A stretch of DNA of 64,000 bases from Alteromonas sp. V450 (lineage in GTDB: Bacteria > Pseudomonadota > Gammaproteobacteria > Enterobacterales > Alteromonadaceae). Positions within the stretch are counted from its first letter, which is position 1. Each line of letters opens with the position of its first letter. The stretch lies in NCBI RefSeq assembly GCF_001885075.1, contig NZ_MODU01000004.1, forward strand, positions 1,240,001-1,304,000, read 5' to 3'. Position numbers and translations under genes: made by a program. A model generated the notes under the pieces. That model ran no database searches, had not been told where the DNA came from, and was given only the letters and a program-made list of their open reading frames with translations. Shown here one piece after another: positions 1 through 64,000 of this stretch.

Positions 1-449
1 GTAGTCGTGCTTGGAAACAAAAGTATAATGAGGCCCACAAACGCAATAGCTATCCCTACAGACTGAATACTGCCAAATGCTTCTCCCTTCATTTTTCCAG
101 CACTTAACATGGTTAATTGAACAGAGCCGAATAACAGTAGTGCACCAGCGCCTGTGGACATATTGATGTAAGCGAAAGAAAACAGCGCAGCATACGCGAA
201 AAGCGATATGCCTCCTACAACACTCGCACCTCTTTGCAACAAATCAATGGTAGAAAGACCTTTATTTTTTGCGAATTGTCTGTAAAAAATAAAAGATAAA
301 ATTAGCAGCGCCCACGCACCACCCGCAATGCGCGCTACAGTAAAGCTTACTGGATCAACATCAGTGTGCACCAATGCCATACGGCATAAAAGCGAGTTAG
401 CGGCAAATGCAAACATTGCTAATGTAACAAGTGAAATAGTCTTTAACAC
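1..449 (-). CDS. EamA/DMT-family membrane transporter (3' part cut by window edge)
   Basis: About 149 residues of the N-terminal part of a very hydrophobic protein run off the left edge of the window. Translation from a GTG at 449 starts VLKTISLVTLAMFAFAANSL and gives about five transmembrane stretches in the EamA pattern: an early Asn-Ser-Leu helix, then a basic loop, then Gly/Ala-rich helices. The start is supported by an AAAAAGG motif seven bases upstream; an ATG eleven codons in is the alternative. This superfamily exports small metabolites across the inner membrane, but the substrate cannot be read from half a protein. The gene lies downstream of the purC terminator, so it probably has its own promoter. 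Confidence 0.75.
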   Translation of the reverse strand, partial: MLKTISLVTLAMFAFAANSLLCRMALVHTDVDPVSFTVARIAGGAWALLILSFIFYRQFAKNKGLSTIDLLQRGASVVGGISLFAYAALFSFAYINMSTGAGALLLFGSVQLTMLSAGKMKGEAFGSIQSVGIAIAFVGLIILLFPSTT

Positions 450-536
450 ATCATGCCTTTTTACGTTAACCCCGTTATTGAATATCGTTGAGCGTAAAAT
501 TTGATTGCAATTAATAGTATGGTTTTGAAAAAACAA

Positions 537-562
537 AAAAGAGGACGTATAAGTCCTCTTTT
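537..562 (-). terminator. Rho-independent terminator of the dapA-bamC-purC operon
   Basis: A perfect inverted repeat (AAAGAGGAC, 6-base loop, GTCCTCTTT) lies just after the purC stop. On the minus strand it is followed by a T-rich tract (the A-rich run at 526-540), so it terminates leftward transcription from purC. Confidence 0.85.
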
Positions 563-582
563 AATGATTCAAAACTACCGTA

Positions 583-1296
583 TTACAGCGATAAGCCTAA
601 ACGTTCAGCCACTTCGATGTATGTTTCAACAACGGATCCAAGCCCCTGCCTGAAACGGTCTTTATCCATTTTTTTGCGCGTTTCTTTATCCCATAGACGA
701 CAGCCGTCTGGAGTGAATTCATCGCCTAAAACTATGTTGCCCGCTTTATCGACACCAAACTCAAGTTTATAGTCAACCAGCAACATACCCGCCGCATCGA
801 ACAATGCTTTTAGCACATTGTTTACTTTAAACGTTAGCGATTTCATCTCCGCAATTTGCGCCTCGGTTGCCCAACCAAATGACAAAATATGAAAGTCATT
901 TACCATCGGGTCGTGAAGCGCGTCGTTTTTGAGAAAAAATTCAAAAATCGGTGGATTGAGTTCTTTGCCTTCCTCGACACCAAGTCTTCTAACTAAAGAG
1001 CCAGCAGATAAATTTCTCACCACACACTCGACCGGTATCATATCAAGCTTTTTAACTAACGACTCAGTATCAGAAACCAGCGCCTCAACCTGTGTTGCAA
1101 TACCAGCTTCCTCAAGTTTTGTCATGATAAAGTGGTTAAATTTATTGTTTACTTCACCTTTTCGGTCAAGTTGCTCAATCTTCTCACCGTCAAACGCTGA
1201 GGTGTCGTTTCTAAAGTGAAGTATCAGCTTATCACTATCATCAGTGTGATAAACCGTTTTTGCCTTACCACGGTAAAGTTCGTCGCGTTTTTCCAT
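583..1296 (-). CDS. purC: SAICAR synthase (phosphoribosylaminoimidazole-succinocarboxamide synthase)
   Basis: A 237-residue protein, the usual size of bacterial PurC. It joins aspartate to CAIR using ATP in purine biosynthesis. Visible signatures are the N-terminal [10 protein letters not shown] nucleotide-binding strand, the [11 protein letters not shown] block (about 94-104), and the C-terminal [12 protein letters not shown] motif (about 192-203). It is the last gene of a dapA-bamC-purC run with only 12 bp to bamC, the same order as in Escherichia coli. A strong terminator follows. Purine biosynthesis genes purM and purN lie separately at 12-13.7 kb. Confidence 0.97.
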
Positions 1297-1308
1297 TCTC
1301 AGTCTCAG

Positions 1309-2412
1309 TTATATATCAAGGTTATCTTCTGACATGACCTCAGCAAATGCACTATAAAGGTCGGAAACTTGATTTGCCTCAAACGGTTTACTTTCATTAT
1401 CCATAAAAGTGATAGATGTGCGCTCTACACCCGCTTTAGCAACTTTTAAGCGATAATCGCCTTTCTTCAAAAGTGCGTCTTCGCTTGAAAACAAGCCGTC
1501 CCACCAGCTAGCATCGCTACCTCGATAGGTGACAAACAAAAGTCCGTTAGACTTATCTAAATCTTTAACGTCAAATCCAAGCTTACGCAAAACAAGTAAT
1601 GTTCGAGGCCAGGCTACATCGTACTTTGCTTCAACTAAATAAGCGGAGTCTCCATTGTCGTTGAAACCCATTTCAGTATTGATACCTTTTCTGATACGCG
1701 CAATACGTCGCGTTTCAGCAAGCTGAATTTGATATTCGTAGTGTCCAATAACCTGATTGAGTACTTCCACTTCTTCTCGGTGCATTTGCATTGCGTTCAG
1801 TTCAGAAGTTGATTTACCCCGTGTATTCTGCTTGTAGTCTTTAAGGTGAACGGTAAGCGCAGCGCTTCGTCCGTGGGGTTTAACATCAAGGTTAAATTCA
1901 AAACGTCGTGAAATCTCAGTCTCTTCACTTGAAAACTTATACCACGCGGTATCCACTTCTTTTTTAACGCTTATCCAATCAGTGAGGAGCGTTTTGTCTT
2001 CAGTACTAAACGACGCTACACCAATAGACTGTTCATCTAAATAACTCAGTAAAGAGTTCCAAACCGCTTGGCTGAGGGGCTGACTGTCATCAACTTGGTC
2101 AAACCAAATCGTCGCTGTATTTTTACCCTCTTCTACATGCGAACCAGTCACTAAAGGCAATACCAGTGATGGAGATTGAACAGGAATAGCCTTACCAACC
2201 AACGATGTATCGGCGGCATCACCAAGTTCAGGAATGGCGAATTCTCGTGCTTCTTCGGGGCGGTCTAAACCAGTTGGTACTTTAAAGCCGTTTTGCTCTT
2301 TTGTCTTGAGATATTCATAGCTGCCTGATGCAGCTTTTCTATCTGATTGGCTTGAACAACCTGCAAGTGCCACTATTACTACTGTACTTGCTATAGCCAG
2401 CGTTCTTTTCAT
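1309..2412 (-). CDS. bamC: Outer membrane protein assembly factor BamC (lipoprotein)
   Basis: A 367-residue lipoprotein, the accessory BamC (NlpB) subunit of the beta-barrel assembly machine. The signal peptide ends in a lipobox LAGC with the lipidated Cys at residue 19. An N-terminal low-complexity region and two helix-grip domains follow; the segments around residues 90-190 and 235-340 have the expected lengths. It lies between dapA (12 bp) and purC (12 bp), the conserved gammaproteobacterial order, which supports the assignment because BamC sequence itself is weakly conserved. Confidence 0.9.
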   Translation of the reverse strand: MKRTLAIASTVVIVALAGCSSQSDRKAASGSYEYLKTKEQNGFKVPTGLDRPEEAREFAIPELGDAADTSLVGKAIPVQSPSLVLPLVTGSHVEEGKNTATIWFDQVDDSQPLSQAVWNSLLSYLDEQSIGVASFSTEDKTLLTDWISVKKEVDTAWYKFSSEETEISRRFEFNLDVKPHGRSAALTVHLKDYKQNTRGKSTSELNAMQMHREEVEVLNQVIGHYEYQIQLAETRRIARIRKGINTEMGFNDNGDSAYLVEAKYDVAWPRTLLVLRKLGFDVKDLDKSNGLLFVTYRGSDASWWDGLFSSEDALLKKGDYRLKVAKAGVERTSITFMDNESKPFEANQVSDLYSAFAEVMSEDNLDI

Positions 2413-2424
2413 CTGTGTTCCTTA

Positions 2425-3309
2425 TTAACCAGAAATCAATTCGTATTTTTTTAATAGTTCTTCGATACGTTTTTGGCTTGAGAGTTCCGGAAGCACCATA
2501 GGTAATCGCATAACCGCACTTTCCATCATTCCCATTTTATATAACGCCCATTTCGGCATAACAGGATTAGGCTCTATGAAAAGTTCGCTATGAAGTAAGT
2601 TGATAGTACTGTCGATGCTTCGGCATTTTTCAAAGTCATTTTTCAACGCCGCTTCACACATTTGCGAAATCGCCTTCGGTACAATATTCGCAGTAACGGA
2701 AATGACACCGTGTCCACCTTCACACATAAACTCGCTGCTTGAACCATCGTCGCCGCTAAGCAGAACAAAGTCCTCAGGCACAAGTTTTTGGGTTTCTTTT
2801 AAACGCTGGATACTACCTGTAGCATCTTTTAGACCAACGATATTCTTATGGCTCGCTAATTCTGCCACCGTCGCCGGCAACATATCTGCTACAGTTCTTC
2901 CTGGAACATTATAAAGCAAAATAGGAAGTTCGCTGGCATCCGCAATCGCATTGAAATGCGCAACCATCCCTGCCTGTTGAGGCTTATTGTAATAAGGAAC
3001 TACACTCAAAAAACCGTCAATTCCTAATTTGCCCAGTTGTTCAGTCAGGAAAATAGCTTCAGCCGTTGAGTTGGCGCCGCTTCCCGCAATAACAGGGATC
3101 GCACCTGAAGCCATCGCCACAGTTTCCTTGACCACATCGATATGTTCGTCAAACGGGAGTGTTGCTGACTCACCAGTCGTCCCAACCGACACAATGCCAT
3201 GAGTCCCCTGCTCTATGTGAAACTTTACGAGCTTTTCTAAAGACTTGTAATCGATATCGCCGTTTTCGAACATCGGCGTGACCAGTGCTACATAACTACC
3301 AGTAAACAT
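2425..3309 (-). CDS. dapA: 4-hydroxy-tetrahydrodipicolinate synthase
   Basis: A 294-residue class I aldolase that condenses pyruvate with aspartate semialdehyde, the first committed step of lysine and diaminopimelate synthesis. The Schiff-base lysine is K161 in VGLKDATGS. The proton-relay residues T44, T45 (GTTGES) and Y133, with the substrate-binding R138 (LYNVPGRT), are all present at the same positions as in the E. coli enzyme. First gene of the dapA-bamC-purC operon. A small dyad (TGTG-4-CACA, 3325-3336) lies just upstream of the start; its meaning is unknown. Confidence 0.97.
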   Translation of the reverse strand: MFTGSYVALVTPMFENGDIDYKSLEKLVKFHIEQGTHGIVSVGTTGESATLPFDEHIDVVKETVAMASGAIPVIAGSGANSTAEAIFLTEQLGKLGIDGFLSVVPYYNKPQQAGMVAHFNAIADASELPILLYNVPGRTVADMLPATVAELASHKNIVGLKDATGSIQRLKETQKLVPEDFVLLSGDDGSSSEFMCEGGHGVISVTANIVPKAISQMCEAALKNDFEKCRSIDSTINLLHSELFIEPNPVMPKWALYKMGMMESAVMRLPMVLPELSSQKRIEELLKKYELISG

Positions 3310-3487
3310 AATCTCTCCGCAAAATGTGAGCGCACATGGTAATTAGGTATATGCTTAAACACAAGTAAATGCGTGGGCAAAATGACAAGAAATTGACAAT
3401 ATCTTATTCTGCTTTGTTAAAAAGGCGCTGACTTATAAAAAAACTCTGTGCTAACATCGCGCCAAAGAGACTGAGTAAGTGAAATAA

Positions 3488-4051
3488 ATGTCAAAACACC
3501 AACTTATCGTTACCATTGTAGGTACAGACAAGAGCGGTATTTTAAGCGAGATCGCAACTTCTGTAGCCGAGGCACAATGCAACATACTCGACAGCCGGCA
3601 AGCGATTTACGGTAGAGAATTTTCACTCACAATGATAATTGAAGGCACGCAAAGCGCGATTACCAAAGCTGAATGTACGCTCCCCGCGCTCTTCCAACGG
3701 CTCGATCTCCTATCTATGATGAAGCGCACAAGCCATCACGAAAAACAAAACTTAGCGAACCTGCTTAATGTTGAATTTAGCGGTGAAGACACCGCTGGGT
3801 TGATTAAAGCAGTAACGGGGTTCTTTGCAGAGCGTCACGCAATGATAAGTGCTTTTAGACAACGTACGTTCAAAGATAAAACGTCAGGAAAAGATACGAT
3901 GCGCTGCAAGTTTGTTGTGTCTTTGCCTGCTTCTGAAGACTTATACGCGTTGGAATCTGATCTAATGGCCCTGTTTGAAACGTTAAACGTGACAGGCAAA
4001 GTAGTAAATAAACAGAAAAAGGAACACAATGAAAACGTTACAAGCTGGTGA
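3488..4051 (+). CDS. gcvR: Glycine cleavage system transcriptional repressor GcvR-like (two ACT domains)
   Basis: 187 residues with two ACT-type modules (about 4-80 and 92-175). The first opens LIVTIVGTDKSGILSEIA, the usual GcvR start, and the match continues through the CNILDSR block. GcvR has no DNA-binding domain; in E. coli it binds GcvA and blocks activation of the glycine cleavage operon. It is divergent from dapA and overlaps the downstream bcp gene by 23 bp, so the two are probably co-translated. Confidence 0.85.
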   Translation: MSKHQLIVTIVGTDKSGILSEIATSVAEAQCNILDSRQAIYGREFSLTMIIEGTQSAITKAECTLPALFQRLDLLSMMKRTSHHEKQNLANLLNVEFSGEDTAGLIKAVTGFFAERHAMISAFRQRTFKDKTSGKDTMRCKFVVSLPASEDLYALESDLMALFETLNVTGKVVNKQKKEHNENVTSW

Positions 4052-4493
4052 TAAAGCGCCACAGTTCTCATTACTTAATCAAAACGATGAAACCGTTTCA
4101 TTAAGCGATTTTGCTGGGAAAAAAGTACTTATATATTTTTATCCAAAAGCAATGACGCCGGGCTGCACGGTTCAAGCACAAGGTCTACGAGACGTTAACG
4201 ACGCACTTCTCGCGAAGAACGTAGTAGTCTTAGGTATCAGCCCTGATCCTGTAAAGCGGTTGCCAAAGTTCATCGAAAAAGAAAACCTTAACTTTACATT
4301 GTTATCTGATGAAGACCATGCTGTAGCAGATATGTTCGGTGTGTGGGGCCCTAAAAAATTCATGGGCAAAGAGTACGACGGTATTCATCGACTCACCTTC
4401 TTAATCGATGAATCTGGGACTGTTGAACATGTATTTAATAAGTTTAAAACAAAAGACCACCACACCGTTGTATTAGACTATTTGAATAGCTAA
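4029..4493 (+). CDS. bcp: Bcp-type thioredoxin-dependent peroxiredoxin, apparently 1-Cys
   Basis: A 154-residue AhpC/TSA-fold peroxiredoxin of the Bcp/PrxQ class, which reduces hydroperoxides. The peroxidatic cysteine is C46 in MTPGCTVQAQGLRD. E. coli Bcp has a second, resolving cysteine five residues later (VQACGLRD); here that position is Gln, and C46 is the only cysteine in the protein, so reduction must use an external thiol. The ATG lies inside gcvR with an AAAAAGGAA ribosome binding site just ahead. A clear terminator follows. Confidence 0.95.
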   Translation: MKTLQAGDKAPQFSLLNQNDETVSLSDFAGKKVLIYFYPKAMTPGCTVQAQGLRDVNDALLAKNVVVLGISPDPVKRLPKFIEKENLNFTLLSDEDHAVADMFGVWGPKKFMGKEYDGIHRLTFLIDESGTVEHVFNKFKTKDHHTVVLDYLNS

Positions 4494-4538
4494 TACCCGT
4501 GTGAATGGCCACGATGAATTAAACAAACCTAGTATCAA

Positions 4539-4565
4539 AGCCCTCATCAAAATGAGGGCTTTTTT
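4539..4565 (+). terminator. Rho-independent terminator after gcvR-bcp
   Basis: A perfect 9-bp stem (AGCCCTCAT / ATGAGGGCT) with a CAAA loop is followed by a run of T residues on the plus strand. It separates bcp from the convergent perM gene. Confidence 0.9.
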
Positions 4566-4624
4566 GATAGTATTGTACAATATGAGTGCTTGACGATTTT
4601 CGTAAATTTATCTAGGTATTTTAG

Positions 4625-5689
4625 TTATTCAGGTACTTGAATTGGATTACTTGACCACGCAGTCACTACCGCTTTGACCAAAGTAGCTAATGGTATTGCA
4701 AAGAAAACACCCCAAAACCCCCATAGGCCACCGAACACCAACACCGCAATAATGATGTATAACGGGTGCAAGCTTACCGCTTCAGAAAACAATAGAGGAA
4801 CGAGGAGATTTCCGTCAAGCGCTTGAATAATGCCGTATGCGACCATTAAATACCAAAACTCAGGCGATATTCCCCATTGAAACATAGCAACGACAGCTAC
4901 TGGGATTGTCACTACGGCCGCACCAATGTACGGGATGAGTACGGAGAACCCTACCAACACTCCGAGTAAAATAGCATAACGCAAGTCCATCAACACAAAT
5001 GTGACGCAACTTACTACACCCACGATAATTATCTCAATGACCTTACCGCGAATGTAATTGGCTATTTGCGCGTTCATTTCATGCCCTACTTGGGTAATAA
5101 GACGGCGTTCTTTGGGCAGCAGTTTTGAAATATTATCAAGAAAAAACAACTTATCCTTGAGCATAAAAAATACCATTAGCGGTACAAGTACCATATACAC
5201 CAAAAGCGCTGCTACATTGGCAATATTACTAAATGATGCAGAGATAAGTGTTTCACCAACTTCGACAAGTTTATCGTTAAGTCCCTCCATCATTTGGTGA
5301 ATTTGATACACCTGGACGTAGTCTGGGTATTTATCTGGCAACGTAAGGATCCATTCCTGCGCTTTTTGCCATATAAGGGGCGTCTCTTGAATCAAGTTTA
5401 CACTTTGCTTAGAGATGATAGGGACTAAACCAATTAGCGTTACGATTGTTACCGTTACAAAACCAAATAGCACAACGGTACTAGCAAAGGTGCGCCCTAT
5501 CCCGACATTAACAAGTCGAGTGACCAGCCAATCGAGCAAATAGGCAATAACCGCCGCGACTAACACAGGCATTATCAACTCGCCCCAGATAAGCAGTACT
5601 GCGGTTGACAAAAGAATAAGGATAAGAAGCATCGCTGCATCAGGGTCAGAAAATTTTCGCCTGTACCAACGACCAAAAACGCTAATCAT
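4625..5689 (-). CDS. perM: AI-2E family transporter (PerM-like permease)
   Basis: A polytopic inner-membrane protein of the AI-2E/PerM family, with about eight hydrophobic segments and the typical N-terminus RWYRRKFSDPDA. The longest reading frame begins at 5722, but I prefer the ATG at 5689: it has an AGG eight bases upstream and gives the same N-terminus as E. coli PerM (354 residues). Conserved family blocks are GLNDKLVEVGETL, the loop NAQIANYIRGKVIE, and the C-terminal SEAVSLHPLYIIIAVLVFG. The substrate is unknown. Convergent with bcp, an order common in gammaproteobacteria. Confidence 0.88.
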   Translation of the reverse strand: MISVFGRWYRRKFSDPDAAMLLILILLSTAVLLIWGELIMPVLVAAVIAYLLDWLVTRLVNVGIGRTFASTVVLFGFVTVTIVTLIGLVPIISKQSVNLIQETPLIWQKAQEWILTLPDKYPDYVQVYQIHQMMEGLNDKLVEVGETLISASFSNIANVAALLVYMVLVPLMVFFMLKDKLFFLDNISKLLPKERRLITQVGHEMNAQIANYIRGKVIEIIIVGVVSCVTFVLMDLRYAILLGVLVGFSVLIPYIGAAVVTIPVAVVAMFQWGISPEFWYLMVAYGIIQALDGNLLVPLLFSEAVSLHPLYIIIAVLVFGGLWGFWGVFFAIPLATLVKAVVTAWSSNPIQVPE

Positions 5690-6049
5690 AATAACGCCTA
5701 GAAATAGTTGTAGGGCATGCATGATAGTTGATTGGGACGCTCATTAGCAATAAGTTGTACTTAATATTCGTTCAAAATCAAACTGGTATGATGTTTTAAA
5801 AGTATAAACAGTAATTCTAGAGCCTGACTGCGCATGAATACTGCAACGAGCTTAATTTTTCTTTGCAAAAATACGAACGGATCATTTGCTTCGTGCTTAA
5901 AAAGCGTGTCAGGTTTGATGCACACTGTGACAACGTGATGTAATATCATTTAAATAAAGGCAGGTTTTAAACCACAAAATTGAAACTGTTTTGATACTTT
6001 GTGTTCTAACTTAAAAACCAATAACCACATGTACAATTATTGAAGGTTC
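5690..6049. other. Intergenic region between perM and bepA; no convincing gene
   Basis: Many related genomes carry a small TusA-like gene here, upstream of perM. A 62-codon open frame on the minus strand (5761-5949) lacks the CPxP motif expected of TusA. A different minus frame, ending just before perM, reads SGSRITVYTFKTSYQFDFER before its stop and is closed upstream by a TAA. That tail has a faint TusA-like look, so a decayed gene is possible, but the evidence is weak. The bepA promoter should also lie here. Confidence 0.35.
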
Positions 6050-7513
6050 ATGATTAAAACGTTTTCTGCATTAGTTGCAGCCCTCTCTTTTGTTCTCTCT
6101 GGTAGCTTAGTAGCCGTTGCTCAAGACGCAAACTATAGCAATAAAAATGCTTTACCAGAAATCGGTGTTGTAGCGTCTGACGCCATTTCCTTAGACAAGG
6201 AAATGATTGTTGGCGATGCCGTCATGCGCCAAATGCGTGGCCAAAGTCCGGTTATATCCGATCCCGTTCTCGACGAGTACCTGCAGGATTTAGGCAACCG
6301 CCTTGTTATACATGCCGAGAATGCGAAATTTCCTTTTGAATTTTTCTGGGTAAACAACGATGCAATTAACGCGTTTGCTTTTTTTGGCGGCCATATAGGC
6401 GTGCATACCGGATTGATGCGACGTACTGAAAATGAAAGTGAATTGGCTTCGGTATTAGCACACGAAATTTCTCACGTTACTCAACGGCACATCGCTCGTC
6501 GAATGCAGGCCCAAAAGCGGTCTTCACCGCTTGCATTAGCATCACTTATTGGCGGTGTTTTAATCGCTCTTGCTAACCCAGAAGCAGGAATTGCGGCAAT
6601 GCAAGCAGGCAGCGCAGCAAGCAGCCAACTACAAATTGACTATACCCGTTCTAACGAGCAAGAAGCCGACAGAATTGGTATCACCATGCTCGCTCGCGCG
6701 GGCTTCGATCCGAACGGTGCCGCAAGCTTTTTTGCAACAATGGCTGAAGAATATCGAATGGTGTCTCGTCCACCAGCCCGTTTGCTTACACACCCACTTA
6801 CGGAATCACGGATTGCAGATGCCAGAAGCCGAGCAGCCAGTTATCCGCGGCGGTATCTGCCTATGAATAACCAGTATGAGCTGGCAAAAGCTCGTATCAA
6901 AGCGCGGTATGCGTTCGATACCAATTACGCAGTCGATTACTACGAAGCCGCGGTTAAGCAAAATAACAGGCGCAGTGCCAGTGCACAGCAGTATGGCCTG
7001 GTATTAGCCTACATGCGTGCAGAAAGAATAGATGATGCGGAAAAAATATTGCTTCCACTCATAAAGGAAGATAGCAGTAACCTATTTTATATCGATGCGT
7101 TAACCGATATCTATATTGCCCAAGGGAACGCGACTAAGGCGGTAGAAATGTTGGCACCTCACATTGAGCATAACCCTAGAAATCAAGTGTTGGCGCTAAA
7201 TTATGCCAATGCGTTAATCAGTGCGCAGCAATATGATGAGGCTATTGCACTGTTGAAAGACTTTTTGTTAGTGCGTAAAGATTACCAAATAGCTTATCAG
7301 CTTATGACCGAAGCCCATCAAAAGGCGAAGCAATTTTCTCAGATGCATCAGAGTAAAGCGGAGGTATACGCGTTGTATGGTGCATACACGCGTGCGGTTG
7401 ATGAGTTACAGTACGCGTACAACTTTGCAGGCGATGATCATCTGGAAAAGCAAAGGATACGGGCGCGTATTAAACAGTTCAGAGACCAGGAAGAGCGACT
7501 ACAGCGTCTTTAA
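6050..7513 (+). CDS. bepA: BepA-like periplasmic M48 metalloprotease with TPR repeats
   Basis: 487 residues: a Sec signal peptide (cleavage near AVA-QDANY, about residue 25), an M48 peptidase domain, and a C-terminal TPR superhelix (about 290-480). The zinc motif is H138-E-I-S-H142 in SVLAHEISHVTQRH, and the third ligand is E205 in SNEQEADRIG. BepA (YfgC) works with the Bam complex in LptD assembly and degrades stalled outer-membrane proteins. Its 3' end overlaps the convergent thioredoxin gene by 15 bp. Confidence 0.92.
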   Translation: MIKTFSALVAALSFVLSGSLVAVAQDANYSNKNALPEIGVVASDAISLDKEMIVGDAVMRQMRGQSPVISDPVLDEYLQDLGNRLVIHAENAKFPFEFFWVNNDAINAFAFFGGHIGVHTGLMRRTENESELASVLAHEISHVTQRHIARRMQAQKRSSPLALASLIGGVLIALANPEAGIAAMQAGSAASSQLQIDYTRSNEQEADRIGITMLARAGFDPNGAASFFATMAEEYRMVSRPPARLLTHPLTESRIADARSRAASYPRRYLPMNNQYELAKARIKARYAFDTNYAVDYYEAAVKQNNRRSASAQQYGLVLAYMRAERIDDAEKILLPLIKEDSSNLFYIDALTDIYIAQGNATKAVEMLAPHIEHNPRNQVLALNYANALISAQQYDEAIALLKDFLLVRKDYQIAYQLMTEAHQKAKQFSQMHQSKAEVYALYGAYTRAVDELQYAYNFAGDDHLEKQRIRARIKQFRDQEERLQRL

Positions 7514-8062
7514 TGATACAAGCCGGCGAGTGAGCGCTTCCTGTGTTATCTCGCCCATGATCGTGTCTACCACGGTCCCTTCTGGCCCCACGATGAAAGT
7601 AGCCGGCAGATATTGAGGTTTTTCCATTGGCATTCGCGTACCTTCATTTGCGAAAACGACCGGCACCTTAATATCAAACTTTGTCACCATTTCTTTTAGC
7701 GCTGTCTTTGTTTGCCTGTCATAATTCACAGCAAAGATATGCGTATTTTCTGGTAGATTTTGACTGAATTTTGCAAGCTCGGGCATTTCACGCAAACATG
7801 GAGCACACCAGGGAGCGAAGTAATTTATTACAACCCACTGCCCCTCGAACGACTTCCATTGATATTTAACGCCATCAAGAGTTTCAAAATCACTTGCATT
7901 CACTCTATTTAACGCCACGTTTGTTTGCCAACCCGCGATAATAGCAAGCAAAACCACACCACCAAATACTGTATATCTCAAAACCGTGCTCATCTTATTT
8001 GCCCTATCGCCAATGCTATTGTCCAATTGCAGCAATGGAAAGATATAATACTGCCAGAACAT
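7499..8062 (-). CDS. TlpA-like membrane-anchored thioredoxin (protein disulfide reductase)
   Basis: A periplasm-facing thioredoxin-fold protein: one N-terminal membrane anchor (around TVFGGVVLLAIIAGW), then an AhpC/TSA-Redoxin domain with the active site WCAPC in FAPWCAPCLREMPEL. The cis-Pro loop is QYLPATFIVG. Such proteins keep periplasmic thiols reduced. The ATG at 8062 is chosen because GGAGG lies eight bases upstream; a GTG at 8077 and an ATG at 7993 (MSTVLRYTV) are alternatives, and 7993 would place the anchor at the extreme N-terminus. The 3' end overlaps bepA tail to tail. Confidence 0.85.
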   Translation of the reverse strand: MFWQYYIFPLLQLDNSIGDRANKMSTVLRYTVFGGVVLLAIIAGWQTNVALNRVNASDFETLDGVKYQWKSFEGQWVVINYFAPWCAPCLREMPELAKFSQNLPENTHIFAVNYDRQTKTALKEMVTKFDIKVPVVFANEGTRMPMEKPQYLPATFIVGPEGTVVDTIMGEITQEALTRRLVSLKTL

Positions 8063-8182
8063 AATGCCAGCCTCCACAAGAAGCTGTTAATATCTCATTT
8101 ATTGAGTTTATCGCTTGATCTTCCATAGTAAAAACGCAATAGTCTGCGCCCTATTACTCTATGAAAGAATAAGAAGCTAAAC

Positions 8183-8536
8183 ATGGAAAAAGTATCGATT
8201 ATTCATAATCCACGCTGCTCTAAAAGTCGTCAAACACTTGCCCTTTTACAAGAAAAAGGCATTACCCCTGAGGTGATTGAATATTTGAAATATCCTCTAG
8301 ATAAGCCAACGCTGATAGATATATTTAAAAAACTTAACCTTGAATCGGTTCGATTGATGATGCGTACAAAAGAGCAAGAGTATAAAGACGCGAATTTGGC
8401 GGCAGATTCAGTCTCTGACGACGAGCTATTTAACGCAATGGTGACAACACCAAAACTCATTGAACGCCCTATCGTTATTAGTGGCCAACATGCTCGTATC
8501 GGGAGACCGCCTGAAAACGTATTGGACATTTTATAG
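8183..8536 (+). CDS. arsC: ArsC/YfgD-family arsenate reductase-like protein
   Basis: A 117-residue thioredoxin-fold protein of the ArsC family with the motif HNPRCSKSRQTL; C12 is the catalytic cysteine. The arginine triad is present (R60-R61 region and R94/R107 near ERPIVISG and IGRPPENV). No arsenite pump or ArsR lies nearby, and this genomic setting is that of the housekeeping YfgD branch, so arsenate resistance is only one possibility. The stop codon shares one base with the GTG start of the next gene, so the two are translationally coupled. Confidence 0.88.
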   Translation: MEKVSIIHNPRCSKSRQTLALLQEKGITPEVIEYLKYPLDKPTLIDIFKKLNLESVRLMMRTKEQEYKDANLAADSVSDDELFNAMVTTPKLIERPIVISGQHARIGRPPENVLDIL

Positions 8537-9108
8537 TGAAACCTGTACTTATTCTCTATTATAGCCGACATGGAAGTACAAAACGCCTTGCGAATGCCAT
8601 CGCTCAGGGAGTGACGAGTGTCGACGTGCCCGTTATGGTGCGAACTGTTAATGCGTCGGATGGACAAGCTAGCGATGATGCTCCTGTTGTCACAAGTAAG
8701 GAGTTAACCGAATGCAGTGCACTTGCGCTAGGCAGCCCCACACGTTTCGGCAATATGGCTGCCCCGCTAAAAAGCTTCTTAGATTCAACAAGTGACTTGT
8801 GGCTCAAAGGCGCGCTCATCGACAAGCCAGCTTGTGTATTTACCTCATCAACGTCCATGCACGGTGGGCAAGAGTCAACGTTACTTTCAATGATGCTACC
8901 GCTTTTGCACCATGGTATGGTGATGTGTGGTGTTCCTTATAGTGAACCTGAACTTCACAATACTACAACAGGGGGAAGCCCTTATGGTGTTACGCATGTG
9001 GCCCACGCTTCTTTTGACAATCAGCATCAATTAAGTGAAGACGAAAAGAACCTTTGCCTAGCACAAGGCAAACGGTTAGCTCAATTTGCAAAAAAATTAG
9101 CGCAGTAA
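8536..9108 (+). CDS. wrbA: WrbA-like NAD(P)H:quinone oxidoreductase (flavodoxin fold)
   Basis: A 190-residue flavodoxin-like protein. The FMN phosphate loop is YYSRHGSTKRLANAI near the N-terminus, followed by GSPTRFGNMAAPLK and the STSMHGGQESTL loop typical of WrbA. The family catalyses two-electron reduction of quinones, avoiding semiquinone radicals. It starts at a GTG that overlaps the arsC stop by one base, and it is followed after 14 bp by a DUF2069 gene, so the three form an operon. Confidence 0.9.
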   Translation: MKPVLILYYSRHGSTKRLANAIAQGVTSVDVPVMVRTVNASDGQASDDAPVVTSKELTECSALALGSPTRFGNMAAPLKSFLDSTSDLWLKGALIDKPACVFTSSTSMHGGQESTLLSMMLPLLHHGMVMCGVPYSEPELHNTTTGGSPYGVTHVAHASFDNQHQLSEDEKNLCLAQGKRLAQFAKKLAQ

Positions 9109-9122
9109 AACTGGAGATAAAA

Positions 9123-9542
9123 ATGGCACCCGATACGCGTTTTTTTCGCTATCTCGCATTAATTTGCCACACGCTACTTATAGTGTGGATAACGTTATGG
9201 CAGTTTACATTCACAAAAGAGCACACCTATTCGGTGGCGTTTATTCTGTTGTTTTACATTTTGCCACTATTACTGCCCTATTGGGGCGTTTTAAAAGGTA
9301 AGCCATATACTCACGCATGGGCTAATTTTGTTGTACTTTTTTATTTGATCCACGGCTGCACTGTTGCCTACGCGGTACCGGCAGAGCTGTGGTTTGCCAT
9401 CGTTGAGATAATCTTATGCACCGGTATGTTCGTGGGTTGTAGTGCTTTCGCCCGAAAACGTGGAAGAGAACTTGGCCTAGGATTGAAAAAATTAAAAGAC
9501 GAAATGAACGAAGAAAAAGCACGCTTTGAAGGCGGCCAATAA
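9123..9542 (+). CDS. DUF2069 small inner-membrane protein
   Basis: 139 residues beginning MAPDTRFFRYLALICH, with four predicted membrane helices and a charged C-terminal tail (KKLKDEMNEEKARFEGGQ). It matches the pattern of DUF2069, a small proteobacterial family of unknown function often found next to wrbA and arsC, as here. The start at 9123 has a GGAG ribosome binding site; the longer open frame begins inside wrbA and has no such signal. No biochemical role can be assigned. Confidence 0.85.
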   Translation: MAPDTRFFRYLALICHTLLIVWITLWQFTFTKEHTYSVAFILLFYILPLLLPYWGVLKGKPYTHAWANFVVLFYLIHGCTVAYAVPAELWFAIVEIILCTGMFVGCSAFARKRGRELGLGLKKLKDEMNEEKARFEGGQ

Positions 9543-9574
9543 TTCATAAGCAAACCATGAATGACTGCTTCGCA

Positions 9575-9600
9575 AGCGTAAAAACCCCTGTTTTTGCGCT
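9575..9600. terminator. Hairpin between convergent DUF2069 and hda
   Basis: An 11-bp stem (AGCGTAAAAAC / GTTTTTGCGCT, one G-T wobble) with a four-base loop sits between two convergent genes. A/T runs lie inside the arms, so it probably acts in both directions, though there is no long T tail. Confidence 0.5.
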
Positions 9601-9611
9601 TTATCTGACCT

Positions 9612-10346
9612 TTATAGGTTTAACTCCCGCTTAACCATCGCTACGGAAAGGCGTTTTTTCTCTTGAAGGGAGCGAGTATCCAATCTGGCTAGCGTTGCCA
9701 TAAGGCTTTTTAAGTCTCTTTTACTATGATTAAGTAGAAAATGAAGCGCCTGATCGGACAGAGAAAGACCTCGCTCATTTGCCCTTCGCTTTACTGCTTC
9801 TTCACGGCTCATGTCGTCGAGTTGGTTCATGTGGTAAATAACACCCCATGCTAACCTTGAGCGCAAGTCTGGCAGAGTGAACGCTTCGTTGGACGGCCCC
9901 ATATGACTTGTACAAACAATAATGGCATGTTGCGTCTCTATCACTCTGTTAAACAGATCAAAAATTGCTTCTTCCCATGCAGTATCCCCCGCAATCGCAT
10001 GAATATTATCAAGTGCGATCAAGGTTAAATTTTCTAACCCTTCTAGGATATCGAGTGACCAAGAAGAATAGTCATTCAAATTAAGATAAAGATGACTAAT
10101 TGATTTACGCGCCAACTGGTGGCACGCAGCAAAAAGCAGGTGACTTTTGCCCGTTGACGCGCCTCCCATTAGTGTAATTAGCGGTAGCTGAAGGGTCGAC
10201 AAATGCCCAAGTACGTTTGACTTTCGCCACAAAGGCAGCGCTTTCACGATATGTTCTAGTACGTCAACAACTTCTTCATTACCAGTTGACACAAAACTGT
10301 CAAAGTTTTCATCTACCGGCAATGTAACGGGCAAAGGCAACTGCAT
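9612..10346 (-). CDS. hda: DnaA inactivator Hda
   Basis: A 244-residue AAA+ protein homologous to the DnaA ATPase domain but without the DNA-binding domain. With the DNA-loaded sliding clamp it stimulates ATP hydrolysis by DnaA and so prevents re-initiation. The N-terminus MQLPLPVTLP carries a clamp-binding-like QLPLP motif; Walker A is GGASTGKSHLL, and the Walker B region is LIALDNIHAIAGD, the Hda-type form. It lies 5 bp after a DUF2066 gene, so it is co-transcribed, the standard order in this group. Confidence 0.95.
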   Translation of the reverse strand: MQLPLPVTLPVDENFDSFVSTGNEEVVDVLEHIVKALPLWRKSNVLGHLSTLQLPLITLMGGASTGKSHLLFAACHQLARKSISHLYLNLNDYSSWSLDILEGLENLTLIALDNIHAIAGDTAWEEAIFDLFNRVIETQHAIIVCTSHMGPSNEAFTLPDLRSRLAWGVIYHMNQLDDMSREEAVKRRANERGLSLSDQALHFLLNHSKRDLKSLMATLARLDTRSLQEKKRLSVAMVKRELNL

Positions 10347-10351
10347 TACGC

Positions 10352-11716
10352 TTAATTACTCCAATAAAAACTGTGCCCTTTTACTTTCTGTCCATTGGCA
10401 TCAGTAACACGCTTTAATTTGCTTTCAAGTTTAATGCTGTTGAGAAAGTCATCTATTGTCCCTAAAAGCGTTACGGAGTAAGTAGCGACAGTTCCTTGTT
10501 GTTCCACTAATGTGGCGCTGTCTATCACACTCAAGCTATTGAGGTATGACGTAGCGCTGGCATAACTGCTAACAGAACCGATATTAGCGACCGAAATTTC
10601 AACAACTTCTCTTTTTGATTCTTCTATTCCGACGATAGCATACAGTGAAGAAAGATAATTTGAATACGCTTCAATTAATTGAAATCCCAGTGCTTGCGGA
10701 GAGTCTCCGTAAATGCTGCCATAACTAACCTTCTTTTGTCCGATAAACACCCAATCTAAGGCATATTCACCGTGGTCAGCGCGTTTGGCATGTTCAGCAA
10801 ATTCATCCATGCTGAAGGGCATAATGTTTGTCTCTGTTTGCTCGGGATCTTCACCGTTGTCGCCGCTCTCTTCACGTATTTGTACGCTTGCGACGCCCTC
10901 GGTCGCCCCACTTTCTTCAACGATAGACGATACAGCGTTTCGCTGCTTCTCCTCCTGTTCTTTCTCTAACGCAACGGCTAATGTTTCAACAGTGCCCGGT
11001 GTAACATTGTCATTGAGCAGTTTTGGTACGTTGCTCGGATCATTGCGATAGATGCGTGCCCCAATGATATTATCAACAGTGTATCTCACTGACGCATTGC
11101 GAAGCGGTTCAATAAACCGTCCCCAAACGTCGTAGGTGGTTATATTTACGCTGTCAGTTAAATCCATAAGCGGTAGGCTGACCGGCACTCCCCTCTGTTT
11201 TGCCGTTTGTATCAGTGAGTTTTTTAAGTCGCTATCCATTGATTCATCTAATATGGTGCGATTATCACTAGCGCCTTCTTCTACTAACCAAACAATGGTT
11301 TCAGGTCTGCGGTCGCCCCACAATGGCAACAATTCTTGCTGTATTAAGGTTGTCAGTTTTTGTTTGTCAAACTCCGCAACGTAATATGTTTTGGCGTTCT
11401 CAAACGCAAATCGGTATGAACGAAGAAACGATTGAGGAGAAGATAGTGCAGCACGTATCCCTTCATTGTTTAAGACTGACGAACTGCCTGTCATTTTAAG
11501 GAAAACTTGGCTTAATGCTTGTTTAAGCGCTTTTTGCTGTGTACGCTGTGATTGGTCATCTACCATTACCTGTGCTTCATTGACCATGACTTGTTGCGCT
11601 GCATTCACCGCCCCGGAAGCGAAAAGTACTGTGACACTGAGTGCCCAAAGAACTTGAATAGTCGGTTTAAACGACGTCCAGTTAATAACAAACATTTTTT
11701 TTACAGCTGCTAACAT
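10352..11716 (-). CDS. DUF2066 secreted protein
   Basis: About 454 residues: an N-terminal signal peptide (hydrophobic stretch IQVLWALSVTVLFASGAVNA) and then a DUF2066 domain of unknown function. The ATG at 11716 has GGAG five bases upstream and is preferred over the GTG at 11749. The product should be periplasmic. A Glu-rich stretch (about 260-310) separates two folded parts. It is the upstream partner of hda (5 bp gap), a conserved pairing, and is divergent from purM. Confidence 0.85.
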   Translation of the reverse strand: MLAAVKKMFVINWTSFKPTIQVLWALSVTVLFASGAVNAAQQVMVNEAQVMVDDQSQRTQQKALKQALSQVFLKMTGSSSVLNNEGIRAALSSPQSFLRSYRFAFENAKTYYVAEFDKQKLTTLIQQELLPLWGDRRPETIVWLVEEGASDNRTILDESMDSDLKNSLIQTAKQRGVPVSLPLMDLTDSVNITTYDVWGRFIEPLRNASVRYTVDNIIGARIYRNDPSNVPKLLNDNVTPGTVETLAVALEKEQEEKQRNAVSSIVEESGATEGVASVQIREESGDNGEDPEQTETNIMPFSMDEFAEHAKRADHGEYALDWVFIGQKKVSYGSIYGDSPQALGFQLIEAYSNYLSSLYAIVGIEESKREVVEISVANIGSVSSYASATSYLNSLSVIDSATLVEQQGTVATYSVTLLGTIDDFLNSIKLESKLKRVTDANGQKVKGHSFYWSN

Positions 11717-11988
11717 TCTTACTCCATCGACTTCTACATTTCCTTTCACTTTGTAAATTAACGTGGTTGATTAGCGACCGCATTCAACTGATAAAGTGAT
11801 ACTCTGTCTAACTACAAGCAAAAATAACATCCCAACTTGTGGCATGTATTCTCTTTTATATCGCGTTTAATTTCATCCTTAAAATAAAAAAGATCAAAAA
11901 GCGCATAAAATAACCCCCACAAATTGGACTTGTGCCGACTTGCTGGTAGAATTCGCGGTTTTCTACCTCTTAGTTCCAGGGCCCAACC

Positions 11989-13029
11989 GTGAGCGAAAAT
12001 AAAACCTCTTTAAGTTACAAAGATGCAGGCGTAGATATCGATGCAGGTAATCAACTTGTCGAACGCATAAAATCTGTCACCAAGAAAACCCATAGACCTG
12101 AAGTAAAAGGAAATCTGGGTGGTTTTGGCGCACTTTGCGAACTTCCTACAAAATACAAAAAACCGCTACTTGTTTCGGGTACTGACGGCGTGGGTACAAA
12201 ATTGAGAGTAGCTATGGATGCTAATCGTCATGACGGCGTGGGTATCGACTTAGTAGCAATGTGTGTAAATGACCTCATCGTACAGGGTGCTGAACCACTA
12301 TTTTTCTTAGACTATTATGCCACTGGCAAACTTGATGTAGACGTTGCAGCTTCGGTTGTTACGGGCATTGGCGCTGGGTGTGAACAGGCAGGTTGCGCGC
12401 TTATTGGTGGTGAAACTGCCGAAATGCCTGGCATGTATCACGACGGCGACTACGATATTGCGGGTTTCTGCGTAGGTGTTGTTGAAGCAGATAAAGTGAT
12501 TGACGGCACTAACGTTAAACCAGGTCAAAAACTAATTGCGCTCGGTTCCTCGGGTCCTCACTCAAACGGTTACTCATTAGTTAGAAAGATTATCGAAGTT
12601 AGCGGTGCTGATGTGAATGCAAACCTCAACGGTAAGCCAATCATCGACCAGCTTCTTGAGCCAACTCGCATCTATGTCAAATCGGTATTGGCACTACTCG
12701 AAGAAGTTCAGGTAAGTGCCATCTCCCACATTACAGGTGGTGGTTTCTGGGAGAACATTCCTCGCGTGCTACCTGCAGATGCGAAAGTAATTATTGATGA
12801 AAGTACTTGGAAATGGCCTGCTGTTTTCTCGTGGTTGCAAGAAAACGGCAACGTTACACGTCATGAAATGTACCGTACCTTTAACTGCGGTGTAGGCCTT
12901 GTGATCGTGGTAGATGAAAACGACACTGACACGGCGTTAAATATCCTTAAGCAACATGGTGAAAATGCATGGGTAATTGGTGATATTGCAGCTAAAGACG
13001 GTCAAGATCAGGTAGAGATTATCGCGTGA
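11989..13029 (+). CDS. purM: Phosphoribosylformylglycinamidine cyclo-ligase (AIR synthase)
   Basis: A 346-residue enzyme that closes the imidazole ring of FGAM to AIR with ATP in purine synthesis. Recognisable blocks are [16 protein letters not shown], the [12 protein letters not shown]-binding loop, [15 protein letters not shown], and [11 protein letters not shown]. It starts at GTG with AGGG eight bases upstream. The stop overlaps the purN start (GTGA), so the two are translationally coupled. Divergent from the DUF2066-hda operon, with about 270 bp between. Confidence 0.97.
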
Positions 13030-13676
13030 GTAACAGTGTAACCCAACTATGTGTACTTATTTCGGGTAACGGCAGTAATCTACAAGCCATTATCGATGAA
13101 ATTAAAGCAGGTCGCCTTAATGCACAAATTAGCGGTGTAATTAGCAATCGCCCTGGCGCATATGGCCTTGAACGCGCAAAAGAAGCAGGGATTGATGCAG
13201 TATGTCTAGATCACACGGATTTCGACAAGCGAGAATCTTATGATGAAGCGTTAAAGGCACAAATTGAGGCGTTCGGCGCAGACTGTGTTGTCCTTGCTGG
13301 TTTTATGCGTATCTTAACACCAGAGTTTGTTGATAGCTTTGCTGGAAAATTAGTGAACATTCATCCATCTTTGTTGCCAAAGTACAAAGGCTTGAATACA
13401 CATCAACGTGCAATCGACAATGGCGACAAAGAGCACGGCGTAAGCGTGCACTTTGTCACACCTGAACTCGATGGCGGCCCAGTTATCATTCAAAGCCGTG
13501 TGCCTGTGTTTGACGAAGACACAGCAAGCGAATTGGCTGAACGGGTTCAGGAACAAGAACGCCGCATCTACCCGCTTGTACTATCGTGGTTCAGTGCGGG
13601 GCGACTATCGATGCGAAACAATAAGGCAGTTTTAGATGAGCAAGAACTACCAGAATCTGGCTATGCGAGCGATTAA
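13026..13676 (+). CDS. purN: Phosphoribosylglycinamide formyltransferase
   Basis: A 216-residue GAR transformylase using 10-formyl-tetrahydrofolate. The phosphate-binding loop is [12 protein letters not shown]; the catalytic triad Asn, His and Asp falls in [12 protein letters not shown] and the later ELDGGPVI block, as in E. coli PurN. It starts at a GTG overlapping the purM stop by four bases. Its own last 41 bp overlap the next gene. Confidence 0.97.
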
Positions 13677-14379
13677 ACCATTCTCGCTATGCGCATTGGT
13701 ACTGACATTGACGGCACCCGTGCAAACGTTAAATGCAGAGGAGCTTAACCTTCAACCATACAAAGCCAGTTACACGGCATATAAGTGGGGTGATGATGTT
13801 GGTGAAGCTAACATTGAGCTTTCAAAGTTAAACGAGAATCAATATTCGCTTATTTACACGTCCAAAGTTTCTAAGTTTTTCTTATCAGACAAACGCAGTG
13901 AGCACTCAATATTCTTAGTTCACGACAATGAAGTAGTACCCTCGCAGTACTTTTATACACGGACAGGTACCGGCCCTGACAAAGAGTTAAAAGTATCCTT
14001 CAGTTCTGAGGGCAAAGGCGCTATTTCTGTTGATGGAAACCAAGCGTTTGAATGGAACGGTGAATATGACAATCAAATTTACCGTTTAGACCTAGCAAAG
14101 CAGCTTGCTGGAGGCAAAAAGTCATTAACCTACGATTTTGTTAATTATCGAGGTGAGTTACGCCAATATGGTGTTGAAGTTATTGCTGATGAGACGCTCG
14201 CTTTACCGTTTGGCAGTATTGAGGCAGTGAAAGTAAAGCTCATTCGTGACTCCAAGAAACGCGAAACCTTTGCGTGGTTTGCTCCTTCTTTAAATTACGC
14301 GCTTGTTAGGCTTCAGCAATTCAAAGAAGGCGATGAACAAGGTGATATAAAACTTAAGTCTTTTGAAATACTTGAGTAA
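13636..14379 (+). CDS. DUF3108 periplasmic protein
   Basis: 247 residues with a signal peptide (hydrophobic core LCALVLTLTAPVQT, cleavage near LNA-EE) and a DUF3108 domain rich in beta strands, reminiscent of lipoprotein- or lipid-carrier folds. Function is unknown. The start at 13636 lies 41 bp inside purN and has AAGG nine bases upstream; an in-frame ATG at 13663 would shorten the overlap but lacks a ribosome binding site. The purM-purN-DUF3108 order is common in this group. Confidence 0.85.
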   Translation: MSKNYQNLAMRAIKPFSLCALVLTLTAPVQTLNAEELNLQPYKASYTAYKWGDDVGEANIELSKLNENQYSLIYTSKVSKFFLSDKRSEHSIFLVHDNEVVPSQYFYTRTGTGPDKELKVSFSSEGKGAISVDGNQAFEWNGEYDNQIYRLDLAKQLAGGKKSLTYDFVNYRGELRQYGVEVIADETLALPFGSIEAVKVKLIRDSKKRETFAWFAPSLNYALVRLQQFKEGDEQGDIKLKSFEILE

Positions 14380-14407
14380 CGATGTTGACAAGACATCATA
14401 TTAAGAG

Positions 14408-14432
14408 AGCAGCATTTACGTGCTGCTTTTTT
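14408..14432 (+). terminator. Rho-independent terminator of purM-purN-DUF3108
   Basis: A perfect 7-bp stem AGCAGCA / TGCTGCT with a six-base loop runs into six T residues on the plus strand. Confidence 0.9.
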
Positions 14433-14716
14433 GTTTCTTTTTAAAACAGCTATCCACGCTACCTTCTTTTTACAATAGCAATGGCACAGATCATTGGTAA
14501 GTTCGACTATAATTTATACACAAGAAAGCGGCGGGAATTATTAACGTCGTTGTTAATACATTATTCATGTAAAAATCTTGATCTTTTATGTATTAAAATA
14601 TAGGTTTACAGCAAGCTGGTCTGACCTCAGTTGAAGACTGTTTTTGGGGTATTTCTCACTAACGATTAACATTGAGCAGATTGGCGAAACGTTTAACGCC
14701 TTTTCAGGAGTGAAGT
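14433..14716 (+). other. Non-coding leader upstream of fadE
   Basis: The 284 bp between the purMN terminator and fadE hold no gene. The stretch 14575-14610 is AT-rich and should contain the fadE promoter, although no strong consensus -35/-10 pair stands out. A FadR-like site follows (separate entry), and GGAG precedes the fadE ATG. Confidence 0.5.
14614..14630 (+). promoter_or_regulatory. FadR-like operator upstream of fadE
   Basis: The sequence AGCTGGTCTGACCTCAG contains TGGTC-T-GACC, which fits the known FadR operator (consensus close to AGCTGGTCCGACCTGTT). It lies about 90 bp ahead of the start codon of an acyl-CoA dehydrogenase, where repression by FadR, relieved by long-chain acyl-CoA, is expected. 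Neither binding nor the presence of fadR in this genome can be seen from the window. Confidence 0.65.
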
Positions 14717-17179
14717 ATGGCAGATTTTATATGGTTTTTACTGGTCGTCCTGTCACTAGCAGTCGCTAGTTATCAGCGTACCAGTTTGGCAACTGCGGTT
14801 GCCATTGGCGCAGGTGTCATGATACTCGGCACCATTTTCGGGGATATCGGCCTTGTTGGTTGGGTAGTCTACCTTGCACTAACACTTCCTTTCACATTGC
14901 CAAATGTTAGACAACAGCACATTTCCAAAAAGCTTTTAGCTTTTTATCGCAAAGTAATGCCTGAAATGTCTAGTACGGAACAAGAGGCAATTGACGCTGG
15001 TACAGTATGGTGGGACGGTGATATATTCAGCGGCAAGCCAGACTGGGACAAGCTGCACCGCATCCCAAAAGGCCGTTTAACGGCGGAAGAGCAAGCCTTT
15101 TTAGATGGTCCTTGTGATGAAGTTTGCTCAATGGTAGATGAGTGGCAAATTAACCATAAAGACGCCGACCTTTCTCCAGAAATCTGGCAGTATCTAAAAG
15201 ACCACAAATTCTTCGCCATGATCATTAAAAAGGAATATGGCGGCCTAGAGTTCTCTGCGTATGCGCAATCACGTGTTCTGCAAAAACTTGCAGGCGTGAG
15301 TGCTGTGTTATCAAGCACTGTTGGTGTGCCTAACTCATTAGGACCAGGCGAGTTGCTACAGCACTATGGAACGAAAGAGCAGCAAGACCATTACCTGCCT
15401 CGACTAGCGGCTGGTGAAGAGATCCCCTGCTTTGCGCTAACTGGGCCGGAAGCAGGCTCTGACGCTGGTGCAATTCCCGATGTAGGCGTTGTGTGCAAAG
15501 GTGAATGGAATGGCGAAGAAGTGTTAGGCATGCGTCTGACATTTAACAAGCGTTATATCACCCTCGCTCCTGTTGCAACGGTTATCGGACTTGCGTTTAA
15601 ACTACAAGACCCCGACGGTCTTCTTAGCGACAACAAAGAGCCAGGCATCACTTGCGCTCTTATCCCTCGCGATACAAAAGGTTTAGAAATAGGGCGTCGT
15701 CACTTCCCTCTTAATACACCGTTCCAAAATGGACCTATTAAAGGCGAAGAAATTTTTGTGCCCATCGATTACATTATCGGCGGTCCTAAAATGGCCGGTC
15801 GCGGCTGGCGCATGCTTGTTGAATGTCTGTCGGTAGGACGTTGTATTACGCTTCCTTCGTCTGCTGCGGGCGGAGCAAAGTCAGTGTCTCTTGCAACAGG
15901 CGCATATGCGCGTATTCGTCGTCAGTTCCGCATGCCAGTGGGCCACATGGAAGGTGTTGAAGAGATGCTTGCACGCATTGGGGGTAACGCATACCTGATG
16001 GATGGCGTAACGCGTTTCTCTACTGTGGGCGTTGATTTAGGTGAAAAACCTTCGGTTATCTCCGCCATTTGTAAGTACCATTTGACTGAAAAAATGCGCC
16101 AAATCATCAATGATTCGATGGATGTGCATGGTGGTAAAGGCGTTATGCTTGGGCCAAATAATTACCTGGGCCGCGGCTATCAGGGCGTTCCGGTATCTAT
16201 TACTGTTGAAGGGGCGAACATTCTGACCAGAAACATGATGATATTCGGTCAAGGTGCGATGCGTTGTCATCCGTATGTTCTTAAAGAGATACAAGCTGCG
16301 TCTATTGATGATAAAAAAGAGGCACTTCAAGCGTTTGACAAAGCCGTATTCGGTCACATTGGATTTGCCGTTGCTAACACCGTTCGCAGCATTTGGTTCT
16401 CGTTAACCAATGGTGCATTTAGCAGCGCACCCTTTACCGATGAAACCGCCCGTTATTACAAGCTACTTCAGGGCTACAGTGCGAATTTAGCGTTACTGAC
16501 TGACGTGTCTATGGGCGTACTCGGTGGCGATTTAAAACGTCGCGAACGTTTATCTGCGCGCTTGGGCGATATTTTAAGTGGCCTTTATATGGGTAGCACA
16601 ACGCTTAAGCGTTTTGATGAAGAAGGCCGATTGAAAGAGGACCTTCCGCTACTTCATTGGGCAATGCAAACCACATTGCACGACATCGAGACAGCGATTG
16701 ATGACTTCCTCGCTAATTTCCCGAACCGTGCAATTGCAGCAGCACTTCGTGTTATGGTACTTCCGTTTGGCCGCCGTATTGGCAAGCCGTCGGATAAAAC
16801 CGAACATGCTATTGCTCAGATGCTTCAAACGCCTTCAACGGCTCGCAGCCGTCTTGGCTACGGTCAATACCTAACGCGTGAAGAAGGTAGCCTGTTCGGT
16901 GACCTTGAGCAAACGCTTGACGATGTACTTGCAAGTGAGCCAATTTTTGAGCGCATCTGCAAGCATAAGAAAGCTAAGCTTCCGTTTACACGCTTAGACG
17001 TACTTGCTGACGAAGCACTAGCCGATGGCATTATCAACGAGGAAGAAGCGACCCTTCTGCGCAAGACTGAAGCAGGAAGACTTCGCACAATTAATGTGGA
17101 TGACTTTGACCATGAAGAGCTTGTAGCGAAAGTGAATTCTGCAGCCACAGCTAAAAAGCGCCGTACTAAGGCAGCCTAA
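14717..17179 (+). CDS. fadE: Acyl-CoA dehydrogenase FadE (long form)
   Basis: 820 residues, matching E. coli FadE (814). It catalyses the first, FAD-dependent step of fatty acid beta-oxidation. Two N-terminal hydrophobic segments (about 1-65) suggest membrane attachment. The acyl-CoA dehydrogenase core follows, with [17 protein letters not shown] (substrate and FAD contacts), [17 protein letters not shown] and the [20 protein letters not shown] block that carries the usual catalytic-base region. A FadE-specific C-terminal domain extends to the end. GGAG precedes the ATG, and a FadR-like site lies upstream. Confidence 0.95.
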
Positions 17180-17210
17180 AGGAATGACATAGTTAAATGC
17201 TATGTTTAAG

Positions 17211-17237
17211 AGGTCGGGTTTTTACTCGACCTTTTTT
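17211..17237 (+). terminator. Rho-independent terminator of fadE
   Basis: A stem AGGTCG / CGACCT with a T-rich loop is followed by six T residues on the plus strand. Confidence 0.75.
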
Positions 17238-17250
17238 ATAGGCAAAAAAA

Positions 17251-17274
17251 ACCGAGCAACTTTGCTCGGTTTTA
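17251..17274 (-). terminator. Terminator of the response regulator gene (mainly minus strand)
   Basis: A perfect 8-bp stem ACCGAGCA / TGCTCGGT with a four-base loop. Eight A residues on its left become a T tract for leftward transcripts; a shorter T stretch on the right may also stop rightward transcription. Confidence 0.8.
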
Positions 17275-17295
17275 TTAGTTACGACGCTACAGCTT

Positions 17296-17931
17296 TTAAT
17301 TAAGCTGTAATTTATCCATTAGCAACACCGCTTGAGTACGCGTGTTAATCTCAAGTTTGCGCAGTATAGCGCTAATATGTGCTTTGATAGTTGCCTCTGT
17401 TACGTTCATCTCGTGAGCAATTTGTTTATTCATTAGCCCAGCGCGAAGGTAAGACAATACTTGAATTTGTTTTGGCGTGAGTTCTCTAAAGCGCTGAAGC
17501 AATACTTTGAGCTCGTCGTCCACTTTCTCAAGCTCTTCTTCCATCCCCTCTGGAAGCCATTTTTTACCGCCAATAATATCGATAATGGCTTGAGCAATTT
17601 CGCGTGTTGCTGATACTTTTGGTATAAAACCACTAGCACCTAAACTCATTACCTGGGCAACAACTTCAACCGTGTCGCTTCCCGATACCACTGCTACAGG
17701 TATATTTGGAAATTGCTCACGAAGGCTTATTAAACCATTAAAGTATTCACCACCTGGCATGTTCAAATCTAGAAGAACCAGTTGAACGCCGTCAAATTCG
17801 TTTAACTTTTCAATCGCTGTATCTAAGCTTCCGGCTTCGATAATTTGTGCATTGTCAAAGTAAGGTTCCAACGCGCCGCTCAATGCTTCGCGAAACAATG
17901 GGTGATCGTCTGCTACTAGAATTCTGGTCAT
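17296..17931 (-). CDS. NarL/LuxR-family response regulator (orphan)
   Basis: 211 residues: a receiver domain with acidic pocket D8-D9, phospho-acceptor D55 (LVLLDLNMPGG) and K105, then a LuxR-type helix-turn-helix (about 148-205, LTPKQIQVLSYL ... EATIKAHISAILRKL). No sensor kinase gene lies next to it. The ADDHPLFREAL start resembles the ErdR/CrbR group that controls acetate and acyl-CoA metabolism in Pseudomonas and Vibrio; the fadE neighbour fits that, but this is inference only. Divergent from cmoA and terminated by its own hairpin. Confidence 0.88.
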   Translation of the reverse strand: MTRILVADDHPLFREALSGALEPYFDNAQIIEAGSLDTAIEKLNEFDGVQLVLLDLNMPGGEYFNGLISLREQFPNIPVAVVSGSDTVEVVAQVMSLGASGFIPKVSATREIAQAIIDIIGGKKWLPEGMEEELEKVDDELKVLLQRFRELTPKQIQVLSYLRAGLMNKQIAHEMNVTEATIKAHISAILRKLEINTRTQAVLLMDKLQLN

Positions 17932-18103
17932 TAGCGTTACTGCTTCCTTATAGTGTTATAGATCATAGATTAATACTTTAGATTAGCAACGAAAAGCCCT
18001 AATCCGCAAAAATGGTACAAATATTTACAAAATCTCGGTTTTTCGTTGGCATTTTCGAATCAAAAGGTAAAATTGCCCCCCATAAGACACTAGGAAAAAT
18101 ACA

Positions 18104-18835
18104 GTGAAAAAACACGACAACATATACGCAAACCCGCTTGAAAAAGTAGCTGACTTTACATTTGATGAGTCTGTGGTCGATGTTTTCCCCGATATGATCC
18201 AGCGTTCTGTTCCGGGATACGAGACCATCATCCACACCATTGGTGAACTCGCTAAATCGTGGGTGTCGGAAGGTTCAAACGTGTATGACTTAGGCTGCAG
18301 CCTAGGTGCCGCAAGTTTATCTGTCGCTCGCGCCACCCAAGACAGAAAGTGCAATATCGTTGGCATAGATAGTTCAGGTGCGATGGTAGAAAGGTGCAAA
18401 CGTGTTGTGCAAGCTTTTACGTTAAATAATCCTATAATTATTGAGCAACGCTTGGCTCAAGACGTAACTATAGATAACGCGTCTATGGTAGTCATGAATT
18501 TTACACTTCAATTCATTCCGCCATCTGATAGAGAAGCACTTTTAAAAACAATATTCGACGGTCTGAACCCGGGTGGCATTTTGGTATTGTCTGAGAAAAT
18601 TCGCCACCCCACTCTCTCAGGTAATGAAATTCTGATTGATCTTCACCATCAGTTTAAACGCGATAACGGCTACAGTGAACTTGAAGTAAGCCAAAAACGT
18701 GCAGCACTAGAAAAAGTGATGCTAACAGATACGTTCAATGAGCATGAACAGAGACTGAAATCGGTGGGCTTCTCAGACGTCGTTATGTGGTATAAGTGCT
18801 ACAACTTCACCTCAATGATTGCCGTAAAACCTTAG
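18104..18835 (+). CDS. cmoA: Carboxy-S-adenosyl-L-methionine synthase
   Basis: A 243-residue Rossmann-fold enzyme that converts SAM and prephenate to carboxy-SAM, the donor for cmo5U34 tRNA modification. Motifs are DNIYANPLEKVADFTFDE at the N-terminus and the SAM loop VYDLGCSLGAAS. It starts at a GTG preceded by TAGGA. cmoB follows after 51 bp; the two act in sequence and are normally adjacent. Confidence 0.96.
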   Translation: MKKHDNIYANPLEKVADFTFDESVVDVFPDMIQRSVPGYETIIHTIGELAKSWVSEGSNVYDLGCSLGAASLSVARATQDRKCNIVGIDSSGAMVERCKRVVQAFTLNNPIIIEQRLAQDVTIDNASMVVMNFTLQFIPPSDREALLKTIFDGLNPGGILVLSEKIRHPTLSGNEILIDLHHQFKRDNGYSELEVSQKRAALEKVMLTDTFNEHEQRLKSVGFSDVVMWYKCYNFTSMIAVKP

Positions 18836-18886
18836 TAAAGCAATGCTATTTCTCACTAGTTTGTAAAATAGCAAAAGAGAAGATTC

Positions 18887-19885
18887 ATGAGTAAACTTGA
18901 AAACACATGGTTTAACGACTGCTACAAATCGTTATTAGAAAGTCCTCTTTCTCATTGGCTACAAACGCTGCCCGCCCAAATGAATGAGTGGCAGGGCAAC
19001 GCAAAGCACGGTGAATTCGACAAATGGTGTCGAATTCTAAGCAAATTACCAACGGTAAAAACGTCCTATAGCGACATTGAAACACGTGTATCAGTCGGAA
19101 GCCATGATGATGTTGATGAATACACCCAAAAGCAAATTGAAGGGTTATTAAAAAATTTTATGCCTTGGAGAAAAGGCCCTTTTCATATTCATGGTGTCCA
19201 CTTAGATACTGAGTGGCGCTCTGACTGGAAATGGGACAGAGTTGCTCCACATATTACGCCCTTAAAAGGACGCACTGTGCTAGATGTAGGTTGCGGCAGT
19301 GGCTATCATATGTGGAGAATGCTGGGAGAACAGGCTTCGCGCGTAGTAGGTATTGACCCAACCCAGTTGTTTTTTATTCAATTTCAAGCCATAAAACACT
19401 TCTTTAACGCTACCGATACGAAAACAGAAAACATTCATTTCTTGCCACTTGGTATTGAACAAATGCAGCCTCTGAAAGCGTTCGACACTGTTTTTTCCAT
19501 GGGTGTGCTCTATCACCGAAAAGATCCAATGGCGTTTCTTACGCAATTAAAAGACCAACTTCGAAAAGGCGGCGAATTGATACTTGAAACCCTGGTGGTA
19601 GATGGTGATGAAAATACAGTGCTTATGGCGGGTGAGCGTTATGCCCAAATGCGTAATGTTTGGTTTTTGCCCAGTACAAGTGCGCTTAAAGTGTGGTTAT
19701 CTCGTCTTGGCTTCGAGGATATTCAGGTCGTAGACGTCAATCATACAACCCTTGATGAACAGCGTGCTACACCGTGGATGGAGACACAGTCTTTGAAAGA
19801 TTTTCTCGACCCGGAAGATATTACTCGTACGATTGAAGGATACCCTGCACCACAAAGAGCCGTTTTAGTTGCGCACAAGCGATAA
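18887..19885 (+). CDS. cmoB: tRNA U34 carboxymethyltransferase
   Basis: 332 residues. It transfers the carboxymethyl group from carboxy-SAM to 5-hydroxyuridine at tRNA position 34, giving uridine 5-oxyacetic acid. Signatures are [24 protein letters not shown], the SAM loop [15 protein letters not shown], and [10 protein letters not shown]. It forms an operon with cmoA. It is separated by about 95 bp from the glycerate kinase start, and that gap holds a large inverted repeat. Confidence 0.96.
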
Positions 19886-19921
19886 TTTGCGCACTCATTC
19901 TACCTCGCTTTTTTGGCATAA

Positions 19922-19981
19922 ATGTTGTTACCTTAATTAAGTTAGCATGTGTAAAAACTGCATTAATTAAGGTGACAACAT
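19922..19981 (+). promoter_or_regulatory. 19-bp inverted repeat covering the RBS and start codon of the glucosylglycerate operon
   Basis: Left arm 19922-19940 (ATGTTGTTACCTTAATTAA) and right arm 19963-19981 (TTAATTAAGGTGACAACAT) are complementary at 18 of 19 positions, and the exception is a G-U pair in RNA. The 22-base spacer is not palindromic. The right arm contains the AAGGTGA ribosome binding site and the first two bases of the ATG at 19980. It could be an operator for a dimeric regulator, or an mRNA hairpin that hides the start site; there is no T run, so it is not a standard terminator. I see the repeat; the role is inferred. Confidence 0.7.
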
Positions 19982-20852
19982 GGACATAGATGGTTTTCTC
20001 GCTACTCAGCAATTACCGAAGGATTATGCAGATACCGCACTAAAATGGTTCACTCCGTTATGTGAACATCTACTGGCGCACCATAATGATGCAAAAAAAC
20101 CATTCATTATTGGCATTAATGGGTGTCAGGGCTCGGGGAAGTCTACTCTGACCAGTTATATTGAGGGGTACTTGACGGCGGTACACAAAAAACGAGTGGT
20201 GTCGCTGTCGATCGACGATTTTTATTATGATAAGTCCCAGCGCCATGCACTGGCGATTAAAGTGCATCCTCTGCTGTCAACACGAGGTGTTCCTGGTACC
20301 CACGACGTTGCGCTTGCGATAAAAACTATACAAGATCTTAGTGATGGAACGTCAACGGCTCTGCCTCGGTTTAATAAAGCGACAGACAATCCATTTCCCC
20401 GCAATCAATGGCCAGTAGTGAATGAAACACCCGACTTCGTGATATTAGAAGGTTGGTGTGTAGGTGTTCCTTGCCAGTCGGCACCTGAACTCAGACAACC
20501 GGTTAACACTCTAGAAGAAACTGAAGATCCCCTTGGAACATGGCGTTCTTTCGTCAATACTGAACTTTCTCGTCAATACCAACAGCTCTTTCAGAAAATT
20601 GACTATCAAGTGATGCTTAGAGCGCCAAGTTTCGATTGCGTGTACCAATGGCGTTTAGAACAAGAACATAAATTGCTGAAAAACGTGAAAGGCAATCAGG
20701 ACGCCATAATGTCAGATGAAGAAGTGGCAAACTTTGTGCAACACTACCAGCGACTTACAGAGCACGCGCTTCGCTGTTTACCTGAGAAGTGCGATACCGT
20801 GTATTACCTTGATGATAAAAGAACCATAACAAAAAAGGACGGTAAACCATGA
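19980..20852 (+). CDS. D-glycerate kinase (plant GLYK/YggC-like P-loop kinase)
   Basis: 290 residues. The P-loop GCQGSGKST follows the IIGING strand, and the downstream LSIDDFYYDKSQR and TRGVPGTHD blocks are typical of the GLYK branch of the phosphoribulokinase/uridine kinase-like fold. Plant GLYK makes 3-phosphoglycerate from D-glycerate. In this operon that would rephosphorylate the glycerate set free by the GH13 phosphorylase and regenerate the acceptor for GpgS. The ribosome binding site and start codon lie in an inverted repeat. The stop overlaps the next start by four bases (ATGA). Confidence 0.85.
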   Translation: MDIDGFLATQQLPKDYADTALKWFTPLCEHLLAHHNDAKKPFIIGINGCQGSGKSTLTSYIEGYLTAVHKKRVVSLSIDDFYYDKSQRHALAIKVHPLLSTRGVPGTHDVALAIKTIQDLSDGTSTALPRFNKATDNPFPRNQWPVVNETPDFVILEGWCVGVPCQSAPELRQPVNTLEETEDPLGTWRSFVNTELSRQYQQLFQKIDYQVMLRAPSFDCVYQWRLEQEHKLLKNVKGNQDAIMSDEEVANFVQHYQRLTEHALRCLPEKCDTVYYLDDKRTITKKDGKP

Positions 20853-21658
20853 CCAAAACGCTTGTTTTCACCGACATGGATGGCACGTTATTAGACCACC
20901 ATACTTACTCTTTCGAGGCGGCGAAACCAGCTTTGGCAGCGTTGAAAAAACACGATATACCTGTCATACCGACTACCAGTAAAACCTTTGCCGAGCTGCA
21001 GCCGCTTCGTGAAAACATAGGACTAGACGGGCCGTTTATTATTGAGAACGGCGCTGCCATTTTTATTCCACATGGTTTTTTTAAGCAAAAACCCAGTGGT
21101 ACTATCTGGATTGATGGGTATTGGTGTAAAGCATTCATCTCTAATAAAAATTATTGGATAAAACTGCTCGAAAAGCTCGGCAGCGAATTCGATGGCAAAT
21201 ATAAACAGTTTTCTAAAATGTCGATAAGCGAAGTTCAAGAAGCCACCGGGCTGGATGAGCATTCAGCAAGCTTAGCGTCGAAGCGACAATTCGGTGAACC
21301 TATCTTGTGGTTGGGCACTGATGAAGAAAAGCTTCGTTTTATCAAAGTGGTTAAAGATAGAGGCGCTTATCCACTGGAAGGTGGACGGTTTATTCATGTT
21401 TCTGGTAACTGTGATAAAGGCCAAGCCCTTAAGTGGCTTGCGAGTGAATATCAAAAGCAGCATACCACCAAAGTTAATACTATCGCCCTTGGCGATGGTA
21501 AAAATGACGTAGCAATGCTTGAAGCAGCGCACGTCCCCATTCGCGTTTTATCACCGGTAAATCCTCCACCAGAAGTACAAAAAGAAGAGGTATATACCAG
21601 CACCCTAACCGGCCCTGAGGGTTGGAATGAAATGTTAACTCAATTGCTTTCCCTATGA
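20849..21658 (+). CDS. HAD phosphatase of the mannosyl/glucosyl-3-phosphoglycerate phosphatase family
   Basis: A 269-residue Cof-type HAD hydrolase. Motif I is FTDMDGTLLD (nucleophile Asp in DxD), motif II lies in the PVIPTTSK strand, and motif IV is ALGDGKNDVAML. The FKQKP ... KLRFIKVVKDRGAYPLEGGRFIHVSG region is that of MPGP/YedP proteins, which dephosphorylate mannosyl- or glucosyl-3-phosphoglycerate. Next to a GpgS, the likely reaction is glucosyl-3-phosphoglycerate to glucosylglycerate. Overlaps the kinase gene by 4 bp; 12 bp to gpgS. Confidence 0.88.
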   Translation: MTKTLVFTDMDGTLLDHHTYSFEAAKPALAALKKHDIPVIPTTSKTFAELQPLRENIGLDGPFIIENGAAIFIPHGFFKQKPSGTIWIDGYWCKAFISNKNYWIKLLEKLGSEFDGKYKQFSKMSISEVQEATGLDEHSASLASKRQFGEPILWLGTDEEKLRFIKVVKDRGAYPLEGGRFIHVSGNCDKGQALKWLASEYQKQHTTKVNTIALGDGKNDVAMLEAAHVPIRVLSPVNPPPEVQKEEVYTSTLTGPEGWNEMLTQLLSL

Positions 21659-21670
21659 TCAGGAGGACAC

Positions 21671-22894
21671 ATGGCTGATTTTTATCAAAATGGTGTGGTT
21701 ACTACGTTACATAATTTGGCTCGTCGTCCTACCGAAGAGCTCGAAGCTGAACTTTTACAATTTTCTCAAAAACGCCCTATGGCACTGATATTGCCGTCGT
21801 TGTTTTCTGAACTTGAAGGCGACGCACTACCTCATATAGTGAACGAGCTAACTGATGTTCCCTATCTTTCAGAAATTGTTATAGGCTTGGACCGCGCAAA
21901 CGAGGCGCAATATAAACACGCACTAAAGTTTTTTGGCAAGCTACCTCAGCACCACAGAATTTTGTGGAACGACGGCCCACGGCTTAAAGCTCTCGATGAA
22001 GAGCTTCAAGCACAAGGGCTGGCACCTAAAGAGTTAGGAAAGGGACGTAATGTATGGTATTGCATGGGCTATGTGCTTGCATCTAACCGTGCAGAATCTG
22101 TAGCGCTGCATGACTGCGATATCGTGACGTATGAGAAGGATCTTCTGGCGAAGCTCATTTACCCTGTTGCCAACCCCATGTTTAACTATGAATTCTGTAA
22201 AGGTTACTATGCGCGTGTCGCAAATGGAAAAATCAACGGGCGCGTTTCACGGTTACTTGTTACACCGTTACTTCGCGCGCTAAAGCGCATTATGGGTGAC
22301 AATGAGTACCTAGAATTTATGGACAGCTTCCGCTATCCGTTAGCAGGTGAATTTTCCTTCAGACGTGATGTACTGAATGATATACGTATACCCAGCGACT
22401 GGGGTCTAGAAATTGGCGTATTGTCAGAAATGCATCGAAATTATTCACACAACCGTCTGTGCCAAGCTGACATCTGTGATATTTACGACCATAAACATCA
22501 AGATTTATCGTTGAATAACGACCAAGGTGGCCTGTCGAAAATGTCAATCGACATTACGAAAGCAATCTTCAGAAAGCTAGCTACCCAAGGCTACACATTC
22601 AGCAACGAAATGTTCCGCTCAATTAAGGCCACTTATTTCCGCATAGCACTAGACTTTATTGAAACCTATCACAACGATGCGGTCATGAATGGCTTAAACT
22701 TAGACATTCACAGCGAGGAAAAAGCGGTAGAGATGTTTGCGAGCAATATCATGAAAGCGGGACAAAACTTCTTGGAAAATCCCATGGAAACACCGTTTAT
22801 CCCTAGCTGGAACCGAGTAACCAGTGCTGTACCTGACATTTTGGAGCGACTCTTAGAAGCCGTTGAAGCCGATACCGCAGAATATATGGAGTAA
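21671..22894 (+). CDS. gpgS: Glucosyl-3-phosphoglycerate synthase (GT81)
   Basis: A 407-residue GT-A glycosyltransferase. It aligns by eye with mycobacterial Gpg[15 protein letters not shown], the metal-binding DxD in [47 protein letters not shown], and [12 protein letters not shown] are in the same order. GpgS transfers glucose from NDP-glucose to 3-phosphoglycerate. AGGAGG lies just upstream of the ATG, and five bases separate its stop from the phosphorylase gene. The C-terminal 90 residues are longer than in the mycobacterial enzyme. Confidence 0.88.
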
Positions 22895-22899
22895 GTAAT

Positions 22900-24654
22900 A
22901 TGGCATGGGACCATCTCCATGACAAAGTGAAACACCATTTAGAAAGTATTTACGCAGATGTAGCGCTAGACGTCTCCTTTGAGACGCTAGCGACTGATTT
23001 GATGAATACAATAGGTATTCAGCAGCAAACAGACATTGCTTCACCTCAGTCTCATTACAATTATTGGAATGAAGAAGACATCATCATGATTACCTACGGT
23101 GATAGTGTTATTGATGAAGGTGAACGCCCTTTGGTCACGTTGAACAAGTTCTTGCACCGCTATTGCAAAAACACCATTAACAACGTGCATATTCTACCCT
23201 TCTTTCCCTACAGCTCTGATGATGGGTTTTCGGTTATCGATTACTCAACCGTGAATGAAGCATTAGGTTCATGGGACGATATCGAGGTTATCGCTGAAGA
23301 CTATGGTTTAATGACCGATTTGGTAATAAATCACTGCTCTGCAAGAAGCGTGTGGTTTGACAATTTTGTGAAAGGTGAAGGTCCAGGTTCTGACTTTTTC
23401 TTTACGGCAGATCCTACCGACGATCTTTCTATGGTAACCCGCCCTCGTGTATCTCCATTACTGCGTGAGACGGAAACCGCCAACGGCACCAAGCATGTAT
23501 GGTGCACCTTCAGCCACGATCAGGTCGATTTTGACTTTAGAAATCCAAAGGTGTTGTTAGCGTTTATCGATATCATCAAGCTGTATATTGACAAGGGCGC
23601 TAAACTCTTCCGTTTGGACGCCGTGGCTTTTCTTTGGAAAATTGTTGGCACAAGCTGTATTAATTTGTCCCAAACCCATGAAGTCATACGTCTGATCAGA
23701 ACGCTCATTGAACATGTGGATCCGTCAATCATAATCATTACCGAAACTAATATTCCAAACAGGGAGAACCTAACGTACTTTGGTAATGCTAACGAGGCCC
23801 ATGCTATTTATAACTTTTCGCTTCCGCCGTTACTCGTAAATACTCTTGTAACGGGTGATTGTACCTATTTAAAAAGTTGGATGATGAGCATGCCACCAGC
23901 ACAAAATGGCACAGCCTATTTCAACTTCATCGCCTCGCATGACGGCATTGGCTTGCGCCCGGCGGAAGGTCTGCTTAGCGATGAAGAAATTTCAGAGCTA
24001 GTGCATACAATGCAGCATTTCGGTGGCAAGGTGTCGTGGCGGGCTTCCGATCACGGACAGCAAAAACCCTATGAGATAAACATCACCTTATTCGATGCTC
24101 TGCAAGGAACCATAAAGGGGCCAGATAAGTACCAGGTTGACCGTTTTATTTGCGCTCATGCCATAATGCTAGGTATGGAAGGTATTCCAGGTATTTACAT
24201 TCACAGTTTGCTTGGTACGTCGAACGACTATGAGAAGGTGGCAAACACGGGGCAAAATCGTTCAATAAATAGAAAGCGATGGGACTTTAACGAACTAGAG
24301 GCTTTATTAGACTCACCGTTCTCACAGCATCATAAAGTACTCACTCGAATCTCGCAGCTTATACGCATACGTAAAGCGCAGCCTGCGTTTCACCCCAACG
24401 CTACACAATTTACGTTGCAGCTTGGTAATCAAATATTTGGATACTGGCGTCAAAGCTTAGATAGAAAACAAAGTATCTTCTGTATCAGTAATATTTCAGA
24501 CGAAGAACAAACTATTTTGTTGTCTGATATCAACCTTATCGGTACAGATAACTGGATCGATCTCATTACCCGAGATGAGATAGCTCTTTCTAGTGGTTTC
24601 TTACAAATGAAACCTTATCAAGTTCTTTGGATAAGCAACCAGGATTTTGAGTAA
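22900..24654 (+). CDS. GH13 (sucrose phosphorylase-like) glycoside phosphorylase, probable glucosylglycerate phosphorylase
   Basis: A 584-residue alpha-amylase-family enzyme of the sucrose phosphorylase group. The nucleophile is D240 in LFRLDAVAF, the acid/base E282 in IITETN, and the transition-state Asp lies in SHDGIGLRP. The [13 protein letters not shown] start and the length fit the branch containing E. coli YcjM, characterised as a glucosylglycerate phosphorylase. Expected reaction: glucosylglycerate plus phosphate gives glucose-1-phosphate and D-glycerate. Its place after GpgS and the phosphatase, with a glycerate kinase at the head of the operon, favours this over sucrose as substrate. 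Confidence 0.85.
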
Positions 24655-24748
24655 ATACTTGAGATTAAACACTTCGATGACAAAAATATACCGCGGTAAG
24701 GACACTGTGGTGTTATCCTTCGGCAATAAATAGTTAAACACATTTACA

Positions 24749-25420
24749 ATGCAAGAGATTAATACCTTCTTTTTCGACTTGGACGGAACCCTTGTCGACT
24801 CTGTGCCCGATCTGGCGACCGCCTTAAATCAGATGCTAAGCCATTATCAACTACCGACTTATGACGAACAGACAATTAGACACTGGGTGGGAAATGGCGC
24901 CCGTGTTTTAGTAGAGCGTGGGTTGAGCGGCAGCGCAGAAGCAACCCACAAGTACACGTCGAACGAAGTTGATGCCGCACTAGAAATGTTCCTTCACTTC
25001 TACCGAACGTTAGAAATAAAACGCACCGCACTGTACGACAGTGTCTTCGACACGTTACATGCGCTTAAACATCGTGGTTCTACGCTAGCATTGATCACTA
25101 ATAAACCTGCAGAGTTTATTGCGCCTATTTTGTCTACATTTTCACTGTCTCCACTGTTTTCGCTAACCATAGGCGGAGATAGTTTACCGGAGAAAAAGCC
25201 GTCGGCCCTGCCCCTTCTTTATGCCTGCCAACAATTTAGGGCCGCGCCTTCACAGTGTGTAATGGTAGGTGATTCTAAGAACGATATTCTTGCCGCTAAA
25301 GCCGCCAAAATTAAAAGTATCGGACTCACCTATGGATATAATTACGGTGAGTGCATTTCGACCTATCAGCCTGACTGGGTATTAGAACGTTTTGGTGAAA
25401 TACTAACCTTGAATTTGTAA
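24749..25420 (+). CDS. gph: Phosphoglycolate phosphatase-like HAD hydrolase
   Basis: A 223-residue HAD-IA protein. Motif I is FFDLDGTLVDS (D10, D12), the cap helix carries WVGNGARVLVERGL, typical of Gph, motif II/III is LALITNKP ... LPEKKPSALPL, and motif IV is MVGDSKNDILAAKAA. Gph removes 2-phosphoglycolate. It follows the phosphorylase gene after 94 bp on the same strand; that gap has an imperfect hairpin (AAGGACAC ... GTGTTATCCTT) but no T tail, so read-through from the glucosylglycerate operon is possible. The ribosome binding site is weak. Confidence 0.85.
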   Translation: MQEINTFFFDLDGTLVDSVPDLATALNQMLSHYQLPTYDEQTIRHWVGNGARVLVERGLSGSAEATHKYTSNEVDAALEMFLHFYRTLEIKRTALYDSVFDTLHALKHRGSTLALITNKPAEFIAPILSTFSLSPLFSLTIGGDSLPEKKPSALPLLYACQQFRAAPSQCVMVGDSKNDILAAKAAKIKSIGLTYGYNYGECISTYQPDWVLERFGEILTLNL

Positions 25421-25571
25421 TTTCGTTTTAATGATAACGTTACGCCATTACACCGCAGCACTTGCGATACTCATCGCGCCTTCTTTCTTTTAATTCACGC
25501 TTTAACCTTTGGTATAACAACGCTTTTTTCTGTAATATTCGTGCGTTGAATTATTTTTAGGAGTTGTTGGT

Positions 25572-26786
25572 ATGTCATCAAAATGGCTTTCACTCGAAGA
25601 GGCCCTCACCAAAGCGTTAAACGCCGCACAAGCGATAACCGAAATCGAACAAGTGAGTATTTTTGACGCCAACAACCGCATCTTGGCGGAAGACGTTATC
25701 GCCCATGTTGACGTGCCGCCATGGGATAATTCAGCCATGGACGGCTACGCTGTTAACGTAGAAGACCTTGCACTTAGCGCTGAACTCGACGTACAGGGCG
25801 TTATTACCGCAGGCATGAGTGCTGATGTGCCGCTTGAAAAAGGCAAGGCATTTAAAATTATGACCGGCGCACCAATACCACTTAACGCCAATGCAGTTGT
25901 GATGGTAGAAAATACTGAAAACCGCGACAGCGCAGTCGTCATAAAAAAACGTCCTTCAGCTAACGAGAATATTCGCAAAAAAGCCAATGATATTGCCTGT
26001 GGCGACACGCTAATTAGTAAAGGCACGTGCCTTCACGCTGAACACCTTATGCTGCTCTCCTCACAGGGAAAGAGCACCGTAGCAGTTTACCGAAAGCTAC
26101 GCGTTGGTGTGGTAGCAACCGGTTCTGAACTCGCTGCCCCTGGTGATACTCTAAAATCAACACAAATTTTCGAGTCGAACCGCGTTGGTGTAAGTAGCAT
26201 CTTAGGCAACGAAAACGTAGAGCTTGTTGATTTTGGCATTGTAGAAGACGACGAAACCTCTCTGCGTAAGCTATTTAATGAGGCCAGCGAGCGTGTAGAC
26301 GTGATGGTAAGTAGCGGCGGCGTTTCAGTTGGTGACGCTGATTACGTAAAAGATATTATCGCTGAATTAGGCGCTATCGATTTTTGGAAAGTTGCGGTTA
26401 AACCGGGTAAACCTTTTGCTTTAGGCAAAATCAATAACACCCTGTTTTGTGGTTTACCGGGCAACCCCGTGTCGTCTTTTGTTACCGCCAAGTTACTGGT
26501 TGTGCCCGTTATTAAAAAAATGCAAGGCCAAGTTCAAAGCCATGAGCCTTTCTTCGTTAACGCTACAATTACCACGCCGCTTAAATGTCGTGCGGGCCGA
26601 CGGGATTTCCAGCGTGCAACTATGGTAAGAAACGGCCAAGGCGAATGGGAAGTTACCCCGTTTAAATCTCAAAGCTCTGGTGTTATGACGTCAATCACCT
26701 CTGCCAACTGCCTTATGGTAGTGCATGAGGATATAAGTGAGTTAAACGTTGGCGACAAGGTTCCCGTTATGCCGCTTCATTTTTAG
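25572..26786 (+). CDS. moeA: Molybdopterin molybdenumtransferase MoeA
   Basis: A 404-residue protein of standard MoeA length and domain order. Motifs are DVPPWDNSAMDGYAV, IMTGAPIPLNANAVVMVE, the MoaB/Mog-like domain with SSGGVSVGDADYVKD, and FCGLPGNPVSSFV. MoeA inserts molybdate into adenylylated molybdopterin. A TTAGGAG motif precedes the ATG. No other molybdenum cofactor biosynthesis gene is adjacent, but a MocA-like transferase lies 1.6 kb downstream on the other strand. Confidence 0.96.
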   Translation: MSSKWLSLEEALTKALNAAQAITEIEQVSIFDANNRILAEDVIAHVDVPPWDNSAMDGYAVNVEDLALSAELDVQGVITAGMSADVPLEKGKAFKIMTGAPIPLNANAVVMVENTENRDSAVVIKKRPSANENIRKKANDIACGDTLISKGTCLHAEHLMLLSSQGKSTVAVYRKLRVGVVATGSELAAPGDTLKSTQIFESNRVGVSSILGNENVELVDFGIVEDDETSLRKLFNEASERVDVMVSSGGVSVGDADYVKDIIAELGAIDFWKVAVKPGKPFALGKINNTLFCGLPGNPVSSFVTAKLLVVPVIKKMQGQVQSHEPFFVNATITTPLKCRAGRRDFQRATMVRNGQGEWEVTPFKSQSSGVMTSITSANCLMVVHEDISELNVGDKVPVMPLHF

Positions 26787-26936
26787 AACGACTGGTTCTA
26801 AGCGCGTTGCACTACAGTATGTCTTTTCAATGTAGTTTTGCTGCTTTTCCTAATTGAAGGCGTGATCGCAACATTACCCGAAGCAATTAGTCATTATTTT
26901 CGTCACCGATGGCGACCCGTATAGAGACACATTACC

Positions 26937-28310
26937 GTGAATAAGAAACGCTTTCTTTTAGAAGGAAGAGACATTTTAAAACTAGCATGGCCTCTGCTAG
27001 TTGCGCAGATAACACAAATGCTTATGGGTGTTAGTGATACCATAATGGCAGGGCGTTACAGTGCTACCGACATGGCAGCAGTGGCGCTTGGGTTTAGCAT
27101 AACCGTGCCGCTTCTTTGTTTTATTCAAGGTATAGCCCTAGCGCTTCCGCCCATTATTTCCCGGCTACAGGGTAATAAAAATATAAGCAGCATTGCAGAT
27201 GCGAGTCAGCAGGCTGGCTACCTCATTTTCTTCGTAGGCATTATAGTAGCAGGGTTCATTCCTTTTACCGAAAATATGGTTGCCTTATTCCCTATGGCGC
27301 CTGAGCTGCACAGCATTACTGTAGACTACGTGCTATACGTGTTGTTCGCTATGCCCGGTTTCGCGCTTTATCAATGGCTAAGAAACTATTGTGAAGGCTT
27401 AGGAAAAACCAAACCGACGATGATCATTACCGTCATCGGCTTAATGGCAAACATTGTTGGAAACTATCTGTTTATTTATGGTATTGGCCCACTGCCCGCC
27501 ATGGGTGGTGCAGGTTGTGGTATTGCTACGGCTATTGTTATTTATACCATGCTGATTGCGACTTTCATTTACGTACGTTTTGCCCCAGCCCTGCAAAAAT
27601 ACAATTTGTTTGGAAAGCTGTATAAACCAAACATGGTGACCATAAGCCGAACCTTTAAGATGGGTTTACCTATCGCCATGACGATTTTATTTGAAGTCAC
27701 GCTATTTTCAGTGGTTGCGCTGTTATTGGCTCCGTTCGGTGCTACAACGGTCGCAGCCCACCAAGTGGCACTAAATTTCTCAGCGCTTATGTTCATGTTT
27801 CCTATGAGCATTGGTATGGCAGCAGCAATTCGTATTGGATATCGCATAGGGCAAAATAACCAGCGTCAGGCAAAAATTGCGGCCCGTACGGCAATTTTAA
27901 TCGGCTTTTTTACCGCAGCCTGCACGGCTAGTTTCACTCTGCTGGCTAAAAGTTTCATTATTGGCTTGTATACCAGTGACGATGCTGTTTACACACTAGC
28001 GAATGCGCTTTTAATTTATGCGGCCTTATTCCAGCTGTCTGATGCGGTTCAAGTCATTTCGGCGAATGCATTACGCGGTTACAAAGACACAACAGCGATG
28101 TTTATTATTACCTTTGTGTCCTACTGGTTAATAGGTCTACCTACAGGCGTTATTTTAGGTAGAACAAACTGGATAACTGCAGAACCAATGGCCGCAGCAG
28201 GGTTTTGGATTGGCTTCATTGTAGGTTTGAGTGCCGCAGCAGTAATGCTTGGGGCGCGCCTTCTATATATTCAACGACCAACTGCAGCCCATCGCATAGC
28301 GAATGCGTAA
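26937..28310 (+). CDS. MATE-family multidrug efflux transporter (NorM-like)
   Basis: 457 residues with twelve hydrophobic segments in two similar halves. The LAWPLLVAQITQMLMGVSDTIMAGRYS start is the MATE family signature. The family uses sodium or proton gradients to export cationic drugs and dyes. It starts at GTG (26937). About 150 bp separate it from moeA, and its stop lies 40 bp from the stop of the convergent MocA-like gene. The exact substrate is not readable. Confidence 0.92.
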   Translation: MNKKRFLLEGRDILKLAWPLLVAQITQMLMGVSDTIMAGRYSATDMAAVALGFSITVPLLCFIQGIALALPPIISRLQGNKNISSIADASQQAGYLIFFVGIIVAGFIPFTENMVALFPMAPELHSITVDYVLYVLFAMPGFALYQWLRNYCEGLGKTKPTMIITVIGLMANIVGNYLFIYGIGPLPAMGGAGCGIATAIVIYTMLIATFIYVRFAPALQKYNLFGKLYKPNMVTISRTFKMGLPIAMTILFEVTLFSVVALLLAPFGATTVAAHQVALNFSALMFMFPMSIGMAAAIRIGYRIGQNNQRQAKIAARTAILIGFFTAACTASFTLLAKSFIIGLYTSDDAVYTLANALLIYAALFQLSDAVQVISANALRGYKDTTAMFIITFVSYWLIGLPTGVILGRTNWITAEPMAAAGFWIGFIVGLSAAAVMLGARLLYIQRPTAAHRIANA

Positions 28311-28350
28311 ACGCGTTTAACGTTTTGACTAAATAAGAAAGGCGGGGCCG

Positions 28351-29070
28351 TCAATTCCGTCTTTTGAATTTTTCCCAATCTTGCGGGGTGTCTATATCAA
28401 ATTGTGCATTGGGTATAGGCACAGCCGTTACTTTTCCTAACTTCGCGTACTTTTCAATGATTGGTTTAGCACCGGTATCCCCTCTTAGCGCCAATAGTTC
28501 ACTAAACATGGCCTCAGGAAATATGGCAGGCACAGTAAGACGGTTATCGGTATCGCCTTCCTTGACCCATTCACTGCACACTATATGGTCCGGGGAACCT
28601 TTAGAAACATCGATAAGGCGACCAAAGTCATGTGCACTAAGACTTGGCAAATCGGCCAGCGTAAAGAGTACGTGAGTAAGATTTGCACTCAACCCATCTG
28701 CTAACGGAGAAACTGATGTCGGTAGTGCTGAAAGGCTTAATAGATGCTCGAGTCCAGTGCGAATACTTGATGCAAGGCCTTCATCCCAATTAGCGTTGTG
28801 AACGATACTGATGGGTAGTTCAGAAACCTTACAAGAAGATTGTTTTAGCTGCGTATTTACGGAATCATGCCATTTACCCGTAACAACAGTAATGGGTAAT
28901 TCACTAGTTAACGCTATGTCATTGCGCGCACTAACTGCCTCCCCCACACTGTGTTGTATAAGAGAAAGTGCAGAAATTGGGTGTTCCGATAAAAGCTTAT
29001 TACCCTTGTAGCGAGCGCTCTTTCCGCCCGCCAACACCACAAGTGCTACCGCATAATTTTCCGACTTCAA
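28351..29070 (-). CDS. MobA/MocA-like nucleotidyltransferase
   Basis: A 239-residue NTP transferase-3 protein. The nucleotide-binding N-terminus is VVLAGGKSARYKGNKLL, followed by the FTLADLPSLSAHDF strand (LADxP) and the C-terminal FDIDTPQDWEKF motif shared by MocA proteins. MocA adds CMP to molybdopterin for xanthine dehydrogenase-type enzymes. The KSARYKGNKLL form differs from the SSRMG form common in MobA/MocA, so specificity is uncertain. Preceded by the convergent MATE gene; a VWA gene lies 49 bp upstream on the same strand. Confidence 0.8.
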   Translation of the reverse strand: MKSENYAVALVVLAGGKSARYKGNKLLSEHPISALSLIQHSVGEAVSARNDIALTSELPITVVTGKWHDSVNTQLKQSSCKVSELPISIVHNANWDEGLASSIRTGLEHLLSLSALPTSVSPLADGLSANLTHVLFTLADLPSLSAHDFGRLIDVSKGSPDHIVCSEWVKEGDTDNRLTVPAIFPEAMFSELLALRGDTGAKPIIEKYAKLGKVTAVPIPNAQFDIDTPQDWEKFKRRN

Positions 29071-29110
29071 TTCAACATCCGTTAATTCAAAGAAATAAAA
29101 CGTTACACGT

Positions 29111-29143
29111 CAAAGGGCTTAGCGGCTTCTGCTAAGCCCTTTG
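29111..29143 (-). repeat. Perfect 13-bp stem hairpin over the 3' end of the VWA gene
   Basis: CAAAGGGCTTAGC and GCTAAGCCCTTTG are perfect complements with a seven-base loop, spanning the last codons and stop of the VWA gene. No T tract follows directly, so it may protect the mRNA end or act as a weak terminator between the VWA and MocA-like genes. Confidence 0.6.
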
Positions 29144-30300
29144 ATTGCAGCCGTTAACCCTTCAAGCGTGAGCCCATACATTCTGTCTTCCATTATGTCG
29201 CGAATAATTTTGATAGACGAATAATACGGCCAATAATTCTCAGCCTGCGGATTCAGCCACACAGCATTGTTAAAGTGGTTAAGCAGTCGCTGCATCCACA
29301 CGCTGCCTGGCTCTTCGTTCCAATGTTCTACACTGCCCCCTGGGTAGGTTATTTCATAGGGCCCCATGGTAGCGTCACCTACAAAGATAACCTTATAGTC
29401 TTTTCCGTAGCGATGAATGATATCCCAGATAGGAATGCGCTCCTTATTACGGCGAAGGTTATCTTTCCACACCTCCTCATACACGCAGTTGTGGAAATAA
29501 AAGTACTCTAAGTATTTAAACTCGCTTTGCACCGCAGAGAAAAGCTCTTGAGTACTTTTTACGTGTGGGTCCATAGAGCCGCCCACATCAAAAAACATCA
29601 ACACTTTTACCGCGTTATGACGCTCTGGTGCCATATGAATATCGAGTAAACCGCCTTTTTTTGCGGTTTCACCTATGGTTGTCGGCACATCAAGCTGCTC
29701 GCTGGCGCCAGTGCGAGCAAACTTGCGTAGCTTCCTAAGGGCCACTTTTATATTACGCGTACCCAGTTCTACATCAGAACTTAGGTTTTTAAACTCGCGT
29801 TTATCCCACACTTTTACTGCCGAAAACTTTCTATTGCCCTTTTGCCCTATTCGCACACCTTCTGGATTGTCGCCATAAGCGCCAAACGGCGATGTTCCGC
29901 CGGTGCCCACCCATTTATTTCCACCTTGATGACGCTTTTCTTGTTCCTCTAAGCGCTTTTTCAACGTTTCCATCAGTTCTTCAAGGCCACCGGCTTTACG
30001 CAGTGCCTCACGCTCTTCAGGGCTTAAATTTTTCTCAATTTCCTTACGCAGCCATTCTTCGGGAATGTCTTTACCGAACAAGTCGATAGACTCCACCCCT
30101 TCGAAGTACTCTGCAAACGCCCTATCGAACTTATCGTACTGAGTTTCGTCTTTCACCATAATGGTACGAGCCAAGCTGTAGAAAGCTTCAATGTCGGCAT
30201 ATACCACGTGATGCTCTAACGCTTTAAGTAAATCAAGTAATTCGCGCAGCGTGGTTTTAACCTGATATTTTCGCAGCGTATAAAAAAACTGAATAAGCAT
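29119..30300 (-). CDS. VWA domain protein (CoxE/YeaD2-like)
   Basis: A 393-residue protein. The C-terminal half is a von Willebrand A domain with the MIDAS motif D-V-G-G-S in FFDVGGSMDPH and a later VFVGDATMGP strand. The N-terminal half is a helical DUF58/CoxE-like part with charged helices (about 75-125). The start overlaps the stop of a MoxR ATPase gene by one base (TAATG). MoxR-VWA pairs act as chaperone-like modules that insert metals or remodel enzymes; CoxD/CoxE is the molybdenum hydroxylase example. The client here is unknown. Confidence 0.88.
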   Translation of the reverse strand: MLIQFFYTLRKYQVKTTLRELLDLLKALEHHVVYADIEAFYSLARTIMVKDETQYDKFDRAFAEYFEGVESIDLFGKDIPEEWLRKEIEKNLSPEEREALRKAGGLEELMETLKKRLEEQEKRHQGGNKWVGTGGTSPFGAYGDNPEGVRIGQKGNRKFSAVKVWDKREFKNLSSDVELGTRNIKVALRKLRKFARTGASEQLDVPTTIGETAKKGGLLDIHMAPERHNAVKVLMFFDVGGSMDPHVKSTQELFSAVQSEFKYLEYFYFHNCVYEEVWKDNLRRNKERIPIWDIIHRYGKDYKVIFVGDATMGPYEITYPGGSVEHWNEEPGSVWMQRLLNHFNNAVWLNPQAENYWPYYSSIKIIRDIMEDRMYGLTLEGLTAAIKGLSRSR

Positions 30301-31136
30301 TAGCGACGCGCCATAAAGACCAGTTTTTCAAACAGATGTATATCTTGTTCGTTTTTAAGTAATGCGCCGTATAATGGCGGTATTGCTGCTTTACCGTCTT
30401 TTGAATGCAGCGCTTCTGGCGGAATATCTTCAGCAACTAAAAGCTTCAACCAGTCGATAAGTTCAGAGGTAGAAGGCTTTTTCTTAAGCCCTGGTACATC
30501 GCGAATTTCAAAGAAGGCCTTCAATGCTTCATCAAGCAACTTTTTCTTTAGATCTGGGAAATGTACGTTAACAATTTCTTGCATTTCCTCTGGATTCGGG
30601 AACTGAATGTAGTGGAAGAAACAGCGGCGCAAGAAAGCATCTGGCAGCTCTTTTTCGTTGTTCGATGTAATAATAACAATGGGACGCTGCTTCGCGACGA
30701 CACGTTCTTGGGTTTCGTATACGAAAAACTCCATTTTATCGAGCTCTAGCAACAGGTCATTAGGAAATTCAATGTCTGCTTTGTCGATTTCGTCAATCAG
30801 CAGTACCGGGCGCTTTTCTGCGCTAAATGCTTCCCACAACTTACCTTTTACAATGTAGTTGCTGATATCGTGAACGCGATCATCGCCTAATTGAGAGTCG
30901 CGAAGACGCGACACCGCGTCGTATTCGTACAAACCTTGCTGTGCTTTGGTGGTTGATTTAATGTGCCACTGAATTAATTCAGTACCTAAACTCTCGGCCA
31001 ACTCTTCAGCAAGCATGGTTTTACCCGTGCCCGGCTCACCCTTAATTAAAAGCGGACGCTCTAGCGTAATAGCTGCATTAACGGCCAGCTGTAAGTCTTT
31101 AGTTGCGATATAATTAGACGTGCCACTAAAAGCCAT
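30300..31136 (-). CDS. MoxR-family AAA+ ATPase
   Basis: 278 residues from the ATG at 31136 (MAFSGTSNYIATKD), chosen because GGAG lies ten bases upstream; a longer frame to 31172 lacks a clear signal. Walker A is GEPGTGKT (33-40), Walker B is LLIDEIDKAD, sensor 1 lies in IVIITSNNEKELPDAF, and the arginine finger is in LRRCFF. MoxR proteins are ATP-driven chaperones that work with VWA partners; the partner gene follows with a one-base overlap. Confidence 0.93.
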   Translation of the reverse strand: MAFSGTSNYIATKDLQLAVNAAITLERPLLIKGEPGTGKTMLAEELAESLGTELIQWHIKSTTKAQQGLYEYDAVSRLRDSQLGDDRVHDISNYIVKGKLWEAFSAEKRPVLLIDEIDKADIEFPNDLLLELDKMEFFVYETQERVVAKQRPIVIITSNNEKELPDAFLRRCFFHYIQFPNPEEMQEIVNVHFPDLKKKLLDEALKAFFEIRDVPGLKKKPSTSELIDWLKLLVAEDIPPEALHSKDGKAAIPPLYGALLKNEQDIHLFEKLVFMARR

Positions 31137-31300
31137 TATTGTTGTACTCCGTATAATTTTTCGTCTTTGCAATTTTAACTATAATATCAAGGCCTTCTCA
31201 TGATTGCCCATAGATATAACATATAGCTAAAAAGCACTTTGCATTTTACTGATTGGGACCAATGATATAGGGGTATGACGAAATCCCCTAATTCAGGCTG

Positions 31301-31338
31301 TGAATTATTAACTATCACATTCGTTGAATTATTAACTA
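31301..31338 (+). repeat. Two 14-bp direct repeats upstream of cysK
   Basis: TGAATTATTAACTA occurs at 31301-31314 and again at 31325-31338, a spacing of 24 bp, about two helical turns. The pair lies about 70-110 bp ahead of the cysK ATG, where a transcription activator such as CysB would bind. A short hairpin (TAGGGG / CCCCTA, 31268-31290) is just upstream. The regulator is not identifiable from the window. Confidence 0.6.
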
Positions 31339-31407
31339 CTAAAAAGGTCGTACAGATCACGACAGACGGGGTTTCCTGTAAAATAAGGAACAAGGTAAGG
31401 ATTTATA

Positions 31408-32373
31408 ATGAACGTATTTGACGACAATTCCCTATCTATTGGCCGCACGCCACTAGTTAAGCTAAATCGCGTAACATCAGGTAATGTATACGCAAAAATT
31501 GAATCGCGTAACCCAAGCTTCAGTGTTAAGTGCCGCATTGGCGCAAACATGATTTGGGATGCTGAAAAGCGCGGTGTCCTTACCGAAGGCAAAGAAATTG
31601 TAGAGCCTACCAGTGGTAACACAGGTATTGCATTAGCTTTTGTTGCAGCGTCTCGCGGTTACAAGCTAACGCTAACTATGCCGAGCAGCATGAGCCTTGA
31701 GCGTCGTAAACTTTTAAAAGCACTGGGCGCAAACCTTGTTCTTACCGAAGCGCCGAAGGGCATGAAAGGTGCCGTTGCCGCTGCACAAGAAATTGTGGCA
31801 TCAGATCCAGACAAATACGTATTGCTTCAACAGTTCGACAACCCTGCTAACCCAGCTATTCACGAAAAAACCACTGGCCCTGAAATTTGGGACGACACAG
31901 ACGGTAAAGTTGATGCGTTTGTAGCAGGTGTGGGCACAGGCGGTACTATTACGGGTGTAAGTCGCTACCTTAAGAACACAAAAGGTAGAGCAATTACCTC
32001 TATTGCCGTTGAGCCTACAGACTCTCCAGTAATTACCCAAGCGCTTGCAGGTGAAGAACTAACCCCGGGACCACACAAAATTCAAGGTATTGGCGCAGGT
32101 TTCATCCCAGGCAACCTGGACCTAGACCTAATCGACGAAGTTGAACAAGTTACCAACGAAGAATGTATGGAAATGGCGCGCAAGCTAATGACCGACGAAG
32201 GCATTCTAGCGGGTATTTCTTCTGGTGCTGCCGTTGTTGCTGCCAAGCGTTTTGCTGAACGCCCAGAAAATAAAGACAAAGTAGTTGTCGTGCTTCTAGC
32301 AAGTGGTACAGAACGTTACCTTAGCAGCCCTCTTTTTGCTGGTGCGTTTGACGAACAAGAAGAAGTTCAATAG
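31408..32373 (+). CDS. cysK: Cysteine synthase A (O-acetylserine sulfhydrylase)
   Basis: A 321-residue PLP enzyme making cysteine from O-acetylserine and sulfide. The Schiff-base lysine is K41 in [14 protein letters not shown]; the Asn loop is [11 protein letters not shown]; the phosphate-binding loop is [11 protein letters not shown]. The match to E. coli CysK is continuous along the whole length, including [20 protein letters not shown] precedes the ATG. Paired direct repeats upstream and a terminator downstream make it a single-gene unit. Confidence 0.97.
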
Positions 32374-32400
32374 TTGCCAAAATGTTTTCAATCATTTAGA

Positions 32401-32428
32401 AACGAGGCCTTGCGCCTCGTTTTTTTTG
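32401..32428 (+). terminator. Rho-independent terminator of cysK
   Basis: A perfect 8-bp stem AACGAGGC / GCCTCGTT with a five-base loop is followed by eight T residues. Confidence 0.92.
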
Positions 32429-32610
32429 AACATAAAAAAGTTGTTTCGTTTCCACGTCCCTTTAGCTATTGGCTAAACGTTTCGTATAAAAACTTTTTAA
32501 CGCTGTCACCACAGTCGAAGTCGTGTAAACACAAAGGCAGTACTGTTAGTTAGCATCACCTCTAGCACGAACAGTTTAGCTGTCCCGTTATTTAACAAAG
32601 TGAATTTCAA

Positions 32611-32904
32611 ATGGAACTATTACTCGGCATTCTTGTCTGCACATGTGTGGCTGTGTGTATATACATTGAAATACAGTTTAGAAACCATATTATATCTAAG
32701 CACCCAGAAATATGGCTGGCTTTAAGTGAAGAAAAGATGGGTGTTAAAGCTTTTTTAAGCAGGCCTATTGCAATAAGCGATTCCGCCAGATTTGGTGCAC
32801 TATCTAAAACGAAAGACAAGGAAGTGAAAAACTACGTTTCCTATCAAAATTCGGTTTGTGTTGTGCTATTTCTACTTGGCTTGGTCTCGTTAATTTTAAA
32901 CTAA
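32611..32904 (+). CDS. Small membrane protein of unknown function (97 aa)
   Basis: Two hydrophobic helices at the ends (LLLGILVCTCVAVCIYI near residue 3 and SVCVVLFLLGLVSLIL at the C-terminus) flank a polar middle. I do not recognise a family. The first of a run of same-strand small genes with long gaps. The ribosome binding site is weak (GTGAA), so the start is uncertain, but the regular helix-loop-helix pattern argues that the frame is real. Confidence 0.6.
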   Translation: MELLLGILVCTCVAVCIYIEIQFRNHIISKHPEIWLALSEEKMGVKAFLSRPIAISDSARFGALSKTKDKEVKNYVSYQNSVCVVLFLLGLVSLILN

Positions 32905-33062
32905 AAATTGTAGGGTTTGTTTGAAAAAAGCACCGAAAGAGAAGCCGTGTTTTTATATTGTCTATACTTAAAACGCGCATGTTAGTCGGTATTTCGTTCA
33001 AGTTAAAACATGGTAAACAAGCTGCGACAGTCGCTCGCGGACATAGATAGGGAAAATTCTAC

Positions 33063-33242
33063 ATGAAAGGCATATATCGAATTCTCATCGCTGTGATTCT
33101 TCTTATGGCAGCCATTGCATCTTACAGTTTTGGAATTCAATCGGGCGTGTTTTTATTCGTTGTCTTGGGCTTCATTTTAGAAGGCTTGTTTTGGCTTGGT
33201 TTATTTCCCACCAAAAGACAAAAAAAGCTTAATCCTTCCTGA
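33063..33242 (+). CDS. Small two-helix membrane protein (59 aa)
   Basis: Reading from the ATG at 33063 gives MKGIYRILIAVILLMAAIAS, then a second hydrophobic helix (GVFLFVVLGFILEGLFWLGLF) and a basic tail PTKRQKKLNPS. The positive-inside layout and an AGGG about ten bases upstream support a real gene. No family is recognised. It lies in the accessory run of small genes. Confidence 0.65.
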   Translation: MKGIYRILIAVILLMAAIASYSFGIQSGVFLFVVLGFILEGLFWLGLFPTKRQKKLNPS

Positions 33243-33427
33243 GAATTATTCGTTAGTCGATAAACAACATTTTTGATGTGGCGTGCTTGAGCGGCTTCAT
33301 TTATTCGCTCTGTAAGCCGTGGCGCTACTTTTCACGCTAACACCAAACAATGCAGCGCGGCTTTGATACGTTCGCGCCACCTCATCATGTGTACTTAACT
33401 ACCGGCGCCGCAAGGACTACGCAAACA

Positions 33428-34102
33428 ATGTTGAAAAGGACTTTCTTACTTGCAAGCTTAATGGTGATTTGTTTTGTTGCTTCTGTGATAATTCATGAAG
33501 CGGGTCACGCTGTTGCGGGAAAACTATTCGGGCTTGGTAATCCCATTATTAACGTCTGGCCTGGCATTGAGCTATTTCCTAGTATTGGAAAAACAGTGTC
33601 TACAAATCCATGGCCAGCAAATGCTGTTGCCTACGTCACTTTTATTCCCGAGACACCTACTTTTGCAGTTGAATTCCCTGCCTCAACGCAGTCTTTGCTT
33701 CTCGATGCGAAGTTAAAACTGATCGATACACATACTTACCACGATAACATTTTCCTTCCAATTGTCGGGCTCATGGGTAGCGGTACTACCTACATAATGT
33801 CACTTTTTTGTACTCTTTATCTGTACCTACTTAAACCTAAAGGCGTTTTAAGAGCAGTTATTGCAACTGGCACATTTCTTTTTTACGACATTCTTTGCTA
33901 CACGGTGTTTCCCGTATTTTTCGGCATGTCGCACCTTGTTTTCATCGGTGGGGCTCAACCAGAGCCAATAATCAGTCTCGTAAACATGGGAATGTCTTTT
34001 AATATCGCGGTGACGTTAATTTTGGGAGTCTGTGGTGCTCACATTTTGGCAATATATTACGTGGCGAGAAAAAAAGGGCTTTTTTTCGCCAAAAGCACCT
34101 AA
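33428..34102 (+). CDS. Membrane protein with HExxH motif (M50/site-2-protease-like)
   Basis: 224 residues from the ATG at 33428 (MLKRTFLLASLMVICFV). The motif VIIHEAGHAVAGKLFG sits at the end of the first membrane helix, as in M50 intramembrane metalloproteases, and about five more hydrophobic segments follow. The second metal-binding motif of M50 (NxxPxxxLDGG) is not visible, so it may be an M50-like relative or a degenerate protease. The longer frame to 33350 starts with a non-membrane, non-conserved-looking stretch. Long soluble loop about 45-110. Confidence 0.65.
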   Translation: MLKRTFLLASLMVICFVASVIIHEAGHAVAGKLFGLGNPIINVWPGIELFPSIGKTVSTNPWPANAVAYVTFIPETPTFAVEFPASTQSLLLDAKLKLIDTHTYHDNIFLPIVGLMGSGTTYIMSLFCTLYLYLLKPKGVLRAVIATGTFLFYDILCYTVFPVFFGMSHLVFIGGAQPEPIISLVNMGMSFNIAVTLILGVCGAHILAIYYVARKKGLFFAKST

Positions 34103-34283
34103 AATTGATATGCCACACGAGGCAAAGAATGAAAGGCAGAAAAATGCTCGCGCCACATGAGTTATTGCCTACATAGCAGCAACGCTTAATTAATTATTGA
34201 CTGTCTTTAAAATGCATGGCAATTTCATGTTGTTGCTATAGCCTACGAAGCTATAAATCAAGACAAATAAGGGAGATGTAAAC

Positions 34284-34484
34284 ATGGATTCAACGGTTAA
34301 AAGAGAATTATATCGCCAGAAGACGTTCATTGCTGGCGGCGTTTGTTCTGGTTTGGCTGAACGCTTCAATCTTAACAAAGGTGGCATTCAAGCTGCTTTT
34401 GTCTTAGGAAGCTTCTTTTTAGGCGCAACTATTCTTATCTATTTATTGCTGTGGATGACAATACCTAAAAATCCCTCTCTTTAA
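34284..34484 (+). CDS. PspC domain protein
   Basis: A 66-residue PspC-type protein: LYRQKTFIAGGVCSGLAERFNL is the conserved N-terminal block, followed by one membrane helix (AAFVLGSFFLGATILIYLLLWMTIP). In E. coli, PspC senses envelope stress with PspB; stand-alone PspC-like proteins like this one occur without the psp operon. A strong GGGAG lies eight bases ahead of the ATG. No pspA or pspB is nearby. Confidence 0.88.
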   Translation: MDSTVKRELYRQKTFIAGGVCSGLAERFNLNKGGIQAAFVLGSFFLGATILIYLLLWMTIPKNPSL

Positions 34485-34669
34485 ACGACTAATGTAGCTA
34501 AAACATGTATCTACGCGGTAAATGCCCCATGATGCCTCGCACTGCTGTTTAAAAAGATGCGCCTGTCATTTAAAAATTAGGAACAACCTTAAAAAAGTTT
34601 AGATTAAGTCATCTCTATTAGATAGATATTATAGAATGGCTGCTTCTGCCACCGATTAAATGACGTGTG

Positions 34670-35485
34670 ATGCATAACAAAACCATTGTTTTTGCTTTAG
34701 TAATTTCAATAGCGATCTTCATATGGGTTGCTTCTCTTGCTGATGCACCTGTTGAGCATAAGATACATCATCCAGATAGTCGTGAAATGAAAATCGTTCA
34801 CCCTGAAAAAAGTAATTATGCACTAACTTCCACGAGAGAAAACAACAGCAAAGAAATACAAGCACCTATCTCTGGGATTGCGCTTAGACAATGCAGAAAT
34901 ATTCCACACACCAAAGATGCCCTAAATTCATTCCTAAATCATGCCAATGAGGGTGGTGAGCCCGCACAATACATAAACGACGTAGTAAATCGCTTTGAAT
35001 TCTGTAAAAAATTTGCAGATATCAAGGTAAACTACATTCAACGCTTAATAAACGAAGCAGAGCAAGGTTCAGTAGAGTCACTCAACGAGTTTTGGAAAAT
35101 TCCAGAAACAGAATATGCTGATGTTATGGGGCTAGATCCTCAATCTAGAAGCGACTTTATTGTCAATAGGCGGACATTTTTAAGTACGAAATATAGACTA
35201 GCCGAAAAGCTTGCGTTATTGGGTAATGAAGATGCGACCTTAAAGCTGGTTAAGTCTTATCAGAGTTACGATCCCGCCAGTTTGAAGCCTAGCTATGTTA
35301 AGTCGCTCGCCTACGCAGACTTCGGGCTGCAAACCACTCAAGATAATGAATATTATCTGAAGCTAAATTGGTTCAAACAAAGGCTCTTAGTTAGCGCTAC
35401 ACCAGACGAAATCGAACTGGCGAACTCAATAACTTACCAGCTATTGAGTAAAGCCAACAATGAAGTAAAAAAACAAATAGATTAA
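34670..35485 (+). CDS. Hypothetical exported protein (271 aa)
   Basis: An N-terminal hydrophobic helix (IVFALVISIAIFIWVASLADA) acts as signal peptide or anchor; the rest is polar and mostly helical by composition, with two cysteines (about 73 and 111) that could pair in the periplasm. The repeated pattern around EQGSVESLNEFW and LALLGNEDATLKLVKSY hints at Sel1/TPR-like helices, but no domain is certain. The ATG at 34670 is preceded by an in-frame GTG; neither has a good ribosome binding site. Confidence 0.65.
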   Translation: MHNKTIVFALVISIAIFIWVASLADAPVEHKIHHPDSREMKIVHPEKSNYALTSTRENNSKEIQAPISGIALRQCRNIPHTKDALNSFLNHANEGGEPAQYINDVVNRFEFCKKFADIKVNYIQRLINEAEQGSVESLNEFWKIPETEYADVMGLDPQSRSDFIVNRRTFLSTKYRLAEKLALLGNEDATLKLVKSYQSYDPASLKPSYVKSLAYADFGLQTTQDNEYYLKLNWFKQRLLVSATPDEIELANSITYQLLSKANNEVKKQID

Positions 35486-35744
35486 AGGTAATTTCTTTGT
35501 TTACCTAAAAGTAAAACAGTTAGGGATCTTGTGAAACTTCACAAAACAGCGTTAAGGCAGAAAGTATTTGAGTTCAATGGTAATTTGACGCGCTGCACAA
35601 TAGCAGCTGCATGCGATTATCACGTAGTTTTCTCACTGAACAATAGCTTATATTGAGGTAACATCGAAACTTCTGTCTTGCTTATTATCACTGAGCGTTA
35701 ATGTGACTCTCCTCTTATTCGAGGAACAATAGTAAAGGAAAAAC
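35486..35744 (+). other. Non-coding gap between accessory genes
   Basis: About 260 bp without an open frame. A short dyad (AGGTAA / TTTACCT) follows the preceding stop, and a CCTC / GAGG dyad with an AAAGGA ribosome binding site precedes the next ATG. Nothing repeated from the other gaps of this region was seen. Confidence 0.4.
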
Positions 35745-36131
35745 ATGGTAGTTATTTACGGGATCGATACTCAACTAAACCCTATTAAACGTAAACTGTC
35801 AGATGTGATCCACACCTGTATGCAATCGGTGTTAGGCATGCCTGAAGACAAACGTGCTCACCGATTTGTTCCTCTTTCGGTTGACGACTTTTTCTACCCC
35901 GGCGGGCGCTCAGATGCATATACCGTAATTGAAATAAACATGATGAAAGGTAGAGAACCGGAAACTCAAAAATTGCTCATAAAATCTCTATTTAACGAGA
36001 TTTCCTCGACGTTAGGCGTTAACCCCATCGACATCGAAATTACAATAAAAGAACAGGAAAAGTATCAATGGGGATTTCGTGGTATAACAGGAGACGAAGC
36101 GCAAGATTTGACGTACAAAATAGAAGTGTAG
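35745..36131 (+). CDS. Tautomerase-superfamily protein lacking the N-terminal proline
   Basis: 128 residues with the pattern of the tautomerase_2/MIF-like family: DVIHTCMQSVLGMPEDKRAHRF, then the FFYPGGRSDAYTVIEINMMKGR core strands, and the WGFRGITGDEA tail. Tautomerases normally use Pro1, exposed after Met removal, as the catalytic base. Here the mature N-terminus is Val (MVVIYGID), so classical tautomerase activity looks unlikely unless another residue serves. AAAGGA precedes the ATG at a good distance, and no start with a following proline is available. Confidence 0.82.
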   Translation: MVVIYGIDTQLNPIKRKLSDVIHTCMQSVLGMPEDKRAHRFVPLSVDDFFYPGGRSDAYTVIEINMMKGREPETQKLLIKSLFNEISSTLGVNPIDIEITIKEQEKYQWGFRGITGDEAQDLTYKIEV

Positions 36132-36232
36132 TAGCGTAAAGGGATAGGTTCGCCTTGTCCTAGAGGCGTGAAGCGTAGCGCGCCCTATCCAGCAAAGCGC
36201 TGCAATGCCGAGTAACAACGCAGGGAAATACG

Positions 36233-36643
36233 ATGAAAAAGGAAGTTATTGGAAAATATGTTGCGGTTCTGGGCGTCGTTTTTTTTTGGGCGCCGCTTTG
36301 GGGGATTGTTGAGAGCTACCTTGTTTTATCTCCTTCATTTCAAGAGATATCGTTATTTTCAAATAATCAGCCCGAAATTTCACAGGAAGAATTGTCATCA
36401 GCATCGCTGTCTTTTTTGATAGGAACCTTCTTGTTCTTAGTGGCACTCTGTCTTTTAACTTTTTCAGTGGTGGGTTTACATTATCGAGCAAAATGGCTTT
36501 ATTGGGTGTTGGTAATCTATTCAACAATGTTAATCTTTGCGTTTCCCATTGGTACATTTATCGGAATAGCTGTATTGGCGACACTAGTATTTAGTCGAAG
36601 AAAGTTTGGGCAAAGCGAAGACGCTTTGCAACAAAACTTCTGA
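36233..36643 (+). CDS. Membrane protein of unknown function (136 aa)
   Basis: Three to four hydrophobic helices (about 7-30, 57-80, 87-105, 105-122) with a polar, Ser/Glu-rich loop (35-57) and a charged C-terminal tail. No family recognised. AGGGA precedes the ATG six bases upstream. Sits in the accessory run of same-strand small genes. Confidence 0.65.
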   Translation: MKKEVIGKYVAVLGVVFFWAPLWGIVESYLVLSPSFQEISLFSNNQPEISQEELSSASLSFLIGTFLFLVALCLLTFSVVGLHYRAKWLYWVLVIYSTMLIFAFPIGTFIGIAVLATLVFSRRKFGQSEDALQQNF

Positions 36644-36744
36644 AACACCTCTGCTGTAGCAGTATCTTTTACAATCTTTTGCGCCGGTAGCACTGTATGT
36701 ACACCGCACCTTTTAAAAGATTGCCCTACATAAGTTCGTAATTT

Positions 36745-37191
36745 ATGAGAAATAAAATAGGTGTTGTTCTTTTGCTGTTAGCGGCATCAATTGCAATATT
36801 GACGGCAGTAGCGCATCTGTCCTGTATTTTCTTAGGTGCTCAATGCTACGAGGCCCAGATGGCACCGCTCATTATCGTTCAGTCAGCGCAAGCTGGTACG
36901 CTACTGGCTCCGCTTGCCACGGTGGTAATAGCGGCAATATTTATTCTCTTGGGTTGTTACGCACTATCAGGTGCGCGATTAATTAAGCAACTCCCATTGC
37001 TTAGCGTTGGCATATATACAATATCTGCTGTATGCATTACGCGCGGTATATTACCTATACAGCTGTGGTTCAGACACCCTAACAAGGTCACAGCCATGGT
37101 ATTAGCAATAGGTTTAGCGTGGTTATTTGTTGGTCTGTGCTATTTGCTTGGGTACAAAGCAATGAAACCGAACCGTTTACAGCCAAAATAA
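36745..37191 (+). CDS. Four-helix membrane protein of unknown function (148 aa)
   Basis: Four hydrophobic helices and short loops; two cysteines in the first loop (LSCIFLGAQCYEAQMAP) could form a disulfide outside the membrane. The general pattern resembles small uncharacterised membrane proteins of proteobacteria, but I cannot name a family. The preceding gap carries an imperfect inverted repeat (36655-36725 region, arms with ATCTTTT). The ribosome binding site is weak. Confidence 0.65.
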   Translation: MRNKIGVVLLLLAASIAILTAVAHLSCIFLGAQCYEAQMAPLIIVQSAQAGTLLAPLATVVIAAIFILLGCYALSGARLIKQLPLLSVGIYTISAVCITRGILPIQLWFRHPNKVTAMVLAIGLAWLFVGLCYLLGYKAMKPNRLQPK

Positions 37192-37351
37192 GCGCGCGTA
37201 AACATACAAACATTTCAAGATGCTCTGCAATTACATACTATGTCATGCTGCGTTAACACGAGAATTTTGATAAACCTCGACATTTAAGCTTAAAACCGTC
37301 GCGAGTTTATATTATGTTGTAGAAGGGCATTGAGGATAAAAGGAATTATTT

Positions 37352-37564
37352 ATGGCAATTAATGCAACATTTGCAGGACAAATTGGCGCTATCTTAGCTG
37401 TTTTTATAGTTTTTTCGAGCTATTATTTGGGAACGCGTAAAACAGAAAGTCCTAAGCTAACCCTCGATTTGGCTTTTATCTTGGCTTTCGTCCCACCATT
37501 AGCGCTCATATTTTTAGCCACCTTAGTACTTAAAATAGACATCGCACCTCCTCCATATAGCTAG
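37352..37564 (+). CDS. Small two-helix membrane protein (70 aa)
   Basis: Two hydrophobic helices (about 8-26 and 39-62), a short basic loop (GTRKTESPK), and a proline-rich end IAPPPYS. An AAAGGA motif seven bases ahead of the ATG supports translation. No family recognised. Confidence 0.62.
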   Translation: MAINATFAGQIGAILAVFIVFSSYYLGTRKTESPKLTLDLAFILAFVPPLALIFLATLVLKIDIAPPPYS

Positions 37565-37648
37565 CGCTATAATAACGGAACGGAAAAACGTCCTCACTCT
37601 TAGTTTAAGCGCTATACTTTAATTATTATCAAACGATAGGTATTACTA

Positions 37649-38107
37649 ATGAAAACGTGTAAGTGGTTCACCCTACTAGGGATGTTTACAGTTTTAATTT
37701 TAACTGCATGTGGTAAGAAGGAAGAAGGAATTGGCCGCTATGGTATGCTTGATAAAAGTACACCTGAATATACAACTGTCATGTTTTTAAAAAGCATTTA
37801 CGAAGAAGACAATCTAGACAAAGCAATTAGTTTATCAAGTGACAAAATGGCAAAACTCCTCACTCGATACCACACCAATAGTAATGCGCAACGTCATTTG
37901 CTTAACCTAAAATATGACACTGTTGAAATTACGCCACAGGCAGCAGGCAAAATTGGGCGCAGTGAATTTTCTGAGAAATCGACAATTACAGTGTTCTTAA
38001 GCGGTACGTATGGTGAAGATAAAATAGAAGACCTTCGCAGTATTGACCTGATAAAAGAAGATGGGGAGTGGAGAGTAAATAAAATTCACCCCGACACTTA
38101 CCTCTAG
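37649..38107 (+). CDS. Small lipoprotein (152 aa), DUF4878-like
   Basis: A lipoprotein signal peptide with lipobox LTAC (Cys at residue 21) and a compact domain of about 120 residues. The sequence pattern (a helix AVMFLKSIYEEDN-type segment, then strands ending in LIKEDGEWRVNKIHP) resembles the NTF2-like DUF4878 group, which I give as a possibility only. Lys-Lys after the Cys suggests outer-membrane sorting. AGG eight bases ahead of the ATG. Confidence 0.72.
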   Translation: MKTCKWFTLLGMFTVLILTACGKKEEGIGRYGMLDKSTPEYTTVMFLKSIYEEDNLDKAISLSSDKMAKLLTRYHTNSNAQRHLLNLKYDTVEITPQAAGKIGRSEFSEKSTITVFLSGTYGEDKIEDLRSIDLIKEDGEWRVNKIHPDTYL

Positions 38108-38234
38108 TGAAATCAATAGACGTGCTGTAACACTACCGCCCCTTTCAATCTGTACAGAAGTAGAATAGGTTTGACATCACGTACAATTCTGTTTCATTTA
38201 TTGGTAGTTTTCTTCGCAAGAAAAGGGAATTTAT

Positions 38235-39101
38235 ATGCGCTGTACACTGTTTTTCACTTTCACTTTCTTTTGTTGCTTTGCATTTTCAGAGCAAGAGCTA
38301 CGGCCGACTAAAGCAGGAATGTTTGACGTAGGCGGCTTTAGCCTTTATTTGGAATGTTATGAAAATGACAACCCAGTCTTAATTTTAGAACAAGGTTTTG
38401 GACGCGCAGGTTCAGACGGCGCGTGGATAAGCAACATCAAGAAGCTAAAAGAACACTATAGTGTTTGTCTTTATGACCGTGCTGGACTGGGCAAAAGTGA
38501 AAAAGGCTACGTTCCTTTCACAGTGAATGATAACGCTGAACGCCTCCACACATTACTCTCAAAAGCAAACGTTTCTCCTCCCTTCTACTTCGCTGGTGGC
38601 TCCTATGCGTCTTACATCATTACTGCTTACAACAATTTATACCCTAATGAAGTACTAGGCGCAGTTTTTATAGCGCCACCAACGCTTGGTTATTTTTATA
38701 CAATGGGAACGCGCTGGCCCGAAAACTTTAAGTCTGAAAATAAAGAACTTATACGTTACAGAGACTTTGAGCGAAGTGTGTTAGACCCAATGTACAAAGG
38801 TGTTCCAGAAAACGTCGACCATATGAAAAGCTACCAACAATTGCTGAACGCTAAAAGTTTTGGCGAAAAGCCAATAATTGTTGTTCGTTCAAAGCCATCT
38901 GAAGAGCCTTACGACCCTGCTTTTGTACCCGAAGTAATTGCTGAAAAAATGGATCATTTGGAGCAAAAGTCTGAACATTATTTTAGCTCACTTTCAGCTA
39001 ACGTTGACATTGTCTATTCGACATCGGAAAAACATCATTTGCATTTAGCAGACTCAGACTTGGTAATTGCTAACATTAAAGCGCTAAAGTTAAAGCGCTA
39101 G
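38235..39101 (+). CDS. Secreted alpha/beta hydrolase
   Basis: 288 residues with a signal peptide (FFTFTFFCCFAFS) and an alpha/beta hydrolase fold. The nucleophile elbow is FAGGSYASYI (Ser in G-G-S-Y-A), the oxyanion region is LEQGFGRAGSDGAW, and the candidate catalytic His lies in SEKHHLHLAD near the end. The DRAGLGKSEKG block is typical of the haloperoxidase-like/esterase branch. Substrate unknown. AAGGG precedes the ATG. Confidence 0.85.
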   Translation: MRCTLFFTFTFFCCFAFSEQELRPTKAGMFDVGGFSLYLECYENDNPVLILEQGFGRAGSDGAWISNIKKLKEHYSVCLYDRAGLGKSEKGYVPFTVNDNAERLHTLLSKANVSPPFYFAGGSYASYIITAYNNLYPNEVLGAVFIAPPTLGYFYTMGTRWPENFKSENKELIRYRDFERSVLDPMYKGVPENVDHMKSYQQLLNAKSFGEKPIIVVRSKPSEEPYDPAFVPEVIAEKMDHLEQKSEHYFSSLSANVDIVYSTSEKHHLHLADSDLVIANIKALKLKR

Positions 39102-39254
39102 AAATTAAAATGCTAACCGCACCGTGAACTGCGACTGATAGCATTTAAAACGCTATACAGCAACGCGTCACTTGCACTGACCAGGGAGCGTTATTAACGC
39201 TCGATAACATCGTCACGCTTGGAAATTTCATGCGTTTAGGCTGAAGGAATTATA

Positions 39255-39680
39255 TTGAATATATCAATAAAACACTGTGAAAATCTTGAATGCGCCGCTG
39301 ATATCACGTTTGATAACATGCGTATTTATTATGAAAAATATGCACCGCAATGGACTGCAAAAAAAGTACTAGAAGTGACAGAAACACTCGATAATTACGA
39401 CGTTGTTTACAATGATAACGTAGTCGGCGTAATGCGATTGGACTTTGAACAAAACCATTGCATTTTGCGTGACCTCCAAGTTTTGCCAGTAATGCAAAAT
39501 AAAGGAATTGGGAAGACATTGATAAATAAGGCCAAAGAACTGGCCGTTGAAAAAGGCTACGCTAGCCTCACTTTGAGAGTGTTTAAAATAAGCCCCGCAG
39601 CAAAGCTCTATCTTCGCAACGGATTTCTTATACAAAGCGAAGACGATCGTTTCTACTCTATGCTGGCAAAATTAACGTGA
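39255..39680 (+). CDS. GNAT family N-acetyltransferase (TTG start)
   Basis: A 141-residue GNAT: the acetyl-CoA pocket is in LQVLPVMQNKGIGKTLINKA (the Q/RxxGxG/A motif), followed by the LYLRNGFLI block typical of the fold's end. It starts at TTG (39255), supported by AAGGA six bases upstream; no ATG fits as well. Acceptor substrate unknown. GNATs are common passengers of gene-cassette arrays, which fits its neighbourhood. Confidence 0.85.
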   Translation: MNISIKHCENLECAADITFDNMRIYYEKYAPQWTAKKVLEVTETLDNYDVVYNDNVVGVMRLDFEQNHCILRDLQVLPVMQNKGIGKTLINKAKELAVEKGYASLTLRVFKISPAAKLYLRNGFLIQSEDDRFYSMLAKLT

Positions 39681-39811
39681 CTTCGTGCATGCATATTTTC
39701 ATAACATACTAGTAGGTAACAGTTGCGTTTATGTTTTACTGTAAATTCGAAACTAAAAATGCAGTATCACGCTGTATCGTTAAATGAAAAATAAATGGCT
39801 AGGAACACAAA

Positions 39812-40402
39812 TTGAATCTTGCGCTCTTCGATTTTGATGGAACAATCACAACACACGACACGTATACGAAGTTCGTGTTATCCCATACAACCACCTTTAG
39901 GTTAATTTGCGGAGCAACTATTCTTACCCCTTTTATACTCCTCTACAAATGTAAGCTCTTACCGTCCTCCTTATTGCGAATTTTAATCACAAAAACTGCA
40001 TTCAAAGGCGTAAAGGTCAATACATTAGCATCAAGAGCTAAAAAATATGCGAACGAATATCTTCCAACCGTAATGCGAAATGAAATGGTCGAAAAAATAA
40101 AAGCGCATCAAAAAAACGGCGACCGTGTCATTATAGTTTCTGCATCGCTTTCGCCTTATTTAGTGCACTGGAGTAGCAATATGGGAGTGGAATTAATCTG
40201 TAGCGAATTAGAGGAAAAAGATGGCAAATTTACTGGCACTTACGTCAATGGTGACTGTAGTGGTAAAAGAAAGGTGGTAAACATTAAAAAACATGTAGAC
40301 CTTTCCTCTTTCGAAAACATCATCGCTTATGGAGACACAAAAGAAGACTTAGAAATGCTTGCGCTCGCAAACATTAAGTTTTATAGAGGCGTAAAGATGT
40401 AA
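39812..40402 (+). CDS. HAD-IB family phosphatase (TTG start)
   Basis: A 196-residue HAD-IB hydrolase. Motif I is FDFDGTITTHDT (DxD), motif II is VIIVSASLSPYL, and motif IV is AYGDTKEDLEMLA. The cap is an insert of hydrophobic helices (ICGATILTPFILLYKCK), as in the PGP/SerB-like proteins acting on lipid or amino-acid phosphates. Start is TTG with AGGA seven bases upstream; no upstream ATG is in frame and close. The substrate is not assignable. Confidence 0.82.
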   Translation: MNLALFDFDGTITTHDTYTKFVLSHTTTFRLICGATILTPFILLYKCKLLPSSLLRILITKTAFKGVKVNTLASRAKKYANEYLPTVMRNEMVEKIKAHQKNGDRVIIVSASLSPYLVHWSSNMGVELICSELEEKDGKFTGTYVNGDCSGKRKVVNIKKHVDLSSFENIIAYGDTKEDLEMLALANIKFYRGVKM

Positions 40403-40568
40403 TTTTTAACTACCTGTCATTATGTTTTTCACAGCTTTCGATTTTCATTTATTACGACACACTAATACAAGTTCGCCAAAAACACCCGCCTGTCGGCTTT
40501 TTGTCGTTACCGACAGAAGCATCTGTAATATATACTCTAAGACAAATAAGCCTATTAGAGCAGTACTA

Positions 40569-41081
40569 ATGAAATCTTTAAGACTTAAACACCGCTGGTC
40601 GCAAGAAGAAGTGGCACAATTGAGCAATTTGAACGTGCGCACCATACAAAGAGTTGAAAAAGGTGAAAAGGTGGGCAGCGAAACGTTAAAAGCTCTGGCG
40701 TCCGTTTTTCAAATTTCAACACAAGAACTTGTAGAGACAATAAGGTGCGACACATCTGGCGATTGCAACAACGAAAGCAACCGCGAAACCGTCGATAATC
40801 GACAAGAAAAAGCCCTCGAAAAAGCAAAAGCAATTAAATATTTTTATGCTAATGCCGTGTTTTTGCTAAGCACCTTCGTGCTGTTTATGTTGCCGAACTA
40901 TAACGGTGGAGAAAATGCAGGTGCATTGTTTGGTGTGTTTCTATCTTTTAGCGCTATTGTGATCATGCACGCCCTATTTGTTTTTCAGCCATTTGGAAAA
41001 AATTGGGAAAAACGGAAAGTGGCAGAGTTGCTAGAAAAGGATAACGTTTCAAGTCATTCAGATCCGAATGAAAAAACATGA
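40569..41081 (+). CDS. HTH_3 (XRE) transcription factor fused to a 2TM membrane domain
   Basis: 170 residues from the ATG at 40569 (MKSLRLKHRWSQEEVAQ). Residues 1-57 are an XRE helix-turn-helix (SQEEVAQLSNLNVRTIQRVEKG), followed by a charged linker and a 2TM domain with two hydrophobic helices (AVFLLSTFVLFMLPN and AGALFGVFLSFSAIVIMHALFVF). This architecture suggests a membrane-tethered regulator. The frame extends upstream to 40422, but that part is low-complexity and lacks a start signal. Confidence 0.82.
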   Translation: MKSLRLKHRWSQEEVAQLSNLNVRTIQRVEKGEKVGSETLKALASVFQISTQELVETIRCDTSGDCNNESNRETVDNRQEKALEKAKAIKYFYANAVFLLSTFVLFMLPNYNGGENAGALFGVFLSFSAIVIMHALFVFQPFGKNWEKRKVAELLEKDNVSSHSDPNEKT

Positions 41082-41230
41082 CGTTGTCGACGCCGCTGGT
41101 TTAAAAAGCACTATTAAACAAACAGTTGAAACATCAGGCTTGGTTGATTATTATTCAATAACTAGCTTAATACCACATACAGTAGTGATCCAACGCACTT
41201 TAGGACACATGAAAATAAGGAAGTTCCCTG

Positions 41231-41410
41231 ATGCAGCGTATTGTCGAGTTTAAAGCGCGCAACTTTTGGTCAAGTAAAATTGACATCTCTGAGCTTAACG
41301 AGAAAATCCAACAGTATAACAGTGAGGGTTGGCGTGTATTACAAGCTACGCCCATCTCAACTTTTGCAGGTGTTGTTGCAGGATACAGTCTTCTTCTTGA
41401 GAAAAACTAA
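41231..41410 (+). CDS. DUF4177 family small protein (59 aa)
   Basis: MQRIVEFKARNFWSSKIDIS, then ELNEKIQQYNSEGWRVLQAT and a short hydrophobic end. The EGWRVLQATP motif is characteristic of DUF4177, a family of 50-70 residue proteins of unknown function. AAGGA lies nine bases ahead of the ATG. It is the last gene of the accessory run. A long frame at 41068-41253 in another register is judged a shadow. Confidence 0.78.
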   Translation: MQRIVEFKARNFWSSKIDISELNEKIQQYNSEGWRVLQATPISTFAGVVAGYSLLLEKN

Positions 41411-41420
41411 AATGCGTTTG

Positions 41421-41456
41421 CAATAAAAAAGCGGAGAATGCTCCGCTTTTTTATTG
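41421..41456. terminator. Perfect 16-bp stem bidirectional terminator
   Basis: CAATAAAAAAGCGGAG and CTCCGCTTTTTTATTG are perfect complements around AATG. T runs are present on both strands, so it stops both the DUF4177 gene (plus) and ggt (minus). It marks the right end of the accessory region. Confidence 0.95.
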
Positions 41457-41463
41457 CATGACG

Positions 41464-43254
41464 CTAACGCCCCACCGCTATTCCCTCACGCCGTGGATCT
41501 GCCCCACCAATCAACTTATCCGACTTAACTTGGATACCATGTAAACCACTATTTAAGTCGATAATCTTCACTTTGTGACCAAGCGCCTTTAACGGTTCTT
41601 CCAAAGCCGTAATCGCCGTGCCTTTCTCAAGTGCCGTGTAGTCGTTTCTGTTGGTAATTTTAGGAAGGTTGATGGCTTGTTGAACGTCCAACCCAAAATC
41701 TATTATACCAATCAACGTCTGGGCAACATAGCTAACTATACGGGAACCACCGGGAGAACCAACCACAACCTCTAGATTGCCTTTTTTATCAAATACCATC
41801 GTTGGACTCATTGCGCTTCTTGGACGTTTTCCAGATTCAACGCGGTTGGGCACAGGATAACGATTGCGTGTTGGCGAAAAAGAAAAGTCAGTTAACTGAT
41901 TATTGAGCAAAAAACCATCAACCATAATACCGGAACCGAACATAAACTCGATACTTGTGGTCATTGAAACAGCGTTGCCCTCTTTATCTACAATAGAAAC
42001 ATGCGACGTATTGGGCAATTCGAAAGCACTCCCAATGGCAACATTCGCGTCAGCATAGGGCTTACCTGCGCGAGCTCTCTGCCAATGCTTATCTACCGCA
42101 ATATTTTCTGCACGCCTTTCTAAGTAAGCGGTGTTTATCATTGCTGCGAAAGGCAGGTTGGTGAAATCACTGTCGGCGATAAACTTATCCCTGTCTGCGT
42201 AAGACATTGCACTTGCTTGAGAATATAAATGTGCAAATTCGACTGATTCTGGAGAAATCTCGCTCAAGTCAAATTTCTCTAACATTTTTAAAATTTGATA
42301 TACATTAACACCACCAGAACTGGGCGGTGCCATGCCGCAAATACGCTTTTCCCTGTAAAGCCCACATACTGGCTCACGCTTGACCGGCTGATAGCTAGCT
42401 AAATCTTCAAGCGTCATACTTCCCGGATTGATTTGAGCACTATTGACAGCATCTACAATCTTTTGCGCAACCTCTCCCTTCAATAAATAATCACTGCCCT
42501 CTTCGGCTATCCCCTGTAATGTTTTTGCGAGCTTCTTATTTCTTTTAATTGTCCCCTCTTTTAACGGTTCTCCCGCAGGAAAAAAATAAGTAGCACTTGA
42601 GGGAAATTGCTTTAAACCAGGGTGATAATCGAGCGCCACAAGTTTTGCTAGTCGAGGAGAAACTTTAAAGCCTTCTTCAGCCGTTTTTATAGAGTCATCG
42701 AAAAGCGTACGCCAAGGAAGCCGACCAAATTCTGACTGTGCAAGCTCCAATGCTTTTACTGCACCAGGTACGCCAACCGATTTCCCCCCTACCACGGCAT
42801 CTAACCAGCGCATTGGCTTGTTTCCCTCGATAAACCAATGCGCATTGACTGCTTTAGGCGCGGTCTCGCGGCCATCATAGGTGTGTAAAACCTTGTTTTT
42901 ATTATCCCAGTAAAGAATGAATGCTCCACCACCTATACCAGATGATTGAGGCTCTACCAACGAGAGCATTGATTGAACCGCCACCGCTGCGTCTATCGCA
43001 CTGCCGCCTTTTTCAATCACATTTTTACCTGCCCATGACGCGTAGGGGTTAGCCGCCACAACCATATATTCTTTTGCTTCAAAAGCCTTTTTAACCGAAA
43101 AACCGGTGGCAGCCTCAGGTTCACCCACTTCGCGCGTTTGCTTTCCAAAAGCGCCAAATGATAGAAAACTAATTAACACTAACGATAGTACTGACGTACT
43201 CATATAAGCACTGCGTCTCAAAATTACTCTTCCTCTTTTTCGAACCTGCTTCAT
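41464..43254 (-). CDS. ggt: Gamma-glutamyltranspeptidase
   Basis: A 596-residue secreted N-terminal-nucleophile hydrolase. Signal peptide near residues 12-37. The processing and catalytic threonine is T416 in ELPNTSHVSIVDKEG; the gamma-glutamyl site is completed by SGGVNVYQILKML and the GSPGGSRIVSYV loop. The enzyme cleaves the gamma-glutamyl bond of glutathione and other peptides in the periplasm. The ATG overlaps the stop of the upstream enoyl-CoA hydratase by four bases, so they are co-translated. A bidirectional terminator follows. Confidence 0.95.
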   Translation of the reverse strand: MKQVRKRGRVILRRSAYMSTSVLSLVLISFLSFGAFGKQTREVGEPEAATGFSVKKAFEAKEYMVVAANPYASWAGKNVIEKGGSAIDAAVAVQSMLSLVEPQSSGIGGGAFILYWDNKNKVLHTYDGRETAPKAVNAHWFIEGNKPMRWLDAVVGGKSVGVPGAVKALELAQSEFGRLPWRTLFDDSIKTAEEGFKVSPRLAKLVALDYHPGLKQFPSSATYFFPAGEPLKEGTIKRNKKLAKTLQGIAEEGSDYLLKGEVAQKIVDAVNSAQINPGSMTLEDLASYQPVKREPVCGLYREKRICGMAPPSSGGVNVYQILKMLEKFDLSEISPESVEFAHLYSQASAMSYADRDKFIADSDFTNLPFAAMINTAYLERRAENIAVDKHWQRARAGKPYADANVAIGSAFELPNTSHVSIVDKEGNAVSMTTSIEFMFGSGIMVDGFLLNNQLTDFSFSPTRNRYPVPNRVESGKRPRSAMSPTMVFDKKGNLEVVVGSPGGSRIVSYVAQTLIGIIDFGLDVQQAINLPKITNRNDYTALEKGTAITALEEPLKALGHKVKIIDLNSGLHGIQVKSDKLIGGADPRREGIAVGR

Positions 43255-44015
43255 TTAAATTTTTCTGGGTTGATAGGACGTTTATTTAAAAATGCATCAA
43301 ACGCCTCTTTCGCCGCGCCTCTCCCCAATGCTTCTAAAAATATATCAAATTCCTCATTAATTTGCTGGCTGACATTGTCAGCATCGCCTTTTAGCAGAGA
43401 TTTAGTTTGGCGAAGTGAGAATGAAGGTTTAGCAATTAACTTTTCAGCGGTCTGATTAACTTTTTCATCAATGGCACTTTGTTCGACTATTGCGGTTAAA
43501 AGACCAAATTGATGCGCTTCAGATGCACCGAAGGGTTCGCCTAATAAAAGCCATTCTGACGCTTTAATATGCCCAGCAATTTTCGGTAAGAGATAGCTAG
43601 ATGCGTATTCGGGAACAAGCCCTAAGTTTATAAAGGGAAGTACAAACCGAGTGTCAGGTGTTGCGTAAACGAAGTCACAGTGTAAAAGCAGCGTAGTACC
43701 AATGCCTACTGCTAAACCGTGAACTTGAGCAATTACAGGAACCTCGCACGCAGCAAGGGCGCGCATGAACGCTGCCGTTTCAGGAACTTCCGCATTGTCA
43801 CCTTGTTTAGCAAAATCATTGATGTCGTTTCCGGCAGTAAAGCAGTCTCCATCGCCTTTAATTATCACCGCTTTTGTCGAACCATCATTTTTAATCGCTA
43901 TAAGGCTATTTGCCATATCCTGATACATTTCTCTTGTTAACGCATTTTTCTTGTCCTTGCGACTAAGCGTAATGGTAAGGCAGTGTTGGCGTATTTCAGT
44001 AATAATATGAGACAT
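43251..44015 (-). CDS. Enoyl-CoA hydratase/isomerase family protein
   Basis: A 254-residue crotonase-fold protein. The oxyanion-hole region is CFTAGNDINDFAKQ and AQVHGLAVGIGTTLLLHCDFVYATPDTRF; the substrate is a CoA thioester. The LVPEYASSYLLPKIAGH stretch is typical of the PaaG/isomerase-like branch that lacks one or both catalytic glutamates, so hydratase activity is not certain. It overlaps ggt by 4 bp; the metabolic link between the two is not obvious. Confidence 0.9.
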   Translation of the reverse strand: MSHIITEIRQHCLTITLSRKDKKNALTREMYQDMANSLIAIKNDGSTKAVIIKGDGDCFTAGNDINDFAKQGDNAEVPETAAFMRALAACEVPVIAQVHGLAVGIGTTLLLHCDFVYATPDTRFVLPFINLGLVPEYASSYLLPKIAGHIKASEWLLLGEPFGASEAHQFGLLTAIVEQSAIDEKVNQTAEKLIAKPSFSLRQTKSLLKGDADNVSQQINEEFDIFLEALGRGAAKEAFDAFLNKRPINPEKFK

Positions 44016-44127
44016 CGTGACTCCTTGAATGATGTTGTTTTTATTTTCGTCTTACTTCGGTTTTCACCCTTCAGGCAATTTCTGTATCATAGCGAGCAAA
44101 TATGGAATTAAGAAATAACTAACACTG

Positions 44128-44712
44128 ATGATATCACTGCCGTTTTCGCCTAAGTATAGCGCAGGCCCCTTACTCGTTGCGCTTTGTTCTATTATTGCGT
44201 TTTTCTTAGAACCAATGTCCGGCGATTATTTAGCCTACGACCGCTATGCCATTCAAGGCTTAGAAACATGGCGATTGTTAAGTGGAAATATCGTTCATAC
44301 CAACGGTTATCATTTACTTTTAAACCTCGCAGGCCTGGTGCTTTTATGGGCATTGCACGGCGAACACTATCGCACTGGCTTGTACTTAAAAGTATTTATA
44401 TGGTGCTGCCTTGGAACAAGCGCAGGGCTTTATTTCTTTTCATCAGATCTTATTTGGTATGCCGGTTTATCAGGTGCCCTGCACGGCATTTTTGCATGGG
44501 GGGCGTGTGTTGATATCAAAGAATCTATGAAGTCAGGCTGGCTGCTGCTTATTGGATTGGCATTAAAAGTGGGGTACGAACAACGAGAAGGAAGCAGTGA
44601 ACAAGTTGCAAATCTCATTGATGCTAACGTTGCCATAGACGCCCATTTATTTGGTGCTTTGACTGGGGTAGTCATTTTTATGCTCATGTTCATAACCGCA
44701 AAACGCAATTAA
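44128..44712 (+). CDS. Rhombosortase (rhomboid-like protease for GlyGly-CTERM proteins)
   Basis: 194 residues, six hydrophobic helices. The catalytic serine is in WYAGLSGALHGIFAWGA, the GLSGxLHG motif of rhombosortases, and the second catalytic residue is the His in AIDAHLFGALTG. The enzyme cleaves the C-terminal GlyGly-CTERM sorting signal of exported proteins. None of the secreted proteins in this window ends in such a signal, so its substrates lie elsewhere. Confidence 0.85.
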   Translation: MISLPFSPKYSAGPLLVALCSIIAFFLEPMSGDYLAYDRYAIQGLETWRLLSGNIVHTNGYHLLLNLAGLVLLWALHGEHYRTGLYLKVFIWCCLGTSAGLYFFSSDLIWYAGLSGALHGIFAWGACVDIKESMKSGWLLLIGLALKVGYEQREGSSEQVANLIDANVAIDAHLFGALTGVVIFMLMFITAKRN

Positions 44713-44772
44713 CTTTTTCCGCCTTTATTAGTTTAGTATCCGCTACTTCTGCCTTATACCAGTCACGCTTTA

Positions 44773-44805
44773 CACAAAAGCCCAAATGTGATTTGGGCTT
44801 TTGTG
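44773..44805. terminator. Perfect 15-bp stem hairpin after the rhombosortase
   Basis: CACAAAAGCCCAAAT and ATTTGGGCTTTTGTG are perfect complements around GTG, with A/T runs in the stem. It probably terminates the rhombosortase gene and, on the other strand, the S9 peptidase gene. Confidence 0.85.
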
Positions 44806-44838
44806 GTTTTAGCGTAACCAACACTTCATGCTCATTGT

Positions 44839-44866
44839 GCATGTCGCACATTGCATGTCGCACATT
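44839..44866. repeat. Tandem 14-bp repeat
   Basis: GCATGTCGCACATT occurs twice back to back (44839-44852 and 44853-44866), between the rhombosortase terminator and the S9 peptidase stop. Related shorter copies (CATGCTCATTGTGC) lie just left. No function assigned. Confidence 0.7.
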
Positions 44867-44879
44867 ACGCGTTTATTTT

Positions 44880-47375
44880 TTACAAGTTTTCCTCAAACAA
44901 CTTATAAATTCTACGGTATTCATCGAGCCATGAACTAGGCTGTACGAAACCATGCGGCTCTACCGGATAAATAGCTGTTTCAAAATCTTCTTTTTCCAGT
45001 TCGATTAGGCGCTGAACAAGTCTTACCGTATCGTGGAAAAACACATTGTCATCAACCATTGGTGCGTTAATAAGCAATGGTTTCTCCAGCCCTTCTGCGA
45101 AATAGATTGGCGAGCTACGCTCATAAGCGATTGGGTCAATATTTGGAGTATTCAATATATTTGCTGTGTACGGCGTGTTGTAGTGTGCCCAGTCAGTCAC
45201 CGGACGAAGTGCAGCTCCAGCTGCGAATAAATCCGGAGCAGTAAACATGGACATGAAGGTCAAAAAGCCTCCGTATGAGCCACCATAGGTACCTATGCGG
45301 TTTCGGTCTACATTCGCATTTTCAACTAACCAATTCACACCGTCGCGCAAATCTTGTACCTCAGGGGTGCCCATTTGACGGTAGATAGCGGTGCGCCAGT
45401 CACGTCCATAACCAGCACTTGCTCGGTAGTCCATATCGAGTACTACGTAGCCTTGTTGTACCAGCATACTGTGGAACATATATTCCCTGAAATATCCAGA
45501 CCATCCCATATGGGCGTTCTGTAAATAACCTGCACCATGATTAAACACAACGGCTTTATTCGGTGCTGACTGGTCGTAGTTCTCTGGCAAATACACACGA
45601 GCGTAAATAGGCGCTTCAGCATATGACGATTCAATGGCAACAATATTAGGGACCGCCCACGGCAGTGCGTTAAAGTCTGCACTGGTGCTTTGCGTAATTT
45701 GCGTAGCCGCTGCCGATTCATATGCTGGCTTGATGTAGAGTTCTTGTGGTTTATTTACCTTGCTATGACTTAAAAGCAAGTGTTTTCCGTCAGGGCTAAG
45801 TGAATAGTCAGTCATGCCGTTCAAGTCCGACAAAGCGTCAACGGTATTATCAGTTAAATCTGCTCGGTAAATTTCATAAAGCCCTGGATGCTCCATATTA
45901 GCTTTGAAATAGATAAACCTGTCATCACTTGAAAGCGTTAAATCATCTACGATAAAGCGGCCGCTGGTAAGTGCCAAAGGTTCCATACCTGGGGTTTGAA
46001 CGTACAAATGAGAATAGCCAGTATGCTCTGACTGATAAAATAGCTTTTCACTGTCATTTAGCCAGCCAAATGCATTAAAACGATAGTTCACCCATGCGTC
46101 GTCATGCAGCCTGTGTTGGTTGTTCAATTTCTTGTTCGCCAAGTCAACGGTAGCAATCCAGCGATCTTTGTTATCCCACGCTTCAAGCATCACCGCAACA
46201 GCATTGCCGTTTTTATGCCAGCGTATCGACGGCTTAGTCCAGTACCAGCTTTGCAACAGAGTAATGTCTCGGGGCAAGCGGTTAATTTCATAAGTCTCGC
46301 CTTTTGCCTTGGCGTTTTCTGCTTTTACATTAGCCAGCACATCATCATTATATCCGGGTAAATCGAAATATTTGAGTTCGCTTTTCTCACCCGTTTTTAA
46401 ATTTAAAAGCCACAAAACATGGTTTACAGACTCTGCATCTGCCACACGTTGGCGCACTGGTTTTGCCGCAATACGGCTGTCTTCTTGAATATAATGAGGC
46501 ATGATATCGCTATCATCACGGGTAGGTTTGCTTTCAGTAGTCGCGACCACAGCAAAATTGCCCGCTGGCGATACACTTATTCCAGCCAGTCTGTGTGATT
46601 TGTCAAAGTAAAAAGGCGTCGGCGCCACGCTATCGTTTTCCTTTGCCAAGGCTTGTTGCGCCTCTTCCCTATCCTGCCTATTTTTGCGCTGCAGTTTGAT
46701 GTATTCAACCAGAGACTGCTGCTGCTCAGCAATGTAGTCTCTGGGCGCTTCAACTGCTTTCGGCTTGTCGTTAAACTCCCAACTCAGCAGTTCTTCACGC
46801 ATGCCGTTAGACAAATTTATAGCGATGAACTTATTTGCGCTCAATGCCATTAAACGGCCATCGGTCATAAACGAAAGGGTAGATAATTTATTCCCTCCCT
46901 TCACAATGCGCACTGTTTCGCCATTATTAAACTGCACATAAACACTATCTTTGAATGAGTAGGCAACGACGCCGTCGTCTCTTACTACTCGCTCGTCATA
47001 ACGATACTTGTGCAAATCTGCTAGTGGGGCTTTTACTGCATTTGCAGGGTTAGATAGTTCAGCGATGTAGACGTCTGTTAACGTGCTATTTTGTCGCTCT
47101 TTCTCAAATACAATTTTATCGCCAGTGACTGACCAGCCCATAGACGTGGGCAGTGCTCCAATCCACTGTGGATCAGCCATAATCTGCTTTAGCGTAATTT
47201 CATCGTTTTGAGTACTACTCACCGCGGCAACATCGGGGGTTACAATTTGTTGAACAGAGGCAGTGGAAGGCTCTATAGACGCCGATTTGGCAGACGGTGC
47301 GCTGGATGTACTGGCACACCCGCCTAAGGCAACCGCGACACTAGTCGCAATGAGTAAAGAAGCATATTTTTTCAT
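44880..47375 (-). CDS. S9 (prolyl oligopeptidase family) lipoprotein peptidase
   Basis: An 831-residue lipoprotein with lipobox LGGC (Cys 20). The N-terminal two thirds is a seven-bladed beta-propeller-like region (about 60-560). The C-terminal alpha/beta hydrolase domain has the catalytic triad S700 (GTYGGSYGGFL), D775 or D776 (APMVDDNVF), and H808 (VEPHGF). This arrangement is that of dipeptidyl peptidase IV / acylaminoacyl peptidases, which cut short peptides. A strong terminator-like hairpin lies downstream. Confidence 0.9.
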   Translation of the reverse strand: MKKYASLLIATSVAVALGGCASTSSAPSAKSASIEPSTASVQQIVTPDVAAVSSTQNDEITLKQIMADPQWIGALPTSMGWSVTGDKIVFEKERQNSTLTDVYIAELSNPANAVKAPLADLHKYRYDERVVRDDGVVAYSFKDSVYVQFNNGETVRIVKGGNKLSTLSFMTDGRLMALSANKFIAINLSNGMREELLSWEFNDKPKAVEAPRDYIAEQQQSLVEYIKLQRKNRQDREEAQQALAKENDSVAPTPFYFDKSHRLAGISVSPAGNFAVVATTESKPTRDDSDIMPHYIQEDSRIAAKPVRQRVADAESVNHVLWLLNLKTGEKSELKYFDLPGYNDDVLANVKAENAKAKGETYEINRLPRDITLLQSWYWTKPSIRWHKNGNAVAVMLEAWDNKDRWIATVDLANKKLNNQHRLHDDAWVNYRFNAFGWLNDSEKLFYQSEHTGYSHLYVQTPGMEPLALTSGRFIVDDLTLSSDDRFIYFKANMEHPGLYEIYRADLTDNTVDALSDLNGMTDYSLSPDGKHLLLSHSKVNKPQELYIKPAYESAAATQITQSTSADFNALPWAVPNIVAIESSYAEAPIYARVYLPENYDQSAPNKAVVFNHGAGYLQNAHMGWSGYFREYMFHSMLVQQGYVVLDMDYRASAGYGRDWRTAIYRQMGTPEVQDLRDGVNWLVENANVDRNRIGTYGGSYGGFLTFMSMFTAPDLFAAGAALRPVTDWAHYNTPYTANILNTPNIDPIAYERSSPIYFAEGLEKPLLINAPMVDDNVFFHDTVRLVQRLIELEKEDFETAIYPVEPHGFVQPSSWLDEYRRIYKLFEENL

Positions 47376-47555
47376 TATTTTAAATCATTGTTATGTGAAA
47401 ATCGTTAACATTATACGCAGAGCAGCTGCTAAAGCGCCATCGTTCATCGATAGTGCTAGTGAACCAAACGTAAAGTATCCCCGTTTATGCTTGTGGGGAA
47501 AGGGTCAATTGACCTTTAACAAAATAACAAAAATTAACGAATGAGGTGAATCACA

Positions 47556-48110
47556 ATGAAAGCAAAAGGTATTGTACCAGTGTTACTCGCACTTAGCTTT
47601 TTCACATCAACAGGCTTTGCCAACGAGTGCCCTAGCGTGTTGAAGTTTATGAAACGTAAACTCAACTCACAGGAAACGGTTAACCTGTGTAGCGAATATG
47701 CCGGAAAAACTCTGCTTGTTGTTAACACTGCAAGCTACTGTGGGTACACGCCACAATTTGAGGGGTTAGAAGCGCTTTACAGTGACTATAAAGACAAAGA
47801 CTTCGTTGTACTTGGCTTTCCGTCACACGATTTCAATCAAGAAGACAGCGATGAAGGTAAGACCGCCGAACTTTGTGAACTCACCTACGGTGTTAAGTTT
47901 CCTATGTTCGAGCCTATTTCGGTAAAAGGTGAAGACGCAGACCCAATGTATCGGATGCTTAAAACTGCCACTGGCAAAGCGCCATCTTGGAACTTTAACA
48001 AATACCTAATCGATAGTTCAGGAAAGCAAATCACCCACTACCCTAGTTCTACAAAGCCAACAGACCCTGCATTTATCGCTGACGTGGAAGCTTTGCTTAA
48101 CGGCGAATAG
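47556..48110 (+). CDS. Secreted glutathione peroxidase-like protein
   Basis: A 184-residue glutathione peroxidase-family protein with a signal peptide (VPVLLALSFFTSTGFA). The active-site Cys is in NTASYCGYTPQFEGLE, the family's NVASKCGxTPQ motif, and the FPSHDFNQEDSDE and WNFNKYLID (catalytic Gln/Trp/Asn region) blocks are present. Extra cysteines (about 25, 45, 113) may be redox partners. Most bacterial members are cytoplasmic; this one is exported. GAGGTGA precedes the ATG. Divergent from the S9 peptidase. Confidence 0.9.
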   Translation: MKAKGIVPVLLALSFFTSTGFANECPSVLKFMKRKLNSQETVNLCSEYAGKTLLVVNTASYCGYTPQFEGLEALYSDYKDKDFVVLGFPSHDFNQEDSDEGKTAELCELTYGVKFPMFEPISVKGEDADPMYRMLKTATGKAPSWNFNKYLIDSSGKQITHYPSSTKPTDPAFIADVEALLNGE

Positions 48111-48169
48111 CGCCAAGTATTTTTATATTTAATCGTAGCTGTGCCCTGAAACGCCGGACTACATTGCAT

Positions 48170-48196
48170 AAAAAAGCCCCGCGTACTACGCGGGGC
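48170..48196 (-). terminator. Terminator of the azoreductase gene
   Basis: A perfect inverted repeat GCCCCGCGTA / TACGCGGGGC with an A run on its left (T tract on the minus strand). It stops leftward transcription; it has no T tail on the plus strand. Confidence 0.82.
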
Positions 48197-48278
48197 AAAC
48201 AAGCACACTCAACTTGGAACACACTTTAGCCAAAACCTTATTTCCTATGTTTTCGCTAACTGCATTAATTTAGTGTGT

Positions 48279-48878
48279 CTAACGGTTAGTTAGTTCAATA
48301 ATTTTTTCATTTGCTTTTGCAAAAGCGCTATTGGCTTGTTCTTCGCCCATGTTAAGTCCCTCAGCATAAACGAAATTTACATCGCTGATACCGATAAAAT
48401 TTAAAAAATGTTTTAAATAAGGCGACTGGGTATCAAAATCAGACCCAGCGTATACGCCACCGCGAGCAGCAAACACTAGGGCTGACTTATTCTCTAATAA
48501 CCCAACGGGACCAGTCTCGGTGTACTTAAATGTAATGCCCGCTCGCGCAACACGGTCGAAGTAAGCCTTAAGACTTGAAGGGATCCCAAAATTATACATT
48601 GGCACCGCCAGCACAATCTCGTCAGCCTCTTTTACCATCTCAACAATGTCATCAGATATTTTTGCGAGTGCGGCTTGTGAAGCGTTTCTTTCTGACGGTT
48701 GAGTCATCCACGCCTGCATTTCTTCACCGCTTAAGTGAGGCAATGCTAGTGAAGCAACGTCTATGCGATTTACACTTACATCGTCGCCCTCTATTCTTGA
48801 TAGATAATCATCTGCAAGTTTTGATGAATTACCGTTGCTTCCATTTATACTTGAAAATAGCGCTAGAACCTTCTTCAT
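48279..48878 (-). CDS. azoR: FMN-dependent NADH-azoreductase
   Basis: A 199-residue flavodoxin-fold protein. The FMN contacts are SSINGSNGNSSKLAD at the N-terminus and VPMYNFGIPSSLKAYFDRVARAG (about 94-116). The AARGGVYAGSDFD loop is that of the AzoR group, which reduces quinones and azo dyes with NADH. It has its own terminator. Divergent from the DUF4397/CHRD lipoprotein gene, with about 230 bp between. Confidence 0.92.
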   Translation of the reverse strand: MKKVLALFSSINGSNGNSSKLADDYLSRIEGDDVSVNRIDVASLALPHLSGEEMQAWMTQPSERNASQAALAKISDDIVEMVKEADEIVLAVPMYNFGIPSSLKAYFDRVARAGITFKYTETGPVGLLENKSALVFAARGGVYAGSDFDTQSPYLKHFLNFIGISDVNFVYAEGLNMGEEQANSAFAKANEKIIELTNR

Positions 48879-49111
48879 TTCATTTTCCTCAAACTGTTAA
48901 GTTTTCTTACACACCTCTAATGTTAATCAAACTTACAAGAATAAAAATAAGAAAATTACGCAACATTTGTTCTATTTTATAGAACGATGTTGAGGAAATA
49001 TGTTAAACAAAAGGTGTAATTACATTAATTTAATGTTTCTTTTATGTTGAACTTTTCGCATCGACAGGGCGTAAATCGAATGGTTATTACACTCACACGA
49101 GGATCTACCAA

Positions 49112-51574
49112 ATGAAAAGGACCAAAGCGCTCCTTGCAAGTGCAATCTTGCCAATGTTTCTGATAGGCTGTTCCGACGACGATGACAATGTGGTTGTTGA
49201 ACCAACACCTAGTCCTGAATTCGCGAACGTAAGAGTTATCCATGCGGCCTCTGACGCGCCCAGAGTAAACATTACCGCAAACGATGCCATTTTAAACAAT
49301 TTAGAGAACATCGATTATCAACTTGCATCTTCTCGATTTGAAGTTGAAACAGGGTCGTACGACATAGGCGTAACCGGTATTTTACCCGATGATACCGCAG
49401 AAGTATTACAAGCCGACGTCGTGTTAGACGCTGATGTTAACTACGACATTTTTGCCGTTGGTAACGTGAGTGATGGTTCGCTGGCACTGCTTACTGTAAC
49501 CAGTTCGGAAACAGCGGTTGAATCAGGAAATGCACAAGTTCAGATTGTTCATGCAGCATCAATGGCGCCAGCAGTAGATATTTATGTAACTGAACCTGGT
49601 ACCGAACTTTCGTCTGAGCAACCCTTAGTAACAGCGTCGTTTACAGATGCCACCGATTTGCTTCAGGTCACAGCGGGCGAGTATCAAATTCGCATCACCG
49701 TCGCTGGCGAGACCACTGTCGTATACGATTCTGGGACAGTTTCGCTGGATAATGGTGCAGACCTGCTCATCGCTGCGACAAACAATGTAGGAGCAGGCGA
49801 TTCTCCCGTCACATTGCTTGTTGCTAATGGCTCAGAAAGCTTTAAATTGTGGGACACCGATGCTGGAGCAGACATCCGTGTCGTTCATGGCATTAGCGAT
49901 GCGCCAGCAGTAGACATACTCGCTAACGGTGAGTTGTTGGTTGACGGTATTCAATTCCCTCGCGCTACCGGGTATGTCAACGTACCCGAGGGCGATTATC
50001 TTATTGATGTTGTTGCAGATGCCAACAACGATATTGTTGCAGTTAACGATGCAGAGTTAACACTGGACATAGGTATGTCATATACCGCTATCGCAAACAA
50101 CACGCTAGACGCTGCCGAACTTGATGTGCTGGTCGACATCCCTCGTTCTATTGCTACAGAAGCACAAGTGCGCATTATTCACGCGTCTCCTAGCGCGGGC
50201 AACGTAGATATTTACGTTACTGCCGATGGTGAAATCGACAACGTTGAACCTGTCTTTACTGATATTGCTTATTCAACTGAAGAACTGGCTGAAACAGGCT
50301 ATGTAAGTCTTGTAGAGGGCGATTACGTTGTGACCGTTACGCCAACAGGTACCAAAACTGAAGCCATTGAAACGGGCATACTACGTTTAGAAAACGGTGG
50401 TATCTACACCGCGATAGCGCTTAACGGTAACGTAGAGGGCGACCTTCCTCAGCTTGCGCTACTGGATGACTTAGCACCACCTCCTCCTGCTTTCAACGCT
50501 GACATTACTTACAACGTACAACTTAGCGGTGCTCAGGAAGTGCCTGTGGTTGATACGATGTCAACTGCTACCGCGGTAGTTGAAATTGATGAAGACTTAC
50601 CAGCGTTTTCTGTGAGTGTAGATGTCTCTGGCCTAACCGACGTCACAGGTGTACACGTTCATGATGGCGGGATTGGTATGAATGGTCCGGTTGCGTTCCC
50701 ACTTAGCGATGCAGGAAACGGAACATATACGCTAGATGAGACTGACATCTCACCAAGCAATTTAGCAGCCCTCACTAATGGTGAATGGTACTTAAACGTC
50801 CACACAGCAGCAAATCCAAGCGGTGAAGTACGTGGTCAGATTGTTCCAGACACGACTGCAGTAGTTACATTCCCGTTAAGTGGCAATCAAGAGGTACCCG
50901 CTGTAAATACCATGGCGATGGGTTCTGGTTATGCCTTGTTTGATACCACCAACAACAATGTATCACTGGTAGCAGTAACCACAATTGAGAATGCAACGAT
51001 GGCCCATATTCACAGTGGCTTCGCTGGTGAAAACGGCGGTGTTCTTGAGACCTTAGTTGAAAGTGCATCTACACCGGGTGTGTGGATGACCGATGGTACC
51101 CTTGCTTTGGATGAATCAACAGCAGCACAATTACTGGCTGGCGGTCACTATGTTAATGTGCATACCGCCGCTTTCCCTAGCGGCGAGATTCGTGGCCAAA
51201 TCACGCCTAGCAATATACAAGTCTATGGCATTATCGCCAGTGGCGCTCAAGAAGTTCCGGCAGTTACAACAACAGCAAGTGGCGCTGGCGCATTCACACT
51301 AAACACATCGACAGGTGCATTATCTGGCAGCGTAACCATAACCGGCATGACCGCTAACATGGCGCATATTCACGAAGGTGTGGCGGGTGTAAACGGTGGC
51401 GTATTACTGGGTTTAACTGGTGGTAACGATGGAAAGTGGTCAGTGCCAGCAAACACAGTGCTCAGTGCCGAAGAAATGAGTGTGATGGCAGAGAGTGGTT
51501 TGTACACTAACTTTCATTCAGATGCATTCCCAAGTGGCGAAATTCGCGGTCAAATTACACTAGGTTTTAACTAA
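49112..51574 (+). CDS. Large lipoprotein with four DUF4397 and three CHRD domains
   Basis: 820 residues. Lipobox LIGC (Cys 20) is followed by Ser and four Asp, an outer-membrane-type sorting context. Four DUF4397 repeats start near 39, 141, 253 and 351, each opening with a strand like VRVIHAASDAP. A short PPPPA linker (456-460) leads into three CHRD domains (about 465-583, 585-700, 704-818), each with a VxxxHIHxG pattern and ending SGEVRGQI or SGEIRGQI. DUF4397 and CHRD domains occur in cell-surface proteins, and the fusion suggests a long surface-exposed beta-rich protein. No enzyme motif seen. GAGG precedes the ATG. Confidence 0.88.
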   Translation: MKRTKALLASAILPMFLIGCSDDDDNVVVEPTPSPEFANVRVIHAASDAPRVNITANDAILNNLENIDYQLASSRFEVETGSYDIGVTGILPDDTAEVLQADVVLDADVNYDIFAVGNVSDGSLALLTVTSSETAVESGNAQVQIVHAASMAPAVDIYVTEPGTELSSEQPLVTASFTDATDLLQVTAGEYQIRITVAGETTVVYDSGTVSLDNGADLLIAATNNVGAGDSPVTLLVANGSESFKLWDTDAGADIRVVHGISDAPAVDILANGELLVDGIQFPRATGYVNVPEGDYLIDVVADANNDIVAVNDAELTLDIGMSYTAIANNTLDAAELDVLVDIPRSIATEAQVRIIHASPSAGNVDIYVTADGEIDNVEPVFTDIAYSTEELAETGYVSLVEGDYVVTVTPTGTKTEAIETGILRLENGGIYTAIALNGNVEGDLPQLALLDDLAPPPPAFNADITYNVQLSGAQEVPVVDTMSTATAVVEIDEDLPAFSVSVDVSGLTDVTGVHVHDGGIGMNGPVAFPLSDAGNGTYTLDETDISPSNLAALTNGEWYLNVHTAANPSGEVRGQIVPDTTAVVTFPLSGNQEVPAVNTMAMGSGYALFDTTNNNVSLVAVTTIENATMAHIHSGFAGENGGVLETLVESASTPGVWMTDGTLALDESTAAQLLAGGHYVNVHTAAFPSGEIRGQITPSNIQVYGIIASGAQEVPAVTTTASGAGAFTLNTSTGALSGSVTITGMTANMAHIHEGVAGVNGGVLLGLTGGNDGKWSVPANTVLSAEEMSVMAESGLYTNFHSDAFPSGEIRGQITLGFN

Positions 51575-51604
51575 TATAAAGTTGAGTAGATTGGCTTAAA
51601 AAAC

Positions 51605-51626
51605 GAAAGGGGCTAAAGCCCCTTTC
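51605..51626. terminator. Bidirectional hairpin between the lipoprotein and the PLP enzyme
   Basis: GAAAGGGGCT and AGCCCCTTTC are perfect complements with a two-base loop. A-rich sequence on the left and TTGTTT on the right support termination of both convergent genes. Confidence 0.8.
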
Positions 51627-51649
51627 TTGTTTACATCCAGTAAGCTTAA

Positions 51650-52930
51650 TTAAATGGTTTTTAGCGCAGCTTCAAAATCGGCAATCAAGTCTTGGGTATC
51701 TTCTATTCCAACCGATATGCGTAACATGGAATCAGAAATCCCCATTAGTTTGCGCTCTTCTGCCGTATTTTCGAAGTAAATGGTAGGTGCAACAGGCAGT
51801 GCAAGCGTGCGATTATCCCCCAAATGTGTAGCGCAAATTACCAACTTCATCTCATTTAAAAACGCGACCGGATCTGCTCCATCGACAAGATCAAAACTTA
51901 AAATAGCGCCATACCCACCATTTAAATAATCTCGCGCCATAAAATGTTGAGGGTGATCGGCAAGACCAGGATAAAACACCTTTGATACCTTTGGATGGTT
52001 AGCTAAAAACGTGGCGAGTTGCATCGCATTATGCTGGCTTCGCGATAAACGTAGCTCTAAGGTTTCCATGCCAAGTGCGATAGCCGTTGCTGACTGCGGT
52101 GCTAAAGTTGCGCCAAGATCGCGCAACCCTTTCTTTTTGATCTGGGTAATACCCCATTGTGATTTGTCTGCAACTTGATAAGCAGGCTTTAGATTGTCAA
52201 ACTTCGACCAGTCAAAGTTACCAGTATCGACAACCGCGCCTCCTAATACGTTCCCATGACCCGCTATGTATTTTGTCAATGAACAGAACACGAGCGACGC
52301 ATTAACGTCTGTTGCATAAAAAACAGGGGGCGGGGTCATGGTATTGTCAACCATGAACAACATGTTTTTCTCTTTACAGAATTGGCCAATGGCGTGAAGG
52401 TCAGCAACTTGAGTCACGGGGTTAGCAACTGTTTCGGTGTAAACACCTTTTGTATTTGGCTGATACGCGTCTTTTATTTGCTCGATGTCCGTTACATCGG
52501 CGTAAGTAACCTGCACACCAAAGTCTTTGATGGTTTCAAAAAAGCTTCGCGTATTGCCAAAAAGGTATTGGCTAACAATTAAATGGTCGCTTGACTTTAA
52601 AAGTGCAAATAAAGTGCTACTGATAGCTGCCATGCCAGTTGCATAACACAGGGTGCCTACCCCCCCTTCTAAATCATTGAGCATATTTTGCAGTGCAGCT
52701 ACAGAAGGCGAAGAAGAACGAGAATAAACATGAGCTGCTCGTTTCCCCTGAAACGCATCAATTATGCCTTGTGCATCTTTAAACTCAAAAAGCACTGAAT
52801 TAGATGTGCTGCTGTGAACACCACCATGCTCTGGGGTATTTAGCATACGATCAGAATGAACCTGACGGGTTGTGAATCCCAATTTTGTCACGGGTGAAGC
52901 TCCGAAAATAGATGTTTGCGACTGAGCCAA
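51650..52930 (-). CDS. Cys/Met metabolism PLP-dependent enzyme (trans-sulfuration family)
   Basis: 426 residues of the cystathionine gamma-synthase/lyase fold. The Schiff-base lysine is K220 in CSLTKYIAGHGNVLGG, the PLP-binding aspartate D195 in MVDNTMTPP, and the phosphate-binding ATGMAAISS loop is present. The chemistry is gamma-replacement or gamma-elimination on homoserine derivatives or methionine. The residues that separate O-acetylhomoserine sulfhydrylase, methionine gamma-lyase and MetB cannot be weighed by eye, so no gene symbol is given. No met genes nearby. Confidence 0.9.
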   Translation of the reverse strand: MAQSQTSIFGASPVTKLGFTTRQVHSDRMLNTPEHGGVHSSTSNSVLFEFKDAQGIIDAFQGKRAAHVYSRSSSPSVAALQNMLNDLEGGVGTLCYATGMAAISSTLFALLKSSDHLIVSQYLFGNTRSFFETIKDFGVQVTYADVTDIEQIKDAYQPNTKGVYTETVANPVTQVADLHAIGQFCKEKNMLFMVDNTMTPPPVFYATDVNASLVFCSLTKYIAGHGNVLGGAVVDTGNFDWSKFDNLKPAYQVADKSQWGITQIKKKGLRDLGATLAPQSATAIALGMETLELRLSRSQHNAMQLATFLANHPKVSKVFYPGLADHPQHFMARDYLNGGYGAILSFDLVDGADPVAFLNEMKLVICATHLGDNRTLALPVAPTIYFENTAEERKLMGISDSMLRISVGIEDTQDLIADFEAALKTI

Positions 52931-52988
52931 GTGCGCATAGGTACGTTAAACTGGTACCGGTGCGTATTTACCATTTCAACGGAAATGA

Positions 52989-53624
52989 TTATGGCTTTGT
53001 TATGCAGTTTTTTGGATATTTTGCGCAAACATTATCATAAAATGTATAAATAGTTTGCATTTGTTCATCTATATTAGTCACTTTCTGAATAATTGGCCCA
53101 AGTACAATTACCTTTCTTTCATAGTCTAACCCTATGACTTGTAAAGGGATTTCGGCTTCTCGCGCAATGTGCAAAAACCCTGTTTTCCACGGATAAATAG
53201 GGCTACGTGTACCCTCTGGCGCCAACGCGAGAATTAATTGGTCAGCTTCTTTTATCTTATTTGCTATAGACGTGACTACCCCGTGTGCTTTGCTTCTCTG
53301 TATGGGAATGCCGCCTAACCTTTTAACAATAGCGCCTAAAGGCGGTACAAAAATGGTGTGCTTTCCGAAAAAACTAATATTCAGCCTAAATGAAAAGACC
53401 ACGAATAGCCCAATAAAGAAATCCCAGTTCGATGTATGCGGCGCTACCGCAAGAATAGCTTTTTTTTGGTTAATGAGTTCGCCTTCTACACGCCAACCTC
53501 GTTTTGTAAGCACCCATGAAGCAAACCGTGACAGCCATATTGGCCATTTCCGAGCAATATGCTCCCCTACAATAACGTTAATAGCTAATTGATGATCGAT
53601 GTTAGTGTGTGAAGAGTCTGTCAT
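52989..53624 (-). CDS. 1-acyl-sn-glycerol-3-phosphate acyltransferase (PlsC-like)
   Basis: 211 residues from the ATG at 53624 (MTDSSHTNID); an upstream TTG at 53654 is open but less likely. The HX4D motif is H63-TSNW-D68 in APHTSNWDFF, and the substrate-binding APEGTRS motif follows. This places it in the PlsC/LPLAT superfamily; the short form with HTSNWD is seen in lysophospholipid acyltransferase-like proteins whose substrate may not be lysophosphatidate. Confidence 0.88.
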   Translation of the reverse strand: MTDSSHTNIDHQLAINVIVGEHIARKWPIWLSRFASWVLTKRGWRVEGELINQKKAILAVAPHTSNWDFFIGLFVVFSFRLNISFFGKHTIFVPPLGAIVKRLGGIPIQRSKAHGVVTSIANKIKEADQLILALAPEGTRSPIYPWKTGFLHIAREAEIPLQVIGLDYERKVIVLGPIIQKVTNIDEQMQTIYTFYDNVCAKYPKNCITKP

Positions 53625-54248
53625 TATTATTTTGCTCTTGGTTACTGCGTTCAATTATTTTTAGCGCGGTTGGATTGCTATGGTTTCAATTTACAACCCG
53701 CTATAAATAAACTTCTGGCTTTGCGCTTTTTTGCACTGATTGCGAAGTTCACTAAAAGGATCACGAGGGTTAAGTCCGCAAATTTTGGCGAAGAGTAATA
53801 AAAAAAAAGTTGTAACGCAATTGTTAACAGCTTTTAAGCTGTCACAAAAGATACTCGCGAACTCAACTCCGAAGTGTCCCACCTCTTAAACCCGGTAGCC
53901 TTGCGTAATTCGTCGAATACCACTGAAGGTTGTCTTAAGCCTATACATTTTCTCAACAAGCATTTAATACCCGGTTAAATGTCGTAGTTCTGTTTACCGT
54001 TACAGCGCTTAAATCAGTACCTTTAAGTTTATCGTCGCAGTAATGGTAGTAACGTGGCCCTGAAAATTTCACAGCATGCTAACCATAGCGCGGGCTACAT
54101 CAGCCGCTCTTTTCGCTGGCACTTTTCATATCAAAATATGGCGGATAATAATCCTATCTAAAAAACGATGATTAAAATTAAAGGTATCAATTAAAAAATA
54201 GGGTAAATTATTGAGCCGCTTAATTAAGAAAAGGTCTCACCGTCAGCC
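53625..54248. other. 620-bp gap without a convincing gene
   Basis: AT-rich non-coding stretch. A 63-codon minus-strand frame (53691-53882) has no recognisable domain or good start and is not called. Visible features: a run of nine A (53800-53808), a perfect hairpin ACAGCTT-TT-AAGCTGT (53827-53842), and a GGCT/AGCC dyad near 54100. I see no tRNA or known sRNA. The NRDE gene promoter should lie in the right part. Confidence 0.4.
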
Positions 54249-55031
54249 ATGTGTATTTTATTTATTGCAAACAATATGCGAGAAGACTACCCATTAATTA
54301 TTGCTGCAAATCGAGATGAGTTTTACGCTCGCCCCACTGCCCCATGTTCATTTTGGAAGGACCACCCGCATGTACTTGCTGGGCAGGATTTGGAAGCTAA
54401 CGGCACATGGATGGGTGTTACACGCAACGGCAATATTGCAGCACTTACTAATGTGAGAGACCCGCACAACATCAATAAAAATGCAGTATCCCGCGGCGAA
54501 TTAGTTGCTAACTGGCTAAAGCAACGCCCAGCTCAAAAGGAATATACTGAACAGTTAGCATATCTTGCTAAGCTTGAAAGTACTCGTCACCAGTACAATG
54601 GCTACAACTTACTATTTGGAAACGTAAACACACTTCGCATTTACAACAATGTAAACAATTCGACCCATACGGTTGATACCGGTGTGTATGGGTTGTCAAA
54701 TGCTGATATTGCTACTCCTTGGCCAAAAGTTACTCAAGGGGTCACTGCTTTAAATGATTATGTACAGCAGCAAAGTACCATCAATTCTGACGATTTATTT
54801 GATATTTTACGCCACGACAATAAAGCAGAGGATGGCCTGCTACCCGACACGGGTATAGGCTATGAATGGGAAAAAGCATTGTCTTCAATTTTTATACAAA
54901 CCGAAAAATACGGAACGCGCACGTCCACACTGCTAGTAGTCGATAAAAATAATACACTCACTTACAAAGAGCGCCGCTTCTCAGAAAGTGGCAAAAACTT
55001 AGAAACTCGTACTTTTTCTCTTTCAATTTAG
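54249..55031 (+). CDS. NRDE family protein (TANGO2 homologue)
   Basis: 260 residues. The mature N-terminus is Cys (MCILFIANN), and the family motif NRDE is at 21-24 in AANRDEFYARPT, followed by WMGVTRNGNIAALTNVRDP. The NRDE/TANGO2 family has an N-terminal-nucleophile-like fold with Cys2. Eukaryotic TANGO2 is linked to lipid or heme handling, but the bacterial function is unknown. No neighbour helps. Confidence 0.92.
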   Translation: MCILFIANNMREDYPLIIAANRDEFYARPTAPCSFWKDHPHVLAGQDLEANGTWMGVTRNGNIAALTNVRDPHNINKNAVSRGELVANWLKQRPAQKEYTEQLAYLAKLESTRHQYNGYNLLFGNVNTLRIYNNVNNSTHTVDTGVYGLSNADIATPWPKVTQGVTALNDYVQQQSTINSDDLFDILRHDNKAEDGLLPDTGIGYEWEKALSSIFIQTEKYGTRTSTLLVVDKNNTLTYKERRFSESGKNLETRTFSLSI

Positions 55032-55178
55032 CTTATTTTAGAAATGAAACTTTCGTTTACGGCTTATAAAGCAGATTAATTGAAATATTTTCAACCTTAA
55101 GGGGTCGTTTTTTCTACCATCAGTGGCATAATGCCTGCCTGCAACCTTTTGCACACCAACGTAACGTGAGGAAAAAAC

Positions 55179-56369
55179 GTGTTTGAAGTATTACCCCATC
55201 TAGCCCCAGATCCTATTCTTGGCCTGTCAGCTGCTTTTCGTGAAGACACCAACCCAAATAAAATCGATTTAGGTGTTGGCGTATATAAAGATGAGCAAGG
55301 TAATACCCCTATTCTTACCAGTGTCGCGAAAGCACAAAAAGTACTTTTAGACACGGAAACCAGTAAAACCTATATCACGCCTCAGGGAAACCAAGGTTTC
55401 ATTGACGGAATGCTATCGTTGCTTCTAGGTAAGAATAGCCCTGTTCTTTTAGCTGATCGTGTTGCTGCTGTTCAAGCACCCGGCGGTTGCGGCGCGCTGC
55501 GTATTCTTTCAGAACTACTTGCCCGTTGTAACGACAATGCGAAAGTATGGGTAAGCGATCCAACATGGGCAAACCACATTCCACTTATCGGCTCTGCAGG
55601 CCTTAAAATCGAAACCTATCCATACTTCGATAAAGCGTCAGCAAGTATTCGCTTTGACGCTATGATGGAAACCCTTCGCAAAACTGAAAAAGGCGATATC
55701 GTTCTCCTTCACGGTTGCTGTCACAACCCTACAGGTGCTGATCTTACTAATGCACAATGGGATGAAGTACTAGAAGTAGCGAAAGAGCGCGAATTCCTGC
55801 CTTTCATCGATGTGGCTTACTTGGGCTTTGGTGAAGGCTTAGAAGAAGATGCGTACGGCATGCGCTTGTTGGTAGAAAACCTACCAGAGGTTATTGTTGC
55901 AGCGTCTTGCTCCAAAAACTTTGGCCTTTACCGCGAGCGCGTTGGATTAGCAGCCATCATTACTGAAGATTCAGCTACCCGTAAAATTGCACAGGGCCAA
56001 ATTCAGTCAATCGCTCGCGGAATTTATTCAATGCCACCGAGCTACGGCGGCGCGTTAGTAGACATCATCCTAGCTGACGAAGCGCTTAACAACGAGTGGG
56101 TATCTGAAGTAAATGAAATGCGCGATCGCATGAAATCACTACGCGCAATGCTTGTTCAAAACCTTCACGACAACGGTTCCCCTAAAGACTTCAGTTTTGT
56201 GAATGACCAAAAAGGGATGTTCTCATTCTTATGTATTACACCAGAGCAAGTACGCGAAGTACGCGAAAAGCACAGCGTGTACTTTGTTGATTCTAGCCGT
56301 GTGAACATTGCGGGCATCAACCAAGAGAATGTAGAAACACTAGCGAAAGCATTAGTATCGGTGCTTTAA
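55179..56369 (+). CDS. tyrB: Aromatic amino acid aminotransferase (class I)
   Basis: A 396-residue class I aminotransferase. The Schiff-base lysine is K246 in AASCSKNFGLYRERVG; PLP contacts are N183 (CCHNPTGAD), D211 and Y214 (FIDVAYLGFG). The length and the order of blocks are those of AspC/TyrB; the start VxPHLAPDPILGLSAAF is the common gammaproteobacterial form. It transaminates aromatic keto acids, and possibly oxaloacetate. GTG start with GAGG upstream; a terminator follows. TyrB versus AspC cannot be settled here. Confidence 0.9.
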   Translation: MFEVLPHLAPDPILGLSAAFREDTNPNKIDLGVGVYKDEQGNTPILTSVAKAQKVLLDTETSKTYITPQGNQGFIDGMLSLLLGKNSPVLLADRVAAVQAPGGCGALRILSELLARCNDNAKVWVSDPTWANHIPLIGSAGLKIETYPYFDKASASIRFDAMMETLRKTEKGDIVLLHGCCHNPTGADLTNAQWDEVLEVAKEREFLPFIDVAYLGFGEGLEEDAYGMRLLVENLPEVIVAASCSKNFGLYRERVGLAAIITEDSATRKIAQGQIQSIARGIYSMPPSYGGALVDIILADEALNNEWVSEVNEMRDRMKSLRAMLVQNLHDNGSPKDFSFVNDQKGMFSFLCITPEQVREVREKHSVYFVDSSRVNIAGINQENVETLAKALVSVL

Positions 56370-56397
56370 GCCCATTTTAAATAGTTTTAAAGAACAC

Positions 56398-56425
56398 AAA
56401 GGTAGAGTGAAAACTCTGCCTTTTT
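56398..56425 (+). terminator. Rho-independent terminator of the aminotransferase gene
   Basis: An 11-bp stem AAAGGTAGAGT / ACTCTGCCTTT (one G-T pair) with a GAAA loop is followed by seven T residues. Confidence 0.9.
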
Positions 56426-56792
56426 TTGTTTTTTCACTTCGTTCAACCTTATTAAAACCTGCCTCATTTCCGACGAAATCCCGTTACACTAAAATTCACA
56501 AGCCTTTTTACATTGTGTGTACCCGTATGGTAAACCTGTCTTTCAGCACTTCTATGTGCACGCGATAACATGCGGTACTCCGTATGATTTTCTTGCGATG
56601 AAATACATTTAAGTGCTTTAAACGACGCTCAGTTACACTTGTTAACAAATTTACAGTCGTAGATCCGCGCTTTTTCGTATGGAGAGCACACAATAATCGT
56701 TAAACTAACGCAATGTTGACGTTCACGTTAACTTAGTATTTATTAAGACGAGTTTATAATAATTAGGCTAACGACAAGAATAAGGAATACCA
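56426..56792 (+). other. Non-coding leader of the S46 peptidase gene
   Basis: About 370 bp with no convincing gene; a 61-codon minus-strand frame (56508-56693) looks like noise. Contains AT-rich sequence close to the S46 start, where the promoter should be. GAATAAGGAATACC with AAGGA precedes the ATG. Confidence 0.4.
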
Positions 56793-58958
56793 ATGTCTAA
56801 AGTAAGCACACTGTGTATCACGGCTGCTCTGGTAGGCGCTGCGATGCAGGTTAACGCAAAGGAAGGCATGTTCACACCAGAACAGCTCCCTTCAATTGCA
56901 GGTGATTTAAAAGCAACAGGTTTAGCTATCCCTGCCGATAGTATCAACGATTTAACAGCGTTCCCTATGGGGGCCATTGTTTCACTAGGCGGGTGTTCTG
57001 CATCATTTGTGTCAGAAAAAGGCTTAGCTGTAACTAATCACCACTGCGCACGCGGCTCGGTACAGTACAACAGCACTCCTGAAAACAACTATCTAAAAGA
57101 TGGTTTCTTAGCAAAAGAATTTGGCGAAGAACTTCCTGCAGCACCAGGAACACGTATGTATGTTACGGTGGATTTTTCTGATGTTACCGACCGAATCATT
57201 GGTGGAATAAAAGAAGACGTTCAAGGCCGTGAACGTTACGACCTTATTGCAGCGAATCGAAAAGCGCTGATCGCTGAGTGTGAATCTGAGCCAGGCTTCC
57301 GCTGTTCAGTTCCCTCTTTTTTCCAAGGTCTTGAGTACAAACTCATAAAACAAATGGAAATTCGCGATGTACGTATCGCCTATGCGCCCGCGGATTCTGT
57401 CGGAAAATACGGCGGTGATGTTGACAATTGGATGTGGCCTCGTCATACAGGCGACTTCTCTTTCTACCGCGCTTACGTTGGAAAAGACGGTAAACCCGCT
57501 GATTTTAGTAAAGACAACGTTCCGTTTGAGCCGGAACATTTCTTAAAAGTGTCTGCTGCTGGACTAAAAGACGGGGATTTTGTTATGGCGGCCGGGTATC
57601 CTGGCTCAACTAACCGTTACGCGCGTTTGTCACAAGTATCTTATACATTCGATTGGCTCTATCCCACCTACCTAGAGTTAGTTGATACATGGATTAAGAC
57701 TATTGAAAGTGCATCTGAAGAAGGTAGCGATGCGCGTATAAAGTACGAATCCCTTCTGGCGGGGTTAAATAACTTCCATAAGAACACACTTGGTCAGCTA
57801 TCTGGTGCAAAAAGAGTTGGCCTTGTTCCTCGTCGTGCAGAGCGTGAGAAACAACTTGCAGCTTGGTTAGACAAGAATAACAAGGGTGAATTAAAACAGG
57901 CACTTGCAGATTTGGACGCCGTAAGCGCTGAACAAATGCAAATGAACAAACAAAACTTTTGGTACAACAACTTAAATCGCGCTCAACTTTTATCGTCTGC
58001 GCAAACGTTGTATCGAAACGCGATAGAAAGGACAAAACCTGACGCTGAACGTGAAGCTGGATTCCAAGAACGTGACCAAATACGCTTGAAAGAAGGTATT
58101 GAACGTATTGAACGTCGCTACGACCCTGTAGTCGACCAAGCTGTTTGGCAAAAAATGATAAGCATGTATCTTGAACAGCCTGAAGAAAACCGTGTAGCAG
58201 CTTTTGATAAAGCGGTGGGTATTAACGGTGACACAGATAGCGCAACACTTAAGAACATACTGACGTCGTACTATGAGAATACCTCACTCACCAGCACAGA
58301 AAGTCGGTTAAAATGGCTTACCGCTAGTCAAAAAGACTTTGAAGAAAGCAGTGATCCCTTCATTCGTTTGGCGGTCGCTTTATTCGATACGGAAATGGCG
58401 ATTGAAAACAAAAGCAAAGCGCTAAGTGGCAAAGCAGCGGCACTTCGTCCTAAGTACATGAGTGCTATTATTGAGTGGCAGAAATCTATGGGTAGCCTGG
58501 CTTATCCAGATGCTAACAGCACCTTACGCGTGACTTATGGCAACGTAATGGGTGGTTCACCAAAAGATGGCCTCATCTATGAACCCTTCACTCGCCTTGA
58601 AGGGATAACGGAAAAGGACACCGGTGAAACGCCATTCGATTCACCGAAAAAACAGCTTACACTAATAGAAGAAAAACAATACGGTCCGTATAAACTTGAT
58701 GCTATTAACAGTGTACCTGTTAACTTCCTTACCGACTTAGATTCGACCGGTGGTAACTCAGGCTCTGCAACACTTAATGCCAATGCTGAACTGATTGGAC
58801 TACTTTTCGATGGCACATTTGAAAGTGTAAACTCGGACTGGGATTTCGACCCGAAAACCACGCGGACTATTCACGTAGATAGCCGCTATATGTTGTGGGT
58901 CATGGAATATGTTGACGGTGCGACGAACCTCATTGAAGAGATGACTATAGTCAAGTAG
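56793..58958 (+). CDS. S46 family dipeptidyl peptidase, DPP7-type
   Basis: A 721-residue secreted serine exopeptidase. Signal peptide near residues 1-22. The catalytic His is H83 or H84 in VTNHHCARGS, the Asp is in GGDVDNWMWPRHTGDF, and the serine is S656 in STGGNSGSATL. Eighteen residues after the Ser, G674 occupies the position that decides specificity: Gly in DPP7, Arg in DPP11. The Gly predicts DPP7-like preference for hydrophobic P1 residues. The protease releases dipeptides from oligopeptides in the periplasm. A terminator follows. Confidence 0.93.
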   Translation: MSKVSTLCITAALVGAAMQVNAKEGMFTPEQLPSIAGDLKATGLAIPADSINDLTAFPMGAIVSLGGCSASFVSEKGLAVTNHHCARGSVQYNSTPENNYLKDGFLAKEFGEELPAAPGTRMYVTVDFSDVTDRIIGGIKEDVQGRERYDLIAANRKALIAECESEPGFRCSVPSFFQGLEYKLIKQMEIRDVRIAYAPADSVGKYGGDVDNWMWPRHTGDFSFYRAYVGKDGKPADFSKDNVPFEPEHFLKVSAAGLKDGDFVMAAGYPGSTNRYARLSQVSYTFDWLYPTYLELVDTWIKTIESASEEGSDARIKYESLLAGLNNFHKNTLGQLSGAKRVGLVPRRAEREKQLAAWLDKNNKGELKQALADLDAVSAEQMQMNKQNFWYNNLNRAQLLSSAQTLYRNAIERTKPDAEREAGFQERDQIRLKEGIERIERRYDPVVDQAVWQKMISMYLEQPEENRVAAFDKAVGINGDTDSATLKNILTSYYENTSLTSTESRLKWLTASQKDFEESSDPFIRLAVALFDTEMAIENKSKALSGKAAALRPKYMSAIIEWQKSMGSLAYPDANSTLRVTYGNVMGGSPKDGLIYEPFTRLEGITEKDTGETPFDSPKKQLTLIEEKQYGPYKLDAINSVPVNFLTDLDSTGGNSGSATLNANAELIGLLFDGTFESVNSDWDFDPKTTRTIHVDSRYMLWVMEYVDGATNLIEEMTIVK

Positions 58959-58975
58959 TCATCAAAATTCAGACT

Positions 58976-59003
58976 AGGGCAGAGTCCATACTCTGCCCTT
59001 TTT
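58976..59003 (+). terminator. Rho-independent terminator of the S46 gene
   Basis: A perfect 10-bp stem AGGGCAGAGT / ACTCTGCCCT with a CCAT loop is followed by a T run. Confidence 0.9.
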
Positions 59004-59023
59004 CAATAAAAAAGGTAAGTGTT

Positions 59024-59278
59024 ATGAAGCTACTAGTAAGGCTCGTGAGTGTCGCAGTTGCCGCATACGCTTTGTATGTTGGCGCAACAACTAACGAGTG
59101 GAAGGGAGCTATCGCTACTGTTTCTCTCTGTGCGTTGGTTGTTTTAATTTCATTTGTCACCCAGCGTGTCGGTAGCAAGCCGGGCTCACATGGTGATAGT
59201 GGTGCAGCCATTTACCCGTCAAGTATCGACTCAAGCTCATCGTGTAGTAGTGACGGTGGCGGTGGCGGTGACTGCTAA
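59024..59278 (+). CDS. Small membrane protein with Ser/Cys/Gly tail (84 aa)
   Basis: Two hydrophobic helices (about 5-22 and 28-46) and a tail ending SSSSCSSDGGGGGDC. A strong AAAGG ahead of the ATG supports expression. The Ser-Cys and Gly-rich C-terminus recalls small proteins with CGG-type tails whose function is unclear. I do not recognise a named family. It sits between the S46 terminator and the convergent yaiI gene. Confidence 0.6.
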   Translation: MKLLVRLVSVAVAAYALYVGATTNEWKGAIATVSLCALVVLISFVTQRVGSKPGSHGDSGAAIYPSSIDSSSSCSSDGGGGGDC

Positions 59279-59304
59279 AATTCGGGTTGGATCAGAGCAC
59301 TTTT

Positions 59305-59793
59305 TCAGTGTTTACGTACTCTGATCCCGTCATCTTGTTTGAGGGCACGGAGTCCTTGAGTTAGGAGCCGGTCTAACGCATTGGCGAAGTTTTGTTTGTC
59401 TCGTTGCGAAAAGGCTTTTGGACCACCAGTATGTTCACCGCTTGAACGCATCGTCTCCATGAAATCTCGCATACCCAATATCTGCTTTATAGACGACTTG
59501 TCGTATTCTTCACCACGGTTATTTAACGCTAACGCATTTTTCGCTAAAACATCAGCGGCTAATGGAATATCGTTGGTTATAACCAAATCGCCAGCGTTGC
59601 ACTTTTCTACGATATAATCATCCGCAGCGTCAAAGCCTGAAGGTACTTGTGTTAAGGTTATATGTCTGTCCGGAGGAACAGACATGGAATGATTGGCCAC
59701 CAAAGACAAAGGCAGCTTAGTTCTTCTGGCTGCCTTAAATAGTATGTCTTTGATCACTGCAGGGCACGCGTCTGCGTCAACCCAAATATGCAT
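59305..59793 (-). CDS. yaiI: YaiI/YqxD family (DUF188) protein
   Basis: A 162-residue DUF188 protein with a PIN-like nuclease fold. The acidic residues of the putative active site lie in [14 protein letters not shown] at the N-terminus and [17 protein letters not shown]. The [21 protein letters not shown] block ends the domain. Function unproven; metal-dependent nuclease activity is the common guess. Confidence 0.92.
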
Positions 59794-59818
59794 ATTCTTG
59801 TCTCTTTAGCGTATCGTG

Positions 59819-60580
59819 TTATGCAAGCATACCACCATCTACCACGACTGTCGTGCCGGTCGTATAGGTTGACGCATCAGATACCAGATATAACACTGTA
59901 CCAGCCATTTCATCAGGATCAGCAACACGCCCAAGCGGAATTACTTTTAACGCGTGCTTCAAAATTTGTTCATTAGTGGTTAACGCAGAAGCAAACTTTG
60001 TGTCTGTCAGACCAGGCAATAGTGCATTAACACGGATATTCAATCCACCACACTCCTTTGCAAACGACTTGGTCATACTGATAACCGCCGCTTTCGTAAT
60101 AGAGTAAATCCCCTGCATATCGCCCGGCGTGACACCATTAACTGACGCCGTATTTAAAATGACACCGCCGCCCTGCTCTTTCATCATTTTTCCTGCCTCA
60201 ATAGACATGAAGAAATAACCTCGAATGTTTACATCTACTGTTTTGTTATAGGCGCCTAGGTCCGTATCTAAAATATGGCCGAAATATGGATTAGCCGCTG
60301 CATTATTCACAAGTATATCCAGTTTACCGAAATCACGCTTTATAGCGTCAAATGCCTGGGTAATTTGCTCCATTTCACCCACATGACAAGCAAGTGCCGT
60401 AGCCTTTCCACCCGCATCGCGAATTGATGATGCAACCGCTTCGCAGCCATCTATTTTGCGGCTTGACACTATTACGTGGGCGCCGTATTGCGCGAGCAAA
60501 CGAGCAATAGACTCTCCGATACCGCGGCTTGCTCCCGTTACTAGTGCAACTTTTCCAGTGAGATCAAATAAATTTTTCAT
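59819..60580 (-). CDS. SDR family oxidoreductase
   Basis: 253 residues from the ATG at 60580 (MKNLFDLTGKVALVTGASRGIG), chosen because AAGGA lies seven bases ahead. The Rossmann TGASRGIG motif binds NAD(P), the NNAAANP loop follows, and the catalytic pair Tyr/Lys is YSITK. A classical short-chain dehydrogenase; the substrate is unknown. It clusters with a second SDR and an acyl-CoA dehydrogenase on the same strand, suggesting a fatty-acid or branched-acyl degradation unit. Confidence 0.9.
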   Translation of the reverse strand: MKNLFDLTGKVALVTGASRGIGESIARLLAQYGAHVIVSSRKIDGCEAVASSIRDAGGKATALACHVGEMEQITQAFDAIKRDFGKLDILVNNAAANPYFGHILDTDLGAYNKTVDVNIRGYFFMSIEAGKMMKEQGGGVILNTASVNGVTPGDMQGIYSITKAAVISMTKSFAKECGGLNIRVNALLPGLTDTKFASALTTNEQILKHALKVIPLGRVADPDEMAGTVLYLVSDASTYTTGTTVVVDGGMLA

Positions 60581-60658
60581 CATCTTATCCTTAATTCTTG
60601 TTTTCAACCTGCGTTATGTTTGGTTCTAAAACGTTGGTGAGAGGTAAGAACGCGGCTA

Positions 60659-61426
60659 CTATGCCAGCATTCCACCATCAAGCACTACCGACTGCCCCGT
60701 CATAAAAGACGACTCATCACTGCATAACCACGCAATAGCGTTAGCAATCTCTTCGGGCTTGCCCAATCGTTTCATTGGATTTGCGCCAATCAACCCTTTT
60801 TGCCCGCGTTCATCGAGTTTTGAAAGCACTCCTTGGACCATCGGTGTATCCACAAAACTTGGGCAAACCGCATTTATGCGAATGTTTGCTCGCGCATATT
60901 CTACCGCTGCTGACTTCGTTAAGCCCACTACCCCATGCTTCGATGCACTGTAGGCACTTATCATAGGCGCCGACCGTAATCCCGCTACTGAAGCAATGTT
61001 AATAATGTGCCCACCTCCCGTTGTAGTCATATGCTTAAGCGCATTCTTCATGCAATACCATACGCCAGCTAAATTGACGTGAATATTTTTCATAAACATC
61101 GCGTCGTCTACTTCTGTAAGGGGGGCTGGAAAATGGTCAATACCAGCATTATTTATGATTACATCAATTTTTTCGTGATGTGATAGCGCAGTATCGAACA
61201 TAGCCTTGACTTGCGTTGGATCAGTAACATCTACCGACACCGCATATGCTTTACCGCCAGAAGCAATAATTTCTTTAGCCAAAACGTGCGCATTATTATC
61301 ATTTAAATCTGCGATACCAACGATTGCACCTCTTGCGCTCAACACTCTCGCAGATGCGGCGCCTATACCTGAGCCACCGCCAGTAATAAGAATATGTTTA
61401 CCTTCAACATTTGCAGCTACATTCAT
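60659..61426 (-). CDS. SDR family oxidoreductase (3-hydroxyacyl-CoA or related alcohol dehydrogenase)
   Basis: 255 residues. TGGGSGIG binds the dinucleotide, D-L-N in GIADLNDNNAH after strand 2 favours NAD over NADP, NNAGIDHFPAP follows, and the catalytic Tyr/Lys is YSASK. The sequence resembles 3-hydroxybutyrate or 3-hydroxyacyl-CoA dehydrogenases. It lies 78 bp upstream of the first SDR and downstream of the acyl-CoA dehydrogenase, all co-directional. Confidence 0.88.
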   Translation of the reverse strand: MNVAANVEGKHILITGGGSGIGAASARVLSARGAIVGIADLNDNNAHVLAKEIIASGGKAYAVSVDVTDPTQVKAMFDTALSHHEKIDVIINNAGIDHFPAPLTEVDDAMFMKNIHVNLAGVWYCMKNALKHMTTTGGGHIINIASVAGLRSAPMISAYSASKHGVVGLTKSAAVEYARANIRINAVCPSFVDTPMVQGVLSKLDERGQKGLIGANPMKRLGKPEEIANAIAWLCSDESSFMTGQSVVLDGGMLA

Positions 61427-61502
61427 TAGCCCTGCTCCAATTTAGTGAACATTCGCAGCCCCTTCATCAAGTGGTCACTGCGTGTTTTTTTGGTTTTAAC
61501 GA

Positions 61503-63305
61503 TTAGAAATAACTCGCTTTAACGTTATTGCATGTCGCGTCACGAGAAGACAGGACTTCAATGTCGCGGCTAACAAGCGGCAATTCCCAATTTAAGAAGT
61601 ACTCTGCCGCTGCTAATTTACCTTCATAGAAATCAGTATCCTGGCCGCTGACACCGTTAAAAAGTGCTTGTTCAGCAACATTTGCTTGGCGTAGCCAAAT
61701 CCAGCTAACAACACAACTTGAAAAGATGTTCAAAAAGCAGCTCGCGTTGGTAAGAAGCACCGGCTGTTTATCAGAGCGTAGATCTGCGGCTGCTTGTTGA
61801 ATTAAACCGCCAAGCTGATCGAGGTATGGTTTTAGTTTCCCAGCCAGCACTTGTGCTCTTGGCGTTTCTGCGCGCTTCATATCGGTAGTGACACGAGACA
61901 GTAACACTTGGAGACCTTTACCCTCGTGCTGCCATAGTTTTCTGCCAAGTAAATCTAACGCCTGAATACCGTTCGTCCCCTCATGAATAGGGTTTAAACG
62001 GTTATCACGCCAACATTGCTCCACTGGGTATTCTCGTGTGTAGCCAGCACCGCCCAAAATCTGAATGGCCAAATCGTTTGCTTTAGGGCCAAATTCCGAG
62101 GGCCATGCCTTGAACACTGGTGTGAGTAAATCTAAGAGTTGAGAAAGTTCAGCGCGCTTTTCACTGTCCGCTTCTGTTTCCATTTCATCAATCAACATAC
62201 TGCCGTATAAACATAGCGACATTCCACCTTCACAATAGGCTTTTTGTGCAAGCAACATTCGGCGAACGTCACCATGATTGATGATCGGCGTTGGCTCGTC
62301 CTCTGGTGCAAGGCGGGGTGCAGCCCTTCCTTGAGTGCGATCTTTTGCGTAGTCTAGTGAATAACGATACCCGCGATACCCTATCATGGCAGCGCCATAT
62401 CCAACGCCAATGCGCGCTTCGTTCATCATCATGAACATATAACGCAGCCCTTGGTGTGGTTCACCTATCAGATAGCCATGACAATCACCATTCTCACCAA
62501 ACGTGAGCGCCGTTGACGTTGTACCTCGGTAGCCCATTTTATGGATAAGACCAGCAAGGGTAACATCGTTGCGCACGTCTGGATTGCCGTCAGCGTCAAG
62601 GCGATATTTAGGTACGGCAAACAAGGAAATGCCCTTAACGCCAGCAGGACCTCCCGGTATTTTCGCTAACACCAAATGCACAATGTTGTCCGACAACTCA
62701 TGCTCGCCGCCCGAAATATAAATCTTGCTACCTTTGACTCGGTACGTACCGTCTTCTTGAGGTCTTGCTGTGGTACGAATATCGGCAAGTGACGAACCTG
62801 CGTGCGGTTCGGTTAGCGCCATAGTGCCGGTAAAGTCACCTGTTAGCATTTTGCCTAAAAACGCATTTTTAATGTTTTCTGACGCAAAATGCTTAATCAC
62901 ATTGGCAGCCGCTGCCGTTAAAAATGGATAAGCCGTAGAGGAAGGGTTTGCTGCTAAAAAATAGCCTGCGCAGGCATTCATGACAGTAACAGGAAGCTGC
63001 ATGCCGCCATCTTCAAAATCAAAATGCCCCGCAATAAAACCCGATTCTCTATATGTATCGAACGCAATTTTTACGTCATCGATCATAGACACTTTATTGC
63101 CATCGAAAGTGGGTTCGTTTTTGTCAGCAGTCGCGTTATGGGGGAGAAACAGCTCTTCTGCCATTTTTTCCGCCATATCGATCACTGCATTGAAAGTCTC
63201 AACGTTGTGCTCTTCAAAGCGAGGTTTTTCACATAGTGCTGCGGTATTTAACACTTCGTACAGTTGAAATTGCATTTCACGGCGGGGGATCAATTGGTCA
63301 GCCAT
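61503..63305 (-). CDS. Acyl-CoA dehydrogenase with C-terminal extension (DmdC-like)
   Basis: About 600 residues from the ATG at 63305, preceded by GAGGAAG seven bases upstream; the longest frame runs to 63338 without a better signal. The FAD and substrate contacts are MALTEPHAGSSLADI, MGYRGTTSTALTF, and LGGAGYTREYPVEQCWRDNRLNPIHEGTNGIQ; the glutamate of IHEGTNGIQ is the expected catalytic base. The long C-terminal domain is typical of the DmdC/3-methylmercaptopropionyl-CoA dehydrogenase branch, though substrates of close relatives vary. Divergent from a GlxA-type regulator. Confidence 0.9.
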   Translation of the reverse strand: MADQLIPRREMQFQLYEVLNTAALCEKPRFEEHNVETFNAVIDMAEKMAEELFLPHNATADKNEPTFDGNKVSMIDDVKIAFDTYRESGFIAGHFDFEDGGMQLPVTVMNACAGYFLAANPSSTAYPFLTAAAANVIKHFASENIKNAFLGKMLTGDFTGTMALTEPHAGSSLADIRTTARPQEDGTYRVKGSKIYISGGEHELSDNIVHLVLAKIPGGPAGVKGISLFAVPKYRLDADGNPDVRNDVTLAGLIHKMGYRGTTSTALTFGENGDCHGYLIGEPHQGLRYMFMMMNEARIGVGYGAAMIGYRGYRYSLDYAKDRTQGRAAPRLAPEDEPTPIINHGDVRRMLLAQKAYCEGGMSLCLYGSMLIDEMETEADSEKRAELSQLLDLLTPVFKAWPSEFGPKANDLAIQILGGAGYTREYPVEQCWRDNRLNPIHEGTNGIQALDLLGRKLWQHEGKGLQVLLSRVTTDMKRAETPRAQVLAGKLKPYLDQLGGLIQQAAADLRSDKQPVLLTNASCFLNIFSSCVVSWIWLRQANVAEQALFNGVSGQDTDFYEGKLAAAEYFLNWELPLVSRDIEVLSSRDATCNNVKASYF

Positions 63306-63326
63306 CGTGTTACTTCCTCTAAATAT

Positions 63327-63384
63327 AGGTGTTAACACATTGTGTCATATTCGTTACTGTGCCATTATTGTCATTAATGACACA
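63327..63384. promoter_or_regulatory. Palindrome cluster in the divergent acyl-CoA dehydrogenase/regulator region
   Basis: Three nested signals lie between the two divergent genes: GTGTTAACAC (63329-63338), a perfect palindrome; TGTCATTAATGACA (63369-63382), a perfect 14-bp palindrome; and an 8-bp inverted pair TGTGTCAT (63341-63348) and ATGACACA (63377-63384). They fit binding sites for a dimeric regulator of the divergent promoters. Identity unknown; the adjacent GlxA-type gene is a candidate. Confidence 0.6.
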
Positions 63385-63447
63385 TTTATGGCCATTCCTG
63401 CCATCTATTAATTTTAGTAATAAATAAAAATAAATAACATTATTTCA

Positions 63448-64000
63448 ATGAATGAGAGACCTTTCACCGTAACTGTATTTGGGTTCGAGCAAGCGCTTGC
63501 GTCGGCTATAACCGGAGCACTCGATGTCTTTGCATTTGCCGGAGTAAGTTGGCAGCGCATTCACAGCCTACCTACTGTGCCGAAATTTAAAGTACAGCTA
63601 GCGAGTGCCCATGGTCAGCCGTTCCTTTGTTCAAATCAAGTAACACTCACACCACATATCGCCATTGAAGACGTATCTCATACCGACATTTTGTTGATCC
63701 CAACCATTGGTGGCAACATTGACGATGTATTAGCTGACGCTCAGCCACAGCTTGTTCACATAAAACGTTTACACAAAATGGGAGCGGATATAGCCGCAAA
63801 CTGTACGGGCACATTTTTACTAGCAGAAACAGGTATTTTAAACGGTAAAGTCGCAACAACTCATTGGGGCTATGCTGAGAAGTTCACCGAGCAATTTCCC
63901 CATGTGTTGTTGCATCCAGAGAAAATGGTGACTGAGCAAGATGCCCTATATTGCGCCGGCGGTGGAATGGCATGGATTGACCTTTCAATTTTACTTATTG
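63448..64000 (+). CDS. GlxA-family transcriptional regulator (5' part, cut by window edge)
   Basis: The first 184 codons of a GlxA-type AraC regulator are present. The visible part is the DJ-1/PfpI-like domain: VTVFGFEQALASAITGALDVFAFA at the start, and the nucleophile-elbow-like AANCTGTFLLAETGIL with THWGYAEKF after it. The AraC helix-turn-helix would lie beyond the window. It starts at the ATG at 63448 and faces the acyl-CoA dehydrogenase gene across a palindrome-rich gap, the usual arrangement for a regulator of its neighbour. Confidence 0.85.
   Translation, partial: MNERPFTVTVFGFEQALASAITGALDVFAFAGVSWQRIHSLPTVPKFKVQLASAHGQPFLCSNQVTLTPHIAIEDVSHTDILLIPTIGGNIDDVLADAQPQLVHIKRLHKMGADIAANCTGTFLLAETGILNGKVATTHWGYAEKFTEQFPHVLLHPEKMVTEQDALYCAGGGMAWIDLSILLI

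Follow-up and report, generated by a model that had tools for sequence, protein, structure and literature searches.

Can a single operon supply every step needed to make glucosylglycerate (GGA) and to recycle it, and if so, what turns that operon on? The question is raised by four neighbouring genes of Alteromonas sp. V450, which lie in the window (the whole stretch of DNA that was analysed, 64,000 nucleotides long). The original prediction described them as four tightly packed genes, and the list of open reading frames bears this out: all four are on the + strand, at 19980-24654, with spacings of -4 (an overlap), 12 and 5 bp. The enzyme families that it assigned to the four products are likewise upheld by sequence, the GpgS assignment falling below the curated cut-off of its model.

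The Proposed Pathway

The four products would together form a loop. With a nucleotide sugar as donor, a GpgS-like transferase would attach glucose to 3-phosphoglycerate, after which a HAD phosphatase would free GGA, a compatible solute that contains no nitrogen. Once the cell has no further need of GGA, a GH13 phosphorylase (GGaP) would use phosphate to convert it to glucose-1-phosphate and D-glycerate, and a GLYK-type kinase would turn the glycerate into 3-phosphoglycerate again. The substrates and the in vivo direction of these steps are predicted from the families of the enzymes.

It is very likely that the genes make up a one-operon system for making and recycling GGA, transcribed probably from a sigma-54 promoter just before the kinase gene. 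Of the loop as first proposed, the combination of synthesis and recycling is supported by sequence. The description "self-contained" was slightly too strong, since a nucleotide-sugar pyrophosphorylase is also needed.

The pathway is an ordinary one and is known already, the company of genes from PMC7178133 and the recycling to 3-phosphoglycerate from PMC11631117. What is added here is a conserved sigma-54-type site before the operon, and the regulation that it suggests is mildly interesting.

The Phosphorylase

The last gene (22900..24654, + strand) encodes a 584-aa protein, a putative GGaP of the GH13_18 type. Two sequence marks are given for GGaP (EC 2.4.1.352) in PMC7178133: the motif (T/S)ETN at the tip of strand beta-5, and a Glu in loop A instead of Gln. 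The protein is 40% identical to E. coli YcjM and has TETN at residues 281-284, in the same column as YcjM; this motif is present in 88/88 aligned homologues. The loop A Glu replaces the Gln of sucrose phosphorylase in 86 of the 88, the other two having gaps at the column. Loop A itself reads KP--YEIN.

The enzyme might instead be a sucrose or glucosylglycerol phosphorylase that only adjoins the GGA genes. Its best PDB matches are chains with those two names, and its best NCBIfam model is TIGR03852. Sucrose phosphorylases were taken to be proteins above the TIGR03852 cut-off with N(L/V)D(I/L/V)YQ in loop A, and the protein differs from them in both respects, scoring 208 bits against a cut-off of 334 and carrying a different loop A. 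The same genome has a separate sucrose phosphorylase, which scores 426 bits against that cut-off, has 7znp as its best PDB match and shows NVDLYQ in loop A. Moreover, strict GGaP activity is expected for proteins that carry both GGaP marks, according to PMC7178133. This alternative is therefore most improbable. Identification as a sucrose phosphorylase was rejected on the motifs and the separate paralogue, and action on sucrose only, the case that the original prediction had named against itself, is unlikely on the same grounds.

The Phosphatase and the Transferase

The second gene (20849..21658, + strand) encodes a HAD-IIB phosphatase of 269 aa. It exceeds the curated cut-offs of two MPGP models, NF001218, the model for mannosyl-3-phosphoglycerate phosphatase (417 bits against 362), and TIGR01486 (223 against 165), and it matches the solved MPGP chains 1xvi, 1wzc and 3ztw. 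It is a probable glucosyl-3-phosphoglycerate phosphatase (GpgP).

The third gene (21671..22894, + strand) encodes a 407-aa protein classed as a GpgS-like glucosyl-3-phosphoglycerate synthase. It matches NF040724 (GpgS_Meth) along the full length of the model with 379 bits, under the curated cut-off of 700, and NF010496 with 65 bits, under the cut-off of 262. A profile of its family (A1) matches solved GpgS structures, including 7pdo and 7p5l, with a best E-value of 6e-8. The residues H147-D148-C149-D150 are invariant across 13 sequences; D148 and D150 form the DxD motif, which we take to be the metal site.

The Glycerate Kinase

The first gene (19980..20852, + strand) encodes a 290-aa protein of the GLYK family. 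In a phmmer search its best matches were the D-glycerate 3-kinase chains 6ckg (E 7e-20) and 7xpc (E 1e-18), and its P-loop, GCQGSGKST, aligns with that of the solved GLYK chains. The PDB name of the family is D-glycerate 3-kinase, so the enzyme would be expected to yield 3-phosphoglycerate. In Pfam only the broad PRK family is over its cut-off. Pantothenate and uridine kinase were considered and rejected, as their NCBIfam models score far under cut-off and the solved GLYK chains match better than solved kinases of either kind. The protein is the sole GLYK match in its genome, where no match to glycerate kinases of the GarK type (PF02595) or MOFRL type (PF05161) was found.

The kinase is not specific to the GGA pathway, since 17 of the 30 genomes with GLYK in a 274-genome sample of the class are without GpgS. 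Ten proteins neighbouring GLYK in genomes without GpgS were scanned, one of them being the 861-aa kinase-bearing frame L175 itself. At two loci (L173 and L174) a nucleotidyltransferase lies directly 3' of the kinase, and the other neighbours scanned have no common theme.

Conservation of Gene Order

The original prediction suggested looking for the same four-gene order in related genomes, and 54 of 80 named loci have it. Recurrence on this scale implies that the arrangement is not due to chance. The remaining 26 loci retain the order GPGP-GPGS-GGAP with no adjacent kinase; of the 25 genomes among these that could be searched for glycerate kinases of three families, 24 have one away from the cluster. 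In the class sample, 40 genomes have GGaP, 38 have GpgS and 36 have both (Fisher p 4e-38). GLYK also co-occurs with GpgS (Fisher p 2e-5). The two lie about 1 kb or less apart in 13/13 genomes having both, a count made from coordinates judged by eye and including one pair that spans a contig end (G097).

Kinase and phosphatase are joined in a single stop-to-stop frame at 8 of the 80 named loci, all among the 54, and in Pseudoalteromonas they are annotated as a single product of 580 aa. GGA has a free 3-hydroxyl, and the kinase could conceivably phosphorylate GGA itself, forming with the phosphatase an opposed pair that balances GGA against its phosphate with no salvage of glycerate. The fused frames and the 4-bp overlap of the two genes in V450 would suit such a partnership, as would the tree of the kinases, on which the label "fused" forces at least three changes. 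However, the GLYKs of the 17 genomes without GpgS interleave with the cluster and fused kinases on that tree (at least five changes), and the best kinase matches outside the V450 genome in the class sample, both 50% identical, come from two genomes (G212 and G253) that have no GpgS match and probably do not make GGA. Glycerate, the standard substrate of GLYK, is also what GGaP is expected to release. Phosphorylation of GGA is thus very unlikely, and salvage of glycerate is the preferred role of the kinase.

A Conserved Sigma-54-Type Site

Just before the kinase gene lies a -24/-12 element of the sigma-54 type, TTGGCAT-N5-TTGTT (19913..19929, + strand). The criterion for such a site was TGGCAC-N5-TTGC with exact spacing, and the E. 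coli consensus is printed as TGGCACnnTTnTTGC in PMC8743547. The -12 box here is TTGT, against the usual TTGC.

The site is present in all 35 genomes of the genus that have the kinase, and is not present in the one genus genome without it. Its spacing is exact in 35/35, and its -24 half reads TGGCAC in 22 and TGGCAT in 13. At the C position of the -12 box, 34 of these genomes have T and one has A. Across the named loci the site was found in 31 of 78, where about 0.01 per locus would be expected; 9 of these 31 have it 143-235 bp upstream, and the other 47 loci have none within 350 nt.

The element could instead be part of the binding site of another regulator, or of a hairpin, and no promoter at all. 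The missing C of the -12 box would fit this explanation, as would an inverted repeat that overlaps the box. On the other hand, the two halves are exactly spaced, and conservation in 35/35 extends to the -24 half, which the repeat does not cover. The search demanded part of the motif, and no kinase-bearing genus genome failed it; columns outside that requirement are fixed too (A in 35/35, G in 35/35, T in 34/35). The V450 genome has similar elements in front of an FlgF-type gene, a pspA-type gene (TTGAA) and a gene that diverges from one for a sigma-54 activator (TTGTT). A wider pattern has 19 matches in this genome, 9 of them inside open reading frames of at least 166 aa, and these 9 are probably due to chance. 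On balance a non-promoter origin of the site is rather unlikely, and a sigma-54 promoter is the reading preferred here.

Expression from such a promoter would need an activator protein. A motif scan found no sigma-54 activator gene in the 64-kb window. Among the 80 named loci, many of which end at contig ends, one has an activator gene near the cluster (L088), and its cluster is without the site. A search of 19301-19930 gave no NtrC box; two weak partial matches upstream, with two mismatches each, were not credited.

In a literature search for glucosylglycerate and sigma-54, glucosylglycerate was absent from the 15 papers listed out of 1,103, and glucosylglycerate with rpoN gave two papers on other subjects, judged by title and the start of the abstract. 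The gene group itself is already known; within this search, the conserved promoter-like switch before it was nowhere described.

Relation to Known Systems

GGaP genes are often accompanied by a gene for glycerate kinase, GpgS or GpgP (PMC7178133, citing Franceus, Pinel and Desmet 2017). The V450 cluster shares this company, and differs from the clusters as told in that review in having all four genes in tight order, a GLYK-type kinase and a sigma-54-type site, with fusions in relatives. In 2020 the same review described the exact metabolic function of GGaP as being without experimental confirmation.

E. coli YcjM (L159) has the same GGaP marks as the V450 protein, to which it is 40% identical as noted above. 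Its gene adjoins ABC transporter and sugar dehydrogenase genes, and none in the 18 kb around it is annotated as GpgS or GpgP. In Marinobacter, homologues of GPGS, GPGP and GGAP occur together in 198/250 isolates (PMC10873239). These are the same three homologues as here, and the word "kinase" is absent from the main text of that paper.

Prochlorococcus has an operon named for glucosylglycerate metabolism, and recycles GGA to glucose-1-phosphate and 3-phosphoglycerate (PMC11631117). Synthesis and recycling are combined as in V450, while the Prochlorococcus operon has a putative transporter gene associated with it, according to the same paper. Alteromonas, a marine heterotroph, is proposed there as a possible source of GGA for Prochlorococcus.

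Cyanobacteria are not known to have sigma-54, and regulation of this type would not apply to the Prochlorococcus operon.

Possible Signals and a Hairpin at the Kinase Start

We infer that the loop may buffer salt or nitrogen stress, and in V450 the sigma-54-type site makes nitrogen supply a candidate signal. The operon might instead serve mainly as a store of carbon and phosphate, or for the use of external GGA. Prochlorococcus may import external GGA (PMC11631117), and GGaP and the kinase alone would be enough to use GGA as food. Against this, synthesis accompanies the phosphorylase, GpgS being present in 36 of the 40 GGaP genomes, and none of the four genes of the operon encodes a transporter. 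A main role in storage or uptake is rather unlikely. As a separate observation, a search for ectoine synthase found no match in the V450 genome and none in the control genomes, which makes the negative uninformative.

The inverted repeat consists of two 19-nt arms, 95% complementary, with a fold z-score of -4.1. The 5' arm (19922..19940, + strand) shares bases with the -12 box and runs up to the predicted transcription start, at about 19939-19941. The 3' arm (19963..19981, + strand) takes in the likely ribosome-binding site and reaches two bases into the kinase ATG. Counts of base pairs show paired changes among near relatives. Applied to all 35 leaders, RNAalifold found no consensus structure, and the hairpin is therefore claimed for near relatives only.

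These features suggest a tentative scheme, in which sigma-54 controls GGA metabolism in Alteromonas and its kin and the hairpin shields the operon against read-through; as a whole it is rather unlikely. Read-through transcripts from cmoAB would carry both arms, and the hairpin would hide the ribosome-binding site and start codon of the kinase. Transcripts started by sigma-54 would begin just past the 5' arm and be freely translated. In this scheme the signal to the activator, whether nitrogen or another stress, would be the sole switch for the loop. The conserved site offers a direct genetic handle, through rpoN and the activator, on which stress induces GGA.

A scan of 17900-25600 for sigma-70 promoters gave 14 sites against 15.6 in shuffled sequences, which is no excess. 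The same region has 11 terminator-like sites, against 6.9 in shuffles (sd 2.7).

Enzymes of the cluster

The finding of a glucosylglycerate gene cluster is right, and the cluster is of a known kind. Four genes on the + strand encode a GLYK-type kinase (19980-20852), a phosphatase (20849-21658), a GpgS-like transferase (21671-22894) and a GH13 enzyme (22900-24654). Their coordinates in the ORF list bear out the tight packing of the original prediction: the first two genes overlap by 4 bp, and gaps of 12 and 5 bp follow. cmoA and cmoB lie 5' of the cluster and a phosphoglycolate phosphatase gene lies 3'.

The closest solved relatives of the kinase are D-glycerate 3-kinases, which is consistent with the glycerate kinase originally proposed. 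It is the sole GLYK match in the window's genome, and a search of that genome gave no match to GarK-type or MOFRL-type glycerate kinases. Pantothenate and uridine kinase were considered as other identities and rejected, as those models score far under their cut-offs. The phosphatase scores above the cut-off curated for an MPGP model, and its predicted MPGP type probably holds. For the transferase, the match to the GpgS_Meth model is full-length, yet under the curated cut-off, and the family profile picks up solved GpgS chains; because of both matches the protein is named GpgS-like.

The marks of glucosylglycerate phosphorylase (GGaP) described in PMC7178133 are (T/S)ETN and a Glu in loop A. 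Both are found in the window's GH13 protein and in E. coli YcjM, whose RefSeq name is glucosylglycerate phosphorylase, and these shared residues argue for the YcjM-type phosphorylase that had been predicted. TETN is present in 88/88 aligned homologues and the loop A Glu in 86, the other two having a gap at that column. A paralogue in the window's genome (L002, G000:C4:1562921-1564396) scores above the sucrose phosphorylase cut-off and has NVDLYQ, the published motif of that enzyme; its match to 7znp has an E of 6e-271.

Conservation of the cluster

Of 585 confirmed stretches, the best 80 by GpgS similarity were taken as the related loci, a choice that weights them to near relatives. The four-gene order that was to be sought in relatives occurs as separate genes in 46 of these best 80, and in a further 8 with kinase and phosphatase within one stop-to-stop frame. 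An adjacent kinase is missing in 26/80, and 25 of these 26 loci are in searchable genomes. GLYK is found elsewhere in 15 of the 25 (E below 1e-60, leaving out five weak matches at E 1e-5 to 3e-4). The remaining 10 have a GarK-type kinase in 7 cases and a MOFRL-type kinase in 2 more; one MAG among the 25 gave no GLYK, GarK-type or MOFRL-type kinase.

Among 274 genomes sampled from the class, GLYK is present in 30 (E below 1e-50), GpgS in 38 (below 1e-90) and GGaP in 40 (1e-100 or below), counts made after discarding 17 genomes whose GLYK matches were all weak, and 3 weak matches to GpgS. Both GGaP and GpgS are found in 36 of the genomes, 30 of which have the two as neighbours within 1.5 kb.

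Within the genus, conservation of the cluster is very uneven (window 19980-24654 against the stretches L050-L059): GpgS is under unusual constraint, and the kinase evolves unusually fast. Identity to L050 is 99% for GpgS, 95% for GGaP, 90% for the phosphatase and 70% for the kinase; the nearby CmoA and CmoB show 80-81%.

Some features of the surroundings were also seen. In 18 of the best 80 of 585 loci, all labelled Alteromonadaceae, the first matched gene ahead of the kinase is cmoB (18104-19885 in the window); measured between stop-to-stop frames, the gaps run from 8 to 4810 bp. The phosphoglycolate phosphatase gene (24749-25420, same strand) begins 94 bp beyond the cluster end; such a match lies downstream in 4 of these 80. 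On alphaproteobacterial plasmids of Qingshengfaniella and Leisingera (L045, L046), the latter typed as conjugative, the phosphorylase gene is oriented against gpgP-gpgS, and the portion fetched has no GLYK match.

A sigma-54-type site before the kinase

A candidate sigma-54-type element, TTGGCAT-N5-TTGTT, lies at 19913-19929, upstream of the kinase. It is present with its inner spacing intact in 35/35 kinase-bearing genomes of the genus, the window's included, its TGGCA starting 63-67 bp ahead of the kinase start; the 36th genome (G025) has neither kinase nor site. The genus is a wide grouping here and takes in what is probably a Salinimonas genome (G030). The site search demanded TGGCA[CT]-N5-TTG and the column count TTGGCA[CT]-N5-TTG, so the demanded columns are fixed by construction; no kinase-bearing genus genome failed the search, and columns beyond the search pattern are fixed too. 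The 43 columns upstream of the site average 0.20 bits.

With two loci too short to count set aside, 78 of the best 80 of 585 remain; a site stands no more than 350 nt from the first gene in 31 of them, where chance would give 0.006-0.009 per locus. The 31 comprise 28/52 kinase-first and 3/26 phosphatase-first loci; the distance is within 100 bp in 22 and 143-235 bp in 9. The 350-nt search found no site in the Shewanella, Amphritea, Methylophaga and Halieaceae members.

The pattern TTGGCAY-N5-TTGHW has 19 matches in the window's genome against 8 for its reverse, and 9 of the 19 fall within ORFs at least 166 aa long. Among the classical targets of sigma-54 are flagellar and psp genes. One match precedes a FlgF-type flagellar rod gene, itself after a FlgE-type gene, and another, with the -12 box TTGAA, precedes a pspA-type gene; the RpoN targets of E. 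coli listed in PMC8743547 include pspA. TTGGCAT-N5-TTGTT also occurs before a Tll0287-like protein gene divergent from a sigma-54 activator gene (L240:835-2893, G000:C4 near 3082941). If these pspA-type and activator-divergent matches are true sites, absence of the -12 C would be tolerated in this genome, because TTGAA and TTGTT boxes occur before those genes.

Neither this site nor the repeated kinase-phosphatase fusion described below has a published description among the matches listed in open-licence PubMed Central, a scope that does not take in the founding 2017 paper.

A predicted hairpin in the kinase leader

An inverted repeat with arms at 19922-19940 and 19963-19981 (95% complementary) overlaps the site, and the leader folds with a z of -4.1. 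In the 35 leaders, 34 of them distinct, the paired share of cells is 77.0%; shuffling gives 70.6% and sliding 24-49%. Cells changed on both sides number 38 against 18.2, a count inflated by relatedness among the leaders; pairs with a double change (7/16) are not above shuffles (mean 7.0). RNAalifold gave no consensus structure across the whole leader set, and some branches pair weakly (6-7/16 in leaders L190, L204, L211, L222 and L202).

The -12 to +1 distance of sigma-54 promoters follows a usual spacing, by which a transcript would start at about 19939-19941, directly past the 5' arm. Because of this predicted position, the arrangement suggests that the hairpin may act on read-through transcripts from cmoAB.

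Fusion of kinase and phosphatase

In Pseudoalteromonas, kinase and phosphatase are annotated as a single 580-aa protein. Well-supported branches in an 82-kinase tree require no fewer than 3 changes for fused forms; for kinases of genomes lacking GpgS the minimum is 5, and the kinase groups therefore interleave. Fused frames L132 and L137 are further cases outside this tree. Repeated fusion supports a joint function of the two enzymes, and the interleaving favours a kinase that acts on plain glycerate.

In two genomes lacking GpgS, GLYK also forms one end of a long open frame: L175:3138-5720 (G071, 861 aa, with no Pfam match to the frame) and L183:4986-6656 (G224, 557 aa). A nucleotidyltransferase gene (PF00483) lies immediately 3' of the kinase at L173:4866-5708 and L174:4881-5735, both from genomes with GLYK and no GpgS.
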